The notes under the pieces: model-generated
What the model was told of the DNA's origin: nothing
Databases searched by the model: none
What the model saw: the letters and a program-made list of their open reading frames with translations, nothing else
Part shown: piece by piece, positions 1 through 64,000 of the stretch
Position numbering within the stretch: the stretch's first letter is position 1
Layout of the letters: each line of letters begins with the position of its first letter
Assembly: GCF_014653175.1 (NCBI RefSeq)
Contig: NZ_BNAG01000004.1
Span: forward strand, 310,001-374,000
DNA from: Roseivirga thermotolerans
GTDB taxonomy: Bacteria; Bacteroidota; Bacteroidia; Cytophagales; Cyclobacteriaceae
Length of the DNA: 64,000 nucleotides
Reading direction: 5' to 3'
Made by a program: the position numbers and the translations under genes

Positions 1-253
1 GCAAAACAGCCTTGAAACTGAAAAAGCAAGTAAGAGAGCGCAACGCAAGAAAGAACAGTTAGATGCGATTTATTACCAATTGGTAACGCCTCCGGGTACA
101 TACATGCAGCCAATGTTGCAGTCACAGACCGGCTATCTTTCGAGCATGATTGGGCGGGCAGACCAACGTCCGGGGCAAGATGCTTATGAACGTTTTGAAG
201 AATTGAAAAGCCGCTTCGAAGCAATTAAGAAAGAATTTGAGTCGCTTAAGTAG
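1..253 (+). CDS. C-terminal fragment of a sortilin/VPS10-like beta-propeller protein
   Basis: Only the last 83 codons are present. The frame runs from base 2 to the TAG at 251-253. The residues are charged and helical at both ends, with a middle segment reading GYLSSMIGRADQRPGQDAY. This tail resembles the C-terminus of the large secreted BNR/VPS10-type propeller proteins ('glycosyl hydrolase' or WD40/YVTN-like) of Bacteroidota; that is recognition of a pattern, not a domain hit. The stop codon shares its G with the GTG start of the next gene, so the two are probably co-transcribed. The catalytic or binding part lies outside the window. Confidence 0.5.
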   Translation, partial: QNSLETEKASKRAQRKKEQLDAIYYQLVTPPGTYMQPMLQSQTGYLSSMIGRADQRPGQDAYERFEELKSRFEAIKKEFESLK

Positions 254-1656
254 TGGCCGATAAGTCAATCAATAGGCTCCGTTTTAGCTTTCCACACCCA
301 GTGGTAATGCTCTTCGGGATTTTAGTGCTCACAGCTTTGATGAGCTATCTAATACCCGCAGGAGTTTTTGATAGAGAAATAATTGATGGCAGGAGCCGGG
401 TAATTCCCGGCTCTTATCATACCATAGACCCTACACCATTATCATTCCTCGATACTTTTCTGGCAATTCCCGGAGGTTTTGCCTCTGCTATTCCCATCAT
501 ATTTGTGGTGCTTTCTTCGGGCATTATGTTCGGCATGTTAGAGAAGTCTGGCATGATCGAAAACGCGGTTGGTAGTTTTGTTAAAAGGCTGGGAGTGGAG
601 AGAAGGTTGCTGGTTGTGGTGCTTCTAACTTACTTATATGGCTGTTTAGGAATCTTTATTGGGTATGAAAGCAATATTGCCCTTATTCCGCTTGCGGCCA
701 TTACTTCTCTTGCACTTGGTGGAGATCTTATACTGGCCGCTGGTATATCTGTTGGAGCGGTTACGGTGGGTTTTGGGTTGTCTCCGGTAAATCCTTATAC
801 CGTAGGAACAGGGCATACACTGGCACAAATGCCTATGTTTTCCGGATGGTTATTGCGACTTATTCTCTGTTTGGTGGCTTTAACGGTGTTAGCCTATTTT
901 AACCTGCGGTACTTTAAAGAGATAATTAAGGAACCTGAGAAATCGCTCTCTCTTGGTATAGACACCAGCGGTTTAAAGCTTTCAAAACCTTTGCATACCT
1001 ATGCCATGAGCACCAACAACTGGCTGGTGCTTTGGGCTTTTGTTTTAGGCATGATAGTTATGCTCTATGGGGTTTTTAAGTGGCACTGGTACATCAATGA
1101 AATTTCTGCCATGTTCATAATCATTTCTATTGTGGCAGGATTGCTATCGCGAATTAGCGGTAAAACTATTGGTGAGACCACCTTGCGATCGGTAGCGGTT
1201 GTGGCACCCGGGGCGTTTATGGTAGGCTTAGCCACCAGCATTAAGGTGGCCATGGAAATGGCCAATATTTCAGACACCATAGCCTTTAATCTTTCAGAAG
1301 GTCTTAAAGAATTGCCGCTTTATGCCAGTGCTCTGGCTATGTCAGGTTCGCAATGTGTCATTAATTTTTTCATACCTTCCGGCAGTGGGTAGGCCTTGGC
1401 TACTTTGCCCATAATGTTGCCTTTAGGAGATGTTTTGGGGCTTACCCGACAGTCCACAATTCTTGCCTTTCAGATTGGGTATGGTGTAACCAACCTGATC
1501 AATCCCACTCTCGGGGGGCTTATTGCTATGCTGGCTATGTGCAGAATTCCTTTCGACAAATGGATACGTTTTATCGCTCCGGTTGTAGGGCTGGTACTGC
1601 TTATGGCCTGGATTGGACTGAGCGTGTCGGTGGCCATTCATTGGGGGCCTGCCTAA
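253..1656 (+). pseudogene. YfcC/DcuC-like basic amino acid or dicarboxylate transporter, split by an in-frame TAG
   Basis: A polytopic inner-membrane protein of the YfcC/C4-dicarboxylate anaerobic carrier family (PF03606), about 466 residues if read through. The GTG start at 253 overlaps the upstream stop. The N-terminal 379 codons end FFIPSGSG, then TAG at 1390-1392, then the same frame continues ALATLPIMLPLGDVLGLTRQ to the TAA at 1654-1656. Family members carry glutamine at this place (GSGQA), so one C-to-T change (CAG to TAG) explains the break. Both halves keep typical hydrophobic segments and conserved family sequence, so the lesion is recent, suppressed, or a sequencing error. The gene lies upstream of argE and an M23 peptidase, which fits uptake of amino acids or acylated amino acids. 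The exact substrate is unknown. Confidence 0.8.
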
Positions 1657-1678
1657 AATTACCTTCGCTTTGCGACCG

Positions 1679-1708
1679 TTTGCAAAACCAAGGATTGTAC
1701 TAATTTAG
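1679..1708 (+). promoter_or_regulatory. Possible Bacteroidota-type promoter for argE
   Basis: TTTG at 1679-1682 is followed after 18 bp by TAATTTAG at 1701-1708, one mismatch from the Bacteroidota -7 consensus TAnnTTTG. Transcription would start near 1715, about 50 nt before the chosen argE start. If real, argE and the peptidase gene can be expressed independently of the broken transporter. The match is short and could be chance. Confidence 0.3.
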
Positions 1709-1767
1709 GCCACCGATTGACCAGCCAATGGCTGGCCGCATCGACAAACCTTGACTTACCGAACCTT

Positions 1768-2928
1768 ATGCGTATGACCGTTGAAGAAATATTGTCTAAA
1801 CTGGTGTCTTTTCCCGTCTTAGGAGGAGAAAGTAACCTTTCTATCATTCATTGGATACAGGAATACATAGAAAGCCATGGGGTGAAAACCACGTTGGTGC
1901 CGAATCCTGAAGGCACAAAAGCTTCATTACATTGTAGGATTGGGCCCGCAGTAGACGGTGGGGTCATCCTATCCGGTCATACCGATGTGGTTCCTGTAGA
2001 AGGTCAGGACTGGACCACAGATCCTTTTACTCTTACCGACAAAGGAGATGGCCTGCTCTATGGAAGAGGCTCATGCGATATGAAAGGGTTTGTAGCCTGT
2101 TGTTTGGCAGCCTTGCCCGATATGACCCGGGCCAACCTTACTAAACCAATTTACTTTGCCTTTTCATACGATGAGGAGATTGGCTGCCTTGCCGCTCCCG
2201 AATTGGCCCGAGCCATTAAAAGTCACTACACAGAGACTCCTCGTTTTGCCATTATTGGTGAACCAACCATGATGGTGCCAACTGTTGGACAAAAAGGGAT
2301 TTGTATTTTTCAGACTAAAGTAACCGGTAGCCAAGGACATAGTAGCCGAATAAAACAAGAAGTAAGTGCTATACACGAGGCCATGCGTCTGATTCTCTGG
2401 TTAGAGTCTAAAATGGATGGATTAATTGCTTCGGGTTCGGTCGATCATCGATTTACACCCAATCATACGTCTATACACATAGGTAATATTTCCGGTGGGT
2501 TGGCGCCAAACATCATTGCCCAGGAGTGTGTATTCAACTGGGATGTAAGAACTATTCCTTCGGAAACTCCACAGCAAATATTAAAAGAATTTGAGGAGTA
2601 TTGTCGCCAGAGAGAGGCTGAGCTGAAGCAGCGTTTTGCGGGGTTCAGGATTTCTACCACCAACAAACACCCTGCGGTTCCGGGGCTAGATACCCGTTCA
2701 AACCAGGCTATTGTAGCTTTGGTAAAAGAACTGGCGGCCAACGAGACCACCGATGCAGTTTCTTATGCGGCCGAGGCAGGGCAGTTTGCCGAAGTTGGTT
2801 TTGAAGCAATGATTTGTGGCCCGGGAGATATTGCACAGGCCCATAGGGCCGATGAATTTATAGCCAAAGAGCAGCTTGCACTGGGGGGGGAGTTTATGAA
2901 TCGGTTAATTAAAAAATTTTCTGAATGA
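1768..2928 (+). CDS. argE: Acetylornithine deacetylase (M20 family)
   Basis: A cytoplasmic zinc-dependent amidohydrolase that frees ornithine from N-acetyl- (or, in some Bacteroidota, N-succinyl-) ornithine in arginine synthesis. M20 landmarks are all visible: SGHTDVVPVEGQDW (metal His/Asp), YGRGSCDMKGF, SYDEEIG (catalytic Glu and metal Glu), GEPT, the dimerisation-domain GHSS, and a C-terminal metal His in AQAHRADEF. At about 386 residues it has the usual ArgE length. I start at ATG 1768 (MRMTVEEIL); ATG 1774 is equally possible, and the longer frame from TTG 1717 adds residues not typical of the family. It overlaps the M23 peptidase gene by 4 bp (ATGA). A run of eight G at 2883-2890 encodes Gly-Gly near the C-terminus. 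A related M20 acyl-amino-acid deacylase cannot be excluded. Confidence 0.85.
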   Translation: MRMTVEEILSKLVSFPVLGGESNLSIIHWIQEYIESHGVKTTLVPNPEGTKASLHCRIGPAVDGGVILSGHTDVVPVEGQDWTTDPFTLTDKGDGLLYGRGSCDMKGFVACCLAALPDMTRANLTKPIYFAFSYDEEIGCLAAPELARAIKSHYTETPRFAIIGEPTMMVPTVGQKGICIFQTKVTGSQGHSSRIKQEVSAIHEAMRLILWLESKMDGLIASGSVDHRFTPNHTSIHIGNISGGLAPNIIAQECVFNWDVRTIPSETPQQILKEFEEYCRQREAELKQRFAGFRISTTNKHPAVPGLDTRSNQAIVALVKELAANETTDAVSYAAEAGQFAEVGFEAMICGPGDIAQAHRADEFIAKEQLALGGEFMNRLIKKFSE

Positions 2929-3599
2929 ACCTGTCAAAGTTACTTGCTGAAGCCGGTATTTCGGCCGTACAACCCATTCGGTTTGGCTCCGGTGAATTTT
3001 GTCAACTGGACTTAAGTAAAAATAACCCTTCATTGGAGCGTATAGACCTGAACGATGAAGAGCAATTTACAGCACAGGTTTTCGGCCAGTTGAAGGCCAA
3101 TGGAGCCAGAGTGGGTATTGGTGGATATTTGGAAGAACGGGGCTTGTATTCGCGCAGCGAGCTTTTTACTGAAGATGAACCCCGCACCATTCACCTGGGT
3201 ATCGATTTATGGGCACAGGCCGGCACAGCTGTTTATGCACCTTTTAAGGGTGTTGTCCATTCGTTTGACAACCGCAGGTTTCATGGCGATTACGGTCCGG
3301 TAATTATTCTTGAACACGAGGAGGCCGGCCTTACTTTCTATACTTTGTACGGGCATTTGAGTACCATGTCTTTACACGGATTGTATGAGGGTAAGCCCAT
3401 TAGGAAAGGGGAGCAGTTTGCTAGTCTGGGAGCTTACCACGAGAATTTTCATTGGCCCCCTCATCTTCATTTTCAATTGATAATGAATATGGAGGGCTTT
3501 CATGGCGATTATCCCGGTGTTTGCAAGGCTTCGGAAAAGGGCAGGTACTTACAAAATTGTCCCAATCCTGAATTCATCGTCATGGCGGGGATACACTAG
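2925..3599 (+). CDS. M23 family metallopeptidase (LytM-like)
   Basis: A 224-residue protein with a C-terminal M23/LytM zinc peptidase domain (about residues 85-190). Metal ligands are recognisable as H90 and D94 (HLGID) and the HLH at 180-182; GHL at 143-145 is the usual domain motif. Family members cut peptide cross-links in peptidoglycan. No signal peptide or membrane segment is visible at the N-terminus, which is odd for a wall hydrolase and suggests a cytoplasmic or non-classical role. Its ATG overlaps the argE stop. The gene converges on the receiver gene, and the two stop codons overlap in CTAG at 3596-3599, leaving no room for a terminator. Confidence 0.8.
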   Translation: MNLSKLLAEAGISAVQPIRFGSGEFCQLDLSKNNPSLERIDLNDEEQFTAQVFGQLKANGARVGIGGYLEERGLYSRSELFTEDEPRTIHLGIDLWAQAGTAVYAPFKGVVHSFDNRRFHGDYGPVIILEHEEAGLTFYTLYGHLSTMSLHGLYEGKPIRKGEQFASLGAYHENFHWPPHLHFQLIMNMEGFHGDYPGVCKASEKGRYLQNCPNPEFIVMAGIH

Positions 3600-3973
3600 G
3601 TAAAGAGTTCTCCCACGTGTTTCTTTAAAAAGTCCACGGAAAGAGGTTTAATTTCGAAACCGTTTACCTCAGGGTATTTTGCAGCCTTTTGTTCATCTTC
3701 GGGGTTTATGGAAGAGGTGAGAATAAATATACGTGTACCATCGTGCCCCTCAATGTTCTGGTAGGCATCCAGAAAGTCCCATCCGCTCATGGTAGGCATG
3801 TTAATGTCTAGAAAAATGATATACTGGCCTGGGGCTTCTTTAAGGTAGTCCAGGGCCTGTTTACCATTGAGAAAAGTCTTGATGGTTAAAGGTACAGAAG
3901 TGAATTTTTTAAGAATAATTTCATGCAAAACATTGGTTGGCTGGTCATCATCCACTAATAAAATCTTCCTCAT
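3596..3973 (-). CDS. Stand-alone response regulator receiver (CheY-like)
   Basis: A single receiver domain of 125 residues with no output domain. The acidic pocket is VDDD at residues 7-10, the phospho-acceptor is D56 in FLDINMP, the switch Thr/Ser lies in ILTSS, and the conserved Lys is in the EIKPL motif. Its ATG overlaps the stop of the preceding sensor gene by 4 bp (ATGA), so translation is coupled and the two are almost certainly a functional pair. With no DNA-binding or enzymatic output, it most likely passes phosphate on or acts by protein-protein contact. Confidence 0.93.
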   Translation of the reverse strand: MRKILLVDDDQPTNVLHEIILKKFTSVPLTIKTFLNGKQALDYLKEAPGQYIIFLDINMPTMSGWDFLDAYQNIEGHDGTRIFILTSSINPEDEQKAAKYPEVNGFEIKPLSVDFLKKHVGELFT

Positions 3974-6900
3974 TTTAGCTCAGTAGTTTTGTTCGAAATT
4001 TCACCAATAATTTGATCCAATTCTTTGGCCGAGTCTAATATTACCTTTTTTATTTCATCAAAACTAAGCGATTCAACCTCATTCTCATTGAGTAAAGCCA
4101 CATAACCCATAAGACGGGCCAATGGAGCCCGTACAACGTGCGACTGTATCCAGGCAATTTCACGTAGGCTTTTATTTTGCTCTTCAATTTTTTTCATGCG
4201 CAGTTTGGACTCCGTGATGTCCATTACGGAGCCTACCACTCGTATGGGTTTGCCAGTTTTATCGCGCAAAATTGCACAGCGATCTATAACGTAAGACACT
4301 TGGTTGTTCTTATCCAAAATACGGTATTCTTGCTGCCAAACCTCATCGGTGCCTTTCATGGCTTGTTCAAAGCTTTTCCATGAGCTTTCCTTATCGTCAG
4401 GGTGTATGCGCTCAAACCATGAGTTTTGCTTACTAAAGTCTTCAGACTCTTCAAGGTAGAAATTAGACTCTCCACCTCGAGTAATGGCTCCACTGTTGGG
4501 GTCGTAATCCCATATAATCTGGTTACTGGCGTGTATGGCCAACTGAAAGCGCCTGTTACTTACAGCCAGTTGCTGCTCAAAGTCTTTTCTCTCGGTAATG
4601 TCTTGAATAGTGCCCTCCATGTATCGCGTTAGGCCACTAGAGTTTTTAACCACATGTACTTTTTGGTATACCCATCGTAATTGATTGTCGGCCGTAATGA
4701 TCCGGTGTTCCAACTGAATGTTGTCTTCAGCCTTTATTACGTTTTTCAACCACTCATTCATTAGCTCCAACTCATCGGGGTGAAAGGTAACGTGCAGGTT
4801 GTCTACGGTTGGGGTAAAGCTTTCTTTGGAGTACCCGTAAATGCCATATGTTTCTTCAGACCACTCGAAGTGACTGGTGTTAATGTCTTTTCGCCAATAG
4901 CCAATGAGCGCGAGTTCCTGGGTATTTTTGAGTCTCTGGTTGGTGCGTTTTAAATGGCTTTGTACCTGTTTTTGTTCTGTAATATCTTTTCCCACAAAGA
5001 GCAATAGATCATCGGCTACACTATACCCCATATTGAGCAATACCCATACAAGGTCGCCAGTTTTGGTGGTCAGCCTTATTTCATAGCCAATCGGATTGGC
5101 CTGATCTTTATAGGGCTCAAGTAAAATCTGATCGATTATTTGAGAGTCATCGCTATAAATAAAGTCTCGAATGCTCATGGTACTTACGGACTCCCTGCTG
5201 TACCCTAAAACCTGCAGAAAAGTATTGTTGGTTTCTTTTAGCAAACCATCCCGATTAGTAGAAAAGTGTAGGTCGGGCGATATGAGCTGAAACTGGCGGT
5301 TTCGCTCTTCGAGCAATCGCTGCTTGAGCAATGGGGCAATGGCCTGGCCCATAGCGGCTATGGTTTCCTTAAGGTTTATGAAGTCGCCTTTGTCATGGCT
5401 GGATAAGAACACCAGTACCCCTAAGAATTCTTTGTTGTTGATTATTGGAACACCAAGGGCACCCTTAAGCTTAAAGTCGTTTACTAAATCGGCCCTGACA
5501 AACTCTGTTTCAGGTTGGTCGATGCTGTGCCACATAATGGCCTCTTGTTTTTCCCAGACTTTACCCGGTAGTCCTTTGCCTTTAGCAAAGCTGGAAACAT
5601 TACTCTTTTCGCTGTAGGCCAGTAGCCCCATCGATTCTTTGAGGAAGAACTCAACCCGATTGAGTTTGGGCTCATCGTGCGACTTGAGCCATATTTCACA
5701 AATATCGAATCGTGTTTCTTCCACTATGGTGCGCAAGGCAGATTTAAGACTGTCTCTGAGTGGTTCTGCTTGTGAAAAAGTAGCAATAAGCGTATGCAGA
5801 ACATCTTTTATGCGCTGCTTAAGTATGGATTCACTAATATCTCGCACAGTTCCTACCAACCGAATGGCATGTCCGTTTTTATCGCGTATAATGTGGCCGG
5901 AGTCTATAATGGTATAATAGTTTCCATTTTTTCCCCTAAACCGGTATTGCAAAATGCAGCGATCTTTGGTCTGATCTTCCAGAACAGCCTTAAGGCTATC
6001 GTACACATAGCCCACATCTTCCGGATGAATATTGGGAAACCAGAATCCTTCTTTATTCCAGTCGGCCTCTTCATAGCCAAACAGGGCTTTTAGGCTTTGC
6101 CCGGTACGCTCCACGTGGTTGGAAGCCAGATCCCAGTCGTAAATGTGATCTCTGGAGGTCATGCTGGCCAGGCGGTATCGCTCATTGGCTATTTCCAACT
6201 CATGTTCTGTACTTACTTGCCCGGTCACGTCTTTGGCATTGATCACAATTCCCTTTACTGCGGGGTTGTCGATCATATTGGTGAGTTGCATTTCAATGAG
6301 GATGGTATGACCATAGGCCGTGGGCACTTGAAAAGGTCTGAGCTGGGCAGAACCTTCATTGAGAGTTTCTTCTATTTTGGATCGAACATAGTCTACCTCA
6401 GACTTATCAATTAAATCATAGATGTAGCTTCCCACCAATTGTTTGGCCGGTTTGCCCAGTTTTTTCTCGCAGGTAGGGCTCACATAAGTGTAGCAACCAT
6501 CGCGATTCATAATGGCCGTCAGGTCGTTGCTTTTTTCAACAATCGATTTGAATTTCTTTTCACTTAAGGCCAGTTCTTCTTTTATCTGCAGATTACAAAC
6601 GGCCTGGGAGACACTACTTACTACAGTTTCAAAGAATTTTATCTCTTCACTGGTCCATTGCCTGTCTTTTTTGTAGTCATCAAAACAGATGTAGCCACCG
6701 GTAGAGTCTTCTTTTTGTACCGGAGCCAGATATAGCGATTTGGTGGTTTCAGGATTTGTGTACAGGTGTTCTTTAAAGACCTCCAGTGCCTCATCGAAGG
6801 CTTTGATAACAATTTTTTCGCGAGTCTTTTCTAGTAAGGCTACGGGGATAGTGGGAGCTTTCTCTGGGTTTTCTACCACAAACTCATGGTCTTTCCAGAT

Positions 6901-7482
6901 GGCATATACCTGGCCATGCTTGCTGTTGCTGCTTATTTTAAAATAGCAAATGGAATCTATCTCTGCTACCGAAGCCACTAGCTCAAATGTACCTGAAAGG
7001 GCCTCATCAATGGTTTCGCAACTCAACAAGTAGGAGTTAACTTCTGAAATAGTGGTAAGAAAAAGCTGTTGCTGCAAGAGCTTATTGTCTTTTTCCCGGT
7101 CATCGGTTAGATCAATCACACTCACTAGCTCGCCCGGGCGACCGTCATAGTCTATGGTGTTTCCTTTAATGTGTACGTAGAGTATCCGCCCGTCTTTGGC
7201 CTTGTGTCTGTACACTCGCTGTGGGGCTTTTTCGGCTTTGCTTTTGAGTCGATCTATGGCTTTGAGCAGTAACTGAACATCTTCTTTAGGTCTGATGTCC
7301 TTCAGTGTCATACTCAAAAACTCTTCCCGGCTGTAGCCATAGAGTCGAATGGCCGAGTCGTTCACATAGAGAAAACGCAGACTTTCAAGGTCATATACCC
7401 ACATAGGGAAGGGGCTTAGGTCTATGACCTGCTTAAACGATTTAATATCGTTTACTACTTCCATATTTGGGATTTGGTTCAT
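3970..7482 (-). CDS. Multi-PAS/GAF sensor protein with a terminal HisKA-like helix pair and no ATPase domain
   Basis: A 1170-residue protein with no membrane segment that I can see. Approximate domain order: PAS (14-130), GAF (140-300), PAS (305-425), PAS (435-555), GAF (560-730), PAS (735-855), PAS (860-980), PAS (985-1105), then a short HisKA-like dimerisation helix pair (1108-1170). The likely phospho-accepting histidine is H1115 in IQSHVVRAPLARL. The protein stops about 55 residues later, so the HATPase_c domain with its N, G1 and G2 boxes is absent. Similar truncated sensors occur in other Bacteroidota. It may act as a cytoplasmic multi-input scaffold or as a phosphotransfer protein fed by another kinase. 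It overlaps the receiver gene by 4 bp. Confidence 0.88.
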   Translation of the reverse strand: MNQIPNMEVVNDIKSFKQVIDLSPFPMWVYDLESLRFLYVNDSAIRLYGYSREEFLSMTLKDIRPKEDVQLLLKAIDRLKSKAEKAPQRVYRHKAKDGRILYVHIKGNTIDYDGRPGELVSVIDLTDDREKDNKLLQQQLFLTTISEVNSYLLSCETIDEALSGTFELVASVAEIDSICYFKISSNSKHGQVYAIWKDHEFVVENPEKAPTIPVALLEKTREKIVIKAFDEALEVFKEHLYTNPETTKSLYLAPVQKEDSTGGYICFDDYKKDRQWTSEEIKFFETVVSSVSQAVCNLQIKEELALSEKKFKSIVEKSNDLTAIMNRDGCYTYVSPTCEKKLGKPAKQLVGSYIYDLIDKSEVDYVRSKIEETLNEGSAQLRPFQVPTAYGHTILIEMQLTNMIDNPAVKGIVINAKDVTGQVSTEHELEIANERYRLASMTSRDHIYDWDLASNHVERTGQSLKALFGYEEADWNKEGFWFPNIHPEDVGYVYDSLKAVLEDQTKDRCILQYRFRGKNGNYYTIIDSGHIIRDKNGHAIRLVGTVRDISESILKQRIKDVLHTLIATFSQAEPLRDSLKSALRTIVEETRFDICEIWLKSHDEPKLNRVEFFLKESMGLLAYSEKSNVSSFAKGKGLPGKVWEKQEAIMWHSIDQPETEFVRADLVNDFKLKGALGVPIINNKEFLGVLVFLSSHDKGDFINLKETIAAMGQAIAPLLKQRLLEERNRQFQLISPDLHFSTNRDGLLKETNNTFLQVLGYSRESVSTMSIRDFIYSDDSQIIDQILLEPYKDQANPIGYEIRLTTKTGDLVWVLLNMGYSVADDLLLFVGKDITEQKQVQSHLKRTNQRLKNTQELALIGYWRKDINTSHFEWSEETYGIYGYSKESFTPTVDNLHVTFHPDELELMNEWLKNVIKAEDNIQLEHRIITADNQLRWVYQKVHVVKNSSGLTRYMEGTIQDITERKDFEQQLAVSNRRFQLAIHASNQIIWDYDPNSGAITRGGESNFYLEESEDFSKQNSWFERIHPDDKESSWKSFEQAMKGTDEVWQQEYRILDKNNQVSYVIDRCAILRDKTGKPIRVVGSVMDITESKLRMKKIEEQNKSLREIAWIQSHVVRAPLARLMGYVALLNENEVESLSFDEIKKVILDSAKELDQIIGEISNKTTELK

Positions 7483-8043
7483 GGGTATAATTATCCAACT
7501 TAATAGATGTACAATAAGTTACTCAATAATTCAACTACGTGCAATGGAGGTGAAGAATGTATAACCAGCTATAAACTTATTCTGACGATTGTTAATGAGA
7601 ATCGGAGGTGACCCGATGTAAAACCAGCATGGTTGAGGCAGGCACTGGTATAGCAATCAATCATTCATTGTACTAAAGCTAGTTAAAAATTGTGGTTTGT
7701 TAATACAATACCATTGCATTCTCTCGAAAGATAAGGGTTCTTTGAAAGGGCTGGCTCCATTTCTTAGACTTTGATATTCAATCGTTTTCAGGGTTTTTGA
7801 AAAAAATCTGAACTATGCCGCCCTCTTTGTGTTTTATTAGTGTTATGAGCTACGCAGAGAATAGAATACATCCAAAAGATAGTATCGAGTCTCATCCTAC
7901 AGGCCTGTTTCTGGCCAAATGCTCCTTTAGAAGTTAAGATGCTTTGAAATACTTTCTCTGATCCCGGCATTTTCATGTTCGGGCTGAAAGCTATTGTCAA
8001 TTCATTTGTCAAACCATCATTCATTTTTAATCACAAATAAATT
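7483..8043. other. Divergent intergenic region between the sensor gene and proC
   Basis: 561 bp between two divergently transcribed genes, AT-rich, with no credible ORF or RNA gene. It should hold the promoters of both transcription units, but I find no full TTTG-N19-TAnnTTTG match. A short imperfect direct repeat lies at 7546-7628 (separate entry). A 78-codon minus-strand frame at 7788-8024 has no recognisable features and is probably not a gene. Confidence 0.6.
7546..7628 (+). repeat. Pair of imperfect 25-bp direct repeats
   Basis: GGAGGTGAAGAATGTATAAC at 7546 continues into CAGCT; the related copy at 7604-7628 shares GGAGGTGA, ATGTA and AACCAGC. The start-to-start spacing is 58 bp. Both copies sit just upstream of the sensor gene, so they could be regulator-binding sites, but nothing else supports that. 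Confidence 0.4.
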
Positions 8044-8886
8044 ATGAAAGTACTAGTTATTGGGGCAGGTAATATGGGCCTCACTTACGCCTCGGCTATT
8101 GGAAAGTCGGGCTACCTGAAAAAAGAAGATCTAATGGTCTACGATAAGTCTATTGAATTGAGGGAAACCTTAAAGAAGGCCAATGAAAACTTTGAGGTAT
8201 ATGACACCCTGGAAGAATGTTTGCCTGTGAGTGATATCATTTTTTTGGCTGTCAAGCCTTATCACAACGATGAGCTTATGGCCGAAATGAAGGAAATGAT
8301 GAACGATCAGCAGTTGGTCATTTCGATAATGGCCGGAGTAACCATAGAAACCATTCAGAAAGGTTTGGGCATTAATAAGGTAGTTAGAGCCATGCCTAAC
8401 CTTCCGGCTCAGGTAGGAAAGGGCATGACCTCATACCTGGCGGCTCCCGAAATTTCACGCATTGAACTCTGGATGGTCGAAGACTTACTCAACTCCACAG
8501 GAAAATCGGTTAGGGTCGATTCACAGATGTTTATTGATGCATCCACGGGTATTTCCGGTAGCGGTCCTGCCTATGTATTCTATTTTATGGAATCCATGAT
8601 GGAAGCAGCCAAGAGCATGGGCTTTTCTGATAACGATGCAAAAGTGTTGGTAAGCACCACCTTTGAAGGAGCCATTGAGCTCTTTAACAAAAACAAACTA
8701 TCGCCCAACGGTTGGATGAAACGAGTGGCCTCTAAGGGAGGAACTACCCAGGCTGCTCTGGCTTCTTTAGAAGATAACAATGTAAAAGAGCTGATTCATG
8801 ATGCGGCTTACGCTGCTTTTAACCGGGCCGTAGAGCTGGGACAAACTAAAGAAGAGAAAGAACAACTTGAAGAAGTAGAAAAATAG
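8044..8886 (+). CDS. proC: Pyrroline-5-carboxylate reductase
   Basis: The last enzyme of proline synthesis, reducing pyrroline-5-carboxylate with NAD(P)H in the cytoplasm. The 280-residue protein opens with the Rossmann fingerprint GAGNMG at residues 7-12. It carries the family segments RAMPNLPAQVGKGMT, SGSGPAYVFYFMESM and GGTTQAALASLE, the last matching the C-terminal P5CR signature. Length and start are typical. It is the first gene of a proC-proB-proA operon, with only three bases before proB. Confidence 0.96.
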   Translation: MKVLVIGAGNMGLTYASAIGKSGYLKKEDLMVYDKSIELRETLKKANENFEVYDTLEECLPVSDIIFLAVKPYHNDELMAEMKEMMNDQQLVISIMAGVTIETIQKGLGINKVVRAMPNLPAQVGKGMTSYLAAPEISRIELWMVEDLLNSTGKSVRVDSQMFIDASTGISGSGPAYVFYFMESMMEAAKSMGFSDNDAKVLVSTTFEGAIELFNKNKLSPNGWMKRVASKGGTTQAALASLEDNNVKELIHDAAYAAFNRAVELGQTKEEKEQLEEVEK

Positions 8887-8889
8887 GTT

Positions 8890-9669
8890 TTGGAGAAATC
8901 AGAAAAGAAAAGAATAGTAATTAAAGTGGGTACTAACGTACTCACCAATAAAGACAACCGATTAGTAAGACCCATCATTCATCAAATAGTGAAGCAAATT
9001 GCGGAGCTGTATGAACAGGATATTCTTTCCGTACTCATCTCTTCGGGTTCGGTGATTTCCGGAAAAGAGGTAGTGGGCAGTTGCAATATAAAAGATAAGG
9101 CCACCCGAAGACAGGTATTTTCATCGGTAGGACAGCCCCGCATGATGCGCCAGTACTACGAAACATTCCATGATTACGGCATGAAATGCGCTCAGGTGTT
9201 GGCTACCAAACGAGATTTTAACCCGGGAGTATGGAGAGAAAACATGATTAACTGCTACGAGGGGCTACTTTCAGAGGGTATAATACCCATTGCCAATGAA
9301 GACGATGCCACCTCAGTTTCGCACTCCATGTTTACCGACAACGATGAACTGGCCAGTCTGGTAGCAGAATTAATAGGCGCAGATATGCTCATTATTCTGA
9401 CCGATACCCATGGCCTTTACAATGGCCACCCAGATGATGATGGCACAAAAATAATTAGAGAGGTAAAGGCCGATGAACGCCTGGACCACTACATACGAGA
9501 AAGTGGCAAGGGCGAGGCAGAAGGTAGAGGAGGAATGGGCTCCAAACTTAAAATTGCCCAAGGTGCGGCCGCTAAAGACATTACCACCTACATAGCCAAT
9601 GGAAAGCGTGAACGAGTGATACTGGATATTGTGGAAGGCAAACGGGTAGGTACAAAGTTTACATCATAA
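8890..9669 (+). CDS. proB: Glutamate 5-kinase, PUA-less form
   Basis: Phosphorylates L-glutamate to gamma-glutamyl phosphate, the committed step of proline synthesis. The 259 residues contain only the amino acid kinase domain: KVGTNVLT near the N-terminus, SSGSV, NEDDATSVS, FTDNDELASLVA, LTDTHGLY and the C-terminal GGMGSKLKIAQ. The C-terminal PUA domain of the E. coli enzyme (about 367 residues) is missing, as in other short ProB proteins. The start is a TTG at 8890, three bases after the proC stop; no ATG is available near the conserved N-terminus. Confidence 0.93.
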   Translation: MEKSEKKRIVIKVGTNVLTNKDNRLVRPIIHQIVKQIAELYEQDILSVLISSGSVISGKEVVGSCNIKDKATRRQVFSSVGQPRMMRQYYETFHDYGMKCAQVLATKRDFNPGVWRENMINCYEGLLSEGIIPIANEDDATSVSHSMFTDNDELASLVAELIGADMLIILTDTHGLYNGHPDDDGTKIIREVKADERLDHYIRESGKGEAEGRGGMGSKLKIAQGAAAKDITTYIANGKRERVILDIVEGKRVGTKFTS

Positions 9670-9679
9670 AATATTGACA

Positions 9680-10879
9680 ATGAATTTATTAGATACAGAT
9701 ATAAAGAATAAGGTTTTAGATACAGTTATAGAATTGCTCGACCGGCACAGAGCTGAAATAATTCAGGCCAATTCGCTGGACTTGAAGGCCTTTAACAAGG
9801 ACGATAGAGCCATGTATGATCGGCTGGTGGTCGATGATAATAAAGTGGATGGAATGATAAAAGCCGTAAAAGAGGTGAGGGAGCAGGAAGACCCGGTGGG
9901 TAAAACACTATCGGAAGTAGAGCGCGACAATGGACTGAAAATAGTCAATAAAACGGCTCCCTTCGGTACCATTATGATCATCTATGAGTCCAGACCCGAT
10001 GTTACGGTAGAGGCGGCTGTATTGGCTTTTAAAGCCAATAATAAAATTTTGCTTAAAGGAGGTAAAGAGGCAATTCATACCAACAAAGTGTTGGTAGACC
10101 TATGGCACAAAGCCCTTAGGCTCAATGGCCTTTCTGACGAGTATATTCAATTGCTCAACCTGAAAAGAGAAGAAACACAGGCCTTTCTCAAGAATCCTAC
10201 TCAGCCCATAGATCTGATTGTACCTCGCGGTGGCGAGCGGTTGATTCAATTTGTGAAAGACCATGCGGCCTGCCCGGTATTGGTATCGGGGCGAGGCAAC
10301 AACTTTATTTATGTGGACCATACGGCCGACTGGGAACAATCCATTAAGGTAATACTCAATGCAAAAACCGATAAGATATCGGCCTGTAATGCTTTAGATA
10401 AAATATTGATTGACAAGAGATTGCCTGATTTTGAGAAGAAGCTAGTTCATCTGCAAAAGGCATTACACGAATTTGAAGTGGCTTTGCTGGTCGATGAGCA
10501 GGTAAAAGAAGTATTGCCCAATGAACAAGTAATAGAAAATGAAGAAACATGGTATGAAGAGTTTTTGGCACTCAAAGCATGCGTAGCGCTTGTGAGTGAC
10601 GAATTAGAGGCCATAGAGAAAATCAACAAGTACTCTGGTGGCCACTCTTCTGCCATTATGACTAACGATATGGCTAAAGCCAGAGAATTTATGGATAGGG
10701 TAGACAGTGGAGCCGTTTACCATAATGCATCCACCCGATTTACAGATGGTGGGCAGATGGGTGTGGGGGCCGAACTGGCCATAAGTACCGACAAGCTTCA
10801 CCACCGGGGGCCATTAGGCCTCGAACAGTTGGTTACCAACAAATACTATGTATATGGCCAAGGGCAGGTAAGGGTTTAA
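9680..10879 (+). CDS. proA: Glutamate-5-semialdehyde dehydrogenase
   Basis: NADPH-dependent reduction of gamma-glutamyl phosphate to glutamate semialdehyde, the second step of proline synthesis. The protein has 399 residues from the ATG at 9680 (a TTG six bases upstream is less likely). Aldehyde dehydrogenase superfamily features include IIYESRPDVTVEAA, LKGGKEAIHTN, the cofactor-site segment VPRGGERLI, the active-site cysteine in DKISACNALDK, and the C-terminal GVGAELAISTDKLHHRGP. It closes the proCBA operon and is followed by a strong hairpin terminator. Confidence 0.95.
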   Translation: MNLLDTDIKNKVLDTVIELLDRHRAEIIQANSLDLKAFNKDDRAMYDRLVVDDNKVDGMIKAVKEVREQEDPVGKTLSEVERDNGLKIVNKTAPFGTIMIIYESRPDVTVEAAVLAFKANNKILLKGGKEAIHTNKVLVDLWHKALRLNGLSDEYIQLLNLKREETQAFLKNPTQPIDLIVPRGGERLIQFVKDHAACPVLVSGRGNNFIYVDHTADWEQSIKVILNAKTDKISACNALDKILIDKRLPDFEKKLVHLQKALHEFEVALLVDEQVKEVLPNEQVIENEETWYEEFLALKACVALVSDELEAIEKINKYSGGHSSAIMTNDMAKAREFMDRVDSGAVYHNASTRFTDGGQMGVGAELAISTDKLHHRGPLGLEQLVTNKYYVYGQGQVRV

Positions 10880-10907
10880 ATACACGCCCCATACATACAC
10901 TTTTCAG

Positions 10908-10952
10908 GCAACTATCTCTGTCAACCAGAGGTAGTTGCTTTTCCTTTTTTAT
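10908..10952 (+). terminator. Rho-independent terminator of the proCBA operon
   Basis: A 13-bp stem (GCAACTATCTCTG at 10908-10920 pairing with CAGAGGTAGTTGC at 10926-10938, one G-T wobble), a 5-nt loop and a T-rich tail. It lies 28 bp after the proA stop. Confidence 0.9.
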
Positions 10953-11033
10953 GACCATTGAAAGAATTGTATTCTCAGAAAGTCATAATAGTGATTAGAT
11001 TCAAGGGAGAATTCAACCTAATTTAAAACAAAC

Positions 11034-12359
11034 ATGATAAAACGATTTTTAAGCCTGGCTTCGGCTACACTCATTTTTTGGTCGTGTGGTCCCAAAGAAA
11101 AGGAAACCACTGATGTGAGCAATATGACAGAAGAAGAGCTAATTAATTATGCCAAAGGTGTTCACGACCGGGTAATTACGCTCGATACGCATGACGACAT
11201 CAACACCACCAACTTTACAGAAGAAACCAATTACACTCAGCGTCTTTCCACGCAGGTGAACCTGCCAAAAATGGAAGAAGGGGGGCTGGATGTAGCCTGG
11301 TTTGTGGTGTATACCGGACAGGGAGAACTTTCTGAGGAGGGATATGCCCGAGCTTATGAAAATGCCGATGACAAATTCAAAGCTATTCACAGACTGTGCG
11401 AAGAAATTGCTCCGGATAAAATTGAGCTGGCCTACACCTCTGACGATGTGCGCAGAATTGTAGCCGCAGGGAAAAAAGTAGCCATGATTGGAGTGGAAAA
11501 TGCCTACCCGCTGGGAATGGAAATAGACAGGGTGAAGGAATTTTACGATAGAGGTGCGCGTTACATGTCGCTCTCTCACAATGGTCATAGCCAGCTGAGC
11601 GACTCTAACACGGGCGAAAGAGACTCTGTTTGGTTGCATAATGGATTGAGCGATTTTGGTAAACAAGTGGTGGCCGAAATGAACAAGTGGGGCATAATGA
11701 TCGACCTGTCTCACCCTAGCAAAGAGGCCAATATGCAAGCCATGCGATTGAGTAAAGCTCCGGTAATTGCTTCGCACTCTTCGGCCAGAGCTTTGAATGA
11801 CGTGAGCCGAAACATGGACGATGAGCAACTAATGATGCTGAAAGAGAATGGTGGGGTAATTCAGACCGTGGCGTTTAAGAGCTACGTAAATGCCGAAAAG
11901 AACCGCTTGCACAGCGAAAAGATGAATGAAGTGATGGAGCGAATTGCCGGTGAAGAAGGCTTTGAGATCAAATCCAGAAGTGAGCTGAGAGAAATGTCGG
12001 CCGAAGATCGGGAATCCTATTACGAGCAGCTCTCTGCCTTTAGAGAGAAGCACGGAGAAACCATTGAGAAAGAAGTTAATGCAGTGGCTCCACCGGTTGA
12101 TGTAGCCGACTTTGTAGATCATATCGACTATTTGGTGAAAAAGATAGGCCTTGAGCATGTGGGCATAAGCTCCGATTTCGATGGTGGAGGGGGTATTGAA
12201 GGTTGGAGCGATGCTTCAGAGACCTTTAATGTGACGCTCGAACTCGTAAGAAGAGGCTACACCGAGGAGCAGATAGCCAAGTTGTGGAGTGGAAATCTGC
12301 TGAGAGTATTGGATGAGTGTCAGGCCATAGCCAAGAAAATACAGGCCGGAGAGCTTTAG
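11034..12359 (+). CDS. M19 family membrane dipeptidase, lipoprotein
   Basis: A renal-dipeptidase-type zinc enzyme that splits dipeptides, here probably on the cell envelope. The N-terminus is a lipoprotein signal with the acylated cysteine likely C18 (IFWSC). M19 metal and active-site motifs are present: LDTHDD at 50-55 (HxD), GVENAYPLG, SLSHNGHSQLSDS, MIDLSHPS, VIASHSSAR and HVGISSDFDGG. The length of 441 residues is slightly above the family average. It is transcribed alone between two terminators. The substrate is not readable; peptide scavenging is the simplest guess. Confidence 0.92.
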   Translation: MIKRFLSLASATLIFWSCGPKEKETTDVSNMTEEELINYAKGVHDRVITLDTHDDINTTNFTEETNYTQRLSTQVNLPKMEEGGLDVAWFVVYTGQGELSEEGYARAYENADDKFKAIHRLCEEIAPDKIELAYTSDDVRRIVAAGKKVAMIGVENAYPLGMEIDRVKEFYDRGARYMSLSHNGHSQLSDSNTGERDSVWLHNGLSDFGKQVVAEMNKWGIMIDLSHPSKEANMQAMRLSKAPVIASHSSARALNDVSRNMDDEQLMMLKENGGVIQTVAFKSYVNAEKNRLHSEKMNEVMERIAGEEGFEIKSRSELREMSAEDRESYYEQLSAFREKHGETIEKEVNAVAPPVDVADFVDHIDYLVKKIGLEHVGISSDFDGGGGIEGWSDASETFNVTLELVRRGYTEEQIAKLWSGNLLRVLDECQAIAKKIQAGEL

Positions 12360-12409
12360 AATACCAGTGATTGGGTTAGAATGCCCTAAGGAGCATTGAG
12401 TTCCATAAA

Positions 12410-12445
12410 AACCCTTCAGTACTACGTGTATTGAAGGGTTTTTTT
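12410..12445. terminator. Bidirectional terminator between the M19 dipeptidase and murB
   Basis: AACCCTTCAGTAC (12410-12422) pairs with GTATTGAAGGGTT (12428-12440) with one wobble. It has a T-run on the plus strand and an A-run (T-run on the minus strand) on the other side. It can stop both converging transcripts. Confidence 0.88.
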
Positions 12446-12463
12446 AGTTTATGTAAGCGCATG

Positions 12464-13471
12464 CTAAATAATATTAACCTCCGGGTGCAACTCTATACCA
12501 AATTTTTGACTTACTGAAGCTTGAATATCAAAAGCCAACTCTTTGATGGCATTTCCATTTCCTCCACCATAGTTTACCAAAACCAGTGGTTGTAGCTTAT
12601 GCACCCCAATATTACCAAAAGTCTTTCCTTTCCATCCGGCTTGCTCAATGAGCCAGGCTGCAGGGATTTTCACTTTACCATCCGGCTGATTGTAGCCCGG
12701 TACATTGGTGAACTCCGCCTTTAAACCCTCATAATCAATTTTATCTACTGAAGGATTTTTGAAGAAACTGCCTGCATTACCAATTTGTGCGGGGTCGGGG
12801 AGTTTGCTTTGCCTTATTTTGATAACAGCATCTGAAATAGCCTTTATGCTCAACTGCGTTACCCCCATTTCATCAAGGGTTTGCTGTATGGCTCCATAGG
12901 AAGTGTTGAACTCATGGGCTTTGGTGAGTTTGAAAGTAACCGAACAGATAATGAAACGGCCTTTAAGTTCCTTTTTAAAGACACTTTCGCGATAGCCGAA
13001 AGCACATTCGGCATGGTTAAATCGCCTCAGTTGGCCACTGGCAATCTCCAGGGCTTCTAAATGATCGAATACCTGCTCTATTTCTACACCGTATGCACCA
13101 ATATTTTGCATGGGAGCTGCCCCCACAGTACCCGGAATAAGCGAAAGGTTTTCAATACCTCCCCAACCATTTTCAATGGCTTTTAGTACAAACTGATGCC
13201 AGTTTTCACCAGCCTGAACTTTTATATAGTAGTGCTCCTCTGTTTCTTCAATGAGTTCTACACCCATTAACCCGTTTTTTAAAACCAGTCCCTCAAAATC
13301 GCGCGTTAGCAACACATTGCTTCCTCCGCCCAATACGAGAAGGGGCATGCCTGCGCTTTGCTCAAGCGCCTGCTGCAATTGGTCAACCGACCGAAAGGTG
13401 AAGAAATGGGACGCTTTGGCTTCAATACCAAAGGTGTTGTACGACTTTAGCGATACGTTTTTTTCGAACAT
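12464..13471 (-). CDS. murB: UDP-N-acetylenolpyruvoylglucosamine reductase
   Basis: An FAD enzyme that reduces UDP-GlcNAc-enolpyruvate to UDP-MurNAc in cytoplasmic peptidoglycan precursor synthesis. In 335 residues it shows the FAD-domain motifs SYNTFGIEAK, LGGGSNVLL and IPGTVGAAPMQNIGAYG and the catalytic-serine segment GNAGSFFKNP, and it ends with a family-type ELHPEVNII. The architecture matches the E. coli (type I) enzyme. It is downstream of the DinB-like gene and phosphoglucomutase on the minus strand and probably in one unit with them (6 bp gap). Confidence 0.95.
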   Translation of the reverse strand: MFEKNVSLKSYNTFGIEAKASHFFTFRSVDQLQQALEQSAGMPLLVLGGGSNVLLTRDFEGLVLKNGLMGVELIEETEEHYYIKVQAGENWHQFVLKAIENGWGGIENLSLIPGTVGAAPMQNIGAYGVEIEQVFDHLEALEIASGQLRRFNHAECAFGYRESVFKKELKGRFIICSVTFKLTKAHEFNTSYGAIQQTLDEMGVTQLSIKAISDAVIKIRQSKLPDPAQIGNAGSFFKNPSVDKIDYEGLKAEFTNVPGYNQPDGKVKIPAAWLIEQAGWKGKTFGNIGVHKLQPLVLVNYGGGNGNAIKELAFDIQASVSQKFGIELHPEVNII

Positions 13472-13477
13472 GAACGA

Positions 13478-13930
13478 TTACTTATCAAAGAGCCTGCGAT
13501 GATAATTGAGCTGACCCAAGTGGTAGTTAAGGTGACCATAGAGGTGATAAATAAAGCTGAGGGTGCTCATTTCCTTGTTGAAAACATTGACAGGATAAAC
13601 CTCAGAAAGCTGAGTTTCTTGTATGTTTTCAAGGGTTTCGGTTACAATTTTTCGGGTTTGTTTAATCTGATCTATGATCTCCGATCGCTTTACATCTTTG
13701 AGATTAAACTCATCGTCACGCTGCCTAATGTAGCCACTACCACCCAAAATGGCCCCAATAAAATGCCTGAGATTGCCGCAAAGGTGCAGGGCCAAATTAC
13801 CGCCACTGTTGGCAATGTCGCCTCCAGTCAGCCACAAGTTTTCCTCCTTTTTATATGATTTTACTTCTTTCAGGAGCGTATCTAACTCCCTTTGATAAAG
13901 CTCTATTAATGGTTCTATTATAGCACTCAT
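13478..13930 (-). CDS. DinB-like/DUF1572 family protein
   Basis: A 150-residue helical protein of the DinB four-helix-bundle superfamily. Visible are the conserved pattern NLALHLCGNLRHFIG and a C-terminal HLYGHLNYHLGQLNYHRR that supplies metal-binding histidines. Members bind a metal, and some act as thiol transferases or damage-related enzymes; the role here is unknown. Its ATG overlaps the phosphoglucomutase stop by 4 bp, and it precedes murB. Confidence 0.82.
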   Translation of the reverse strand: MSAIIEPLIELYQRELDTLLKEVKSYKKEENLWLTGGDIANSGGNLALHLCGNLRHFIGAILGGSGYIRQRDDEFNLKDVKRSEIIDQIKQTRKIVTETLENIQETQLSEVYPVNVFNKEMSTLSFIYHLYGHLNYHLGQLNYHRRLFDK

Positions 13931-15645
13931 AGTTTTAAATCAGCTTTTATATGCTCTATTTTGGCCTTTAGGCTCTCTTTTACCTGTTGGTAGGCTTCGC
14001 TGTTGGCTAAAGGCGCGTTTACACTTATATAAAATTTTATTTTTGGCTCTGTGCCTGATGGCCGGGCCGATACTTTGGAGCCATCCTGAAGCAAAAACTG
14101 AAGTACATTAGATTTTGGTAAATCAATTGTCGTCTCATTGCCAGTTAGCAGATCTTTGCTTATTGAAGCCTGATAGTCAATGCTTCTGACCACCTGCTGA
14201 CCCGCCAGTGTTGCGGGAGGGTTGGCCCGGAAATCGGCCATCATTTGCTGAATTTCTTCTGCTCCCTTCATGCCTTTTTTAGTAATGGAAATGAGGTCTT
14301 CCAGATAAAATCCATATTCCCGATAGATTTTGGCCAGCAGGTCGAAAACGGAGAGCCCCTGGTCTTTGGCCCAGGCACACATTTCGGCTAGCATGGCACA
14401 TGAAGCAATGGCATCCTTGTCGCGCACAAAGTCGCTGATCATGTAGCCATAACTTTCTTCTCCACCACCAATAAACTCCTTTTTACCTTCCAATTCTCTA
14501 ATGAGAGCGGCTATAAACTTGAAACCCGTTAAGGTATTGGGGCAATCAACCCCAAAGCCTGTGGCCATCTTATCCAGAAGGTCAGTAGTTACAATGGTTT
14601 TTACAATCATTTGCCGGCCATCCAGCTTGCCCTTGTTTTTCCACTGAGTAAGCAGGTAGTAGATGAGTAGGGTAGCGGCCTGATTTCCATTAAGAATCTC
14701 AAACTCCCCGCTCTCGTTTTTAGCCGCAATTCCCACACGGTCGGCATCGGGGTCGGTGGCCATCACCAGATCGGCATTTATAGCTTTGGCTTTGGCCAGG
14801 GCTATGCTCATGGCTTCTCGTTCTTCCGGGTTGGGATATACCACCGTTGGGAAATTACCATCGGGAGTAGCCTGCTCTTCTACCACCGTAACGTTTTTAA
14901 AGCCCTTGCGCTCTAACACTTCGGGCACCAGGGTGATGGCAGTGCCGTGAATAGGAGAGAAGACTATTTTGAGTTGATTCTGTCGCTCAATTGCCTCAGC
15001 ATTAAGTGTGAGGTTCAAAATTTCATTGATGTAGGCCTCATCAACTGCCCGTCCGATAAGTTCAATCTTGCTATCATCTTTTTCAAACTTTACCTGTTCT
15101 ACTCCGGAAATAGCCTGAACTTCTTTGATGATGTTTTTATCGTGAGGGGATATTACCTGAGCACCATCTTCCCAATAGGCTTTATAACCATTATATTCTT
15201 TGGGGTTGTGCGAAGCAGTTAGTACCACACCACTTTTGCACCCAAGCTTTCTAATCGCATAGGAGAGTTCCGGGGTAGGTCTCAACTCCTCAAACAGGTA
15301 GACGTGAATGCCATTGGCCGAAAAAACAGCGGCTGTTGTTTCGGCAAAAAAACGGCTGTTGTTTCGGCTGTCATGAGCAATGGCCACCTTTACCGTTTCA
15401 TTCGGAAAGCATTTTTTCAGGTAATTGGCCAGGCCTTGAGTGGCCATTCCAACAGTGTATTTATTCATTCGGTTGGAGCCTACACCCATTATACCCCTCA
15501 GGCCTCCGGTGCCAAATTCAAGGTCTTTGTAAAACGCATCGGCCAGATCGGTATCAGACATGGCTCTTATCGATGCTTTGCTGTCTTCATCAATGCCCGA
15601 ATTGAGCCAGGTATTTATTTTTGCTTGTATTTGTTCGGTGATCAT
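13927..15645 (-). CDS. Phosphoglucomutase/phosphomannomutase family protein
   Basis: A phospho-sugar mutase interconverting hexose 1- and 6-phosphates, feeding sugar-nucleotide and glycogen metabolism. The 572 residues match the long bacterial PGM2-like group. The catalytic phosphoserine loop is TASHNPKEYNGYK, the metal loop is DPDADRVGI, the sugar-binding loop is GGEESYGY, and the phosphate-binding loop is RPSGTEPKIKFY. It is the first gene of a unit with the DinB-like gene and murB. Glucose versus mannose specificity cannot be told from sequence alone. Confidence 0.92.
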   Translation of the reverse strand: MITEQIQAKINTWLNSGIDEDSKASIRAMSDTDLADAFYKDLEFGTGGLRGIMGVGSNRMNKYTVGMATQGLANYLKKCFPNETVKVAIAHDSRNNSRFFAETTAAVFSANGIHVYLFEELRPTPELSYAIRKLGCKSGVVLTASHNPKEYNGYKAYWEDGAQVISPHDKNIIKEVQAISGVEQVKFEKDDSKIELIGRAVDEAYINEILNLTLNAEAIERQNQLKIVFSPIHGTAITLVPEVLERKGFKNVTVVEEQATPDGNFPTVVYPNPEEREAMSIALAKAKAINADLVMATDPDADRVGIAAKNESGEFEILNGNQAATLLIYYLLTQWKNKGKLDGRQMIVKTIVTTDLLDKMATGFGVDCPNTLTGFKFIAALIRELEGKKEFIGGGEESYGYMISDFVRDKDAIASCAMLAEMCAWAKDQGLSVFDLLAKIYREYGFYLEDLISITKKGMKGAEEIQQMMADFRANPPATLAGQQVVRSIDYQASISKDLLTGNETTIDLPKSNVLQFLLQDGSKVSARPSGTEPKIKFYISVNAPLANSEAYQQVKESLKAKIEHIKADLKL

Positions 15646-15938
15646 ACGTTCAGTTTAAGCGTGGTGCACATCAGAGTTGTTAAGTGAAAAACTCAAATGC
15701 ATGTGGTTTATTATTACTTGTAAAAATGAGTCTCTGAATACACTTCAAAAATAGATGTCCATTTGGATTGGAAAAAGGAATTGCCGGTGAATATATGACA
15801 AGAAGTAATCCTTTGGGTTTCGGGTAGGGCTTTCCACTTCATAAAAAACCGGATTAGTGGCCTCCTTTTCCCAGCTTTTCTATTGAGAGTTTGGAAGTTA
15901 AAAATGAACTCAACAGCTTTGCACACAAACGATAATTC

Positions 15939-16361
15939 ATGGACGTAGATAAACTGAACAGGGACTTTGCATTGATTGCAGATAAAATCAACGAATTAGA
16001 CGAGTTGGACTATAACGATGAGCGTTATGATGATCTGGAAGAGGAGCTGCACGACTTGGAAGATGCTTTTATAGAGGAGTTTGGTGCCGATTTGGAAGAG
16101 GCCATTGCACTGGTTCACGATGAATTTTGCCCCGATAACGAGGTACTTTTGCCAATTGCCTACTTTGCCAAAAACTATATCAGAAACCAAAAAGACAATC
16201 AGGGCCGATATAGCTACGATGTGGAGTATGGAGAGGGTGTTCCGGTTCAGGTAGATGACTTCCCCGATCAGGAGGTACGTTTGGTATTGGTACCCGGACC
16301 AACGCGTCTCATTGTTACAGTGGGTAATACGGCCAAGCAGGTGGCCTGGAGAGCAAAGTAA
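15939..16361 (+). CDS. Small acidic conserved hypothetical protein
   Basis: 140 residues, strongly acidic in the N-terminal half, with heptad-like EELD/DLEEEL runs suggesting coiled coil or paired helices (about 5-60). A mixed beta-type C-terminus follows (VEYGEGVPVQVDDFPDQEVR). There is no signal peptide or membrane segment, and I do not recognise the family. The ORF has normal codon use and ends before a strong terminator, so it is probably a real single-gene unit. The 293 bp upstream show no other feature. Confidence 0.7.
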   Translation: MDVDKLNRDFALIADKINELDELDYNDERYDDLEEELHDLEDAFIEEFGADLEEAIALVHDEFCPDNEVLLPIAYFAKNYIRNQKDNQGRYSYDVEYGEGVPVQVDDFPDQEVRLVLVPGPTRLIVTVGNTAKQVAWRAK

Positions 16362-16522
16362 TTGAAGTTATAGGCCTCGCATGTCGTAATATTTTGCCAC
16401 CATTAATGTTTTCGCAAATGGTTGTTAAAAGACGCTGTGAGTACACAGTTTATGGCTAGTATACTGGGTCTAACAAAATGTGATCTAAATAAGTAACCCC
16501 ATAAATTGATCATAAAGACATG

Positions 16523-16557
16523 AAAAAGCCCGCTCTGAAGTCAGAGCGGGCTTTTTT
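16523..16557. terminator. Bidirectional terminator between the acidic protein and the S9 peptidase
   Basis: Arms AAAAAGCCCGCTCTGA (16523-16538) and TCAGAGCGGGCTTTTT (16541-16556) are perfectly complementary, with an AG turn. A-runs and T-runs flank it on both sides, so it serves both converging genes. Confidence 0.93.
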
Positions 16558-16581
16558 GTTAGGTTATTCCTTCAGTAACCC

Positions 16582-18897
16582 TTAGTTATCATCGGGCAGG
16601 TCTATGTCTACATTGTTTCGGTAGTCGCCCAAAAGGTGTTCGGCAAAGAAATACCACATCATGTATTCGTAGTAGTCTCTTTTGCTACCATAACCATGGC
16701 GCGAACCCGGAATAGGCATATAATCGAAGCGTTTGCCGGCTTTCATCAGCTCATCGGCTACGCGCAAAGAGTTGCCCGGATGCACGTTATTGTCGCGCGT
16801 ACCATGGGTTAGCAACAAGTGACCTTTCAGGTTTTTGGCCAATGACTGGTTGGTTTCAATCTTGGCATTCCATGTGGTTTGCGTAGTTTCGTTGCCATCC
16901 TTGTCTTTCTTTTTCTTGTCCACACGCTTTACACCATTGTGCGTTTCGCTCCACCATTTGTTATAAATGTTGTTGTCATGATTACCGGCCGAAGAAGCTG
17001 CGGCATCATAGAAATCGGGGTAAGTGAGCAAAGCGGCTGTAGACATAAAACCACCACCGGAGTGCCCAAAAATACCTACATGATCCAGATCTATGAATGA
17101 ATGACGTTCCGCCAGTTGCTCAAGCGATCGCTTGTCATCTTTGAGGGCGTAGTCACGCAAGTCCTGATAGCCATAAGTATGGTAATACTTATCTCTCATG
17201 GGGCTACCGCCACGGTGGCCCATAGAAACTACAATGAAACCTAGCTGAGCCAGTGCGGTGTTGTAGCCGCCTGTAATACTAAAGTCGTTGCCGAACGACT
17301 CCGTTTGTGGTCCCGGATATACGTAAGATATGATGGGGTATTTACGAGTTGAATCGAAATCGAAGGGCTTGTACATTACGCCATACAGATCGGTAATGCC
17401 ATCGTCTGCTTTTACCTTAAAGCGTTCCGGCATTTTAAAGCCTGCCTGATTAAGCAGAGTCATGTCAGCCTCTTCCAGCTTCATTATTATGTTGCCTTCG
17501 TTGTCTTTTAAATATGACTGAGGTACCATGTCTACAGCCGAAAAGTTATCTACATAGTACTTGCTCGACTCGCTCATGCTCATAAAATGATTGGCCGGTT
17601 CAGTGCTCAATGCTTTAAAGCCAGTTCCATCCAAATTAGCCTTATACATTAGGGCATAGTATGGGTCAACTCCCGGCTCACGACCTCGCGCTTCAAAGTA
17701 TACCTTTCTACCCACCGTGTCTATTTGTTGTATTCGGCCGGTCACAAAGTATCCGCTGTTAGTGATTTTGTTTTTAAGGGCTCCGGTGTTGCCATCGTAC
17801 AGATACAATTGTCCCCAACCGTTGCGCTCAGACCACCAGATGAGTTCTTGACCCTCGTTGAGTATAGCCAATTGCTGATAGCTCCAGTTAAAATAAGGGT
17901 GGTTTACATCGGTAAAAAGTGTAGTTACCTCTCCCGTAGCCGTATTTACGCGACATACGTCCAGCGTATCAGAGGTTCTGTTCATTCGGGTAAAGAACAT
18001 CTTGTCGGAGGTTTTACCCGGCAGGTAAGCACTTATAGTTTGGTCGGTGTATTTGTCAATGTCCAGAATGGTTCGGGTACGTGTGGCCACATCAAAGAGC
18101 TCTAACTGCTCCTGAGGCACTTCTTGCTCTCCCGGCATGGCATATTTATAGATCTCAATTTCCGGTCTTGGGTTCTTTAGTTCGTCAATTACAAATAGCT
18201 CACCTACCTTGCGGGAGTCAGATCGGTTCACAAACATCTTACTTTCATCTTCGAACCACCGGGCTCTTGCACGACTCTTTTTGTCTTTGGCGGTATCACC
18301 CTGATCCCAGGCATAGCTAAACCAACGCTCGCCATCTTCGGTAAGCTGAATTTCAACCGAATCAGGATCATCGGCTTTCATAAGATAGAGGTTATGATTC
18401 TTCGCAAAAGAAATCCAGGTACTATCAGGAGAGTAGGTAGCCCAGTTATTACGCTTAGGAGCTTTTTCGGTTGAATCTCCTTTGGTGATGAGCTTGGTGT
18501 TAAGATCGAAATGATAGTCGATGCTATCTACCATAAAGGTCAGCGTTCGGTTATCATCTTCCAGTTCAAGCCCTTTCAGATCAAGGTCCAGGTAGTTCCA
18601 TGGCTTACGGGTCAATTCACTCAGCTGTGCAGCAAAGTCTTTGTTGTTGAACATGAGCGTTTTGGTCTTTTTGGCCGGATCAACCACATAAAAGTTTTTT
18701 CCATTGGTGGTTGTGTAGGTATACCAAAACTTATCGCTGTCCTTAAACCACTGCGGGCTTACCCGGGTGCTTTTAAGCATGTTCCGGATGTTGGTCGACT
18801 TAAACTTCTCAGCCGCCTTAAAGTTGGCTTTGTGCTGTTGGGCTACAGCACAGAAGCTTAGCAGCACAAGCAGCATAGATAGGTAGAGTTTCTTCAT
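16582..18897 (-). CDS. S9 family (DPP-IV-like) serine peptidase, exported
   Basis: A prolyl-oligopeptidase-superfamily enzyme that removes dipeptides from peptides in the periplasm or at the surface. I start at ATG 18897 because MKKLYLSMLLVLLSFCAVAQ forms a clean signal peptide; the frame is open 14 codons further upstream. The N-terminal two thirds form the DPP-IV propeller (about 60-500), followed by an alpha/beta-hydrolase domain. In 771-residue numbering the likely triad is S613 (GHSGGG), D702 (GTRDNNV) and H734 (GSRHGYG). GHSGGG replaces the usual GWSYGG nucleophile elbow. No T9SS tail is present. Confidence 0.92.
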   Translation of the reverse strand: MKKLYLSMLLVLLSFCAVAQQHKANFKAAEKFKSTNIRNMLKSTRVSPQWFKDSDKFWYTYTTTNGKNFYVVDPAKKTKTLMFNNKDFAAQLSELTRKPWNYLDLDLKGLELEDDNRTLTFMVDSIDYHFDLNTKLITKGDSTEKAPKRNNWATYSPDSTWISFAKNHNLYLMKADDPDSVEIQLTEDGERWFSYAWDQGDTAKDKKSRARARWFEDESKMFVNRSDSRKVGELFVIDELKNPRPEIEIYKYAMPGEQEVPQEQLELFDVATRTRTILDIDKYTDQTISAYLPGKTSDKMFFTRMNRTSDTLDVCRVNTATGEVTTLFTDVNHPYFNWSYQQLAILNEGQELIWWSERNGWGQLYLYDGNTGALKNKITNSGYFVTGRIQQIDTVGRKVYFEARGREPGVDPYYALMYKANLDGTGFKALSTEPANHFMSMSESSKYYVDNFSAVDMVPQSYLKDNEGNIIMKLEEADMTLLNQAGFKMPERFKVKADDGITDLYGVMYKPFDFDSTRKYPIISYVYPGPQTESFGNDFSITGGYNTALAQLGFIVVSMGHRGGSPMRDKYYHTYGYQDLRDYALKDDKRSLEQLAERHSFIDLDHVGIFGHSGGGFMSTAALLTYPDFYDAAASSAGNHDNNIYNKWWSETHNGVKRVDKKKKDKDGNETTQTTWNAKIETNQSLAKNLKGHLLLTHGTRDNNVHPGNSLRVADELMKAGKRFDYMPIPGSRHGYGSKRDYYEYMMWYFFAEHLLGDYRNNVDIDLPDDN

Positions 18898-19110
18898 AGT
18901 TTGTTTGTATTTGGCCATCAATAATATAGGCTTTATCATTTTATTAAAACATCAATTGAGTTGAGTGGTCAATAATGGTATGAATGGAGCTTTGGTATTG
19001 TTAGTGCAGCAAGGCATACTTGCTTAAAATTATCCATCATGCCATTTACAGTTTTTTTAAAACCATTTTTAGGCCTCATTGCGTTTATTGTGTATACCTT
19101 AAATAAAACC

Positions 19111-20241
19111 ATGAGAATAAAATCACTTCTTTTTACCACCGTATGGTTATCAGCTTTGGCCTGCACGGCAGGGCCTAACGATGTACCTCTCACCGAAAAA
19201 GATACTGAACCAATAAGAGTAAAAGCTGAGCTGGTAAACGATAAGCTTAAGAACCCGTGGGGAATGGCTTTTTTGCCCGATGGCCGGATTTTAATTACTG
19301 AAAAGGAAGGTAGGATTGTGCTTCTCGAAAATGGTGAGATTGTCAATGACAATGTAGCCGGAGGGCCTTCTAGTGTAGTGAGAGGGCAGGGTGGTTTGCT
19401 GGATATTGAGTTGCACCCCAATTTTGAGAACAATCGATGGGTATACTTTACCTATGCCAGCAATGAAGGTGATGGAGATGGAGCCATGACTGCGCTGAGC
19501 CGCGCTCAGTGGAACGGTTCGGCCTTCGAAAACCATGAGGTACTCTACAAAGGAAGTCCGAATACACGAGCCAGCCAGCATTTCGGCAGCCGAATTGCTT
19601 TCGACCGCGATAATCATGTCTACTTCTCCATTGGTGATAGAGGAAATAGGGATGGGAATCCTCAAGACATTACACGAGATGGAGGAAAGATATACCGCTT
19701 GAACGATGACGGTTCAATTCCTGCAGATAACCCTTTCATTGGGCATAAGGGAGCTAAGGAAGCCATTTATTCTTATGGACACCGCAACCCGCAAGGGTTG
19801 GCCATGCACCCCGAAACCGGAGCTATTTGGTCTCATGAGCATGGCCCTCAGGGTGGCGATGAACTTAACCTAATAAAGAAAGGGGCAAACTATGGCTGGC
19901 CTGTAATTACCTATGGGGTGAATTATGGTGGCTCGCCAATTACCGATGAAACTACTCGCCCCGGAATGGAACAACCGGTTACTTACTGGGTGCCCTCTAT
20001 AGCTCCCTGTGGAATGGCCATTGTTCATCAATCGAATTATGAAGGGTGGGATGGTAATATCATTGTTGGCTCTCTTAAGTTCAATTATTTAGTGCGTTTA
20101 GTAGTAGAAGATGATGAGGTGGTGGCAGAGGAGAAAATAGCCAAAGGAATTGGCCGGGTAAGGAATGTGGAAATGGGCAATGACGGTTATTTGTATGTTG
20201 GAGTAGAAGGGGGCGGACTTTACCGATTGGTTGCCGACTAA
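19111..20241 (+). CDS. PQQ-dependent aldose sugar dehydrogenase (soluble GDH-like)
   Basis: A six-bladed propeller of the GSDH/YliI family that oxidises aldoses with pyrroloquinoline quinone in the periplasm. Family segments are NPWGMAFLPDGRILITEK, GGLLDIELHPNF, FGSRIAFD, SIGDRGNRDGNPQD, SYGHRNPQGLAMHP, SHEHGPQGGDELNLI and GANYGWPVI. I start at ATG 19111, which gives a signal sequence ending in LSALAC; this is a weak lipobox, so either lipoprotein or cleaved export is possible. The longer frame from 19039 is less likely. No PQQ synthesis genes lie nearby, so the cofactor may be taken up. Confidence 0.9.
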   Translation: MRIKSLLFTTVWLSALACTAGPNDVPLTEKDTEPIRVKAELVNDKLKNPWGMAFLPDGRILITEKEGRIVLLENGEIVNDNVAGGPSSVVRGQGGLLDIELHPNFENNRWVYFTYASNEGDGDGAMTALSRAQWNGSAFENHEVLYKGSPNTRASQHFGSRIAFDRDNHVYFSIGDRGNRDGNPQDITRDGGKIYRLNDDGSIPADNPFIGHKGAKEAIYSYGHRNPQGLAMHPETGAIWSHEHGPQGGDELNLIKKGANYGWPVITYGVNYGGSPITDETTRPGMEQPVTYWVPSIAPCGMAIVHQSNYEGWDGNIIVGSLKFNYLVRLVVEDDEVVAEEKIAKGIGRVRNVEMGNDGYLYVGVEGGGLYRLVAD

Positions 20242-20454
20242 TAGATTAGAAGGAGTTCCGGTGGGGGCTACGTCCATCTCAATAAGAGCCATTTGTGAAG
20301 ACACCAATGGTGGCAAAAGGCCAAAGCTAGGCCATGCCGCTTAAGTAACCCAACTCGCTTTTAAAATGCCCTCTTACTTCTTGTAAGCAATGATAATTGC
20401 TTGCTCATATGGGCCGGGCAGGTCCGAAATCAAATGCTTTTTGATTGCTATAAT

Positions 20455-20498
20455 CACTCTGAAACTTGCCTTTGCCACAGGCAGGCAAGCTCAGTGTG
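20455..20498. repeat. Solitary REP-like hairpin in the gap after the sugar dehydrogenase
   Basis: CACTCTGA (20455-20462) and TCAGTGTG (20491-20498) form outer arms with one mismatch. Inside, CTTGCCT pairs with AGGCAAG and GCC with GGC. The CTGA...TCAG core and the flanking TGAC resemble the hairpins of the 84-bp arrays at 35.8-37.9 kb. There is no T-run, so it is not a classical terminator. The rest of the 324-bp gap (20242-20565) shows nothing else. Confidence 0.55.
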
Positions 20499-20565
20499 AC
20501 GCTTACAAAGTTTTCCAGACGCTCTCTTCAGGCCAGTGAGATTAGAAATCTACCTAAATAGGCCT

Positions 20566-21582
20566 TTAGCCTTTTTCTTCCAGCCTTCCATCGGCATGCA
20601 AGGCAAACCTATCCCGATCGGGAGCATGTGTGTGGGCATAAGAAGGCCAGGGCCAGCCACCGAATTCAGTCTGCTGAAACTGAGCAAAGACATTCTGAAT
20701 TTCCTGATGTGAATTCATCACAAAAGGGCCATACTTAGCCACAGGTTCACCAATGGGTTTGCCCTGAAGTAAAAGTAGTTTTGCACCGCTGGCTGAGGCC
20801 TGCAAGTTAGTGGGTTGTTCGGCTTTTAATTTTACGGTATGCATGGCCGGCACCTCAGCACCTTCTACATCGAGCGAATCACCGTTATACAAGTAAATAC
20901 TGCGGTTGGTATCTTTGCGGCTGGCGGGCAGGGTGAAACGGGCATTTGGAGCCATATCAATCAACCAAATGGCTACATCGTTTTCAGGGTTGGCCGCAAA
21001 CGAATCTGGCGCAGGCGCATAACGCTTCACTTCGTTTAATTCACCACATATTACTTTAATGCGACTCAATGCTCCACGGCTGTCGGTAAACTCCACTATA
21101 GGAATGTCTTCATTCCAAAGCATTCCAAAGTAAGGCGGTACTTTTTTGCTTTTAGCCGGAAGGTTAAGCCAAATCTGAAAGAGCAGTAAGTGATTTTCTG
21201 CATCTTCTTTGAGCAACGGAAACATTTCGGCATGTTGAACGCCTCCTCCTGCGGTCATCCATTGCACATCGCCATTGCCAAACCTACCGGCTGCTCCTAA
21301 AGAGTCCGAATGATCTACCAGTCCTTTTTCGGCAATGGTTATGGTTTCAAAGCCGGCATGCGGGTGGGCCGGAAAACCAGGGACGCTTTCTCCATGATAC
21401 ATGCTCCAACCGTCTTTACCACTAAAATCGGATCCAATATTTCTGCCGCTGGTTCCCCCAAACGGCCCAAGGTGCCCATTTCCTCGCGGATATTTATCGT
21501 TGTGATAGGCGCAAAACAAAAAAGGGTCTTGCGTTTGCCAGGGAAATTGAAGGGCTTCTATTCTAATGATGGGATTGCTCAT
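20566..21582 (-). CDS. Pirin family protein
   Basis: A bicupin of 338 residues, cytoplasmic. The N-terminal cupin has the pirin metal motif around HPHAGFETITI and the later GGGVQHAEMF, giving the His/His/His/Glu iron site. LFQIWLNLPAKSKK is also diagnostic, and a second cupin follows with a degenerate site. Bacterial pirins range from quercetinase activity to regulatory roles; nothing here tells which. It converges on the sugar dehydrogenase. Confidence 0.9.
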   Translation of the reverse strand: MSNPIIRIEALQFPWQTQDPFLFCAYHNDKYPRGNGHLGPFGGTSGRNIGSDFSGKDGWSMYHGESVPGFPAHPHAGFETITIAEKGLVDHSDSLGAAGRFGNGDVQWMTAGGGVQHAEMFPLLKEDAENHLLLFQIWLNLPAKSKKVPPYFGMLWNEDIPIVEFTDSRGALSRIKVICGELNEVKRYAPAPDSFAANPENDVAIWLIDMAPNARFTLPASRKDTNRSIYLYNGDSLDVEGAEVPAMHTVKLKAEQPTNLQASASGAKLLLLQGKPIGEPVAKYGPFVMNSHQEIQNVFAQFQQTEFGGWPWPSYAHTHAPDRDRFALHADGRLEEKG

Positions 21583-21694
21583 AAAATTCGGTTATACATG
21601 TAGCAACATACAAAAAGGAAAGAAAGTTTTGTCTCTTTAATGAGCACATATTTTACCAATTTAAGCCGAAATAGAGACTTCTGATTGGCCGACT

Positions 21695-22573
21695 ATGAAA
21701 CACTCCTTGTTCTTTTGTCTATTAATGATACTGGCCGCATGTAGTGGCAACTCACCAAAGATGGGAGAAAGGCTGGTATACCTTAAAATATCGGATGGGA
21801 ATGCTGATTTGTATAGTGCTGATGTGTTTGGGCAGTGGGAAGAAAGACTTACTTCCAGCCCAGGTTATGACCGAAGTCCTAAATGGAATGCAGCGCTGAA
21901 TAAACTGATCTATTACTCCAACGATTCGCTGGGAAACTTTAACGTATTGTCTATGGATTTGAGGACAGGAACTACTGATACGCTTCCTTTTTCAGATCTA
22001 GATAACTATCAGTTGTCGCCCGATGGTCGTTTTATCTTCTATACTGTTTCGGAAGGGGAGACGACTCATATTTGGAGGGCCGATATAGACGGAAGTAATC
22101 CAGAACAACTAACTCACCATGAGGGCTACAACGGACGCTTTAGTATTTCTCCTAACGTTGAAAAAATGGCTTTCATTTCTGACCGAACAGGTACTAATCA
22201 GCTCTTTATTCTGGACTTGAAGAATATGGAGTTAGAGCAGATAAGCTTTTTTCCGCTGATGGCAAAATATTCAAGCTGGTCTCCTGATGGAAAGCAATTG
22301 GCCCTATGCTTAGCAGGAGATGCGGAAGAATTGCAGTGGGATATTTGGTTGTACACCACAGCCAATGGAGCACTTGAAAGAATTACCAATACAGTATATT
22401 CTGAACAGGAAATTGCCTGGTCCATCAGTGGCCGAAAAATTGCTTTTCACGGAACCACTGCAAGCGATGGAGATCAAATCTATACCATCGATTTAGTGGA
22501 TGGAAGTTTTGTTAAAATCACCTCGGGCAATTTTTATCACGGTGAGCCCACTTGGGTGCCCTCTCCTAAATAG
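21695..22573 (+). CDS. TolB-like beta-propeller lipoprotein
   Basis: 292 residues. The lipoprotein signal MKHSLFFCLLMILAACSG has its lipobox cysteine at 16. Repeated PD40/WD40-type blades follow, each with a pattern like DRSPKWNA, YQLSPDGRFIFYT, GRFSISPNVEKMAFISDR, SSWSPDGKQLALC and IAWSISGRKIAFH. The fold resembles the C-terminal propeller of TolB, but the TolB N-terminal domain and a tol-pal context are lacking. It is probably an envelope binding or scaffold protein of unknown partner. Confidence 0.82.
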   Translation: MKHSLFFCLLMILAACSGNSPKMGERLVYLKISDGNADLYSADVFGQWEERLTSSPGYDRSPKWNAALNKLIYYSNDSLGNFNVLSMDLRTGTTDTLPFSDLDNYQLSPDGRFIFYTVSEGETTHIWRADIDGSNPEQLTHHEGYNGRFSISPNVEKMAFISDRTGTNQLFILDLKNMELEQISFFPLMAKYSSWSPDGKQLALCLAGDAEELQWDIWLYTTANGALERITNTVYSEQEIAWSISGRKIAFHGTTASDGDQIYTIDLVDGSFVKITSGNFYHGEPTWVPSPK

Positions 22574-22623
22574 TGTACCCCTTAGTATGTTTATTGATTT
22601 TGCCAAGGCTAAGAACGGATGTC

Positions 22624-23169
22624 TTAGGCCTTTGGTCGAAATACCTTGATAACTTCCTCTTTTGTTTTCAGGTACGGGCCATTGATTAAGTCTATGCAAT
22701 ATGGAACGGCCGGAAATACGGCATCCAGACATTCGCGGATAGACTTGGGTTTGCCGGGCAGGTTAATAATAAGGCTACTGCCTCTGATCCCGGCTGTTTG
22801 CCTCGAAAGAATGGCCGTAGGCACATACTGAAGGCTTACCTGACGCATAAGTTCGCCAAAGCCGGGCATCATTTTGTCACAAACCGTCTCGGTTGCTTCA
22901 GGTGTAACATCGCGTGGAGCCGGCCCGGTACCTCCTGTGGTCACAATAAGGCAGCATTTTTCTTTGTCTGCCATTTGCTTAAGGGTGCTTTCAATAAGGT
23001 ATTGTTCATCAGGAATAATCTGGTGAATGGGTTCCCAGGGCGTAATGAGGTAGTCATTGAGGGTGTCGATAATGGCCGGACCTGAGAGGTCTTCGTACTT
23101 TCCTTCGCTCGCTCGGTCCGATACCGTGATAATACCGATTTTTACCGGTGCTGTTCCATCCAATTCCAT
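22624..23169 (-). CDS. mogA: Molybdopterin adenylyltransferase
   Basis: Activates molybdopterin by adenylylation before molybdenum insertion. Starting at ATG 23169 gives 181 residues (a TTG two codons upstream is also open). MogA/MoaB motifs are clear: ITVSDRASEGKYEDLSGP, the MPT-binding VTTGGTGPAPRDVTPEAT, and NLPGKPKSIRECLDAVFPA with the AVPYCIDLI tail typical of the longer MogA type. No other molybdenum cofactor genes lie in the window. Confidence 0.92.
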   Translation of the reverse strand: MELDGTAPVKIGIITVSDRASEGKYEDLSGPAIIDTLNDYLITPWEPIHQIIPDEQYLIESTLKQMADKEKCCLIVTTGGTGPAPRDVTPEATETVCDKMMPGFGELMRQVSLQYVPTAILSRQTAGIRGSSLIINLPGKPKSIRECLDAVFPAVPYCIDLINGPYLKTKEEVIKVFRPKA

Positions 23170-23237
23170 GCTCAAAGAAACAATGGAGCCTTCTCAAATC
23201 CAATGCATGCCTTAAGATTATGCCTTATATTGGTGTC

Positions 23238-23834
23238 ATGAAAAAGTATTTTGTAGCCCTGATAGCCGCTTTACTTCTGGGTTCAGCACCCCTTAAACGA
23301 TACGAAGTGGCTCAAATTAACACCCGATTTGGTGAAATTCTGGTTTGGTTATATGACGATACACCCAAGCATAAGGCGGCATTTTTAGAGCTGGCTCGCG
23401 AAGGATATTTCGATGATTATACCTTCAATAGGGTTATTGAAAACTTTGTAGCTCAGGGTGGCTGCCCCGATACTCCGGAAGGCTTTGCCTACTCGGTGCA
23501 TCTGTTGGAACCGGAGTTTGAAGCCGGGCATAAGCATATTTACGGAGCTTTTGGTGCAGGAAGAGATAACAACCCCGGTAAACTATCTGCGGCTTGTCAG
23601 TTTTACATTGTGCAGAATAAGGAGGGACTGCCACGACTTGACGGTAATTATATGATCTATGGGCAAGTGATTAAGGGAATGGATTTGGTTGATCGCATCG
23701 TTAAGGAGGAGAAGGATAAAAACAATGCTCCTTTAGAGCCGATTCCGCTCGATGTAAATGTGATTGAAATGACAGCCAGAGAGCTAAAGGCTTTGGGGCT
23801 GGATGTTGCCACTCAAACATTTAAAGGATATTAA
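23238..23834 (+). CDS. Cyclophilin-type peptidyl-prolyl isomerase, exported
   Basis: Catalyses cis-trans isomerisation of X-Pro bonds, probably in the periplasm. The start at ATG 23238 gives a signal-like N-terminus (MKKYFVALIAALLLGSAP). The cyclophilin core is present: TRFGEILVWLYDD, FNRVIENFVAQGGCP (FxRVI...QGG), the shortened AACQFYIVQ segment and YMIYGQVIKGMDLVDRI. At 198 residues it is usual for bacterial cyclophilins. It converges on the MFS gene with a 4-bp stop overlap (TTAA). Confidence 0.9.
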   Translation: MKKYFVALIAALLLGSAPLKRYEVAQINTRFGEILVWLYDDTPKHKAAFLELAREGYFDDYTFNRVIENFVAQGGCPDTPEGFAYSVHLLEPEFEAGHKHIYGAFGAGRDNNPGKLSAACQFYIVQNKEGLPRLDGNYMIYGQVIKGMDLVDRIVKEEKDKNNAPLEPIPLDVNVIEMTARELKALGLDVATQTFKGY

Positions 23835-24991
23835 GGGGTCTTAAAGAGTCTGCGGGTATATATGAGCCCAAACAAAGGGCCAATGAATAAGGTGAATAGT
23901 AACCATTCTACGGGTAGGAATGTACTCAGAAATTGCAGCATCTGAATACTCGGAATGGTAAGAAAAAAGCCGATAGAAACGGCCAAAGTAAGCGCAGTAC
24001 CCTTAAGTTCTGTGGGGGCTTTTTGGGCATTGAGAGCGGAGAATTGTGCCGAATCGCCAATAACGGCATAGCCCCATAGACAAAGGGCGATTAAGTAAAG
24101 CCATTGAGGCAGAGAGAATAATAATGGAGAGATGAGGCAAAGGGCCCCGGAGGTCATAAGAAAAGCATAGGCTACCCGGGCACTTCCTTTTTTCACTGAC
24201 CAGTACCCGCCTGTTACACAACCAATGGCACCCATGGCCATCACAACAAAGGTCCATAAACTGGAGGGCAATGCCTCAGAGTAATGTCCAAGAACCAGGG
24301 GTAAGAATGCCCAGAAGGTGTAAAGCTCCCACATATGGCCAAAGTAGCCGAATGCAGCATGGCGAAACTCTTTCTTTTTAAATACATGAAGAGCCTGTTT
24401 CATCGAAAATCCATTCGATTTGACTCGTGAGGGACCATCGCCCACAAAAAAGAAAATGAGCGTTCCCCCAAAAACGGCAAGGGTGGAGGTTCCAATCATT
24501 ACCGGTTGCCAGTCATAGCCTCCCCCCAGGTGGTTGAGTAAGTGTGGAAAGGCAGAACCCATGACCAGAGCACCGACCAAATAACCTAAGGCCTTGCCCA
24601 ATCGGCCTTCAAACCAATCGGAGGCAATTTTCATCCCCACCGGGTATATCCCGGCCAGAGTAATACCTGTAAGAAAACGAAACAACAGGAGCAATTCGAA
24701 CGACTGTCCTGTAAACAGTACGGCACCATTGAGTGCTGCACCCAGCAAGGCACATATAAAAAACACCTTAGAGGCACTGAACCGATCGGCCAGAGAGCTT
24801 AGTGCGAACAGTAGTGTGCCGCTAATGAAGCCTAACATTACACTGGAAGTAACCAGAGCAATGCTATTGGGGGGAAGCCCCCACGATTCCTGAATTTGTG
24901 GTAAAATGGCATTGCCGGCAAACCAAAGTGAAGTGCCGGCAAATTGAGCCAATACAATAATGGGCAATATGTATGCAGGTGGTTGCTTCAA
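23831..24991 (-). CDS. MFS transporter
   Basis: A 386-residue polytopic inner-membrane protein with about 12 hydrophobic segments. It has the MFS loop 2-3 region (ALSSLADRFSASK) and an N-terminal GTSLWFAGNAILPQIQ segment typical of the nitrate/cyanate-like and Bcr-like branches. The start is a TTG at 24991, three bases after the M3 peptidase stop; no ATG is available. The substrate is unknown. Its position directly behind a peptidase gene suggests co-transcription and possibly use of peptidase products. Confidence 0.85.
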   Translation of the reverse strand: MKQPPAYILPIIVLAQFAGTSLWFAGNAILPQIQESWGLPPNSIALVTSSVMLGFISGTLLFALSSLADRFSASKVFFICALLGAALNGAVLFTGQSFELLLLFRFLTGITLAGIYPVGMKIASDWFEGRLGKALGYLVGALVMGSAFPHLLNHLGGGYDWQPVMIGTSTLAVFGGTLIFFFVGDGPSRVKSNGFSMKQALHVFKKKEFRHAAFGYFGHMWELYTFWAFLPLVLGHYSEALPSSLWTFVVMAMGAIGCVTGGYWSVKKGSARVAYAFLMTSGALCLISPLLFSLPQWLYLIALCLWGYAVIGDSAQFSALNAQKAPTELKGTALTLAVSIGFFLTIPSIQMLQFLSTFLPVEWLLFTLFIGPLFGLIYTRRLFKTP

Positions 24992-24994
24992 GTT

Positions 24995-27028
24995 CTATTG
25001 AAGTAATCCCGCTCTTCTCAATAGTGCCTTCACATCGGGTTCCTGACCTCTAAAGCGCTTGTATAGCTTCATTGGGTGTTCAGAACCACCGGCCGAAAGC
25101 ACATGCTCTTTGAACTTATCGGCAATACTACGGTTGAAAATGCCATGTTCCTTAAAGTATTCAAAGGCGTCTGCATCCAACACTTCGGCCCATTTGTAGC
25201 TATAGTATCCGGCCGAATAGCCTCCCTGAAAAATATGAGAGAAGGAGCAACTCATATTGGTGCCTTCAATGGGTGCCAGAACATCGGTTTTACTCATAAT
25301 GTCACTTTCAAAGGCTGCCACATTTTCTACTTCGAGGTTTTCTGTACCGTGCCAGGCCATATCTAACATACCAAAGCTTAGCTGGCGCATGGTTTGATAA
25401 CCTTCCATAAAGCTGGCACTCTCCTTAATGCGTTCAATATACTCCTGTGGAATTTTTTCACCGGTTTTGTAATGGCGTGCAAACAGGTCGAGACATTCTT
25501 TTTCATAGCACCAATTTTCCATGAGTTGAGAAGGTAGCTCCACAAAGTCCCAGTACACACTGGTTCCGGAAAGGCTCTCGTAAGTGCCATTGGCCAACAT
25601 ACCGTGCAGGGCATGTCCAAATTCATGAAACAAGGTAGTTACTTCATTGAAGGTAAGGAGGGAGGGGGTGGTTTTACTTGGCTTAGTGAAGTTGCACACA
25701 ATTGAAACTAATGGACGATGATTGCCTGATTCATCTTTATACTGTCCCGCATATGAGGTCATCCATGCCCCGGCACGTTTACCTGCTCTGGGAAAAAAGT
25801 CGGCATAGAAAGTAGCTACATCATTGTCGTTTTCATCTTTTACCTCATAAACGGTTACGTCTTTGTGGTAACGGTCTATCGATGGGTTTTCGATAAAACG
25901 AATTCCAAAAAGCTTTTCGGCAGTTTTAAAAACGCCTTCCACCACATGCTCTAACTGAAAATAGGGCTTCAAAAGCTCATCATCTACATTATATTTTTCT
26001 TTCTTGAGCTTTTCAGAATAGTAGGCAAAGTCCCATTTTTCTAACTTCTCCAGGCCATCTAGCTTTTGAGCAAACGCAGCCACTTCTTCCACATCTCTGC
26101 GAGCTCCGGGCTTACCATATTTTTCCAATTCACTTAAAAAATCCATCACCTTGTCTGGCGATTGAGCCATGCGCTCTTCCAATACGAAATGAGCATGAGT
26201 TTTATAGCCCAGTAGTTTTGCACGTTCATTTCTGAGCTTCACAATTTGCTTTACAATCTCCCGGTTGTCTAAATCATCGCCTTTAAAAGCCTTAGAGCCA
26301 AAAGCCTTCGCTAGTTTTTCGCGCAGGTCTCTTCGAGCCGAATACGTCATAAATGGCACATAGCTGGGGTATTCAAGGGTAATCACCCATTTACCCGGAT
26401 AGCCTTTATTTTCTGCGGTTTCCGCAGCTTGTTCTTTAATCTGGTCGGGCAGACCGGCCAAATCGGCTTCATTTTCAAGAACCAATTCATACTTATTGGT
26501 TTCTGCCAAAACGTGTTCCCCAAATTCCAGAGATAACTGAGCTAGTTCAACATCAATTTTTCTAAGCCTGGCTTTCTTTTCATCGGAAAGTAAAGCTCCG
26601 TTTCTTGTAAAGCTCTTGTATGTTTTATCGAGCAGAGTTTGGGCTTCGGGTGATAAGTCTTCCCTGTTTTGTTGATCGTAAACAGTTTTAACACGCTTAA
26701 AAAGCTGTTCATTCAACAATATGTCATTTGAAAACTCAGTAAGCATGGGTGATACCTCTCGGGCAATCGCCTGCATTTCATCGTTGGTTTCAGCACTGTT
26801 CAGGTTAAAGAATATGGCACTTACTCTATCCAGATCTTTACCGGCAAACTCCAGCGCTTCAATGGTGTTTTCAAAGGTAGGTTGCGCCTCTGATGCACCG
26901 ATTTTATCAATTTCTGCTTTTGCTTTTTCAATGAGTTGTTCAAAAGCAGGTTTAAAATGATCATTGGTGATTTTGGAAAATGCAGGTGGATTATTTAGCG
27001 AATTTGATATTGTCAGTAATGGATTCAT
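24995..27028 (-). CDS. M3 family metallopeptidase (oligopeptidase A / Dcp-like)
   Basis: A zinc oligopeptidase that degrades short peptides, apparently cytoplasmic as there is no signal peptide. The 677 residues are mostly helical with the gluzincin motif FHEFGHALHG and the downstream SGTSVYWDFVELPSQLMENW that contributes the third ligand and substrate contacts. Other family features are GKRAGAWMTSY and the C-terminal SYKWAEVLDADAF. Peptidyl-dipeptidase Dcp and oligopeptidase A (PrlC) cannot be told apart by eye. It heads a unit with the MFS gene. Confidence 0.93.
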   Translation of the reverse strand: MNPLLTISNSLNNPPAFSKITNDHFKPAFEQLIEKAKAEIDKIGASEAQPTFENTIEALEFAGKDLDRVSAIFFNLNSAETNDEMQAIAREVSPMLTEFSNDILLNEQLFKRVKTVYDQQNREDLSPEAQTLLDKTYKSFTRNGALLSDEKKARLRKIDVELAQLSLEFGEHVLAETNKYELVLENEADLAGLPDQIKEQAAETAENKGYPGKWVITLEYPSYVPFMTYSARRDLREKLAKAFGSKAFKGDDLDNREIVKQIVKLRNERAKLLGYKTHAHFVLEERMAQSPDKVMDFLSELEKYGKPGARRDVEEVAAFAQKLDGLEKLEKWDFAYYSEKLKKEKYNVDDELLKPYFQLEHVVEGVFKTAEKLFGIRFIENPSIDRYHKDVTVYEVKDENDNDVATFYADFFPRAGKRAGAWMTSYAGQYKDESGNHRPLVSIVCNFTKPSKTTPSLLTFNEVTTLFHEFGHALHGMLANGTYESLSGTSVYWDFVELPSQLMENWCYEKECLDLFARHYKTGEKIPQEYIERIKESASFMEGYQTMRQLSFGMLDMAWHGTENLEVENVAAFESDIMSKTDVLAPIEGTNMSCSFSHIFQGGYSAGYYSYKWAEVLDADAFEYFKEHGIFNRSIADKFKEHVLSAGGSEHPMKLYKRFRGQEPDVKALLRRAGLLQ

Positions 27029-27269
27029 TCGATATGGTTTTATTCCAAATTTTCTGTGGTGTTGAAAGTCCTAAAAAGGGCAATACAGCCCAAAAATAAG
27101 GTAAATTTCGAACTATGCAGGTAGGGTGTTTGTTGCCGTTCAGGTAATTATAGCGACACTTTTCAAATACAATTTTTTGTCGTTAAAAAAACAAAAGAAA
27201 TTTGGTCATAAGTCCATCTGAAAGTGCGCGGTTTTCGTACATGTCAGCGGCTTGTATTATTTCACCTAA

Positions 27270-30200
27270 ATGTCGAAGTCTTTAATCGGTTTATTGCTTC
27301 TGATTGCGCTTGCCCATATGGCTCAGGCGCAAGGGGTGTTTGTTTCTGCAGGGTCTGGGCAATGGCGCGATAGAAATACCTGGACGCTGGTAAGCGGTAG
27401 TGATGCCAATGGTCGACCGGATGGAGATGATCAGGTGACAATACAATCGGGCCATACCATTACCATATCTAACAATGAAGATTGCAATGTGCTCATTTTA
27501 CAGTCGGGCACCATTAACTATAGCGGCAACCGTACCCTTACTATTAATAGCTCTGTAACAGCAACCGGCACTTTTACTCTGTCGGGTTTTAATACCAATC
27601 ATGTATTCGATAATCTGGGGTCTCTCACAGTAAATTCGGGGGCTACACTCAATATAGGTGCACTGACTTTTCAAACCGCAGGAGCCACCTCAGTGAACGG
27701 AACCATATCCGTTTCAGGTTCTTCCCGAACACGCACCTTTGGAGCAGTAACCGTAAACTCTGCCGGTAGTTTCTTAAATGCCGGTAGCGGCTCTACATGG
27801 ACTATTGGCGGGAATTTGACTGTGAATAATGGTGGTACAGCCACCTTCAACGGCTCATCCAATACTTTTAATTTTTCGGGCAATGTACAAAACAACAGTG
27901 GAGGCTCTATGACCATGAATGCCTCAAGCGGTACATATAATTTTGCCGGAAACCTGGTGAATAATGGTACATTTACCAATACGGCCTACGGCACACAATT
28001 TAACTTCAATTCTGCTTCGGGAAGTATTAGCGGTTCCGGGCTTATTAGTCTTTTTCAAGCCAATTTCAACAGTCCATCCAATTATACCAATACCGGTAAT
28101 CTACAGATTAGAGACGGCATGGCCGGAACGGGTGCTTTTACAAATGGTGCTGGCGCCCAGCTGGAGTTGCAAAATGGTGGGCCTTTTGCCGTAACAACCT
28201 TTAATGCAGCGGCTACTGGAAATACCATCACCTATACGGGCTATGGCAACCCTACGGCATTTTCAGGTAACTATTACAATCTGGTATTGAACAAGTCGAG
28301 TGGCAACCTGAGCTTTGGTAGCAGCCTTACGGTGGGTAATGACCTAACTATTCAAAGTGGTATTTTACAAGTCAATGCCGTAACTCTCAATATTGGTAAT
28401 AATGTGAATATAAGTGGGGGAGAACTTACTCCCGATAATGCTTCGGCTGTGGTGAATATTGGAGGTAATATGAATCTTTCGGCCGGAGAGTATGACCATA
28501 ACAATGGCGATGTGAATGTAACAGGAGCCATAACCGTAACGGGAGGAGACTTCTTTCTCAACGGAGCATCATCTACCATCGATGCCGGGTCGGTAAGTTT
28601 GCAAAATGTGTCTCTCACGCTTTCGCAAGGTACCTGGACAACTACTGGCGATTTTAATGTGGGCTCTGGTGCGAATGTCACAGCCAATGGAGCGGCTATT
28701 TCTGTTGGAGGGGCGTTTAATCTCAATGCCGGAGCAGCTAATTTTACAGGAGGATCGCTTTCGGGCAATTCATTATACGTGGCTTCCGGTAGAGAGCTTT
28801 TTATTAATTCCGTAAACCTGGCCATGACGGGAGCTGCGGTGCTGGATGGTACAATGACCTTTAACAGCTCTACCGGTACAAAGTCTGTTGGTTCTGTGTT
28901 GGTTAATTCTGGAGGTAACTGGAATGTGACTCAACCGCTGAATATTACAATCAGTGGAAATATTACCAACAACGGCACCTTTACAGGAGATCCCGGTTAC
29001 GGAAGTAGCGTGTATACCCTCACCAGTAGCTCAGGCACCATTGGGGGCAGTAACCCGCTTACCATACGCGACATAGTGATTAACAGTCCGGCTAGTTATA
29101 CCAATACAGGCCAGCTAACAGTGAGCAATACCCTTACAGGTTCCGGCAGCTTTATCAATGGAACGGGAGCAACATTTACCTATTCAGGAAACAATAGTTC
29201 GGGTTCTAATTTTACGATTACCAACTTTACTGCTTCCGCAACAGGCAATACCGTAGTTTGGGCAGGCACCACCCATAGTCAGCAATGGCGAACTACCACC
29301 AGCACCGCCAATGATTACTACAATGTGGTGGTAAACCTGGGTACGGGAGACTATCAACGCCTCAACTTAGTGGCTGATGTTCGGGTGAATGGTGTGTTGA
29401 CCATTACGGAAGGAGACCCTGTGTTGGGAAATTTCGATCTGGAACTGGCCACAGGAGCTTCCATAACCGGAGGAAGCAGCAGCAACTGGATTCGGCAAAA
29501 TGGATCGGGAGTGGTCAGAAAATACTATAGTGGTTTTGGAGATGACCTGAGTCTACCTATTGGAGACAATAACAACTATTCGCCCATTGGCTCTTTTGTG
29601 GTGCATTCGGCCACACTTGGAGCCAATCCATATGTAGAGTTTAGCGTAACCGATGCGGCTCACCCCAATCGAAGTACAAGCAACACCGCTCAGGGGGGGG
29701 ATGATGACGGTACGGCTGCGGCTGACTATATATCCAGATACTGGACTTTGACAGGCAATGACATGACCGCTCCTAACTTTAGTGCCAGCTATACCTATAT
29801 TGATGGCGATGTGGTGGGTACGGAATCTAATCTGGTGGCTACTTTGTATAGGCAGCCAATAGGGTCTTCATTTATGGACTGGGCCCAAAAAGGTACGGTG
29901 AATGCAGTAAATAATACAGCCACCATCAACAATGGAGATAACTGGGGAGTACTTTATGCCATGGATAACAACATGCAAAGACTGCCGGTAGAGTTGGTCG
30001 AATTCAAAGCAAAAGCAGTCAACCGACAGGTAAAACTATACTGGACTACCTCGAGCGAGGTAGACAATAGTTATTTTGAGATTCAACGCTCCAAAACAGG
30101 TTACGATTTTAAAGCCATTGGCACCGTAGATGGGCAGGGCAGCTCTGGCACACCGGTTCATTATCAGTTTACTGATCAAAGCCCCGGCTTCGGCCATGTC

Positions 30201-30542
30201 TTTTATCGCCTTAAACAGGTAGATTTTAATGGAGCTTCTGATTATTCGGAAGTGGTAGGGGTAGATGTGGTTAACCATGAAGGCCAACCCATGTCTGTTA
30301 AAGTATATCCAAACCCTGCACCATCGGGAAGCCATGTGAAGCTGTTGGTGGAGGAGGGAGCTACTTTAGAGCCCGGAGCACAATTGCTATTAATTAATTT
30401 GTGGGGTCAGGTGGTTTGGGAGTATACGGTGGCAAGCGAGTCTATAGAAGAGTTAGATCTTCCGCAAATGGCCAGCGGTACTTACGTGCTCAGAATTGCC
30501 AGCAAAAACCGACAAATGACTAAGCGATTGGTAGTTCGATAG
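27270..30542 (+). CDS. Large repetitive T9SS-exported surface protein
   Basis: 1090 residues: signal peptide (MSKSLIGLLLLIALAHMAQA), then a G8-like opening (GQWRDRNTWTLVSG...DQVTIQSGHTITI). From about 90 to 750 it is Ser/Gly/Thr/Asn-rich with recurring 'NGGTATFNGSSNTFNFSGNV'-like strands that predict a parallel beta-helix. Two paralogous segments contain SPxNYTNTG/SPASYTNTG. About 904-1000 is the LPVELVEFKAKAV domain common just before sorting signals. The last ~80 residues are a type A T9SS signal (VYPNPAPSG ... TKRLVVR). The predicted location is the cell surface or outside; adhesion or matrix binding is inference. A run of eight G at 29693-29700 encodes part of a Gly-Asp stretch. Confidence 0.9.
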   Translation: MSKSLIGLLLLIALAHMAQAQGVFVSAGSGQWRDRNTWTLVSGSDANGRPDGDDQVTIQSGHTITISNNEDCNVLILQSGTINYSGNRTLTINSSVTATGTFTLSGFNTNHVFDNLGSLTVNSGATLNIGALTFQTAGATSVNGTISVSGSSRTRTFGAVTVNSAGSFLNAGSGSTWTIGGNLTVNNGGTATFNGSSNTFNFSGNVQNNSGGSMTMNASSGTYNFAGNLVNNGTFTNTAYGTQFNFNSASGSISGSGLISLFQANFNSPSNYTNTGNLQIRDGMAGTGAFTNGAGAQLELQNGGPFAVTTFNAAATGNTITYTGYGNPTAFSGNYYNLVLNKSSGNLSFGSSLTVGNDLTIQSGILQVNAVTLNIGNNVNISGGELTPDNASAVVNIGGNMNLSAGEYDHNNGDVNVTGAITVTGGDFFLNGASSTIDAGSVSLQNVSLTLSQGTWTTTGDFNVGSGANVTANGAAISVGGAFNLNAGAANFTGGSLSGNSLYVASGRELFINSVNLAMTGAAVLDGTMTFNSSTGTKSVGSVLVNSGGNWNVTQPLNITISGNITNNGTFTGDPGYGSSVYTLTSSSGTIGGSNPLTIRDIVINSPASYTNTGQLTVSNTLTGSGSFINGTGATFTYSGNNSSGSNFTITNFTASATGNTVVWAGTTHSQQWRTTTSTANDYYNVVVNLGTGDYQRLNLVADVRVNGVLTITEGDPVLGNFDLELATGASITGGSSSNWIRQNGSGVVRKYYSGFGDDLSLPIGDNNNYSPIGSFVVHSATLGANPYVEFSVTDAAHPNRSTSNTAQGGDDDGTAAADYISRYWTLTGNDMTAPNFSASYTYIDGDVVGTESNLVATLYRQPIGSSFMDWAQKGTVNAVNNTATINNGDNWGVLYAMDNNMQRLPVELVEFKAKAVNRQVKLYWTTSSEVDNSYFEIQRSKTGYDFKAIGTVDGQGSSGTPVHYQFTDQSPGFGHVFYRLKQVDFNGASDYSEVVGVDVVNHEGQPMSVKVYPNPAPSGSHVKLLVEEGATLEPGAQLLLINLWGQVVWEYTVASESIEELDLPQMASGTYVLRIASKNRQMTKRLVVR

Positions 30543-30543
30543 G

Positions 30544-31065
30544 TTAGAACTGTGAATTACAGAGGGTTATAGACCTGTCTCCATTCAGGTAGCTCTGGTT
30601 TTGTGTGCCGTTAATGCCAATGTTGGTGGCTCCCAAAATTTCATCTTTCATAGGTCCAGAGGCCTCAAAGTGAATTTTGACGCTTCCATTAAACACCAGA
30701 AGATCACTATAGGTAATAGACTCTCCATTCTCCAGCTTACTCAATAGGGTTATACTTTGGCCTACACCGTCAACTTCAACTACCGGGTTGAGCATGGTGG
30801 CTATACTGCCATTATCTTCGAGACTTCCGTAGTGTAAATGTGCCGGGTGATTGGCATTGTTAAATACACCGTTTAGGGTAATTTCTATCTGAGCCACACC
30901 ACCGGTTCGTTCACGAATGAGCAATGTGCCTGTGGTTTCGTTGCCCTGAACATTGCCGGGTATTAATTGATAGCTAATCTGGTTGCCGGTAAATTCGGCA
31001 TCGCCTGAATTGTCGCAAGCCGAAACTATCAGTACAGAAGCAAGGGCGATTATAAAATTCTTCAT
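30544..31065 (-). CDS. CHRD-domain lipoprotein
   Basis: 173 residues from ATG 31065, chosen because MKNFIIALASVLIVSAC is a good lipoprotein signal with C17. The rest forms a chordin-type (CHRD) beta domain: GNETTGTLLIRERTGGVAQIEITLNGV, a central HPAHLHYGS with paired histidines, and a closing FEASG. Members are secreted or surface proteins of unclear function. It converges on the T9SS cargo gene with a single base between stop codons and lies 81 bp downstream of trpS. Confidence 0.85.
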   Translation of the reverse strand: MKNFIIALASVLIVSACDNSGDAEFTGNQISYQLIPGNVQGNETTGTLLIRERTGGVAQIEITLNGVFNNANHPAHLHYGSLEDNGSIATMLNPVVEVDGVGQSITLLSKLENGESITYSDLLVFNGSVKIHFEASGPMKDEILGATNIGINGTQNQSYLNGDRSITLCNSQF

Positions 31066-31146
31066 GGTGCTTAAATCTGCTAATTCAACGCAGCAACGCC
31101 ATGTTTGGTGCAAAGCTGGCCGGAAAATGTGCCTTGAAAGCAAGAC

Positions 31147-32118
31147 CTAGGCAAAACCAATGGCTTTTTTAAATCGCTGTAATACTTCCCGGGCAATTAC
31201 TCTGGCCTTTTCCTCACCAATAGAGAGCTGCTTCTCCAATTCATCGAGGTTGTTCATGTAATCGTTGTATAGGGCTCTTTCCCTGGCAAATTTTTCAACA
31301 ATCAGCTCAAAGAGTTCTTGTTTGGCGTGGCCGTAGCCATAATTACCTGCCAAGTATTTTTCCCTCATGGCTTTAGCTTGTTCTTTATCGGCCAATATAG
31401 AATAGAGCGCAAAAGTATTGTCAGTATCCGGGTTCTTAGGTTCTTCCAGCCGAGTACTATCGCTTACAATTTTCATGATGTTCTTGCGCAAGGCCTTATC
31501 GGGCTGAAAAATATCGATGATGTTGCCGTATGACTTGCTCATCTTCTGCCCGTCAATTCCCGGTATGGTCATAATTTGCTCATCGATTTTGGCTTCGGGC
31601 AAAACAAATATTTCACCATACTGATGGTTAATGGCACTGGCAATGTCTCGGGTTATCTCCAGGTGCTGCTTTTGATCTTTGCCCACGGGCACTACATGTG
31701 CATCGTAGAGCAGAATATCGCAGGCCATAAGTACCGGGTAAGTGAATAGTCCGGCATTGACATCGGCAAGCCTATCCGACTTATCCTTGAAGCTGTGCGC
31801 ATTGGCCAGCATAGGGAAGGGAGTAAAGCAGTTGAGATACCAATTGAGTTCGCACACTTCGGGTACTCTCGATTGCCTGTAGAATGTATTTTTGCTGGTA
31901 TCGAATCCAAATGCCAACCAGGCTGCGGCTACGGCATTGGTGTTTTCTATTCGAGTTTTCGGGTCTTTAATGGTGGTGAGAGAGTGCAAATCGGCAATGA
32001 AGAAAAACGATTCGTTGCCCTCATCTTTAGATAGCTCTATGGCTGGCTTTATTGCACCTAAAATATTACCCAAATGTGGTTTTCCGGAACTCTGTATACC
32101 AGTAAGTATTCTTGCCAT
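31147..32118 (-). CDS. trpS: Tryptophanyl-tRNA synthetase
   Basis: A class Ic synthetase charging tRNA-Trp. Starting at ATG 32118 it begins MARILTGIQSSGKPHLGN, where PHLGN is the HIGH-box equivalent; KMSKS (in GIDGQKMSKSYGN) completes the ATP site. The length of 323 residues and the segment VPVGKDQKQHLEITRDIA are typical. A longer frame to 32160 would add 14 unlikely residues. It is divergent from the DUF1573 gene. Confidence 0.96.
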   Translation of the reverse strand: MARILTGIQSSGKPHLGNILGAIKPAIELSKDEGNESFFFIADLHSLTTIKDPKTRIENTNAVAAAWLAFGFDTSKNTFYRQSRVPEVCELNWYLNCFTPFPMLANAHSFKDKSDRLADVNAGLFTYPVLMACDILLYDAHVVPVGKDQKQHLEITRDIASAINHQYGEIFVLPEAKIDEQIMTIPGIDGQKMSKSYGNIIDIFQPDKALRKNIMKIVSDSTRLEEPKNPDTDNTFALYSILADKEQAKAMREKYLAGNYGYGHAKQELFELIVEKFARERALYNDYMNNLDELEKQLSIGEEKARVIAREVLQRFKKAIGFA

Positions 32119-32197
32119 CGGTAAAATTTTGGGCAAATTAAAGAAATATGACCCGCTCAAATCAAATTAACATCGTTTATTTTGGTTGATATTACAT

Positions 32198-33256
32198 ATG
32201 GAAAATATGACTAGGCTTTCGAGGTTAACTCTTATTTCGTTTATGTGTCTCGTTTACACGGTATTAGGGGCGCAGGAGTTAGAATTTATTGATTTGGGAG
32301 TGGTTGAAGGGGAGTTCAGAACCCTTCACAAAGAGGTTGTCTGGGTTAATACAACCCATGAGCAGGTCGACTTACGGGTGGTAAGCAAAAGCAGAAATCT
32401 AATGGTTAGCCGGGAGTCGTTTTCTTTAGCTGTAGGGGATACGGCTCACATTGCCTTTGAAATTGCCCTGGCCCAGCGCCCCGGATATTACGAATATGAG
32501 ATTCAACTGCTGGCCGGTGAGAATTTTCTGTTACACGGAATGCAATTTGGTTTGCAGGTTTTGGCTGCTGAAATCGATGTTTTTAGAGCGTATAGAAATA
32601 TTCATTGGCCTTTTCGGGCAAAAGAGAATGTATTCAATTTACAGGCTGGCTATAAGGGAGATACCCTTCGAAAAACTTTTGATGTATTCAACCTGAGTGG
32701 TGAAAATTTATCGCTCGAAAATGTTCAGGCCAATGATTCTACCTGGATTACTTTTGAACCTAAATTAATAAAACACAATCAGTTTGGTCACATGACCATA
32801 GCCGTACTATCGGGCAAGAAGGCTCCTTCAGGCTTCCAAAGGTATAATCTTGAGCTTATTAATGAGGGAAAAACATTGGCCAACCTTCCCATACAGTTCA
32901 CCCTTTTGCCCCCTCCGGTACAGGCCGATTCTGTGGTTCATGAGCGACCAATCTTTACCAGCAGCTTAATTAATCACGATTTCAAAGAGGTTAAAAAAGG
33001 GCAGATAAGAGAAGTAGAGGTTGTGCTGGCCAATGTGGGCAATGCAGAGTTGGTTATAGAGCAGTTGGAGTCTAACTGCACCTGCCTCACGTATTCTTTG
33101 GCCGAAAGCAAATTACAGCCTGGAAGCAGTACCGTATTGACAGTGACATTTGATGCTACCAACCGGAGCGGACTTGAAAAAAAGACGCTGGCCGTCTTTA
33201 CCAACGATCCCAATAACCCAACTCAGGTACTTACTTTTAGGGCTCATGTAAAGTGA
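32198..33256 (+). CDS. Exported DUF1573 domain protein
   Basis: About 352 residues from ATG 32198 (ATG 32207 also possible), with a signal peptide ending near YTVLGAQ. The C-terminal 100 residues form a DUF1573/HYDIN-like Ig-fold: DFKEVKKGQIREVEVVLANVGNAELVIEQLESNCTCLT (split here by description), LQPGSSTVLTVTFDA and LAVFTNDPNNPTQVLTF. The central part looks like another beta-sandwich. Such proteins are periplasmic or outer-membrane linked in Bacteroidota, with no defined reaction. Confidence 0.8.
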   Translation: MENMTRLSRLTLISFMCLVYTVLGAQELEFIDLGVVEGEFRTLHKEVVWVNTTHEQVDLRVVSKSRNLMVSRESFSLAVGDTAHIAFEIALAQRPGYYEYEIQLLAGENFLLHGMQFGLQVLAAEIDVFRAYRNIHWPFRAKENVFNLQAGYKGDTLRKTFDVFNLSGENLSLENVQANDSTWITFEPKLIKHNQFGHMTIAVLSGKKAPSGFQRYNLELINEGKTLANLPIQFTLLPPPVQADSVVHERPIFTSSLINHDFKEVKKGQIREVEVVLANVGNAELVIEQLESNCTCLTYSLAESKLQPGSSTVLTVTFDATNRSGLEKKTLAVFTNDPNNPTQVLTFRAHVK

Positions 33257-33351
33257 GGCATACCTTTGATAATAATAAGGTGCTATAATTCTTAAATAGG
33301 GCTGTTCTTTAGTAGTTTTTTCTATATTAGTCGCCCCTGATAAGTAACCCC

Positions 33352-34251
33352 ATGAGCGAGTTTTTAATAACAGACGACTCTATTAATAATAACCTACAGG
33401 CTTCTAAAAGGCTGACCAACGCTGATTTTAATAAAATTAAGACACGGGCCGACCTTGAAGCAGTATTGCAGAGTAAGAATAGAGATTACAGCAAGGCCCT
33501 TTTTAATCTGGAGTATGAGCGACAGTTGGAACAACTACAGATTGAACTGGTGAAATGGCAACGATGGGTGGCCGAAACGCAGCAGCGGGTGGCAATAATT
33601 TTTGAAGGCCGTGATGCTGCCGGAAAAGGGGGATCTATAAAGAGATTTATCGAGCACATGAACCCGCGTTCGTTACGCGTGGTAGCTCTTAACAAGCCAA
33701 CCGATCTGGAAAAAAAGCAATGGTATTTTAGGCGCTATATCAAGGAGCTGCCCAATGCTGGCGAAATAGTATTTTTTGATCGAAGCTGGTACAACAGGGC
33801 TGTGGTAGAGCCGGTAATGGGATTTTGCAGCGAGGAGCAGTATCAACAATTTATGCGTCAGGTGCCTGAGTTTGAACATATGTTGTTTGAGGATGGGGTT
33901 CATGTAATTAAACTCTGGTTTTCCATTAACAAAGAAGAACAGCATCGGAGGTTCGAAGACCGCAGAAACAACCCACTTAAACAATGGAAGTTGAGCCCGG
34001 TTGATGAAAAGGGACAGGAAATGTGGGAGAAATATACCTACTACAAAGAGCAAATGTTTGCCCGAACGCACACCACATTTAGCCCCTGGACCATTATTAA
34101 AACCAATAAAAAGAAGATAGCCCGCTTGGAGAGTATTCGCTATGTGCTTTCCAAATTTGAATATGATGGTAAGGAAAGTGCCAATACCACCGTGTTGCCC
34201 GATCCGAATGTGGTAATGAGGTTTCACCGTTCAATTTATCACCTGGTATAA
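33352..34251 (+). CDS. ppk2: Polyphosphate kinase 2, first copy
   Basis: Transfers phosphate between inorganic polyphosphate and nucleoside diphosphates in the cytoplasm. In 299 residues the Walker A is GRDAAGKGG at 86-94 and the Walker B region is DRSWYNRA at 143-150. The helical lid WYFRRYIKELPNAGE and KLWFSINKEEQHRRFEDR match single-domain (class I-type) PPK2. It has about 45 extra N-terminal residues relative to the neighbouring copy and a C-terminal extension. The stop codon shares a base with the next ATG (TAATG), so the two copies are translationally coupled. Confidence 0.94.
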   Translation: MSEFLITDDSINNNLQASKRLTNADFNKIKTRADLEAVLQSKNRDYSKALFNLEYERQLEQLQIELVKWQRWVAETQQRVAIIFEGRDAAGKGGSIKRFIEHMNPRSLRVVALNKPTDLEKKQWYFRRYIKELPNAGEIVFFDRSWYNRAVVEPVMGFCSEEQYQQFMRQVPEFEHMLFEDGVHVIKLWFSINKEEQHRRFEDRRNNPLKQWKLSPVDEKGQEMWEKYTYYKEQMFARTHTTFSPWTIIKTNKKKIARLESIRYVLSKFEYDGKESANTTVLPDPNVVMRFHRSIYHLV

Positions 34252-35039
34252 TGGATAAGAAGTATATGTTTTCAGAAAAGGAGCTAAGGCTTCTTAATAC
34301 CAATAAGGCCATAAAACTATTGCTGGCACAGGGCGATGAAATTAACCCCGAGAAAGTGTTGCGTTATGTGCGTTATGAAAAAACTCTCGAAGACCTGCAG
34401 GTAGAACTTATTAAAATGCAGCAGTGGGTGATTAAAAATAACAAGCGGGTTTGTCTTCTGTTCGAAGGCCGTGATGCGGCCGGAAAAGGGGGAGCAATCA
34501 GACGGGTGACTCACCACCTGAATCCTAGAAACTACCGGGTTGTGGCCCTTCCAAAACCCACCGAACAGGAGAGAGGGCAGTGGTATTTTCAGCGCTATAT
34601 TACCCGGTTGCCTAACCCGGGAGAGATTGTTCTTTTTGACAGAAGTTGGTACAACAGAGCTGTTGTGGAGCCGGTGAATGGCTTTTGTAGTCAGGAAGAG
34701 TATGAACGCTTTATGAGTGAGGTGAACGACTTTGAGAACATGATCACCAACGATGGCATTATTCTCATGAAATTCTACTTCTCCATTACCAAAGGTGAGC
34801 AGGCCAACAGGTTCGAAGATATTGCTTCTAATCCATTGAAAAGATGGAAAATGTCTCCGGTTGATGCCAAAGCGCAGGAGCTATGGGATGTATATACCCA
34901 ATACAAAGAGCGCATGTTTGCCCATACTAATACAGACAGAAACCCCTGGATAATTCTACGGGCCAACCGAAAAACCACCGCCAGGGTGGCAGTGATTAAG
35001 CATATCCTAAAACGAATTCCGTATAAAGAAAAAGCTTAA
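34251..35039 (+). CDS. ppk2: Polyphosphate kinase 2, second copy
   Basis: A 262-residue paralogue of the upstream gene with Walker A GRDAAGKGG at 73-81, DRSWYNRA at 130-137 and the same lid (WYFQRYITRLPNPGE). Outside these motifs the two copies differ considerably, so the duplication is not recent. Side-by-side PPK2 enzymes may form hetero-oligomers or divide nucleotide or direction preference; that is inference. It converges on the pseudouridine synthase gene with a 4-bp TTAA stop overlap. Confidence 0.94.
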   Translation: MDKKYMFSEKELRLLNTNKAIKLLLAQGDEINPEKVLRYVRYEKTLEDLQVELIKMQQWVIKNNKRVCLLFEGRDAAGKGGAIRRVTHHLNPRNYRVVALPKPTEQERGQWYFQRYITRLPNPGEIVLFDRSWYNRAVVEPVNGFCSQEEYERFMSEVNDFENMITNDGIILMKFYFSITKGEQANRFEDIASNPLKRWKMSPVDAKAQELWDVYTQYKERMFAHTNTDRNPWIILRANRKTTARVAVIKHILKRIPYKEKA

Positions 35040-35734
35040 CAAAACCCAAGTGGGTGCTTAAACCCCAGTGTTCGAAACATTCTCAAAAATTCAGGCTGGG
35101 GAGAAGCCTGTATTTGAATCTCCCGGCTCAAAATTGGATGTCTGAAGCTTAATGAACAAGCATGCAAGAGCATGGTGTTCATGTTCCATTTTTCCAAAAA
35201 GAGCTTGTTTTGTTTATTGCAGCCATGAGGCCTGTCGCCAATGATTGGGTGCAGGATGTGTGCAAAGTGCTTCCTGAGCTGATGCATTCTTCCGGTTTCG
35301 GGTTTGGCTTCAACCAACGAGTATCTTGATGTAGGATGCTTGCCAAATGGAACTGCAACTTCAGTTCTATCCAACGTCTTATAATGCGTTACCGCTTGCT
35401 GAGTTTTGTCTTTGTCGTTGGTTAAGGCATAGTCAATAGTGCCTACATCATCCGTGTAGCCTCGTAAAATGGCCCAATAGATTTTGGAGACGGAGTGTTC
35501 TTCAAACTGCACCATCAAATCCGTTATCAGTTCTTTATTCAACGCGAAGAGTAAAACGCCCGAGGTCTTTCTGTCTAATCTATGGATGGGGTACACGTGT
35601 TGACCGATTTGATTTCTAAGCTCTTGCACAGCATAAGTATCGGTGTTGGTAGCAATAGGGGAGCGATGTACCAGCAGACCATGGGGTTTGTTAATGGCTA
35701 TGAGGTGGGAGTCTTGGTAGAGGATTTCGAGCAT
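35036..35734 (-). CDS. RluA/TruC-type pseudouridine synthase
   Basis: Converts a uridine in tRNA or rRNA to pseudouridine. Starting at ATG 35734 (MLEILYQDSHLIAINKPHG) gives 232 residues; the longer frame runs into repeat-flanking DNA. The catalytic motif is HRLDRKTSGVLLFA (the Asp is the nucleophile), followed by RMHQLRKHFAHILHPIIGD. The length and lack of an S4 domain resemble TruC (tRNA U65), but RNA targets of this family cannot be assigned by eye. Repeat array 1 starts about 50 bp upstream of its start codon. Confidence 0.9.
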   Translation of the reverse strand: MLEILYQDSHLIAINKPHGLLVHRSPIATNTDTYAVQELRNQIGQHVYPIHRLDRKTSGVLLFALNKELITDLMVQFEEHSVSKIYWAILRGYTDDVGTIDYALTNDKDKTQQAVTHYKTLDRTEVAVPFGKHPTSRYSLVEAKPETGRMHQLRKHFAHILHPIIGDRPHGCNKQNKLFLEKWNMNTMLLHACSLSFRHPILSREIQIQASPQPEFLRMFRTLGFKHPLGFC

Positions 35735-35786
35735 GGGGGTAATGAGTATTGCGTACCGGGTATTGCGATGATGCAAGGTTCAAAGA

Positions 35787-36742
35787 TACGTCACCCTGAA
35801 TTTATTTCAGGGTCTTTTTCAGCGATAAAATAGATGCTGAAACAGGTTCAGCATGACGTTTTTTCTTAGTGTTGTCACCCTGGACTTGATTCGGGGGGGC
35901 TTCCTCAAAGATTCACAAGATGCTGAAATAAATTCAGCATGACGTTGTTTTATTGTGTCGTCACCCTAAACTTGATTCAGGGTCTTCTTCAAAGATTCAG
36001 AGGATGCTGAAATAAGTTCAGCATGACGTTTTTTCTTAGTGTCGTCACCCTGAATGCGTTTCAGGGTCTTCCTCAAAGAATCAATAGATGCTGAAAGAAA
36101 TTCAGCATGACGTTCTTTTTTAGTGTCGTCACCCTGGACTTGATTCAGGGTCTTCCTCAAAGATTCAATAGATGCTGAAACAAGTTCAGCATGACGTTTT
36201 TTCTTAGTGTCGCCACCCTGGACTTGATTCGGGGTCTTCCTCAAAGATTGACAAGATGCTGAAACAAGTTCAGCATGACGTTTTTTCTTAGTGTCGTCAC
36301 CCTGAACTAGTTTCAGGGTCTTCCTCAAAGAATCAATAGATGCTGAAAGAAATTCAGCATGACGTTCTTTTTTAGTGTCGTCACCCTGGACTTGATTCAG
36401 GGTCTTCCTCAAAGATTCAATAGATGCTGAAACAAGTTCAGCATGACGTTTTTTCTTAGTGTCGCCACCCTGGACTTGATTCGGGGTCTTCCTCAAAGAT
36501 TGACAAGATGCTGAAACAAGTTCAGCATGACGTTTTTTCTTAGTGTCGTCACCCTGAACTAGTTTCAGGGTCTTTCTTAAAGATTCAGAAGATGCTGAGA
36601 CAAGTTCAGTATGACGTTTTTTCTTAGTGTCGCCACCCTGAACTTGATTTAGGGTCTTCTCCGAAGATTCAGAAGATGCTGAAACAAGTTCAGCATGACG
36701 TTGTTTTATTGTGTCGTCACCCTGAATGCGTTTCAGGGTCTT
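35787..36742. repeat. Array 1: tandem 84-bp double-hairpin repeats (11 units)
   Basis: Units begin (at GATGCTGA or variant) at 35833, 35919, 36003, 36087, 36171, 36255, 36339, 36423, 36507, 36591 and 36675, giving a period of 84 bp after a first step of 86. Each unit has two palindromes: P1, TGCTGAA-5 nt-TTCAGCA, and P2, ACCCTGAA-5 nt-TTCAGGGT. They are separated by a T-rich linker (TTTTTTCTTAGTG) and an 18-bp spacer (TTCCTCAAAGATTCAATA-like). The array begins and ends with a P2. Spacers are conserved, not variable. Because 84 is a multiple of 3, the minus strand stays open and encodes a 28-residue repeat (HAELVSAS...), which I regard as incidental. Confidence 0.95.
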
Positions 36743-37054
36743 TCAAACATCATAGTCTAGATTGATTCCAATAGACTCTGAAAGGTCGTTGAGTTCGGGG
36801 TTATGTTCTTTTACAAGATTCCATTTCCATTCCCTATGCCAATTCTTTAGCTGCTTTTCTCTAGCTATGGCTTCCTGAATACTAGAGAATTCTTCATGAT
36901 ATATCAGGTCGGTACAGTGATACTTTTTGGTGAATGTTGAACCATTATGTTGTTTATGTTGAAGGACTCTGGATATCAATTCAGAAGTGACGCCAATGTA
37001 CAGAACAGTTCTTCCTGGATTTGACATGATATAAACAGAGCCTCCTTTTGCCAT
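36743..37054 (-). CDS. GIY-YIG nuclease family protein lodged between the repeat arrays
   Basis: 103 residues comprising a single GIY-YIG domain of the UPF0213/YhbQ-like type. It has VYI at 7-9 and YIG at 19-21 (the two motif halves), R29, and the metal-binding Glu in AIAREKQLKNWHREWKW (E66), followed by an FxSxxEAxxREK pattern typical of the family. No other domain is attached. The stop codon lies directly against the last P2 hairpin of array 1 (36721-36742), and a P2-P1-type element starts about 50 bp upstream of the start codon (37108 onward). Gene and repeats therefore look like one module. Members of this family are small DNA nucleases; a role in moving or processing the repeats is my inference. 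Confidence 0.9.
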   Translation of the reverse strand: MAKGGSVYIMSNPGRTVLYIGVTSELISRVLQHKQHNGSTFTKKYHCTDLIYHEEFSSIQEAIAREKQLKNWHREWKWNLVKEHNPELNDLSESIGINLDYDV

Positions 37055-37107
37055 ATAACAATATAAGGCTTTTGCAGATCATCGGAAAAGCCTGAGATGA
37101 TAGGGCA

Positions 37108-37851
37108 CCGTCATCCTGAACTCGTTTCAGGATCTCGCTAGGGCTGAGAGGATGCTGAAATAAATTCAGTATGACGTTTTTTCTTAGTGTTGTCACCCTA
37201 GACTTGTTTCAGGGTCTTTCTCAAAGATTCACAAGATGCTGAAACAAGTTCAGCATGATGTTGTTTCTTAGTGTCGTCACCCTGAACTCGTTTCAGGGTC
37301 TTCCTCAAAGATTGACAAGATGCTGAAACAATTTCAGCATGATGTTGTTTCTTAGTGTCGTCACCCTGAACTCGTTTCAGGGTCTTTCTCAAAGATTCAG
37401 AAGATGCTGAAACAAGTTCAGCATGACGTTCTTTTTTAGTGTCGTCACCCTGAACGCGTTTCAAGGTCTTCCTCAAAGAATCAATAGATGCTGAAATAAA
37501 TTCAGCATGACGTTCTTTTTTTAGTGTCGTCACCCTGGCCTTGTTTCAGGGTCTTCCTCAAAGATTCAGAAGATGGTGAAACAAGTTCAGCATGACGTTT
37601 TTTCTTAGTGTTGTCACCCTAGACTTGTTTCAGGGTCTTCCTCAAAGATTCAATAGATGCTGAAATAAATTCAGCATGACGTTGTTTTATTGTGTCGTCA
37701 CCCTGAATGCGTTTCAGGGTCTTTCTCAAAGATTCAGAAGATGCTGAAACAAGTTCAGCATGACGTTTTTTCTTAGTGTTGTCACCCTGAATTTGATTCA
37801 GGGTCTTTCTCAAAGATTCAGAGGATGCTGAAATAAATTCAGCATGACGTT
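37108..37851. repeat. Array 2: tandem 84-bp double-hairpin repeats (9 units)
   Basis: Units begin at 37151, 37235, 37319, 37403, 37487, 37572 (variant GATGGTGA), 37656, 37740 and 37824, so the period is 84 bp with one 85-bp step. The structure is the same as array 1. The outermost unit next to the GIY-YIG gene (37108-37175) is the most divergent: its P2 reads CATCCTGAACTCGTTTCAGG and its linker is different, resembling a solitary ancestral element. The other end stops at the ywbE stop codon (37852-37854). Confidence 0.94.
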
Positions 37852-38046
37852 CTAAGAGAGAATTTCCTTTACCCGGCCCACCTGACCATCTTCCAGCCGT
37901 ACTTTGATGCCGTGGGGATGGGAGGGCGATTTAGTGAGTAAGTCCTTTACAAAACCATGGGTTAGCTTGCCAGTTCTTTGATCTTGCTTGAGCACAATGT
38001 TGACCTCTGTACCCGGTTTGATATCTGCTCTTCTTGTTCCGTCCAT
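37852..38046 (-). CDS. ywbE: YwbE family protein
   Basis: 64 residues matching the small conserved YwbE family: MDGTRRADIKPGTEVNIV, then VLKQDQRTGKLTHGFVKD and SPSHPHGIKVRLEDGQVGRVKEI. The fold is likely a small beta-barrel (KOW/OB-like), and a nucleic-acid-linked role has been suggested by shape only. The ATG overlaps the preceding stop by one base (TAATG on the minus strand). Array 2 abuts its stop codon exactly. Confidence 0.9.
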   Translation of the reverse strand: MDGTRRADIKPGTEVNIVLKQDQRTGKLTHGFVKDLLTKSPSHPHGIKVRLEDGQVGRVKEILS

Positions 38047-38384
38047 TAGATTTCTTCTAAAATTGATGTGCCTTTAGACTGATCACCTGATGTCCACTGC
38101 CAGTCTTCATGCAGTCTGATTTTGCCATTGGGCAGGATTTCAGGGGTGGAGGTGCACCTGCCAGTATTTTGCTTCAATTCGGCATTCACCTGGGTATAGT
38201 TCATTTCAATGACTCCATTCTCATCTACTGTGCCTTCCAGCCAGCCTTCCAGAATTTTACCACCAAAGTACTGACAAACCAGCCGATTTCCTTCCTGCTT
38301 GTAATGAAAGATCAAATCTCCCGTAACCTCGCCATTGGGTGAGTTCTCTATGGCCCTGAATCGTTTGTCGTTGTAGTTGATCAT
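38046..38384 (-). CDS. Small conserved protein often labelled n-acetylglutamate synthase
   Basis: 112 residues from ATG 38384 (a TTG at 38399 would add five residues). Conserved features are MINYNDKRFRAIENSPNGEV, IFHYKQEGN, YFGGKILEGWLEGTVDE and the C-terminal CTSTPEILPNGKIRLHEDWQ. This beta-rich protein is common in Bacteroidota and Firmicutes and often carries the name 'n-acetylglutamate synthase'. It has no GNAT or kinase-like fold, and I would not accept that function from sequence. It is co-transcribed with ywbE. Confidence 0.8.
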   Translation of the reverse strand: MINYNDKRFRAIENSPNGEVTGDLIFHYKQEGNRLVCQYFGGKILEGWLEGTVDENGVIEMNYTQVNAELKQNTGRCTSTPEILPNGKIRLHEDWQWTSGDQSKGTSILEEI

Positions 38385-38474
38385 TTGTTTAGTACTCAAT
38401 TATAATGACTAAGCTGAAGGCTCCAAATTTCATGGCAGCATAATTATATCAGAGGACTCTGTTTACATATTTAT

Positions 38475-39563
38475 TTAGGAGTTCTTTATGTCTTTCCCTT
38501 TACTTTTCTCTTCGAACTCTTCAAGTGCTTTTTTAAGTTCTCCAATTTTCCCGAAACTGAGCGACCTATTGTCCTCACTTTGTACTTCTATTGAGTCAAA
38601 TGGACGCAGCCAAGTGACATTATTGCCTTTAATTGGTTGCCCATCTCTTCTCAGAGGAAGATTTGTATTATTGCTGTTTTTCCAGATTTGTAAAGCATTG
38701 GACTTGGCATCTGAAAGATTCACAAGTTGTGGTAGACCCTGTCCTTTAACAATAGCTGAAATAGCTTTTGATTCTGGAATAGGTACACCACTTAAAACCC
38801 TTATTACTTTTACTAAGTAGTCCCAACCCACGGAAATGTAGTTTTTTGATCCAATTGTTCTAGATAATTCTTTTAAGGATCTTAACGCACTTTCACGTTT
38901 TTCGGCAAAAGTCAGTTCCGTAATTTTGTTAGAGTAATTGATGTAAGTATCATCATTGATTAGCTGATCAAAGATGTTGATCAATTCAATTGGAGCACCT
39001 GCTTTTGGAAGTGAAATTGACGGAAATTCAATATTTTCATATTGATTAAGCAATCCCTCAAGTTGAGCGAGAACTAAACGAGAGGTTGTGTTATGAACTT
39101 TACTACGAAGAAATCTTATTGAGTCCATTGAAGTTCTAGCATTATAGCCAATTTGAATACCATGATTAAAACCCATGGATAGCTTTTTAACATCACTGTG
39201 TAGTTGATCAAGAGCACGAATTAAATCCCTGGGAGTGTTTTTTGGAACCTTTATGAAATTTGAGCTATCGTTCATGGAGGCATCAAACTCCCGTCTAATT
39301 TCAAAGAGTACTCTTCTGACCGTTTCTATTTCTTTAGTGTCATCAATAACTGCAATTCTGTTCCTGAGTAGTGTAGGCATTTTTTCTAGTGCCTCAATTT
39401 CAGGTGAGGATGAGGGTATTACAATTTTTATAGCTCCAAACGAGACATATTCTTCTAACATATATGCAAATGCAGAAAAATCCACAGTAAGGACTACCTC
39501 CTCTGTATCATTCTCTATTCCAATTCTTCCGATTGGTAGCGGTTCGCATAAGATTTTACTCAT
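38475..39563 (-). CDS. Hypothetical protein, orphan, AT-rich
   Basis: 362 residues, no signal peptide or membrane segment, and no family that I recognise. The N-terminal ~100 residues look alpha/beta (LTVDFSAFAYMLEEYVSFGAIKIVIPSSS). A long helical middle follows (about 115-290, with repeated leucine-rich helices), then a basic, mixed C-terminus that ends in charged residues. Codon use leans to A/T-ending triplets (ATA, AGA, TTA) more than its neighbours. It sits between the repeat arrays and the pnt operon, a likely entry point for accessory DNA. A regulator of, or immunity partner for, something lost is possible, but there is no evidence. Confidence 0.6.
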   Translation of the reverse strand: MSKILCEPLPIGRIGIENDTEEVVLTVDFSAFAYMLEEYVSFGAIKIVIPSSSPEIEALEKMPTLLRNRIAVIDDTKEIETVRRVLFEIRREFDASMNDSSNFIKVPKNTPRDLIRALDQLHSDVKKLSMGFNHGIQIGYNARTSMDSIRFLRSKVHNTTSRLVLAQLEGLLNQYENIEFPSISLPKAGAPIELINIFDQLINDDTYINYSNKITELTFAEKRESALRSLKELSRTIGSKNYISVGWDYLVKVIRVLSGVPIPESKAISAIVKGQGLPQLVNLSDAKSNALQIWKNSNNTNLPLRRDGQPIKGNNVTWLRPFDSIEVQSEDNRSLSFGKIGELKKALEEFEEKSKGKDIKNS

Positions 39564-39685
39564 TTCTTTTCTGTTTTCAATGAGATATTTATGTTAGAAA
39601 ATGATAGATTTTTGTACCGTCATCCTTTTTCGCTAAAGGGGTTATTATGCCAGACTTCCGTCCTCGGTCTTCGGGCTTCTGACTT

Positions 39686-41095
39686 TTAAAGACTCTTCAC
39701 CTCACTAATCAATTTCTCTAATGAGTCCTTGGCATCGCCAAAGAGCATACGGTTTTTGTCGTGGAAGAAGAGGCTGTTTTCAATGCCGGCATAACCTTTA
39801 CCCATCGATCGCTTCATCACAATCACATTCTTGGCATTGAGCACCTTAATGATCGGCATACCGTAGATTGGGCTGGAAGGATCATTCTCTGCCGCAGGGT
39901 TCACCACGTCATTGGCGCCAATTACGAGCACCACATCTACATTCGACATGTCGTCATTGGCGTCTTCCATTTCCAGGAGCTTAGGGTAGGGCACATCTGC
40001 TTCTGCCAGAAGTACGTTCATATGGCCGGGCATACGCCCAGCCACTGGATGAATAGCATAATTCATTTCTACGCCTTTATCGTCCAGTATCTTTTCCAGG
40101 TTGTGAACGGTGTGTTGTGCTTGCGCCACAGCCAGGCCGTAACCGGGTACTACGGTCACCTTATTGGCATAAGCCAAAAGAATGGCTGCATCGGTCACCG
40201 AAATCTCTTTGATGGTGCCTTGTTCACCATCGTCAGCTGCTGCAGTTCCACCACCGCCAAACGAACCAATAATCACATTGGTTAATGAGCGGTTCATGGC
40301 CTTGCACATCAGCACGGTCAAGATGGTTCCGGCAGAACCCACCAGTATACCACCGGTAAGCATGGCCTGATTACCATAGAGGAAACCACCAAAGGCAGCT
40401 GCCATACCGGTAAAGCTATTGAGCAGGGAGATGACCACAGGCATATCTGCTCCGCCAATCGGCATCACAAAGAGAACTCCATAAAGAAGAGAAACACCTA
40501 GTAAAATGTAGATGTAAATGGCTTGTGGCTCGGCTGTATTGGCCATAAAGATGGCCATGCCCAACATACCCAATAACAGAATGATATTGAGTATTTGGCC
40601 AGCAGGAAGCGCTTTATCTCCAATTTTTCCTTCCAGTTTACCATAGGCAATAATGCTCCCGGAAAATGAAACGGATCCAATAATCAGCCCTAGAAGGATG
40701 ACAACCAGCATGCCTGAACTTATAGTGCCTCCATGCATCACATGGTCGAACTCAACGAGTGAAATAACCGCTGCACAGGCGCCTCCCATACCGTTAAAGA
40801 AAGACACCATTTGAGGCATGGCCGTCATTTTCACCTTCAATGCCATGCGGGTTCCGATAACGGTTCCCACTATCAGGCCGGCCAAAATCAGTGCGTAATT
40901 GAGCCACTTATCGGCTGTCAGTTCTTCCTTAAAAAGAATGGTGGCCAGAATGGCGATGCCCATACCATAGGCGGCAATGAGGTTTCCTTTTCTGGCTTTG
41001 TCTGGGCTGGAAAGCATTTTCAAGCCCAAGATGAAGGTAATCGAAGCGGCTATGTAGCAGAGTTCGAGAATGGATAATCCTAAAAGTTCTGTCAT
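39686..41095 (-). CDS. pntB: NAD(P) transhydrogenase subunit beta
   Basis: The membrane and NADP(H)-binding (dIII) subunit of the proton-translocating transhydrogenase, which uses the proton gradient to make NADPH from NADH. In 469 residues, about nine hydrophobic helices are followed by the soluble dIII domain with YGLAVAQAQHTVHNLEK, HPVAGRMPGHMNVLLAEA, VLVIGANDVVNPAA and MKRSMGKGYAGIEN. It is last in the operon pntA1-pntA2-pntB, with a 4-bp gap to pntA2. Confidence 0.96.
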   Translation of the reverse strand: MTELLGLSILELCYIAASITFILGLKMLSSPDKARKGNLIAAYGMGIAILATILFKEELTADKWLNYALILAGLIVGTVIGTRMALKVKMTAMPQMVSFFNGMGGACAAVISLVEFDHVMHGGTISSGMLVVILLGLIIGSVSFSGSIIAYGKLEGKIGDKALPAGQILNIILLLGMLGMAIFMANTAEPQAIYIYILLGVSLLYGVLFVMPIGGADMPVVISLLNSFTGMAAAFGGFLYGNQAMLTGGILVGSAGTILTVLMCKAMNRSLTNVIIGSFGGGGTAAADDGEQGTIKEISVTDAAILLAYANKVTVVPGYGLAVAQAQHTVHNLEKILDDKGVEMNYAIHPVAGRMPGHMNVLLAEADVPYPKLLEMEDANDDMSNVDVVLVIGANDVVNPAAENDPSSPIYGMPIIKVLNAKNVIVMKRSMGKGYAGIENSLFFHDKNRMLFGDAKDSLEKLISEVKSL

Positions 41096-41099
41096 GGCT

Positions 41100-41411
41100 T
41101 TACTTCTCCTTTTTCTTAAACATTTCCAGCATTCGGTTGGTCACCACAAAACCGCCAACCACATTGAGCGTTCCTAGTACCACCGCAAAAAAGCCCAGAA
41201 TCAAGGCGAGATAATTAGTTGGGTGGGCCTCCAGCATAATGATGATGGAGCCGATAATGACCACTCCATGAATGGCGTTGGCTCCAGACATCAAAGGCGT
41301 ATGCAGTACGGCCGGAACATTGGATATGACTTCGATTCCAAGGAATATGGAGACGATAATGAGAAAAATGAATTCCCTGTTTTCAACAAACAGTTGTAGT
41401 ATGTTTACCAT
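41100..41411 (-). CDS. pntA2: NAD(P) transhydrogenase subunit alpha, membrane part
   Basis: 103 residues with three or four membrane helices, equivalent to the dII segment at the C-terminus of E. coli PntA. Typical sequences are VISNVPAVLHTPLMSGANAIHG and LNVVGGFVVTNRMLEMFKKK. The separate gene shows the split three-subunit form. It lies 3 bp from pntA1 and 4 bp from pntB. Confidence 0.94.
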   Translation of the reverse strand: MVNILQLFVENREFIFLIIVSIFLGIEVISNVPAVLHTPLMSGANAIHGVVIIGSIIIMLEAHPTNYLALILGFFAVVLGTLNVVGGFVVTNRMLEMFKKKEK

Positions 41412-41414
41412 GGC

Positions 41415-42551
41415 TTAGGCAGTTTCAGTTTGAAAAAGGATGTTTTTAACACGTGGACTCATCACCTCACCGGCATGAGTCACACAGGTATTGGCCAGAA
41501 TATCGTCTTCCCAATTGAGATTGAGGTTTCCTTCTGCATCAATAAGCAGCTTCAGGAAGTTGACCATGTTCTTACCATACATTTTGCTGGCATCGAGCGG
41601 CATGGTGGACGCCAAATTGGAATTACCGATAATGGTAACGCCATGTTTTTGCACCACTCGGTCGTTTTCAGTCAACTCGCAATTACCTCCAGTTGAAGCC
41701 GCTAAATCTACAATCACAGAGCCTTCAGCCATATTTTGAACTGTTTCTTGTGTGATTAAAACTGGTGCTTTTCTTCCCGGAATCTGTGCGGTACAGATAA
41801 TGATATTGGCTTTGGCGGCATGTTCCTGAATCAGTGCCTGCTGTTTAGCTTTATATTCTTCCGATTGTTCTACTGCATAGCCTCCGGCCGATTTATCGTC
41901 AGTTGCGCCTTCAACCTTCACAAATTTGGCCCCCAAGCTTTTTACTTCTTCTTCGGCTGCGGTTCTTACATCGAAGGCCTCCACTACAGCACCTAATCTG
42001 CGGGCAGTGGCGATGGCCTGAAGACCAGCTACACCAGCGCCTAACACTAAGACCTTGGAAGGAATAATACTTCCTGCGGCAGTCATAAACATAGGGAAGA
42101 AGCGGGGAGAATTGGAGGCTGCTAAAAGCACTGCCTTGTAACCTGCTACGGTAGCCATGGAGGAGAGCACATCCATAGACTGTGCCCTGGTGGTTCTCGG
42201 CACATTGTCCATGCTAAAGCTCGTGAACTGTAAAGACATGAGTTTTTCTACCAGCTGTTTATTCGATAATGGCTGAAAAACAGACATCAAAACCTGTCCG
42301 GCTTTCAGGTCTTCAAGCTCCGAATCGGTAGGAGGGTTAATGCCTAAAACAAGATCAGCGCTAAGGACATCCCTGCGCTGACCAATTTTTGCTCCTGCCT
42401 TTTCGAACTCAGAATCGGTTGTAAAGGCAGCCGTACCTGCCTGAGACTCTACGATGAGTTCTACATTAAGAGCAATAAGGGTTTTAACATTTTCCGGTAG
42501 AAGAGCCACTCGGTTTTCACCTGATGGTTCTTTCAATAGACCTATGATCAT
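41415..42551 (-). CDS. pntA1: NAD(P) transhydrogenase subunit alpha, NAD-binding part
   Basis: The soluble dI subunit that binds NAD(H), related to alanine dehydrogenase. In 378 residues it shows the N-terminal GLLKEPSGENRVALLPENV, the mobile RTTRAQSMDVLSS loop, the Rossmann fingerprint VLGAGVAGLQAIATARRLGA and PGRKAPVLIT. It is the first gene of the operon; no clear promoter match is visible in the 50 bp upstream. Confidence 0.95.
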   Translation of the reverse strand: MIIGLLKEPSGENRVALLPENVKTLIALNVELIVESQAGTAAFTTDSEFEKAGAKIGQRRDVLSADLVLGINPPTDSELEDLKAGQVLMSVFQPLSNKQLVEKLMSLQFTSFSMDNVPRTTRAQSMDVLSSMATVAGYKAVLLAASNSPRFFPMFMTAAGSIIPSKVLVLGAGVAGLQAIATARRLGAVVEAFDVRTAAEEEVKSLGAKFVKVEGATDDKSAGGYAVEQSEEYKAKQQALIQEHAAKANIIICTAQIPGRKAPVLITQETVQNMAEGSVIVDLAASTGGNCELTENDRVVQKHGVTIIGNSNLASTMPLDASKMYGKNMVNFLKLLIDAEGNLNLNWEDDILANTCVTHAGEVMSPRVKNILFQTETA

Positions 42552-42677
42552 AGCGGTTTTTAGAATTAAAAATCCCTATGAAGATAAAAGTTTTTAGGGC
42601 TTTTGAAAATGAGGCTTATGTACCCGATTGAAAATAGTCCCTCTGAAAATGAGTGGCTTAGCCTGTTGCATACGGCC

Positions 42678-43649
42678 TTAGTCATTCATTTGCTCATATT
42701 TGACTACGGTTTTTTCTATGGCAGGCACGGTTTTCAGGTAAGCATAAATGGCTTTAAGGTCTACCGTATCCATACCGGCATACATGCTCCAGGGCATTAT
42801 GGTATTCATGTCTCCCTGACTGAGTGTGTAGGCATTGTTTTCGTAGTTTTTAAATTTGGCTATAAACATTTCTTCGGTCCACTGGCCCAAACCTGTGCTA
42901 TGAGGCGTAATGTTTGGGGTTCTCATGATTACGCCTCCAGGCATTAAAAACTCTCGTCCACCACTAAAAGCCTGCTCAGCAACAATTTGCCCTTTTTCTA
43001 CTGGGGTATGACACTCCATACATGCTGCGAATGTAGCCATATACTTACCATAAGCAATTTCATCGGTTCTCTGAGGGCGAGGTTGTGGTGATGCATTTAC
43101 GGGAATTGTCTTTAGAATAAGGCTGAAAGGAAAATCGGCCTTAGAGTCTGGGATTTGACTTTCTACTGGTGGAAGACTACGTAAATAGGCTATGATGGCA
43201 TGAATATCGTCTTCAGCCATTTGACCATAATAAGGGTAAGGCATAATGGGGAATAGGGCTTTGTTTTCTTTGGTAACTCCTGTGGTAATAACCCGGAAGA
43301 GTTCGCCATCGGTATACCGGCTTATACCAAAAGGAGTGATGTTTTTAGCATAGAAAACTCCCGGCATGCCCATGGTTTGATCGAACCGGTCGCCACCTGC
43401 ACCTTCGGTGCCTGGGGTTGGTGGCCCGGAATACCTGGAGAAATCTCTTTGTGAGTGACAGTCCATGCATAAGGCCACATGGTTGGCCAGGTATTCTCCC
43501 CGTGCGATAAGCTCCGGTGTTGGATTCACCGTGAGTTCGGGGGCAGGGTCCACTTTTGGGTAGGTAAAGTTGAGGTAGGCAAAGGCTAAAACCACCAGGA
43601 TAACCACGGAGGCAAGCACAAAAACTGTGATTCTCGTTAACTTTCTCAT
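42678..43649 (-). CDS. Dihaem cytochrome c, membrane-anchored
   Basis: 323 residues with one N-terminal membrane helix (about 7-28) and two class I cytochrome c domains facing the periplasm. Haem motifs are CMDCH (61-65) and CMECH (210-214). Distal methionine ligands are likely in the FPIMPYPYYG segment and its C-terminal counterpart TIMPWSMYAGM. The architecture resembles the cytochrome subunits of PQQ/alcohol or aldehyde dehydrogenases (three-haem proteins usually), so electron transfer from a periplasmic dehydrogenase to the respiratory chain is plausible. The window also carries two PQQ-type sugar dehydrogenases elsewhere, but not next to it. Confidence 0.9.
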   Translation of the reverse strand: MRKLTRITVFVLASVVILVVLAFAYLNFTYPKVDPAPELTVNPTPELIARGEYLANHVALCMDCHSQRDFSRYSGPPTPGTEGAGGDRFDQTMGMPGVFYAKNITPFGISRYTDGELFRVITTGVTKENKALFPIMPYPYYGQMAEDDIHAIIAYLRSLPPVESQIPDSKADFPFSLILKTIPVNASPQPRPQRTDEIAYGKYMATFAACMECHTPVEKGQIVAEQAFSGGREFLMPGGVIMRTPNITPHSTGLGQWTEEMFIAKFKNYENNAYTLSQGDMNTIMPWSMYAGMDTVDLKAIYAYLKTVPAIEKTVVKYEQMND

Positions 43650-43751
43650 TTGGTTGAAGATTGATTAAAAAATTGAATATGAGTAAGTTAAGGTTTTTTA
43701 TTGTGAATTAATAGTGCTTGCCGGCTTCGGCCATTGCTCCACAGTTATTGT

Positions 43752-44204
43752 CTATCCTTCATGGGCCTGTACAAGCGGTTGAATCAAAATTTTCTTCATG
43801 CCCATTAATGCCTGCATTACCCGGTTTCTTTGTGCTTCTGTACCGGTTTTCATTAGGCTCATCAACTGGCTTGGCACTACCTGCCATGATAAACCAAAAG
43901 GGTCTTTGCACCATCCGCACATGCTTTCCTGACCTCCGTTTTGAGTAAGGCGGTTCCAAAAATGATCTACTTCGGTTTGACTGTCGCAAAGAATCAAAAA
44001 TGAAACAGATTCATTGAAGGTAAATTTTGGCCCTCCGTTTAACGCTATAAATTTTAAGTTCTCTAATTCAAACTCTACGATCATACCGGAATCGGATATT
44101 ACTTTGGAACGATCGAACAGCGTGCAGTAAAAGTCGGCTGCTTCTCTGGCTTGGTCATTGAACCATAGGTAAGGAGTGATTTTTTGAGTAACAATTTTTG
44201 ACAT
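43752..44204 (-). CDS. VOC family protein (PhnB-like)
   Basis: 150 residues from ATG 44204 (MSKIVTQKITPYLWF); the open frame 18 codons further upstream is not family-like. The betaalphabetabetabeta fold is seen in PYLWFNDQAREAADFYCTLF, FLILCDSQTEVDHFWNRLTQNGG and the closing CGWCKDPFGLSWQVVP. This matches PhnB-type/3-demethylubiquinone-9-like VOC proteins. Catalytic function is unknown. Confidence 0.88.
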   Translation of the reverse strand: MSKIVTQKITPYLWFNDQAREAADFYCTLFDRSKVISDSGMIVEFELENLKFIALNGGPKFTFNESVSFLILCDSQTEVDHFWNRLTQNGGQESMCGWCKDPFGLSWQVVPSQLMSLMKTGTEAQRNRVMQALMGMKKILIQPLVQAHEG

Positions 44205-44351
44205 GCTATAATGTGTTAAATGGAAAATAATGAGGAACCTCTGATAGGTCTTATGCAAAAGTCATAATTGTAAGGTGTTTCCGTTGCTGTCATATGCGGC
44301 ACATTAAGGGTGTGTTTGCGACAGAGAATGTTTCAGGCTGAGTATTATTCC

Positions 44352-44605
44352 TACTTACCCGTCTCACCGCTTTGAGCGGTCGGACGGTTGTTGAATATTT
44401 CTGAAAGTATTGGAGTTGTGTTTTCCTCATAGTCCTCATCGAGAGACTATGAGGGGGGGATGTGTATGGCTTTTCTGGAGGGGTAATTCTATACTGTTCT
44501 TACTTACCGGTCTGACCGCTCGAAGAGGTCGGACGGCTGCTGAATATTTCTGAAAGTATTGCCGTTGTGTTTTCCTCATAGTCCTCATTGAGAGACTATG
44601 AGGGG
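44352..44605. repeat. Pair of ~105-bp direct repeats with internal hairpins
   Basis: Copy 1 is 44352-44455 and copy 2 is 44501-44605, offset exactly 149 bp with no net indel. Each holds TGAATATTTCTGAAAGTATT, a GC-rich inverted element around GGTCGGACGG, and a perfect 10-bp inverted repeat CCTCATAGTC/GACTATGAGG (44425-44454 and 44574-44603). There is no coding potential and no T-run after the hairpins. The sequence is unrelated to the 84-bp array unit. The gap 44205-44812 holds only this pair and the terminator element. Confidence 0.85.
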
Positions 44606-44656
44606 TGAAGAATAATAGAGTATTGATGAATCAACCTTGGGGGGAGTTCATAAAAA

Positions 44657-44785
44657 AGGCTGTTGCGAAAGCGCTGGAGTTCGTCACTCTGAATTTATGT
44701 CAGAACCCGGGTGAATGGTCAATCAATCACTTACAGATCCTGAAACAAGTTCAGGGTGACATTCAGCTAACTTTCGCGACAGCCT
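44657..44785 (-). terminator. Aconitase terminator with a REP-like element inside its loop
   Basis: AGGCTGTTGCGAAAG (44657-44671) and CTTTCGCGACAGCCT (44771-44785) are complementary at 14 of 15 positions. On the minus strand the stem ends in a T-run (A-run 44652-44657), as expected for a terminator after the aconitase stop. The 99-bp loop contains an element from GTCACTCTGAA at 44683 to TTCAGGGTGAC at 44760, with the same CTGAA...TTCAG hairpins as the 84-bp arrays and mirrored GTCAC/GTGAC ends. A normal terminator loop is 3-10 nt, so an insertion is the simplest reading. Confidence 0.7.
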
Positions 44786-44812
44786 CTTTAAAATAAATTT
44801 GGCCTTGTCGGC

Positions 44813-47074
44813 TTATTTGTTTTGCTCCTTGATCAGATTAAGCGCAGAACCAGCTCTGAACCAACCAATCTGGGCTTCGTTGTAGGTATGGTTGGCCACA
44901 ATCACATCTTTGCTGCCATCGGCATGAACAAATTCTATGTTCAATGGCTTGCCTTCGCTAAACTGATCCAGGTCCAGGAAGTTGATGGTATCATCTTCCT
45001 GTACTTTATCATAGTCGGCTTCGTTGGCAAAAGTCAGGGCCAGCATACCTTGCTTTTTAAGGTTGGTTTCGTGAATACGGGCAAATGATTTTACCAATAC
45101 TGCTTTTACACCAAGGTGACGAGGCTCCATGGCCGCATGTTCGCGAGAAGAGCCTTCTCCATAGTTGTGGTCTCCCACAACAATAGTAGGAATGCCCTCA
45201 GCTTTATATTGTCGCTGTGTGGCAGGCACCGGGCCATATTCACCAGTAAGTTGGTTCTTTACCTTGTTGGTTTCTTTATTAAATGCATTTACGGCACCAA
45301 TCAGGCAGTTGTCTGAGATATTGTCCAGATGACCTCTAAACCTCAACCATGGACCAGCCATTGAAATGTGGTCAGTTGTACACTTACCAAAGGCTTTAAT
45401 CAGTAATTTGGCGCCAGTGATGTTCTTACCATCCCAAGGTTTGAAAGGCTCCAGAAGTTGAAGTCTTTTAGAGTCAGGACGAACAACCACTTCAATATTG
45501 CTGCCATCTTCTGCCGGAGCCTGATAGCCATTGTCCTCTACTGCAAAGCCTTTGCTTGGAAGCTCTTCACCCACTGGTGGGTCCAGTTTAACCTGTTCGC
45601 CTTTTTCGTTGGTAAGAGTATCGGTAATGGGGTTGAAGCCTAAGTCGCCTGATATAGCAATAGCAGCTACCATTTCCGGTGAGGTAACAAAGGCATGGGT
45701 ATTAGGGTTGCCATCGGCTCTCTTAGAGAAGTTTCTGTTAAAAGAGTGCACAATGGTATTTACTCGGGTATTGTCTCCTGATCTTTCCCACTGACCAATA
45801 CATGGGCCACAGGCATTGGTAAATATGGTGGCATCCAGGTCTTCAAAGATTTTCAGAAGTCCGTCTCTTTCTGCCGTGTACCTTACCTGCTCGGAGCCAG
45901 GGTTAATACCAAAGTCTGCTTTGGTCTTTAGCCCTTTTTCTACGGCTTGTTTGGCAATAGAAGAGGCCCGGGAAAGATCTTCGTAAGAAGAGTTGGTGCA
46001 TGAACCTATAAGACCCCATTCTACTTTGGTGGGCCAGCCGTTTTTCTCGGCTTCTTCACGCATTTTAGAAACCGGAGTGGCACGATCCGGAGTAAAAGGA
46101 CCATTTACGTGCGGTTCTAGCGTGCTTAGGTCAATTTCTATAACCTGATCGAAATATTGTTCAGGATTGGCATATACCTCATCGTCACCAGTAAGGTGCT
46201 CTCTTACCTGATTGGCCATTTCAGCCACATCAGCCCGGTCTGTAGAGCGCAGATACCTTTCCATGGAATCGTCATAACCAAAAGTAGAGGTGGTTGCTCC
46301 AATCTCAGCACCCATGTTACAAATGGTGCCTTTTCCGGTTGCTGAAAGGCTTTTGGCACCTTCGCCAAAGTATTCGAGAATGCAACCCGTACCACCTTTT
46401 ACGGTAAGAATGCCCGCTACTTTAAGAATTACATCTTTTGGCGCAGTCCAGCCGTTCATTTTGCCGGTTAGTTTTACTCCAATGAGCTTAGGGAATTTAA
46501 GCTCCCAGGGCATTCCGGCCATTACGTCTACGGCATCGGCACCGCCAACACCTATGGCTACCATGCCCAAACCACCTGCGTTTACAGTGTGAGAGTCGGT
46601 TCCAATCATCATTCCTCCAGGGAATGCATAGTTTTCTAAAACAACCTGGTGAATAATTCCGGCTCCGGGTTTCCAGAAGCCAATACCATATTTATTAGAC
46701 ACAGACTCAAGGAAGTTGAACACTTCTCCTGAAGCAGTGAGTGAATTTCTTAAATCTTCTTCGGCACCTTGTTTAGCCAAAATGAGGTGGTCGCAATGCA
46801 CGGTAGAGGGTACCGATACTTTGGCTTTACCAGCTTGCATAAACTGTAAAAGAGCCATTTGTGCTGTGGCATCTTGCATGGCCACCCGGTCAGGAGCAAA
46901 GTTTACATAAGACTTACCTCTCTCGTATGCCTCAGTAGCGTTTCCATCCCACAAGTGTGAATACAAAATTTTCTCAGCCAGGGTAAGTGGTTTACCCACA
47001 GATTTTCTGGCTGCTTCTATACGAGAAGGCATCTTCTCGTAAACAGCCTTAATCATATCAATGTCAAAAGCCAT
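44813..47074 (-). CDS. acn: Aconitate hydratase (mitochondrial-type)
   Basis: A TCA-cycle enzyme isomerising citrate to isocitrate with a [4Fe-4S] cluster. In 753 residues the cluster cysteines are in [10 protein letters not shown] and ACGPCIGQW. Substrate-site motifs include [15 protein letters not shown] and the swivelling domain [22 protein letters not shown]. Size and motif order match the mitochondrial (AcnM-like) type used by Bacteroidota, not AcnA or AcnB of E. coli. A palindrome TAGATAACTATCTA (47104-47117) lies about 30 bp upstream of the ATG. Confidence 0.96.
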
Positions 47075-47183
47075 GAAAAATATTTTTAAATGATTAGTTC
47101 TATTAGATAACTATCTAGGGGCCGCTAAGTTATCAAAAATCGAAGAATTGAGTATGCCTCAGAGGTATTTGTTGGAGCAGAAC

Positions 47184-47930
47184 TTATGTCTTTGCTCTAA
47201 TTTCTTCCTTCAGTAGGCTAATGAGTATTTCAAGGCTTCTTTGTACCGGGTTTTCAAAGTAGATGGTATGCTTGAGACGGTTGTACCTGAGGTAAACCAA
47301 ATCCAAGAACTGACGGTCGTTGAGCAATACCCGAATAATCCGATCCACCTGTTGTTCGGAGATGTTAATTTCATCCATATCCTCCATGGGCTCCAGCAAA
47401 GAAAGCACCTGTTTTTGAAGCAAGTATGGTTCTAGTTTATCTTCGATGAGGCGTCTTTCTACATTTTCGGTAATGGGGGCGCGGGCGAGTCGTCCCTTGT
47501 ATCGGATAATGGTTTTACGAATGGTGTCCGACTCTATTAGGCGGAGATTGCCCGAACTGGTCAGATCCTGATAAACCACATCGGACGGTGAGAAAATACG
47601 GTTGATGAGCAATTCTTTTACGGCCATTCTCAGGGTGTCTTCGGCTACTTGCCGATTGGCTGTTTCCAGTAATTTTCCAAAGAGTACAAGCTGATGCTTA
47701 CGCGTTTGCTGATCGGCCCTGAGCTCTTCCAAATTGGTCATAGCTTCCTCCATCAGTTCCTGAAGGTACTTTTTTTCCAGTGCCTTTTGCTCCTTTCTTT
47801 CTCCATACTTATCGAGCGCAAAGGCCAGGTAAATACCCACTACAATAATCAATAGTTCTACCACTATTTTTCCCATGCCTCTGAAAGAAAACCTGGGAGC
47901 TTCGCCTTCCAGTCTGTATTTGTTTGCCAT
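47184..47930 (-). CDS. DUF6090 family membrane protein
   Basis: 248 residues. One membrane helix near the N-terminus (about 18-40, MGKIVVELLIIVVGIYLAFAL) is preceded by a short basic-acidic tail and followed by a long helical, charged region (about 41-240) with coiled-coil character. This is the DUF6090 pattern common in Bacteroidota, with no known function. It lies three bases downstream of the fatty-acid transporter gene, so it is co-transcribed with it. Confidence 0.8.
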   Translation of the reverse strand: MANKYRLEGEAPRFSFRGMGKIVVELLIIVVGIYLAFALDKYGERKEQKALEKKYLQELMEEAMTNLEELRADQQTRKHQLVLFGKLLETANRQVAEDTLRMAVKELLINRIFSPSDVVYQDLTSSGNLRLIESDTIRKTIIRYKGRLARAPITENVERRLIEDKLEPYLLQKQVLSLLEPMEDMDEINISEQQVDRIIRVLLNDRQFLDLVYLRYNRLKHTIYFENPVQRSLEILISLLKEEIRAKT

Positions 47931-47933
47931 GTA

Positions 47934-49283
47934 TCAGAAAATCAATAGGTTGCTTATAAATATAAGCATTCCGAGCATCATCACTAAAACGCTGTAAGGA
48001 AGAATATCTTTTGCTTTAAGTTGAGTGATGCCCAAAAGGGGTAGAGCCCAGAAGGGTTGGAGCATGTTGGTCAACTGATCTCCATAGGAGAGAGCCATAA
48101 TGATTTTAGGTATAGAAACTCCTAATGCTTCGGCTGCTTCGGTCACTATTGGTCCCTGAACAGCCCATTGTCCGCCACCACTTGGCACAAACACATTGAC
48201 AATGCCGGCACTAATAAAGGTAAAGATGGGAAGGGTGGTTTGGTTGGAAATAGCCACAAAGGCGTAAGAGATTTCAGCTCCTAATCCCGAGTACTTCATA
48301 ATGCCCATTATGCCCGCATACAGGGGGAATTGAATAAGGATGCCCGAGGCACCACCAATAGCTTTTTGTATGGCTGTTAGGAAATTGGAAAAGCTACCGT
48401 GCATCATCAGGCCCAGGCCGAATAATAAAAAGTTAATGTAATTAAGGTCAATAAAGCCTAACCCCGATCCGGAAGGGGTGTTCCAGGCCTGACGAATGGC
48501 TATAAAACATATGAGTAAACCTAGGCCAATGGCCGGAAACCTGGCATGGTCTAGCTTCTCGGCTCCAACGGCTTCGGTGGTCAATTTTTGACTCTTCTTA
48601 GATTGGCTTTTAAGTTTATTAAAGGTTCTGTGTGGCGACAAACGTCCGAGCAGATACAGAAACCCGGGAATAAGCACAATAAGGCAGAGACTTGTACTAA
48701 TATTCATTGTGGAAAGGAGCGTTTCCTCAATGCCTATCACACCGATTTGGTTGACTAAAAAATGACTTTTACCCGATACGGTGAGTGGTGCCGACCCGGA
48801 AAGCCCGCCATGCCAGCACATCATGCCGGCATAACCGGCCGCCCCAATGAGCGGATAGTTCAATGGCTGACCCAGCTCTTGGGATCTTTCGGCCACTTTT
48901 CGCGCAAAAATTGCCCCAAATACCAAACACAAGCCCCAATTGAAGAAGCTGAGCAGAATTGTAATCAGGCCAACAATCATGGCAGCAGTGGCTGTAGTAT
49001 GGCAATAGCGAGTAAGGAGATTAATGAGCCGGTTGAACAGAGGGGTTAAAGCGAGAGCATGGCCAAGAATAAGAATGAGGGCCATTTGCATGGTAAAGGC
49101 CAGTAGCTCCCAAAAACCGGTTTGCCAATATTCCAATAGCTTTATTGGGTAAGATGATACTGCATTTTCCGGCCTTTGAGTAAAAATGAGTGCCAAACCG
49201 TAAACTAAAACGGTAAGTAAAACAGCTATGGCAAACGGGGAAGGGAAAAGATGATAAAAGAGTTTCCTAAATCTTTGGCTCAT
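47934..49283 (-). CDS. atoE: AtoE-like short-chain fatty acid transporter
   Basis: A 449-residue inner-membrane protein of the AtoE/short-chain fatty acid transporter family, with 11-12 hydrophobic segments. Recognisable family segments are FAIAVLLTVLVYGLALI near the start, MCWHGGLSGSAPLTV, and the conserved VNVFVPSGGGQWAVQGPIV plus GDQLTNMLQPFWALPLLG near the end. It probably carries short-chain fatty acids or related carboxylates; direction and specificity are unknown. It heads a unit with the DUF6090 gene. Confidence 0.92.
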   Translation of the reverse strand: MSQRFRKLFYHLFPSPFAIAVLLTVLVYGLALIFTQRPENAVSSYPIKLLEYWQTGFWELLAFTMQMALILILGHALALTPLFNRLINLLTRYCHTTATAAMIVGLITILLSFFNWGLCLVFGAIFARKVAERSQELGQPLNYPLIGAAGYAGMMCWHGGLSGSAPLTVSGKSHFLVNQIGVIGIEETLLSTMNISTSLCLIVLIPGFLYLLGRLSPHRTFNKLKSQSKKSQKLTTEAVGAEKLDHARFPAIGLGLLICFIAIRQAWNTPSGSGLGFIDLNYINFLLFGLGLMMHGSFSNFLTAIQKAIGGASGILIQFPLYAGIMGIMKYSGLGAEISYAFVAISNQTTLPIFTFISAGIVNVFVPSGGGQWAVQGPIVTEAAEALGVSIPKIIMALSYGDQLTNMLQPFWALPLLGITQLKAKDILPYSVLVMMLGMLIFISNLLIF

Positions 49284-49323
49284 ACCTAAAGATGCAAATT
49301 CCGGGGATTTTTATTATTGAAAT

Positions 49324-49803
49324 TCAGAATAAGAAGTATGTAGCGTTCAGCCAGGCGAAAATAACCATCCCAACCGCCAGCAGCAGAGCACTGACTATAC
49401 TAGTGCCTCCTTGTTTTCTGAGATATTTTTTGGCTTCCTCGTCTTCCTGAATCTGGATATTGTCAATTACCTTGATTGCTTTGGCTAAGTATAATCTATT
49501 GAAAATGAATCCCGAGACAGTTGCGAACAGAAATGTCATAAAGATATTATATCCGGTATCATGCATAAAAGTTAAGTTGAACGTAGTAGCTATGTTCAAT
49601 GAAAGAATTTGTTCAGTATAGATCAGAATCAAGAGAATAACCCCCTCTTTGTACATTTTCCGGTAAAAGAAATATACTCCCCCTAATAAAAATGAGGGGA
49701 GGTTAAAGGTGTATCTATTCCCCTCTTTAAACTCACGGAGCTTGTTCAAAAAATACGCCCTACTATTAGCGAAGTATATAGAATAAAGTTGATCCTTGTT
49801 CAT
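49324..49803 (-). CDS. Small membrane protein, DUF2628-like
   Basis: 159 residues with about four hydrophobic segments (around 37-49, 54-75, 85-105, 135-157). The N-terminal pattern YFLNKLREFKEGNRYTFNLP followed by FLLGGVYFFYRKMYKEG is typical of DUF2628 and related 'inner membrane' proteins, where it marks the step from a cytoplasmic domain into the membrane. Function unknown. It is eight bases downstream of the acyl-CoA reductase gene. Confidence 0.75.
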   Translation of the reverse strand: MNKDQLYSIYFANSRAYFLNKLREFKEGNRYTFNLPSFLLGGVYFFYRKMYKEGVILLILIYTEQILSLNIATTFNLTFMHDTGYNIFMTFLFATVSGFIFNRLYLAKAIKVIDNIQIQEDEEAKKYLRKQGGTSIVSALLLAVGMVIFAWLNATYFLF

Positions 49804-49811
49804 GGATTGGA

Positions 49812-50825
49812 TTACAAGCTTGCCAAAAACTCCAGCGTATCAACCCCATCGGCATAATCCCACAGCTCAGGGCATTGGGCAGTGCCAAAGGGTAAGCTGC
49901 CTTCGTACCATCCATCTTTAGCAACCATACACTGGATTTTATCTTGTTGAGCTGAAAGCTTTAGTGATAGCTCGGCTTCAGAAGCGTATGATTCGTAAAA
50001 AACCACCGAAATAGGAGAGACCAGTTCAGAGCTCTCTCGCATAAGAAAGAAGCCCGAGTCGAGATGTGGCTCCTTGTTTACCAAATACACGGACTTATTG
50101 TAGTCATAATTGTTCTGGTATTTGTGATGACTCAATACATTCTCGTGAGTGTCTTGCGCAGCAATAAACTGAGTGAGGTCAAATGATTTAGGACAATAAA
50201 TCTTAGCCACATTTCTACAGCCAAGCCCGTAGTAGGTAAAAATGTCCAGACCAAGGTTCTGGAGATCGGTGGTTGTTTCTTCTCCGTTCAATAGGCCAAC
50301 CGATACCCTGTTTTGCCGAATAATGTGAGGGTGTTTAGCAAAGTAATGTTTGAAATACCGAGCTGTATTGTCCGAACCGGTAGCAATTACAGCTTCTATA
50401 TCATTTAGCCGATCAACTTCCGCAAGTTGACTTTTTAGCTCAGGTTCCAGATCAATAAGCGTTTGCAATGCGGCTTTCATCAATACAGCATCTTGCGATG
50501 AGTATTTCACACAAGCCTTGTGTCCGCTTATAATTACCGAGAGTACATCGTGCAAGCCCACTAAAGGAATATTGCCGGCTAGTACAAGACCAACCTTTCT
50601 GGGGTTTTTAGACCAATTATAGCCCTTTATCCAGTGACCGATCTTTTCTTCGGTGAGAGCCTCGCCCCAGGCATTAAAGGCCTTTTGAATATTGTCTTTA
50701 GTGAACCAATTGTTTTGGTTTATAGCCACCTGGCAAAGGTTTGAGAACTCTTCCGGGGTTATTGTTTTGAACCAATTTCCCAAATTTGCCAGTGCTGTTG
50801 CTCTTCTTTCTATACTCATTTCCAT
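49812..50825 (-). CDS. Acyl-CoA reductase (LuxC-like)
   Basis: An aldehyde-dehydrogenase-superfamily enzyme expected to reduce acyl-CoA or acylated substrates to aldehydes. ATG 50825 (MEMSIERR) or ATG 50819 starts it, giving about 337 residues. Family landmarks are VGLVLAGNIPLVGLHDVLSVI, the nucleotide-binding VIATGSDNTARYFKHYF, the catalytic-cysteine region TYYGLGCRNVAKIY, and GTAQCPELWDYADGVDTLEFL at the C-terminus. A divergent 2[4Fe-4S] ferredoxin gene starts 139 bp away; the pairing is common in Bacteroidota but its meaning is unknown. Confidence 0.88.
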   Translation of the reverse strand: MEMSIERRATALANLGNWFKTITPEEFSNLCQVAINQNNWFTKDNIQKAFNAWGEALTEEKIGHWIKGYNWSKNPRKVGLVLAGNIPLVGLHDVLSVIISGHKACVKYSSQDAVLMKAALQTLIDLEPELKSQLAEVDRLNDIEAVIATGSDNTARYFKHYFAKHPHIIRQNRVSVGLLNGEETTTDLQNLGLDIFTYYGLGCRNVAKIYCPKSFDLTQFIAAQDTHENVLSHHKYQNNYDYNKSVYLVNKEPHLDSGFFLMRESSELVSPISVVFYESYASEAELSLKLSAQQDKIQCMVAKDGWYEGSLPFGTAQCPELWDYADGVDTLEFLASL

Positions 50826-50958
50826 AATTGTGCCCCAAAAATACAAGCTAAGTTTGCGCCTGAGAACTATTACCTATTACTTTTGCGGCAAATATTTTTA
50901 GAAACCTGAAACTTAGCCAACAAATAATTGTTGCACTAAGGACTACCAATAAAATTAG

Positions 50959-51309
<351 letters not shown>

Positions 51310-51333
51310 TACCAAACTCATTATGAAAGCATT

Positions 51334-51363
51334 AAAAAAAGGCCTCAACAGAGGCCTTTTTTC
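51334..51363. terminator. Terminator of the ferredoxin gene
   Basis: AAAAAAAGGCCTC (51334-51346), 4-nt loop AACA, GAGGCCTTTTTT (51351-51362). A perfect stem with a T-run; the A-run makes it able to work on both strands. Confidence 0.92.
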
Positions 51364-51519
51364 GTATAGGTCTACTTTATTTAATCATATAGATGTAACT
51401 AGACCACTTGAGCAACAAGCATTGCCTTTACCAACGGTGACAGCATGTCGAATCATACGCTATGCGACTTAAGTAAGTAATCCGGTTTTATTATTAAGAC
51501 TCGCAATTCTTTATAACTT

Positions 51520-52404
51520 ATGGCTATGGAAGTGTCTCAACTTACGAATTGGCTTTCGGAGCCTCTTGCAAAACGCTTTTTGTTGCTGCTGGTAGCCTTT
51601 ATCCTGGTTATGCTGGTGGCAAGGTTTCTTAAACGAGTGCTTTCACGCTATGTAAGCGATAAGAGTACGCGCTATCAGGCTAAAAAACTGGTAACCCTAT
51701 TGGGTTATATTGTTTTTGCCCTCAGTGGCATGCTCATTTTCAATTACAAGCTTTCTAACATTACACTGGCTGTAGGTTTGGCCGGAGCAGGTATTGCCTT
51801 TGCCCTGCAAGAAGTAATAATGAGTATTGCAGGCTTTTTGGTCATTCTTTCCGGTAAATATTTCAAAGTAGGAGACCGCGTACAAATGGGGGGAGTGAAG
51901 GGAGATGTAGTAGATATTGGCGTATTGCGCACTACACTTATGGAGATTGGCGACTGGGTAGATGGTGATCTTTACAATGGAAAAATGGTGCGATTGACCA
52001 ATAGCTATTTATTCAAGGAGCCGGTTTATAACTATTCGGGAGATTTTCCCTTTTTGTGGGACGAGATTAAAATTCCGGTGCGTACTGATAGCGATCAAGA
52101 ATATTTTAAAGGTGTGCTGAATCAAATACTCGATGAGGTGGTGGGTGATTTTAGTCGTGACTCACAGGCCTCGTGGGATAAACTAACCGGGCAGCTTTAT
52201 GTGGAGAAGGCCCAAATTCCTCCAATGATTACTTTCTCTTTCGATGAAAATTGGAGCACCTACACCCTTCGTTATGTGGTAGATTTTAAAAAGAGAAGAA
52301 CCACCAAAAACCTCATCTACGAAAAGGTACACAAGGCTATTCTTCAGAGTGGAGGCAAGGTTTCGTTGGCAGGAAGTAGCCTGGAAGTAACTCTGACCAA
52401 ATAA
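51520..52404 (+). CDS. MscS family mechanosensitive channel
   Basis: 294 residues, inner membrane. Three hydrophobic segments lie near 18-38, 62-84 and 88-112; the last is the pore helix with ALQEVIMSIAGFLVILS. The MscS beta domain follows with YFKVGDRVQMGGVKGDVVDIGVLRTTL and the cytoplasmic alpha/beta part. Such channels release solutes on hypo-osmotic shock. It is a short MscS form with no N-terminal extra helices, transcribed alone. Confidence 0.92.
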   Translation: MAMEVSQLTNWLSEPLAKRFLLLLVAFILVMLVARFLKRVLSRYVSDKSTRYQAKKLVTLLGYIVFALSGMLIFNYKLSNITLAVGLAGAGIAFALQEVIMSIAGFLVILSGKYFKVGDRVQMGGVKGDVVDIGVLRTTLMEIGDWVDGDLYNGKMVRLTNSYLFKEPVYNYSGDFPFLWDEIKIPVRTDSDQEYFKGVLNQILDEVVGDFSRDSQASWDKLTGQLYVEKAQIPPMITFSFDENWSTYTLRYVVDFKKRRTTKNLIYEKVHKAILQSGGKVSLAGSSLEVTLTK

Positions 52405-52458
52405 GTCCCATCCGGTATGTATTGAAATTTAGTGATAACGTAAACTGCCCCGCTGCGT

Positions 52459-53166
52459 CTAGTTTGAGGTAATTACGATGGCTTCGTTTAGGCCGGTTTC
52501 CGGGGTCAGAGTGAGGCCATACGTGTTTTTGAGCGCAAGTAATAGAGCCTCCGTGTCTCCGTTTGGTAATTCTATGTCTAATTTAAGGTCTAATTTGGGC
52601 ACATCCCCCCTGATTGGTGTATCGACTATTTTTTCGAGAAATAAGATGAAGTTATCCAGGCTACCAATAAACCTCACTCTTTTGGGGTGTGTAGAAGATA
52701 ATTGATCAATTTCCGGGTGTACGTTTTTCGCCTGATGTAGAAGATAACTGTCCGACACTGCAAGACTATAAAACGATTGTTTTCTGTTTTCAATCTTCCA
52801 CTTAAAATCGGCTTTTTCAGCCATGAAATTCAAAATATCTTCGCTTAAGTCAGAAATTTGGGGTGAGGGGTAATTGGTCACCTTCAGGTTGAAGTGATAG
52901 CGATCAGGTAAACTCTCAATTACCACCACTTTCTCAGGATTAAAAGATTCCACCACTTCTTTTAAATTACCAAGTCGTTGAAATAAAAGCTCTCCATCAG
53001 CTGTGCCAGACGATTTTGAGGTAGAGTGGTTTTTACTTTCTATTACCAACTCTATTTTGGCATCACCTTTATCTTTAAGCACTTTTTGCCATTCAGAGAT
53101 TGAATAGGGAGTATTGCAGGCAATCAATAGAAGAATTATGGAGAACAGTATTAGTGTGTTTTTCAT
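52459..53166 (-). CDS. Lipoprotein of unknown function, DUF3738-like tail
   Basis: 235 residues. The lipoprotein signal is MKNTLILFSIILLLIAC (C17). The mature part is rich in beta strands and acidic. The last ~45 residues (LDLKLDIELPNGDTEALL, then LALKNTYGLTLTPETGLNEA) look like the end of DUF3738/'soil-associated' proteins, where an 'ALxxxYGL' helix precedes a closing strand. The resemblance is weak. It is 22 bp downstream of the DUF58 gene and perhaps co-transcribed. Confidence 0.6.
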   Translation of the reverse strand: MKNTLILFSIILLLIACNTPYSISEWQKVLKDKGDAKIELVIESKNHSTSKSSGTADGELLFQRLGNLKEVVESFNPEKVVVIESLPDRYHFNLKVTNYPSPQISDLSEDILNFMAEKADFKWKIENRKQSFYSLAVSDSYLLHQAKNVHPEIDQLSSTHPKRVRFIGSLDNFILFLEKIVDTPIRGDVPKLDLKLDIELPNGDTEALLLALKNTYGLTLTPETGLNEAIVITSN

Positions 53167-53188
53167 GTGCTAAATATTGGTATTCTAT

Positions 53189-54094
53189 TCAAGTCATTTT
53201 TTGACGCTTTATCAAGTAAGCTTTAAGTATCTGGTCAAATCCCTGATTGATGTCGGCTGTGATCAGGTCAATTTTTAGTTTGGCACATTTGAGATAAAGT
53301 TCATGGTAATAGTTGTCCATTTGCTCACGGAAAGCCTTTTTGATGGAAGCCGGGTTAAGTTTAACTCTTTCACTAGTCTCTGCATCGATAAACTCATAGG
53401 GGCGGTCTTCAAAGTCAAAATCCAACTCAGTTCTATGGTCTGTTACGTGAAAAAGCAGAACTTCATGCTTTCTATGTTTAAGGTGTTGCAGCGCGGCCAT
53501 TAGTTCCTCTTCATTGGCCTCATTGTCGAACATATCGCTAAAAATAACCACGAGCGAACGTCTGTGAATTTTCTGAGCCAATTGATTTAAGATGGCCGCA
53601 ACGTTAGTCCGTTTTTCGGTTTTGGGCTTGTTCAACAATTCGTTGAGCATTAAAAAGAGTTTATGCACATGAGAGGCCGATGACTTGACGGGAGTTTCCA
53701 GTTCCAACTGACTGCTAAAAGTATGTAACCCAACAGCATCGCGCTGCTTGTGTAGCAGGTAGGTGAGTGCGGCCGATGCCAAAACGCTAAATCGCATTTT
53801 GCCAAAGTTGGTGTCCGGGTAATACATGGAAGAAGACTGATCGATGACTAACTGGCACCGCAGGTTAGTTTCTTCTTCATAACGTTTGGTATAGAGTCTG
53901 TCCGTTTTGGCATACAACTTCCAGTCTATGTGGCGGGTACTTTCCCCGGTGTTGTACAGTCTGTGCTCGGCAAATTCTACCGAAAACCCATGATATGGCG
54001 ATTTGTGCAAGCCTGTAATAAAGCCCTCAACCATCTGCCTTGCCAGTAATTCTATATTACCAAGATGCTTAATATCTTCTAATGAAAACTGCAT
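53189..54094 (-). CDS. DUF58 domain (vWA-like) protein
   Basis: 301 residues, no membrane helix. The N-terminal half carries the DUF58 signature around HIDWKLYAKTDRLYTKRYEEE, and the second half has a vWA/MIDAS-like VIDQSSSM (DxSxS) and IFSDMFDNE. Such proteins are typically encoded next to MoxR AAA+ ATPases and work in assembly or maturation of envelope proteins. No moxR is in the window, so the partner must lie elsewhere. Confidence 0.87.
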   Translation of the reverse strand: MQFSLEDIKHLGNIELLARQMVEGFITGLHKSPYHGFSVEFAEHRLYNTGESTRHIDWKLYAKTDRLYTKRYEEETNLRCQLVIDQSSSMYYPDTNFGKMRFSVLASAALTYLLHKQRDAVGLHTFSSQLELETPVKSSASHVHKLFLMLNELLNKPKTEKRTNVAAILNQLAQKIHRRSLVVIFSDMFDNEANEEELMAALQHLKHRKHEVLLFHVTDHRTELDFDFEDRPYEFIDAETSERVKLNPASIKKAFREQMDNYYHELYLKCAKLKIDLITADINQGFDQILKAYLIKRQKMT

Positions 54095-54175
54095 AAACTC
54101 TGTTTTGCCGTGTATGCCAAAGGTTTAATTTACCATAAGAATCACAAATGGGTTGCGCTTTTTATTTTTACGGTG

Positions 54176-54208
54176 TTTGCAATAGTAGCTAATATTGGTT
54201 TATATTAG
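54176..54208 (+). promoter_or_regulatory. Likely Bacteroidota-type promoter of the DUF3276 gene
   Basis: TTTG at 54176-54179, 21-bp spacer, TATATTAG at 54201-54208 (one mismatch to TAnnTTTG). Transcription would start near 54215, leaving a 45-nt leader to the GTG start at 54260. Confidence 0.5.
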
Positions 54209-54259
54209 GACAGCTATTTTTCGAAAATCAACTGAAACCAAGACTAAATACTTTGAGAA

Positions 54260-54592
54260 GTGGAAGATAAGGACAGGAATGAGATTTTTTCAAAGAGGGT
54301 AAGGGCAGGAAAAAGAACGTATTTTTTTGACATCAAGGCCACTCGATCAAACGACTACTACTTGACCATCACGGAAAGCAAAAGAAAATTTAAAGATGAT
54401 GGGTTTAGCTATGAAAAACATAAAATATTCCTCTATAAGGAAGATTTTGGGAAGTTCGTAGAAGCACTGAATGAGGCTGTAAGTCACGTAAAAGAAGAAT
54501 TGCTTCCTGATGTAGACTTTTCTCAATTCGACAGAGAAGAGCTCAGCGTTAACGGAGAAACAGATCATGACAGCGAACTCAGCTGGGACTAA
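54260..54592 (+). CDS. DUF3276 family (PUR-alpha-like) nucleic-acid-binding protein
   Basis: 110 residues beginning at GTG 54260; no ATG fits the conserved N-terminus. The family core EIFSKRVRAGKRTYFFDIKA, then YYLTITESKRKF, and KIFLYKEDFGKFVEALNEA form one PUR repeat that dimerises in known Bacteroidota and Spirochaete homologues. It should bind single-stranded DNA or RNA in the cytoplasm and may act as a regulator. The last ~20 residues are acidic and disordered. It is followed by a compact terminator. Confidence 0.9.
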   Translation: MEDKDRNEIFSKRVRAGKRTYFFDIKATRSNDYYLTITESKRKFKDDGFSYEKHKIFLYKEDFGKFVEALNEAVSHVKEELLPDVDFSQFDREELSVNGETDHDSELSWD

Positions 54593-54614
54593 TACATCTT
54601 CATGCAAAGAAATT

Positions 54615-54636
54615 AAGGGGCTACGGCCCCTTTTTT
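54615..54636 (+). terminator. Terminator of the DUF3276 gene with a UACG tetraloop
   Basis: AAGGGGC (54615-54621), loop TACG (54622-54625), GCCCCTT (54626-54632) and a T-run. The C(UACG)G closing is an especially stable RNA tetraloop. Confidence 0.92.
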
Positions 54637-54669
54637 ATTGGCCCATTCAGTGCAGATTGTATTAATTGC

Positions 54670-54677
54670 TATCTTTG
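54670..54677 (+). promoter_or_regulatory. -7 element for ychF
   Basis: TATCTTTG matches TAnnTTTG exactly, 36 bp upstream of the ychF ATG. The matching -33 TTTG is not seen at the usual distance, so the assignment rests on one box and position. Confidence 0.45.
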
Positions 54678-54713
54678 CCGCTCATTTAAAAACAAGCAAT
54701 TCTTTAGACAGTT

Positions 54714-55811
54714 ATGGGTTTAAAATGTGGAATTGTTGGGCTTCCCAACGTAGGTAAATCAACCTTATTTAATGCGCTGTCAAGTGCAAAGGCCGAAGCG
54801 GCCAACTTTCCATTTTGTACTATAGAACCCAATGTTGGGGTAGTAACCGTGCCCGATGAGCGACTGGAAATCTTGAAAGAGCTTGTGAACCCGCAAAAAG
54901 TACTGCCTACGGTAATTGAATTTGTGGACATTGCCGGGCTGGTGAAAGGTGCCAGTAAAGGAGAGGGGCTGGGCAACAAGTTTTTAGCCAACATAAGAGA
55001 AGTAGATGCTATTATTCATGTGGTCCGCTGCTTCAAAGATGATAATGTAGTCCATGTGGCCGGTAATGTAGACCCTGTTTTCGATAAAGAGGTTATTGAT
55101 ACCGAGTTGCAGCTCAAGGATCTAGAGTCCATTGATAAGAAAATTCAACGACTGATTAAAATTGCTAAGTCGGGCGATGCTAAAGCCAAGAAAGAGCTGG
55201 TTAGTCTTGAGAAATTTAAGGCTGCTTTAGAAGGAGGTGCCAATGCACGTTCGGTAGAAGCCGATGCCGATGAGTTAGCTGCCGTTAAAGACCTTTCTTT
55301 GCTCACTATTAAGCCTGTTATTTACGTAGCCAATGTAGAAGAAGCATCTATCCATACCGGAAACGAACATGTAGAAGCACTAAAAAATGCGGTGAAAGAC
55401 GAAAGCGCAGAGGTGCTCCTTATTTCAGCTTCTATAGAGTCTCAAATTGCAGAATTGGAAGATGCCGATGAAAAGGCCATGTTTTTGGAAGAATATGGCT
55501 TGAAGGAGTCGGGGCTCAATAAACTTATTAAGGCTTCTTATTCTCTGCTAAACCTGATTACCTATTTTACTGCAGGAGAGAAAGAGGTAAGGGCATGGAC
55601 TATTACCAAAGGCTGGAAGGCCCCTCAGGCTGCCGGAGTTATTCATACCGACTTTGAGAAGGGCTTTATTCGCGCTGAGGTTATTAAGCTGGCTGACTAT
55701 CAGCAGTATAAAACCGAGGTGGCCGTAAAAGAAGCCGGTAAAATGGCGGTAGAAGGTAAAGACTACATTGTGAAAGACGGAGATATTATGCATTTCCGCT
55801 TCAATGTGTAA
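54714..55811 (+). CDS. ychF: Redox-regulated ATPase/GTPase YchF
   Basis: 365 residues of the Obg-related YchF/OLA1 family, which binds ribosomes and prefers ATP. The G1 motif [16 protein letters not shown] begins at residue 7, G2/G3 lie in [12 protein letters not shown] and [17 protein letters not shown], the NVEE segment stands in place of the NKxD specificity motif, and the C-terminal TGS-like domain ends with [13 protein letters not shown]. Length and order are standard. It is transcribed alone. Confidence 0.96.
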
Positions 55812-55941
55812 GCCGATCGTATAAATCACTTTATTTTTTTCGTTCAGACTGAACAATCCTATAGGCCATTGAGTTATGGTCATACCGGTTGCATGTCAAT
55901 GCATTAGGCTTGGAAAGTTTTGTATTTTAAAGTAGAGTGTC

Positions 55942-56760
55942 GTGAGAGTCAGGGTAATTTTTAAACTTAAAAACCGTGGAGCTTACCTTCCGTTTCATCA
56001 TCAACACATATTAGCCCAATTCTTAAAAGGAGTGTTGGTAAAAGGAGGGAAAGAAAAATTTATTCATTACGAATTTTTCAATTTTTCAGGACTGAAAGGT
56101 CAAACTAAAGTTTCGCGCAATGGGCTGCATTATTATTCCAACTTTGTAACGTTGGTCATTTCTGCTTCCGAGCAGGAGTTTTTAGACTACCTTCTGGAAC
56201 AAATCTTTGAGTTTGAGGTAATAGAACTTGGTAATTTACAGGTGCTTCCGTTGTTTACTGAGCTGGAAAAACCAATAGAACTGACTGGAGAAAGCAAGTT
56301 CATTTGTATATCACCCATAGTTCCGTTTAAGGCGAGGTTTAATGACGAGCGCTCCAAGCGCTTTATTATGCCCGAAACCGATGAGTTTTCAGATCTGCTC
56401 TATGAGTCTACCCTTCAGAGGCTAGAGCGTACCGGCAACTACTCTACCAAAGATTTTGAGCGCTTCAAACGCTTTCAGGTAGTGCCCGATATGGATTATA
56501 TTGAAAGAATGAAAGCCAAAGAAAAGAAGTTTGCGCGTATCTATTCGGTTTTTGAAAATGATGTCAAATATGAGGTGCGCGGATATACCTTGCCTTTTAA
56601 ACTATATGCCGAAAAAGAGGTGCAGGAATTTATATTCAGTTGTGGCCTGGGCAACTATACCTACAAAGGCTTTGGAATGCTCGATTTGGCCAATGCCGAT
56701 CCCTTGGAGCGTACCGAGAAGTATCATTTTCAGAAAAACGCCCCAACAGCTACCGCCTAG
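55942..56760 (+). CDS. cas6: CRISPR-associated endoribonuclease Cas6, solitary
   Basis: 272 residues. Cas6 family features: the N-terminal ferredoxin-like start MRVRVIFKLKNRGAYLPFHHQHILAQFLKG with candidate catalytic histidines H19, H20 and H22 (listed by position), a central SPIVPFKAR strand, and the C-terminal glycine-rich loop SCGLGNYTYKGFGM at 233-246. It cuts CRISPR repeat RNA in type I and III systems. The start is GTG 55942. No other cas gene and no CRISPR array is present in the window, so this is an orphan that could serve an array elsewhere or another structured RNA. It overlaps the convergent DUF5103 gene by 11 bp. Confidence 0.85.
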   Translation: MRVRVIFKLKNRGAYLPFHHQHILAQFLKGVLVKGGKEKFIHYEFFNFSGLKGQTKVSRNGLHYYSNFVTLVISASEQEFLDYLLEQIFEFEVIELGNLQVLPLFTELEKPIELTGESKFICISPIVPFKARFNDERSKRFIMPETDEFSDLLYESTLQRLERTGNYSTKDFERFKRFQVVPDMDYIERMKAKEKKFARIYSVFENDVKYEVRGYTLPFKLYAEKEVQEFIFSCGLGNYTYKGFGMLDLANADPLERTEKYHFQKNAPTATA

Positions 56761-58012
56761 TGTTGTAGCCCAGCTGCGAATAACCCACCAGGCGGTCGCC
56801 ACGGCCGCCCATGGGTGAAAAATAAACAAAGACTTCGTAAAGGTTTTCGGTTTCAAAGAAAGAACCGTCTATTCCGAATGGATTAGCTCCTTCTTGGATA
56901 TAGGAGTAATTATACCATCCTTGCTTCAGTAATATTTCGGCTTCATATGCCTCTTCAACTTCGTTGTATTTCATGAGCGATGCACTGTTTTTTTGCCAGT
57001 TATTAAAGGCGCCCACTACGTAGACTTTTTCATCGGATTTGGGAATCTTAAGCATAAAGTTGGTGTAAACATATTCTGCACTTATACCTCCCGATTGTCC
57101 CTCCACATCGCGTATGTAGTACTGGCCATTAATGTCCAGGTTTTGCAGGTAGGTGTCGGCCAAAGGGGCGTCTGTTCTCAATTGAGCCACCACACGCCTG
57201 TTACTCATGTAAATTTCGTCAACCCTTCTACCTGTAAAAGTGGTGGTGCTCAGGTCGAAGGCTCTGAATTCGTTGGTGCCGGGAAAATCGAATACCTCGT
57301 CTAGCCCCTGATACCTTATAAACTGAGCGTTCTCATCGATAAAAGTTGGTGGTAGTTTATAGCGGGTTAAGTCTGGTCGTTGGTTTTGCCGAACCACTAT
57401 TTTAAACTGTTCTCTTGGGTCTACAGCCTTTAATCCGGCATAGTTGAGGGAGACCTCTATGCGTTGGTTGTTCACCCGGTGGATTTGCTCAGTGGAGCGT
57501 TGAACAGAAATTCCTACGGAAGTATTTTCTTCATACACATAAAAGCGCTGGCTGAGTACAAGGTCTTTTTTGTTTCGGTTTCGGTATACCACTGCCAGAT
57601 AGTTGCCCGATATTTCGAAAGAAGGTATTGTAAACGTGTAATTTACATATTGTTGCTTAGCCTCCTGGCTGAATTCAAAGTCTGTAATTTCGAATTCATT
57701 GTAGTTTTTCAGAAACATGTTGGGTCTTAGATTAGAAGGTTCCCAATTAGCGTTGCAGTGTACAAAGTAGACGTAGTAATAATCGGCATCTTCTTTTAAG
57801 TCGTCAAAGCTCAACATCAGGTTCGATTGCCCAACTTTGGTTACGGGTGGGGCAATGCTGCTTTGCACATTATTTCCTGCCGGGTTTAGCCTCACCGTTC
57901 TTATGTTGGCGTCATAAGTATGGTTATTGTATTGCAAATTTTGTTGAGCCCAAAGCCCCTGGCTGCAGAAGACGAACACAAGGAAGAGAAATCTCACAGA
58001 CTTTAAAGACAT
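56750..58012 (-). CDS. Type IX secretion plug-domain protein (DUF5103)
   Basis: About 420 residues from ATG 58012. The signal peptide is SVRFLFLVFVFCSQGLWAQQ, then an N-terminal domain with VRLNPAGNNVQSSIAPPV, NLMLSFDDLKEDADYYYVYF and VHCNANWEPSNLR, which is the DUF5103/'T9SS plug' pattern. A C-terminal beta domain contains VYVVGAFNNWQKNSASLMKY, an isoamylase-N/E-set like strand pair. In known T9SS this type of protein plugs the SprA translocon channel. It fits the T9SS cargo encoded at 27 kb. It is expressed from the region between it and the sigma factor gene. Confidence 0.87.
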   Translation of the reverse strand: MSLKSVRFLFLVFVFCSQGLWAQQNLQYNNHTYDANIRTVRLNPAGNNVQSSIAPPVTKVGQSNLMLSFDDLKEDADYYYVYFVHCNANWEPSNLRPNMFLKNYNEFEITDFEFSQEAKQQYVNYTFTIPSFEISGNYLAVVYRNRNKKDLVLSQRFYVYEENTSVGISVQRSTEQIHRVNNQRIEVSLNYAGLKAVDPREQFKIVVRQNQRPDLTRYKLPPTFIDENAQFIRYQGLDEVFDFPGTNEFRAFDLSTTTFTGRRVDEIYMSNRRVVAQLRTDAPLADTYLQNLDINGQYYIRDVEGQSGGISAEYVYTNFMLKIPKSDEKVYVVGAFNNWQKNSASLMKYNEVEEAYEAEILLKQGWYNYSYIQEGANPFGIDGSFFETENLYEVFVYFSPMGGRGDRLVGYSQLGYNTRR

Positions 58013-58111
58013 TTGTTGAAGCAAACGAAATTAGGATTAATTATTGCTCTTACAACCAATTTTAATACCACAGTGTCTAAAGGCGAGAAGAGGGGATCTT
58101 CTTGAAGGTTA

Positions 58112-58666
58112 ATGATTCAGGATATAGAATTAATCAATAGGTGCATTAAAGGAGAAGTTAAGGCGCAACGCGAACTTTACGATCGCTACGCGGCCAGACT
58201 TATGCCTGTTGCTATGCGTTATGCCAAATCGCAGGCTGATGCTGAAGATATTCTTCAAGATGCCTTTATAAAGATCTTCAATAGTCTTGAATCGTTTAGG
58301 CACGAAGCACAGTTTTCTACCTGGCTAAGGCGCATAGTGGTGAACACCGCCATTAACCACAACCGCAAGAAGCTGTATCAACAGCCAATGCTCGATATAG
58401 ACAAAACCCCGCTTCATGTAGAGAAAGAACTGGTGATTTCGCATTTACACTTTACTGAAATAATGGCCATGATGCAGAAGTTACCGGTAGGTTGTAGAAC
58501 AGTATTCAACCTTTTTGCCATTGAAGGCTATGGGCACAAAGAGATAGCCGAAATGATGGAAATAACCGAAGGCACTTCCAAATCGCAGTATGCCAGAGCA
58601 AGAGCTCTGCTGAAAGTGATGATAGAAGAGGCCAATACAGTGATAAACTCAAATGTGTCGATGTAA
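58112..58666 (+). CDS. ECF-type RNA polymerase sigma factor
   Basis: 184 residues with sigma region 2 at about 15-85 (YDRYAARLMPVAMRYAKSQADAEDILQDAFIKIF) and region 4 at about 120-170 (CRTVFNLFAIEGYGHKEIAEMM). No other domain is attached. The downstream gene starts at its stop codon (TAATG), and that protein has an N-terminal membrane anchor as expected of an anti-sigma partner. Targets are unknown. Confidence 0.93.
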   Translation: MIQDIELINRCIKGEVKAQRELYDRYAARLMPVAMRYAKSQADAEDILQDAFIKIFNSLESFRHEAQFSTWLRRIVVNTAINHNRKKLYQQPMLDIDKTPLHVEKELVISHLHFTEIMAMMQKLPVGCRTVFNLFAIEGYGHKEIAEMMEITEGTSKSQYARARALLKVMIEEANTVINSNVSM

Positions 58667-59979
58667 TGGGCAGTTTTGAAAACGATCTGAAGGATATGTT
58701 TGATGGGGTTGAATTTCAACCCTCAGAACAGGTGTGGGCCGGGGTAGAAAAGGCGCTTCAGCAAAAGAAAAAGAGAGGTATATTCTTCATGTGGCAGACC
58801 TATGGGGTTGCCGCAGCTATAGCCTTGTTTGCTATTGCCGGTTTTATCTACAACCAGGGAGAGAGTCCCGTGGTCAATGCTGAAACACCCAAGGAGCTGA
58901 GCCAAAAAGAAGATATATCTGCCAAGAACGAACCACAGAAAAATGATTTAAATAGTGGAGCAGGTACCGGTCTCGCAGCTGATTTAAAAACCAGCTTGCC
59001 CAAGGCGCAAGACACAGAAAATAGCGACAGTAGAGCAGAAGTAGCAGCTCGCAACAGAGAAAGGCTGGTTGCTGATTACTCCAATTTAACGGAAGTAGAA
59101 AGTGTACCTAAGGAAGAGCAGTTCTTTTTACCAGAAGTATTAATGGCTACTCCAAAGGCATACAGAGCTAGTTTGGCAACCACCAGAGCTTTGTGGATGA
59201 AAGATCTGGGTGTAAGCACCCGGCCGCTTTCTGAGCTTATTGCCGGTGTAGAAATAGAGCCGGAAAATTATGCAAGACAGCAGATACTCTCGGGCCATGT
59301 GGGTAGCAATAGTTTAAATATTGAGTCGGAAAGTAGTCACCTGGCTGCTTTTAATATTGAAGATGCCAATGTTGCATCCCTTCGTTCCGATGTAATCAAT
59401 AGCTCAGAGCGGGCTATAGGTGCCATAAGTGCAGGATTCGGCCTGTCTTATGATCTCAGTGAAAAGCTTGCCTTGGGTGCTCTGGTTAGGTATAGTCAGT
59501 TTAAAGTGAGTAGTACTTCCAATGCCTATTCCATAGAAAACGGGAAGTCTTTGCCCATTTACCTGCCATTGGGTTACGACCCGGATAATGTAAACTTCAC
59601 CGGTAACTACAACCTTACCAATACACTGCAGGGTATTTCTGTATTGCCAACGTTAAGCTACAAAGTGGTTCAGTGGAATGGCTTCGATGTTTCTTTGCTC
59701 GCAGGGGTAGGAGTGGACTACTTCTTCGACTATAAAGTGAAAGGTGACCTGAATTTTCTTTCGGTTCGTAAGGCAGACCTGAGCCGGGCCGATTTCATTA
59801 GTGAATGGAACCTGAGTGGCATGGCAGGACTTGGTTTAAATTATCGCATAAACGAGCAGTTTGGCGTGGGAGCCGATGTTCACTATCGATACTTTGTACC
59901 TGTAAGCCCACAAGACCGGCAAGCTTCGGTGTTTGGTTTTGGCCTTGGAATCAATTATTACCTCAACCGAAAACCCTAA
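58666..59979 (+). CDS. Membrane-anchored protein with C-terminal outer-membrane beta-barrel
   Basis: 437 residues. The N-terminal cytoplasmic part (1-40, SEQVWAGVEKALQQKKKRG) and a membrane helix at about 45-62 look like the anti-sigma anchoring arrangement. A linker of about 160 residues follows, rich in charged and polar residues. From about 230 to the end it is beta-barrel-like (GAISAGFGLSYDLSEKLALG, LPTLSYKVVQWNGFDVSLLA, GLGINYYLNRKP), ending in a strand typical of outer-membrane proteins. It could act as a sensor that spans inner membrane to outer membrane. It is co-transcribed with the sigma gene and converges on the ABC-F gene with a 4-bp stop overlap. Confidence 0.8.
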   Translation: MGSFENDLKDMFDGVEFQPSEQVWAGVEKALQQKKKRGIFFMWQTYGVAAAIALFAIAGFIYNQGESPVVNAETPKELSQKEDISAKNEPQKNDLNSGAGTGLAADLKTSLPKAQDTENSDSRAEVAARNRERLVADYSNLTEVESVPKEEQFFLPEVLMATPKAYRASLATTRALWMKDLGVSTRPLSELIAGVEIEPENYARQQILSGHVGSNSLNIESESSHLAAFNIEDANVASLRSDVINSSERAIGAISAGFGLSYDLSEKLALGALVRYSQFKVSSTSNAYSIENGKSLPIYLPLGYDPDNVNFTGNYNLTNTLQGISVLPTLSYKVVQWNGFDVSLLAGVGVDYFFDYKVKGDLNFLSVRKADLSRADFISEWNLSGMAGLGLNYRINEQFGVGADVHYRYFVPVSPQDRQASVFGFGLGINYYLNRKP

Positions 59980-61895
59980 TCGGCTTCCTGAGCCTCTATT
60001 TCAAGGTAAAGCGATTCCCATTCTTGCTGCACTTTCTGCAGCGATGTTTTCAGCGCTTGGTGCTTATCCGTTTTTTCGGCTAGTACTTCCTGGTTTTCGA
60101 ATACTTCCGGAAGAGCCATTTCTCCTTCAATGGCTTCTACCTGTTGTTCTAGTTGTTCTATTTGAGCTTCTTTGTCTGCCAGGTTTTGCTTTAGCTTCTT
60201 CAGTTGTTGTTCGTCTTCGTTGTTCCTTACCTTTTTATTTGAGGTTTTAGGCTTTTCTGTTTTGGCCGATGATTGAGTGGTTGGTGTGCTTTCGGCTTTA
60301 ACTCTTTGAGACATCCAGTATTCGTACTCCTCGTAGGTGCCCGGATAAACCTTTATTTGCTCATCTTCTATATACCAGATTTTATTGGCTATCTGAGAAA
60401 TAAAGTGGCGGTCGTGCGATACAATAACAAACGTACCTTCATATTGCTGTAAGGCTTGAATGAGAATGTTAACCGATAGGAAATCTAGGTGGTTGGTCGG
60501 TTCATCCATCATCAGAAAGTTGGCTTCAGAAAGCAGAGTTTTGGCCAGAGCCACCCGCGACTTTTCTCCACCAGAAAGTACTTTTATCTTTTTAAATACT
60601 TCTTCGTTCTGGAAAAGAAAACAACCTAGTATGCCTCTCAATTCTCTTTCAGACTTATTCGATCCGGCTTGTTGCAGCTCCTGTATGATCTCATTTTCAA
60701 TGTTCAGAGATTCCAACTGGTGTTGAGCATAAAAGGCAGTGTTTACATTATAGCCCTCTTGTCTTTGACCTTCAATTTTTTCTGTGCCGGCAATAATTCT
60801 CAGCAGGGTAGACTTTCCCTTACCATTGGCACCTATGAGCGCAATTTTATCTCCACGCTCTACCTGAGCTGTGGTGTTTTTGAGTATTTGCAAATCGCCA
60901 TAACTCTTAGATATGTTGTTTAGCTCAACAATAAAGCGTCCCGATTTTTGCTTAAAGCCAAACTGAAAGTTCATGGTAATGTTTTCATCTACCACGTCTT
61001 CGATCAGGTCCATTCGTTCCAGTGCCTTTACCCGCGATTGTACCTGGCGGGCCTTTGAAGATTTGGCCCTAAAGCGCTCAATGAATCGTTCGGTTTGCCT
61101 TATTTGTGCTTGCTGATTTTCGTAGGCGTTTTTCTGTATCTCCTCGCGCTGCGCTTTTTCTTCCAGATAGAAGGAATAATTGCCGCTATACTGAGTGAGT
61201 TTAAAGCCGGAAACCTCTACGATAGAGGTCACCACATTGTCAAGAAAATACCTGTCGTGTGATACCACAATAATGGCTCCCTCATAGGTTCGGAGGTAGT
61301 TCTCAATCCACTGAATAGAGGGTAAGTCCAGGTGGTTGGTTGGTTCATCGAGCATTAGCAGCGATGGCTTTTGAAGCAGTAACTTTGCCAACATTACCCG
61401 CATGCGCCAGCCACCGGAAAATTCGCGCAAAGGTCTTTTTAAGTCTTCGGTTTTAAATCCAATGCCTTCTAAAATGGCCTCAGCTTCCGATTGCATAGAG
61501 TACCCTCCAAGAGCTTCAAACTGCTCCTGAGCTTTAGCAAGCTTTTCCACCAGCTGGTCTTCATAGTTCACCTCCATTTGATGAAGCAACTGGTCTATTC
61601 TACGCTGGAGTTTGTTTGCTTCCTCAAATGCCTCCATAGCAATACTCAGAATACTGTCGTCACTCTGGTACGACAACAGATCCTGATTGAGGAAACCAAT
61701 GGTGCACTCTTTGCTCTTGGTAATTTCTCCGGCTGTGGGCTGGTAGTCGCCAATGATTAAGCGCAGTAAAGTAGATTTTCCCTTGCCATTCAACCCAATC
61801 AGGCCAATTCTGTCATTTGGTTTAATGTGTAGGTTGGCCGAATCGTATAAAGGACGGTCTCCTATGTAATAAGAAAGGTTGTTAATGGCAATCAT
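59976..61895 (-). CDS. ABC-F family ATPase
   Basis: 639 residues with two ABC ATPase domains and no membrane part. The Walker A motifs are GLNGKGKSTL and GANGKGKSTL; the signature motifs LREFSGGWRMR and VLSGGEKSR and the Walker B segments LLMLDEPTNHLD and LMMDEPTNHLD are intact. A long charged C-terminal coiled coil (about 545-635) follows. It resembles YdiF/Uup type proteins that act on ribosomes, as translation factors or in ribosome rescue. Antibiotic resistance cannot be inferred from sequence. It lies downstream of a gap of about 140 bp with the lipoprotein on the other strand. Confidence 0.93.
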   Translation of the reverse strand: MIAINNLSYYIGDRPLYDSANLHIKPNDRIGLIGLNGKGKSTLLRLIIGDYQPTAGEITKSKECTIGFLNQDLLSYQSDDSILSIAMEAFEEANKLQRRIDQLLHQMEVNYEDQLVEKLAKAQEQFEALGGYSMQSEAEAILEGIGFKTEDLKRPLREFSGGWRMRVMLAKLLLQKPSLLMLDEPTNHLDLPSIQWIENYLRTYEGAIIVVSHDRYFLDNVVTSIVEVSGFKLTQYSGNYSFYLEEKAQREEIQKNAYENQQAQIRQTERFIERFRAKSSKARQVQSRVKALERMDLIEDVVDENITMNFQFGFKQKSGRFIVELNNISKSYGDLQILKNTTAQVERGDKIALIGANGKGKSTLLRIIAGTEKIEGQRQEGYNVNTAFYAQHQLESLNIENEIIQELQQAGSNKSERELRGILGCFLFQNEEVFKKIKVLSGGEKSRVALAKTLLSEANFLMMDEPTNHLDFLSVNILIQALQQYEGTFVIVSHDRHFISQIANKIWYIEDEQIKVYPGTYEEYEYWMSQRVKAESTPTTQSSAKTEKPKTSNKKVRNNEDEQQLKKLKQNLADKEAQIEQLEQQVEAIEGEMALPEVFENQEVLAEKTDKHQALKTSLQKVQQEWESLYLEIEAQEAD

Positions 61896-62036
61896 GGCGC
61901 AAAATTAGCTTTCAGTAGAAGAAAACAAACAGCAGGGTAATAAAATACTCAAAGACCTGCCACGGCTCACTCAATATTTAAGCAACTCATAAAAACAATG
62001 ATTTATGTATGAACACAGTTTTGTAAATTGTGAACC

Positions 62037-63203
62037 ATGAAACGTACCTTTATTAACCCTAGTTCAAGTGCTTTGGCCACGTTTTGCTTATTGCTGCTAC
62101 TAAGTTGCAATGGCCAGGCTCAAACGAAGACTGACAATGAATATGCCGAAAGGCTGAAGCGAATTAACCTGCCCGAAGGTTTTGAGATATCTTATTATGC
62201 CAAAAATATAGTAGACGCCCGCTCGTTGGCGCGCACCGAAGATGGACGAACCGTCTTTGTGAGCAACCGGAGAAGGAAGAATGTATATGCCCTGACCGAT
62301 ACCAATGGTGACATGGTGCCAGACAAGATAGATACCATAGTGACGGGCTGGAACTCGCCCAATGGAGTGGCATACAAAGACGGTGATTTATATGTGGCGG
62401 AAATTAACCGAATACATCGATTCCCTGATATTATAAACAACCTTGATCAGCCTAAGTCGGAGGTGATTTATGATGAATACCCTACCGATGGTCACCATGG
62501 CTGGAAATTCATTGCCTTTGGCCCTGATGGCAAGTTGTATGTGCCTGTAGGGGCTCCTTGCAATGTTTGCGACAAAGAAGATGAAAACCCTGTATATGCG
62601 ACTATTACCCGGATGAACCCTGATGGTTCCGGTATGGAAATTTATGCCAGGGGAGTAAGAAACACCGTGGGTTTTACCTGGCATCCACAAACCGGAGAAA
62701 TGTGGTTTACCGATAATGGTAGGGATATGCTCGGTGACGATATACCGGCCTGCGAACTAAACCATGCTCCGCAAGAAGGCATTCATTTTGGCTTTCCTTT
62801 TTGGCATCAGGGCGATATTCCCGATCCGGAGTTTGGTAAGAAGTTTCCGCGTAGTCAGTTCAAAGAACCGGCCTATAAGTTTGAACCTCATAGTGCTCCG
62901 CTTGGGCTCCGGTTTTATCAAGGAAATATGTTCCCTTCCCAATACAAGAACAATCTGATTGTCGCCCAGCACGGTTCGTGGAACAGGTCTCAGGAAGCCG
63001 GCCATATCGGATATCAATTGCGATTTGTACAAATCGAAAACGACAAAGTGGTAAAGAGCGAAATCTTTGCTGATGGCTGGCTTGACAAAGAAAAGAACCA
63101 GGGATGGGGCAAGCCGGTAGATGTGCTGGAAATGCCCGATGGCTCACTTTTGGTTTCAGACGACATTAATCATTGCATCTATAGAATCACCTACAAGCAA
63201 TAG
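62037..63203 (+). CDS. PQQ-type sugar/sorbosone dehydrogenase-like lipoprotein
   Basis: 388 residues. The lipoprotein signal ends LLLLLSC (C24). It is a propeller with segments FEISYYAKNIVDARSLARTE, VFVSNRRRKNVYAL, GWKFIAFGPDGKLYVPVG, PCNVCDKEDENPVYATITR, RNTVGFTWHPQTGEMWFTD and GWGKPVDVLEMPDGSLLVSD. This is the sorbosone dehydrogenase/GDH-like family of PQQ enzymes, a paralogue of the one at 19 kb but in the other branch. Cofactor and substrate need experiment. It is followed by a terminator. Confidence 0.87.
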   Translation: MKRTFINPSSSALATFCLLLLLSCNGQAQTKTDNEYAERLKRINLPEGFEISYYAKNIVDARSLARTEDGRTVFVSNRRRKNVYALTDTNGDMVPDKIDTIVTGWNSPNGVAYKDGDLYVAEINRIHRFPDIINNLDQPKSEVIYDEYPTDGHHGWKFIAFGPDGKLYVPVGAPCNVCDKEDENPVYATITRMNPDGSGMEIYARGVRNTVGFTWHPQTGEMWFTDNGRDMLGDDIPACELNHAPQEGIHFGFPFWHQGDIPDPEFGKKFPRSQFKEPAYKFEPHSAPLGLRFYQGNMFPSQYKNNLIVAQHGSWNRSQEAGHIGYQLRFVQIENDKVVKSEIFADGWLDKEKNQGWGKPVDVLEMPDGSLLVSDDINHCIYRITYKQ

Positions 63204-63222
63204 ACCGGTTAAAGTAAAAGAA

Positions 63223-63270
63223 TTGGAAAGGCCGTCTCAAAAGAATAATTAGTTTTGGGTCGGCCTTTTC
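63223..63270 (+). terminator. Terminator after the sorbosone dehydrogenase-like gene
   Basis: GGAAAGGCCGTCTCAAAA pairs with GTTTTGGGTCGGCCTTTTC across a 9-nt loop (about 17 bp of stem with two or three non-Watson-Crick positions), followed by a short T-rich tail. It lies 20 bp after the stop codon. Confidence 0.8.
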
Positions 63271-63282
63271 TATTGCCCTTAA

Positions 63283-64000
63283 AATGCTCAAAATAACGCA
63301 TCTTCATAAAAAATACCCTGGCGAAAGTTTAGGTGCTGTGGTAGATGTTTCGTTTGAAATGAGCGGACAAGAAGTGCTGGCTATTGTTGGTAGAAGTGGG
63401 TCCGGGAAAAGCACTTTGCTGCGTATGATTGCAGGGCTCGCTAAGCCCGATTCGGGCACTATCGCATTTCGTGGCGAACCGCTCAAAGATCCTGAAGAAC
63501 AGTTGATTGCCGGCCACGATAAAATTAAAATGGTTTTTCAGGATTTTCAGGTAAAGCCCAATATGACTGTTGCCGAAAATGTGCGCTACAAGCTGTTACA
63601 TTTTACCGGGCAGTTTCAGCAAGAGCGAACTAATGAGTTGCTCGAAATGTGTGGGCTGGTGAGCCTGGCTTCTAAAATGCCTCATGAACTGAGTGGCGGA
63701 CAACAACAAAGGCTCTCTTTGGCCAGGGCATTGGCCGATGATCCTGAACTGCTGGTAATGGATGAGCCTTTCAGCAATTTGGACCCCATCATTAAACAAG
63801 ATCTCCTTTTGGAACTGACGGACATTGTGCGCAAAGAAGGTATAGGTCTTATATTGGTGAGTCATGATGTTCAGGATGCTTTGCTAATAGCCGATAGAAT
63901 AGCCTATCTGGAAGACGGTAAGCTCTTACAAATGGACTCTCCTAAAGTTATTTATCGTCATCCTGCTACCTTAGCCATAGCACAGTTTTTTGGGAGGGTA
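63283..64000 (+). CDS. ABC transporter ATP-binding protein, truncated by the window end
   Basis: 239 codons from ATG 63283, open to the end of the window. Features include MLKITHLHKKYPGE, Walker A GRSGSGKSTL, Q-loop VFQDFQVKPNMTVAENV, signature LSGGQQQRLSLARAL, Walker B LLVMDEPFSNLD and the H-loop LVSHDVQDALL. The DxxDALLIADRI and LYxDGKLLQMDSPKVIY pattern is close to the PotA/FbpC/CysA type importers for polyamines, iron or anions; the missing C-terminal domain would help decide. It is single and starts just after the terminator. Confidence 0.9.

Follow-up and report, generated by a model that had tools for sequence, protein, structure and literature searches.

A GIY-YIG nuclease as the probable mobilising enzyme of CGTC-tagged REP palindromes

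Why should a gene for a small GIY-YIG nuclease lie between two long arrays of palindromes? The question is raised by a stretch of 64,000 nucleotides from Roseivirga thermotolerans, hereafter the window, in which the initial annotation had recognised 11 and 9 double-palindrome units around such a gene and proposed a REP/RAYT-like module with a GIY-YIG enzyme replacing the Y1 transposase. Unit-by-unit reading upheld the layout and fixed the count at 20 complete units plus a lone 21st half, that is, 21 P1 heads and 20 P2 halves (Table 1). The stop codon of the gene, originally placed against the array, was located inside the tail of the lone P1. Each unit is an inverted pair, CGTCA-P1-TCT .. AGA-P2-TGACG, with a spacer of approximately 16 bp, and units are spaced by 84 bp except for one instance each of 82, 85 and 86. 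The core CTGAA-N5-TTCAG, initially attributed to both palindromes of every unit, was found in many halves, but several halves are degenerate. The right-array unit closest to the gene (37110) deviates from the others (GTCATCCTGAACTCGTTTCAGGAT). No RNA family was detected in the interval 35000-38500 at Rfam gathering thresholds. The lone P1 is the counterpart of the palindrome found downstream of the gene in the cassettes of relatives; on the upstream side, a sequence of the form ATCATC..GATGAT, read by eye, might conceivably be the decayed partner, and the upstream palindrome is intact at a similar position in two relatives (L009 and L012).

Table 1. Features of the GIY-YIG locus and its borders (positions in the window)
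Feature	Position	Strand	Remarks
PseudoU_synth_2 flanking gene, one insertion edge	35036..35776	-	PF00849; orthologues in 16 relatives
Left array: 11 complete units, each an inverted pair of CGTC-tagged palindromes, then lone P1	35789..36742	.	Tandem Repeats Finder: 11.3 copies x 84 bp
Lone P1 palindrome GTCACCCTGAATGCGTTTCAGGGTCTT, immediately following the GIY-YIG gene	36716..36742	+	tail overlaps stop codon
GIY-YIG nuclease, 103 aa, single domain	36743..37054	-	PF01541, E 8e-15
Candidate decayed upstream partner palindrome, ATCATC..GATGAT	37078..37101	-	~25 bp before start codon
Right array: 9 complete units	37109..37851	.	Tandem Repeats Finder: 8.9 copies x 84 bp
DUF2196 flanking gene, other insertion edge	37852..38046	-	PF09962

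By their sequence features, the palindromes of the window belong to the CGTC-tagged REPs, a superfamily that, according to its 2013 description, is apparently devoid of a dedicated transposase (Di Nocera, De Gregorio and Rocco; PMC3733652). The likeness extends to the terminal, unpaired CGTC/TGTC tag (P1 units of the window start with CGTC or TGTC, three with CGCC), to the 8-9 bp stem starting with an A-T pair, to the high copy number, in the superfamily chiefly as dimers of opposite orientation, and, in the window's type, to the 5-bp loop, loops of the superfamily measuring 4-5 bp (ACCCTGAA-N5-TTCAGGGT and ATGCTGAA-N5-TTCAGCAT). The first stem pair is A-T in 35 of 40 distinct palindromes, and C precedes GTC at 78% of pair ends (67 pairs) and at 69% of cassette ends (74 cassettes). 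The 4.2-Mb genome contains 74 CTGAA-N5-TTCAG cores, as opposed to 3 for the reversed pattern, and 55 GTCA-headed palindromes of the CTGAA type, as opposed to none. The tail differs: it reads TCT in the window unit and is mostly CTT, not CCA, which is found in several alphaproteobacterial loci. This does not exclude membership, since most tails, not all, are said to be CCA (PMC3733652). The stems are maintained, two variable pairs being complementary in 38 and 37, respectively, of 40 distinct palindromes. The 2013 study equated some CGTC-tagged REPs with Neisseria dRS3 and Rickettsia RPE-6/RPE-4 and suggested that transposases of a wide range mobilise such REPs; it reports no dedicated enzyme, and the term GIY-YIG does not occur in its text (PMC3733652). 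Among taxa named there, Azospirillum lipoferum, Sinorhizobium meliloti and a Neisseria record carry such palindromes on both sides of GIY-YIG genes.

The window protein keeps the two tyrosines, arginine, histidine, glutamate and asparagine that make up the catalytic motifs of GIY-YIG nucleases. In an alignment of 28 sequences that includes it, residues Y8, Y19, G21, R29, H33, E66 and N85 are invariant; this set comprises those we take to be catalytic (Y8, Y19, R29, H33, E66 and N85). An AlphaFold2 model (mean pLDDT 91.8) gave UPF0213 BH0048, Slx1 and the UvrC N-domain as top PDB fold matches in Foldseek, none at E <= 0.001. The protein resembles small UPF0213-type GIY-YIG proteins (1zg2) in fold and size, the Foldseek E-value being 3.3e-3 and the sequence match weak (E 0.27), and it shares its fold with Slx1, a branched-DNA nuclease according to PDB titles. 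NCBIfam and PHROGs returned weak matches only, those of NCBIfam falling far below cut-off. At least 569 relatives of the gene were found, under annotations such as "GIY-YIG nuclease family protein" and "excinuclease ABC subunit C"; in phage records (13 in number) relatives are all below 60% identity. PF01541 matches six places in the window's genome. Four other proteins among these, which by our reading are UvrC, a DnaQ-type fusion and two small proteins, lack the repeats of the family; two of the four have one chance-like GTC-palindrome on a single side.

The locus is an insertion relative to related genomes. The DUF2196 and PseudoU_synth_2 matches lie approximately 2.08 kb apart in the window as against 5-190 bp in 11 relatives, where the two genes are adjacent and no array is found at the junction. 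Units 5-6 of the left array are identical to units 8-9, which shows tandem duplication, and the long arrays are secondary. Two further arrays of the window palindrome, C2:561464-561856 and C2:653263-654100, are not close to any of the six PF01541 places; thus, a neighbouring gene is not needed for arrays.

The predicted association between GIY-YIG genes and palindromes proved strong in the samples tested, and it extends over many phyla. GTC-palindromes were found on both sides of 59 of 104 relatives, on one side of 19 and on neither side of 26, the corresponding figures for 129 control ORFs being 1, 19 and 109. A further 28 phylum-wide loci gave 22, 5 and 1, versus 0, 2 and 6 for eight control ORFs; since the sampled loci are the best-scoring relatives, these fractions are not prevalences. 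Comparing each upstream flank with the reverse complement of the downstream flank yielded a score of at least 13 at 68/104 loci and in 4/591 shifted windows. Matching repeats, inverted or direct, occurred on both sides of 35/40 further copies (hand-picked, 38/40 from the genus) as opposed to 3/148 control windows. Three of eight loci from a plasmid collection (L117, L119 and L120) had no convincing flanking palindromes. At the genome level, with a close homologue defined by E <= 1e-26 and cut-offs set after data inspection, at least 10 CTGAA palindromes were present in 23/30 Bacteroidota genomes carrying a close homologue versus 10/265 others (p 1.4e-20), and inside one family in 18/19 versus 1/16. 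Within the genus, gene presence and repeat count are untidily related, the relation being clear only across the phylum. Genome G247, with 30 CTGAA palindromes, falls outside the homologue-bearing set, G341 has 34 and a weak homologue only, and G006 has 8 palindromes and no homologue; G008 (52 palindromes) and G016 (36) lack a close gene of the cognate subfamily, which is broken in G005 (29 palindromes).

The association is specific as to palindrome type. Among 57 genes from the genus and one near genus, each GIY-YIG subfamily is accompanied by different palindromes. With palindrome classes defined after data inspection, 12 changes of class are needed along the protein tree, against a mean of 34.0 after shuffling; none of 200 shuffles came as low. 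Protein identity and flank similarity correlated at 0.300 over 1,483 pairs between genomes, 26 pairs with similar outer context having been dropped; the maximum in 500 within-genome permutations was 0.173.

Evidence of insertion and dispersal comes from several taxa. A cassette splits sufB from sufC in A. lipoferum and is absent in three relatives whose flanks are 95-97% identical. Genome G219 carries, on four contigs, four cassettes that are 93-96% identical over 408-554 bp. One of these, L266, shows no ungapped identity outside GGTC and GACC, a gapped alignment extending the match by eight AT-rich bases (AAAATATA) beyond the upstream tag; three relatives offered no informative counterpart of its site, the right flank being unmatched there. 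The L265 site was compared with genome G084 alone. Three of the four dispersed cassettes in G219 are embedded in a common larger outer element with inverted ends of its own (TTGTAGATGT..ACATCTACA), so another transposase may have dispersed these three. In S. meliloti, an internally deleted derivative lies next to an intact copy. When Sphingobium plasmids were compared over 50 kb, the GTC-headed pairs of TomMM7A were common to two near strains and the GIY-YIG cassette was missing in both TomTYG74 and TomTYG72, a modest case of polymorphism between close plasmids. At the termini of the 67 pairs and 74 cassettes, direct repeats 4-9 bp long in no case exceeded the permutation range. Short target duplications are hard to see because the palindrome arms mask them.

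Association, specificity, insertion and dispersal are thus observed directly. Together, these features suggest a single family of mobile elements that is moved by the GIY-YIG nuclease and has the gene as its autonomous and the palindromes as its non-autonomous form, a reading to which we assign a probability of about 0.7; the nuclease would thus probably be the enzyme that spreads CGTC-tagged REPs. The basic unit would be the inverted pair CGTCA-stem-loop-stem-TCT .. AGA-stem-loop-stem-TGACG. With the gene between the palindromes it would form an autonomous cassette, mostly of approximately 340-480 bp in all, and with a short spacer a non-autonomous REP pair of approximately 60-140 bp that would accumulate in the genome. 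We infer that every GIY-YIG subfamily has a palindrome of its own that it recognises, and that the protein cleaves it and drives movement. In the proposed mechanism, palindromes would be extruded as hairpins or cruciforms, the nuclease, which resembles Slx1, would cleave the hairpin at its tagged base, and the unit would reach a new site by pasting or copying, with no target duplication. Tandem arrays such as the two of the window would then arise when copies exchange unequally or slip against each other, while slippage between palindrome arms would delete the interior and leave a single two-headed palindrome. We lean, less firmly, towards the broader view that GIY-YIG nucleases are dedicated mobilisers of the whole CGTC-tagged REP superfamily, constituting a second, independently evolved REP-transposase system in which a structure-specific Slx1-like nuclease would cut hairpin DNA at CGTC and replace the HUH chemistry of RAYTs.

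Free-standing GIY-YIG homing endonucleases are a known class, equipped with a separate DNA-binding region or found in an intron context. The gene could likewise be a homing parasite that copies itself into pre-existing CGTC REPs, ideally into a two-headed palindrome, spreading to the detriment of the repeats without mobilising them. The resemblance lies in a GIY-YIG nuclease gene behaving as a mobile unit, and a match between protein and palindrome type would be expected here as well. Two-headed palindromes occupy the cassette position in Sinorhizobium K101 and Sphingobium TomTYG74 and occur in MITE copies of G112 and G219, and G247 and G006 have REPs in the absence of the gene. However, slippage predicts two-headed palindromes equally well, as scars, since the arms of one palindrome recur as direct repeats in the other, and such two-headed forms are found at some empty sites only: none with a GTC head was seen by eye at the A. 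lipoferum sufB-sufC or Sphingobium TomTYG72 sites. In addition, the window protein is one domain of 103 aa with no added DNA-binding domain, and the flanking palindromes also multiply without the gene. Homing would leave unexplained the spread of short REP pairs, whose copy number tracks the cognate gene, and we regard it as unlikely, although the strongest of the alternatives.

Less probable still is that a host or defence nuclease binds REPs, or merely lies where they collect, and that they are moved by a Y1 transposase or by the transposase of a larger MITE. The outer element around the G219 cassettes fits this proposal, as do the Y1_Tnp (PF01797) matches in 14/19 genomes of the genus and the broad transposase spectrum of Di Nocera 2013 (PMC3733652). 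Against it stand the matching of subfamilies to palindromes inside genomes, the lack of conservation of the gene site and the four other PF01541 proteins, which are not accompanied by the family's repeats. Moreover, the window's genome has no Y1_Tnp match, and in sister species a search of the 300 bp next to each of 10 Y1 genes, or of as much flank as was available, showed no GTC-palindrome for 9 of them; a RAYT was rejected as the mover in this genome because of this absence and because the sister-species Y1 genes carry other palindromes. Finally, it is very improbable that the window's tandem arrays are themselves functional, at transcript ends or in chromosome structure, with the gene being incidental: their length and regular spacing and the two arrays elsewhere would fit, but the 11 relatives lack an array at the junction, the unit identities show tandem duplication, and the association elsewhere would be unexplained.

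The mobile-element reading invites comparison with REP/RAYT systems (REPtrons). RAYT relatives are not known to produce target-site duplications, and a further trait of REP/RAYT systems is an enzyme that binds single-stranded REP DNA and cuts it at the tag. The likeness comprises a small nuclease gene flanked by its cognate palindromes, which it presumably moves, the presence of more than one repeat-specific enzyme within a genome and no excess of target duplications in pairs and cassettes. In contrast, the enzyme is here GIY-YIG (PF01541) and not an HUH Y1 transposase, and the tag is CGTC, whereas REP/RAYT palindromes carry GTAG. The initial proposal of a REP/RAYT-like module was thus sustained by the association, the palindrome-type specificity and the absence of Y1_Tnp, and the family is best read as REP/RAYT-like but of independent origin. 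Among the matches listed for open-licence PMC articles (preprints and subscription papers lying outside this set), none joined GIY-YIG with REPs, REPINs or RAYTs.

These findings provide REPs that had apparently no transposase of their own (PMC3733652) with a concrete candidate enzyme and subfamily-specific partners; with the enzyme named, the question of the mover becomes directly testable at the bench. Should the reading hold true, REP-like selfish elements would have arisen at least twice, with unrelated nucleases, and GIY-YIG enzymes would perform a form of transposition. Hundreds of small proteins would thereby acquire a role, and, on the broader view of the whole superfamily, the repeat families behind HAELVSAS-type spurious peptides would be products of such systems.

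The GIY-YIG gene of the R. thermotolerans window is enclosed by tandem arrays of 84-bp units, each made of two tagged palindromes in inverted pair. The initial annotation had 11 and 9 such units flanking the gene; recounting gave the same 11 + 9 complete units, plus a lone P1 palindrome whose tail contains the stop codon of the gene. In the left array, units 5-6 match units 8-9 exactly, which points to tandem duplication. The 4.21 Mb genome contains 74 copies of the core CTGAA palindrome versus 3 of the reversed pattern, and 55 copies of the GTCA-headed form versus none of the control. It also harbors two more arrays, distant from all six of its PF01541 places. A second array (L203, G000:C2:561000-562400) has the same palindrome as the window in units of ~124 bp, with spacers that, read by eye, are built of ~17-bp sub-repeats resembling the palindrome head. 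The open frames across the window arrays are likely spurious gene calls. The window also carries two adjoining genes of the PPK2 polyphosphate kinase type; PPK2 matches adjoin the PseudoU_synth_2 gene in many relatives as well.

Features of the array region and its surroundings (window coordinates)
Feature	Position	Strand	Remarks
PPK2-type gene	33352-34251		similar to the 34251-35039 gene
PPK2-type gene	34251-35039		PF03976
PseudoU_synth_2 gene	35036-35776		opposite border of the array region
Tandem array, 84-bp units	35789-36742
Open frame	35966-36496	minus	RHAELVSAS-type peptide repeats
GIY-YIG gene, 103 aa	36743-37054	minus	between both arrays
Tandem array, 84-bp units	37109-37851
Open frame	37198-37533	minus	RHAELVSAS-type peptide repeats
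DUF2196 gene	37852-38046		one border of the array region

Flanking palindromes accompany the gene in many relatives of the genus and family, their sequence varying by lineage. A search of named genomes returned at least 569 relatives, of which the best 80 were kept and 79 used (L037 being the gene of L014); the record titles of these best 80 name Bacteroidota, Alpha- and Gammaproteobacteria, Nitrospirae, Leptospiraceae, Omnitrophota and others. Together with 29 other loci they gave 108 loci, 104 of which had at least 100 bp of flank at either end. When the upstream flank was compared with the reverse-complemented downstream flank, a match (score of at least 13) was obtained at 68 of the 104, versus 4 of 591 shifted windows from the same loci. 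GTC-headed palindromes within ~150 bp were found on both sides at 59 loci, on one at 19 and on neither at 26, as against 1, 19 and 109 for 129 other ORFs of the same loci; since the loci were those relatives that most resemble flanked members, these fractions are not prevalences. Some of the 26 palindrome-less loci have longer interrupted repeats invisible to the scanner, such as GTCATTGCGAG..GCAATC. The idea of a REP/RAYT-like module with a GIY-YIG nuclease in place of the Y1 transposase is supported and widened.

The association also holds in a second sample, the 29 top-scoring loci from 296 drawn Bacteroidota genomes. Among the 28 usable loci, GTC-palindromes lay on both sides at 22, on one at 5 and on none at 1 (control ORFs: 0, 2 and 6, n = 8); flanks matched in inverted orientation at 17/28 loci versus 0/53 controls. 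A third sample consisted of 40 more copies hand-picked with flanks unseen, 38 from the genus and 2 from G032, a genome of the same family. Matching repeats, inverted or direct, stood on both sides in 35 of the 40 (13 inverted), compared with 3 of 148 control windows; several GIY-YIG subfamilies have whole REP pairs as direct repeats instead of inverted single palindromes. CGTC-type palindromes were present on both sides in 5 of 8 loci examined from a plasmid collection. On plasmid p1 of Planktothrix agardhii (L120), the GIY-YIG gene lies between genes for an MmeI-type restriction enzyme and the DISARM protein DrmA, and the scanner found no palindromes around it. The window's genome encodes four further PF01541 proteins that lack the family's repeats; two of them have one chance-like GTC-palindrome on one side. 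The pairing of the gene with palindromes is real.

The type of palindrome follows the protein subfamily. A tree was built for 78 proteins whose genes have a palindrome in the flank; it rests on few columns and has many weak forks. Of these proteins, 63 could be placed in one of six palindrome classes that we defined by sequence. The tree requires 12 class changes, the mean for shuffled classes being 34.0 (0 of 200 shuffles as low). Host relatedness could produce such a match, and we therefore set multiple genes of the same genome side by side (57 genes from 18 genomes, 17 of the genus plus G032). Among the loci listed, members of the LKNWH subfamily are accompanied by CTGAA palindromes, KKWNREWKERQI members by ATTCCCGCG or ATTCCTGC, KRWNRRWKEELI members by CCCAGCTTGACTGGG, and those of further subfamilies by GTCATTCTGAG..GAATCT, GTCATTGCGAG..GCAATCT and others. 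Protein identity and flank similarity between genomes correlated with a rho of 0.300 over 1,483 pairs, 26 pairs with similar wider context being excluded; permuting flanks within each genome 500 times gave a mean of 0.051 and a maximum of 0.173. As the observed value exceeds this maximum, genes within one genome tend to keep their own palindrome. Palindrome stems vary with compensation: in 40 distinct CTGAA palindromes, pairing is kept at two variable positions in 38 and 37.

Copy number was compared with gene presence in 295 Bacteroidota genomes, the window's excluded. At least 10 CTGAA palindromes occurred in 23 of 30 genomes with a close homologue (E <= 1e-26) versus 10 of 265 others (Fisher p 1.4e-20, nominal given the relatedness of the genomes and cut-offs chosen after the fact), and within one family in 18/19 versus 1/16. 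For eight of these 10 other genomes a homologue does exist, with E values from 2e-25 to 3e-19, and three of the 7 low-count genomes with a close homologue have other palindromes at the gene (L241, L244, L249). Two counter-examples are G247, which has 30 copies and is outside the set of homologue-bearing genomes, and G341, with 34 copies and a weak homologue. Within the genus, G006 has 8 copies and no homologue, G008 and G016 have 52 and 36 copies and no close gene of the cognate subfamily, and in G005 (29 copies) that gene is broken. Gene decay after spread of the repeats would explain these exceptions; the window's genome itself also carries a broken GIY-YIG gene with ATTCCTGC palindromes.

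Comparison with relatives shows that the units are inserted and dispersed. PseudoU_synth_2 has clear orthologues in 17 genus genomes including the window's, and only in the window does the GIY-YIG gene adjoin it (~1.5 kb upstream compared in 15 of the 16 relatives; the G016 contig ends after 162 bp). The proposed inspection of the locus in related genomes showed DUF2196 next to PseudoU_synth_2 without the insertion in 11 relatives, 5-190 bp from match to match versus ~2.08 kb in the window. At this junction G003 has a REP pair of a different type and G005 a single palindrome. In G003, G009 and G018, members of the window gene's subfamily (73-75% identical) sit on different contigs from PseudoU_synth_2.

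Cassettes, GIY-YIG genes between palindromes, behave similarly elsewhere. One splits sufB and sufC in Azospirillum lipoferum 4B and is missing from A. ramasamyi, A. oryzae and strain B510, whose flanks are 95-97% identical. The same junction holds cassettes of different palindrome types in A. lipoferum and Shinella sp. PSBB067 (L122 and L129) and may be a preferred target. Sinorhizobium meliloti Ak57 has an intact and an internally deleted copy between gltA and lpxB, where Sinorhizobium K101 (95.6%) has one two-headed palindrome. The cassette between fnrL and a response regulator in Sphingobium TomMM7A corresponds to a two-headed palindrome in TomTYG74 and to nothing of the kind in TomTYG72. 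Four cassettes of genome G219, each on a different contig, share 93-96% identity that is confined to 408-554 bp. In three, the likeness continues for another ~55-60 bp in both directions, up to the outer inverted ends TTGTAGATGT..ACATCTACA, indicating that a larger element carries them. The fourth (L266) shows no ungapped identity past GGTC and GACC, gapped alignment adding eight AT-rich bases on one side. The L263 site is without insertion in G112, G084, G157 and G096, and in G084 the L265 site carries the beginning of the outer element, with different contents. Loci L263-L265, L268 and L303-L306 form a MITE-like family with ends TTGTAGATGT..ACATCTACA, whose members hold a two-headed CGTC palindrome in some cases and a complete GIY-YIG cassette in others. 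At the ends of 67 REP pairs and 74 cassettes, a set that includes a few repeat entries for a single site in related plasmids as well as a few possible chance pairs, no direct repeats were found beyond permuted controls.

Gene and palindromes travel together. We propose that the GIY-YIG protein recognises its own palindrome in hairpin form and would nick close to the CGTC tag, the C ahead of GTC being conserved as well; the main rival to nicking at the tag is homing into two-headed palindromes. Under the nicking scheme, the freed unit would insert elsewhere without a duplication, or a copy of it would be made during repair; gene-less pairs would be moved in trans, and arrays and two-headed scars would be made by host slippage. 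The predicted model of the window protein is confident (mean pLDDT 91.8), and its best Foldseek matches, none at E <= 0.001, are UPF0213 BH0048, Slx1 and the UvrC GIY-YIG domain. Slx1-Slx4 acts on branched DNA, judging from PDB titles, and an Slx1-like fold would suit hairpins or cruciforms.

In the window's genome, a Y1 transposase is a poor candidate for the mover. PF01797 has no match in the window's genome, nor in G002, G003, G005 and G017. At 10 Y1 loci of the genus, three with short upstream flanks, a GTC-palindrome occurred within 300 bp at one, on a single side, and several show palindromes of other sequence. RAYT-like Y1 genes at L253, L256, L257 and L259 are flanked by other palindromes, such as AACCGTTTTAACGGTT and TAGCCCACGGTTTAAACCGTGGGCTA. 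The Y1 genes of the sister genomes and their own palindromes are a second REP-like system.

The window repeats belong to the known superfamily of CGTC-tagged REPs, defined by Di Nocera and colleagues (PMC3733652), who name hosts including A. lipoferum, S. meliloti, Neisseria (dRS3) and Rickettsia conorii and describe a dedicated transposase as apparently lacking. CGTC-type palindromes lie on both sides of GIY-YIG genes in A. lipoferum, S. meliloti and one Neisseria record. The GIY-YIG system would work like REP/RAYT; however, the Y1 enzyme and GTAG tag of REP/RAYT are both absent here, and it is therefore not a member. A term search of the 2025 RepRanger paper (PMC12306157) finds CGTC once, in the references, and none of the terms RAYT, transposase or nuclease; a GIY-YIG partner of REPs was not found among the papers listed from the open-licence literature searched, whose coverage is incomplete. 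As far as this literature goes, the partnership is new and the repeats themselves are known; CGTC-tagged REPs very likely have a GIY-YIG nuclease as their cognate enzyme.
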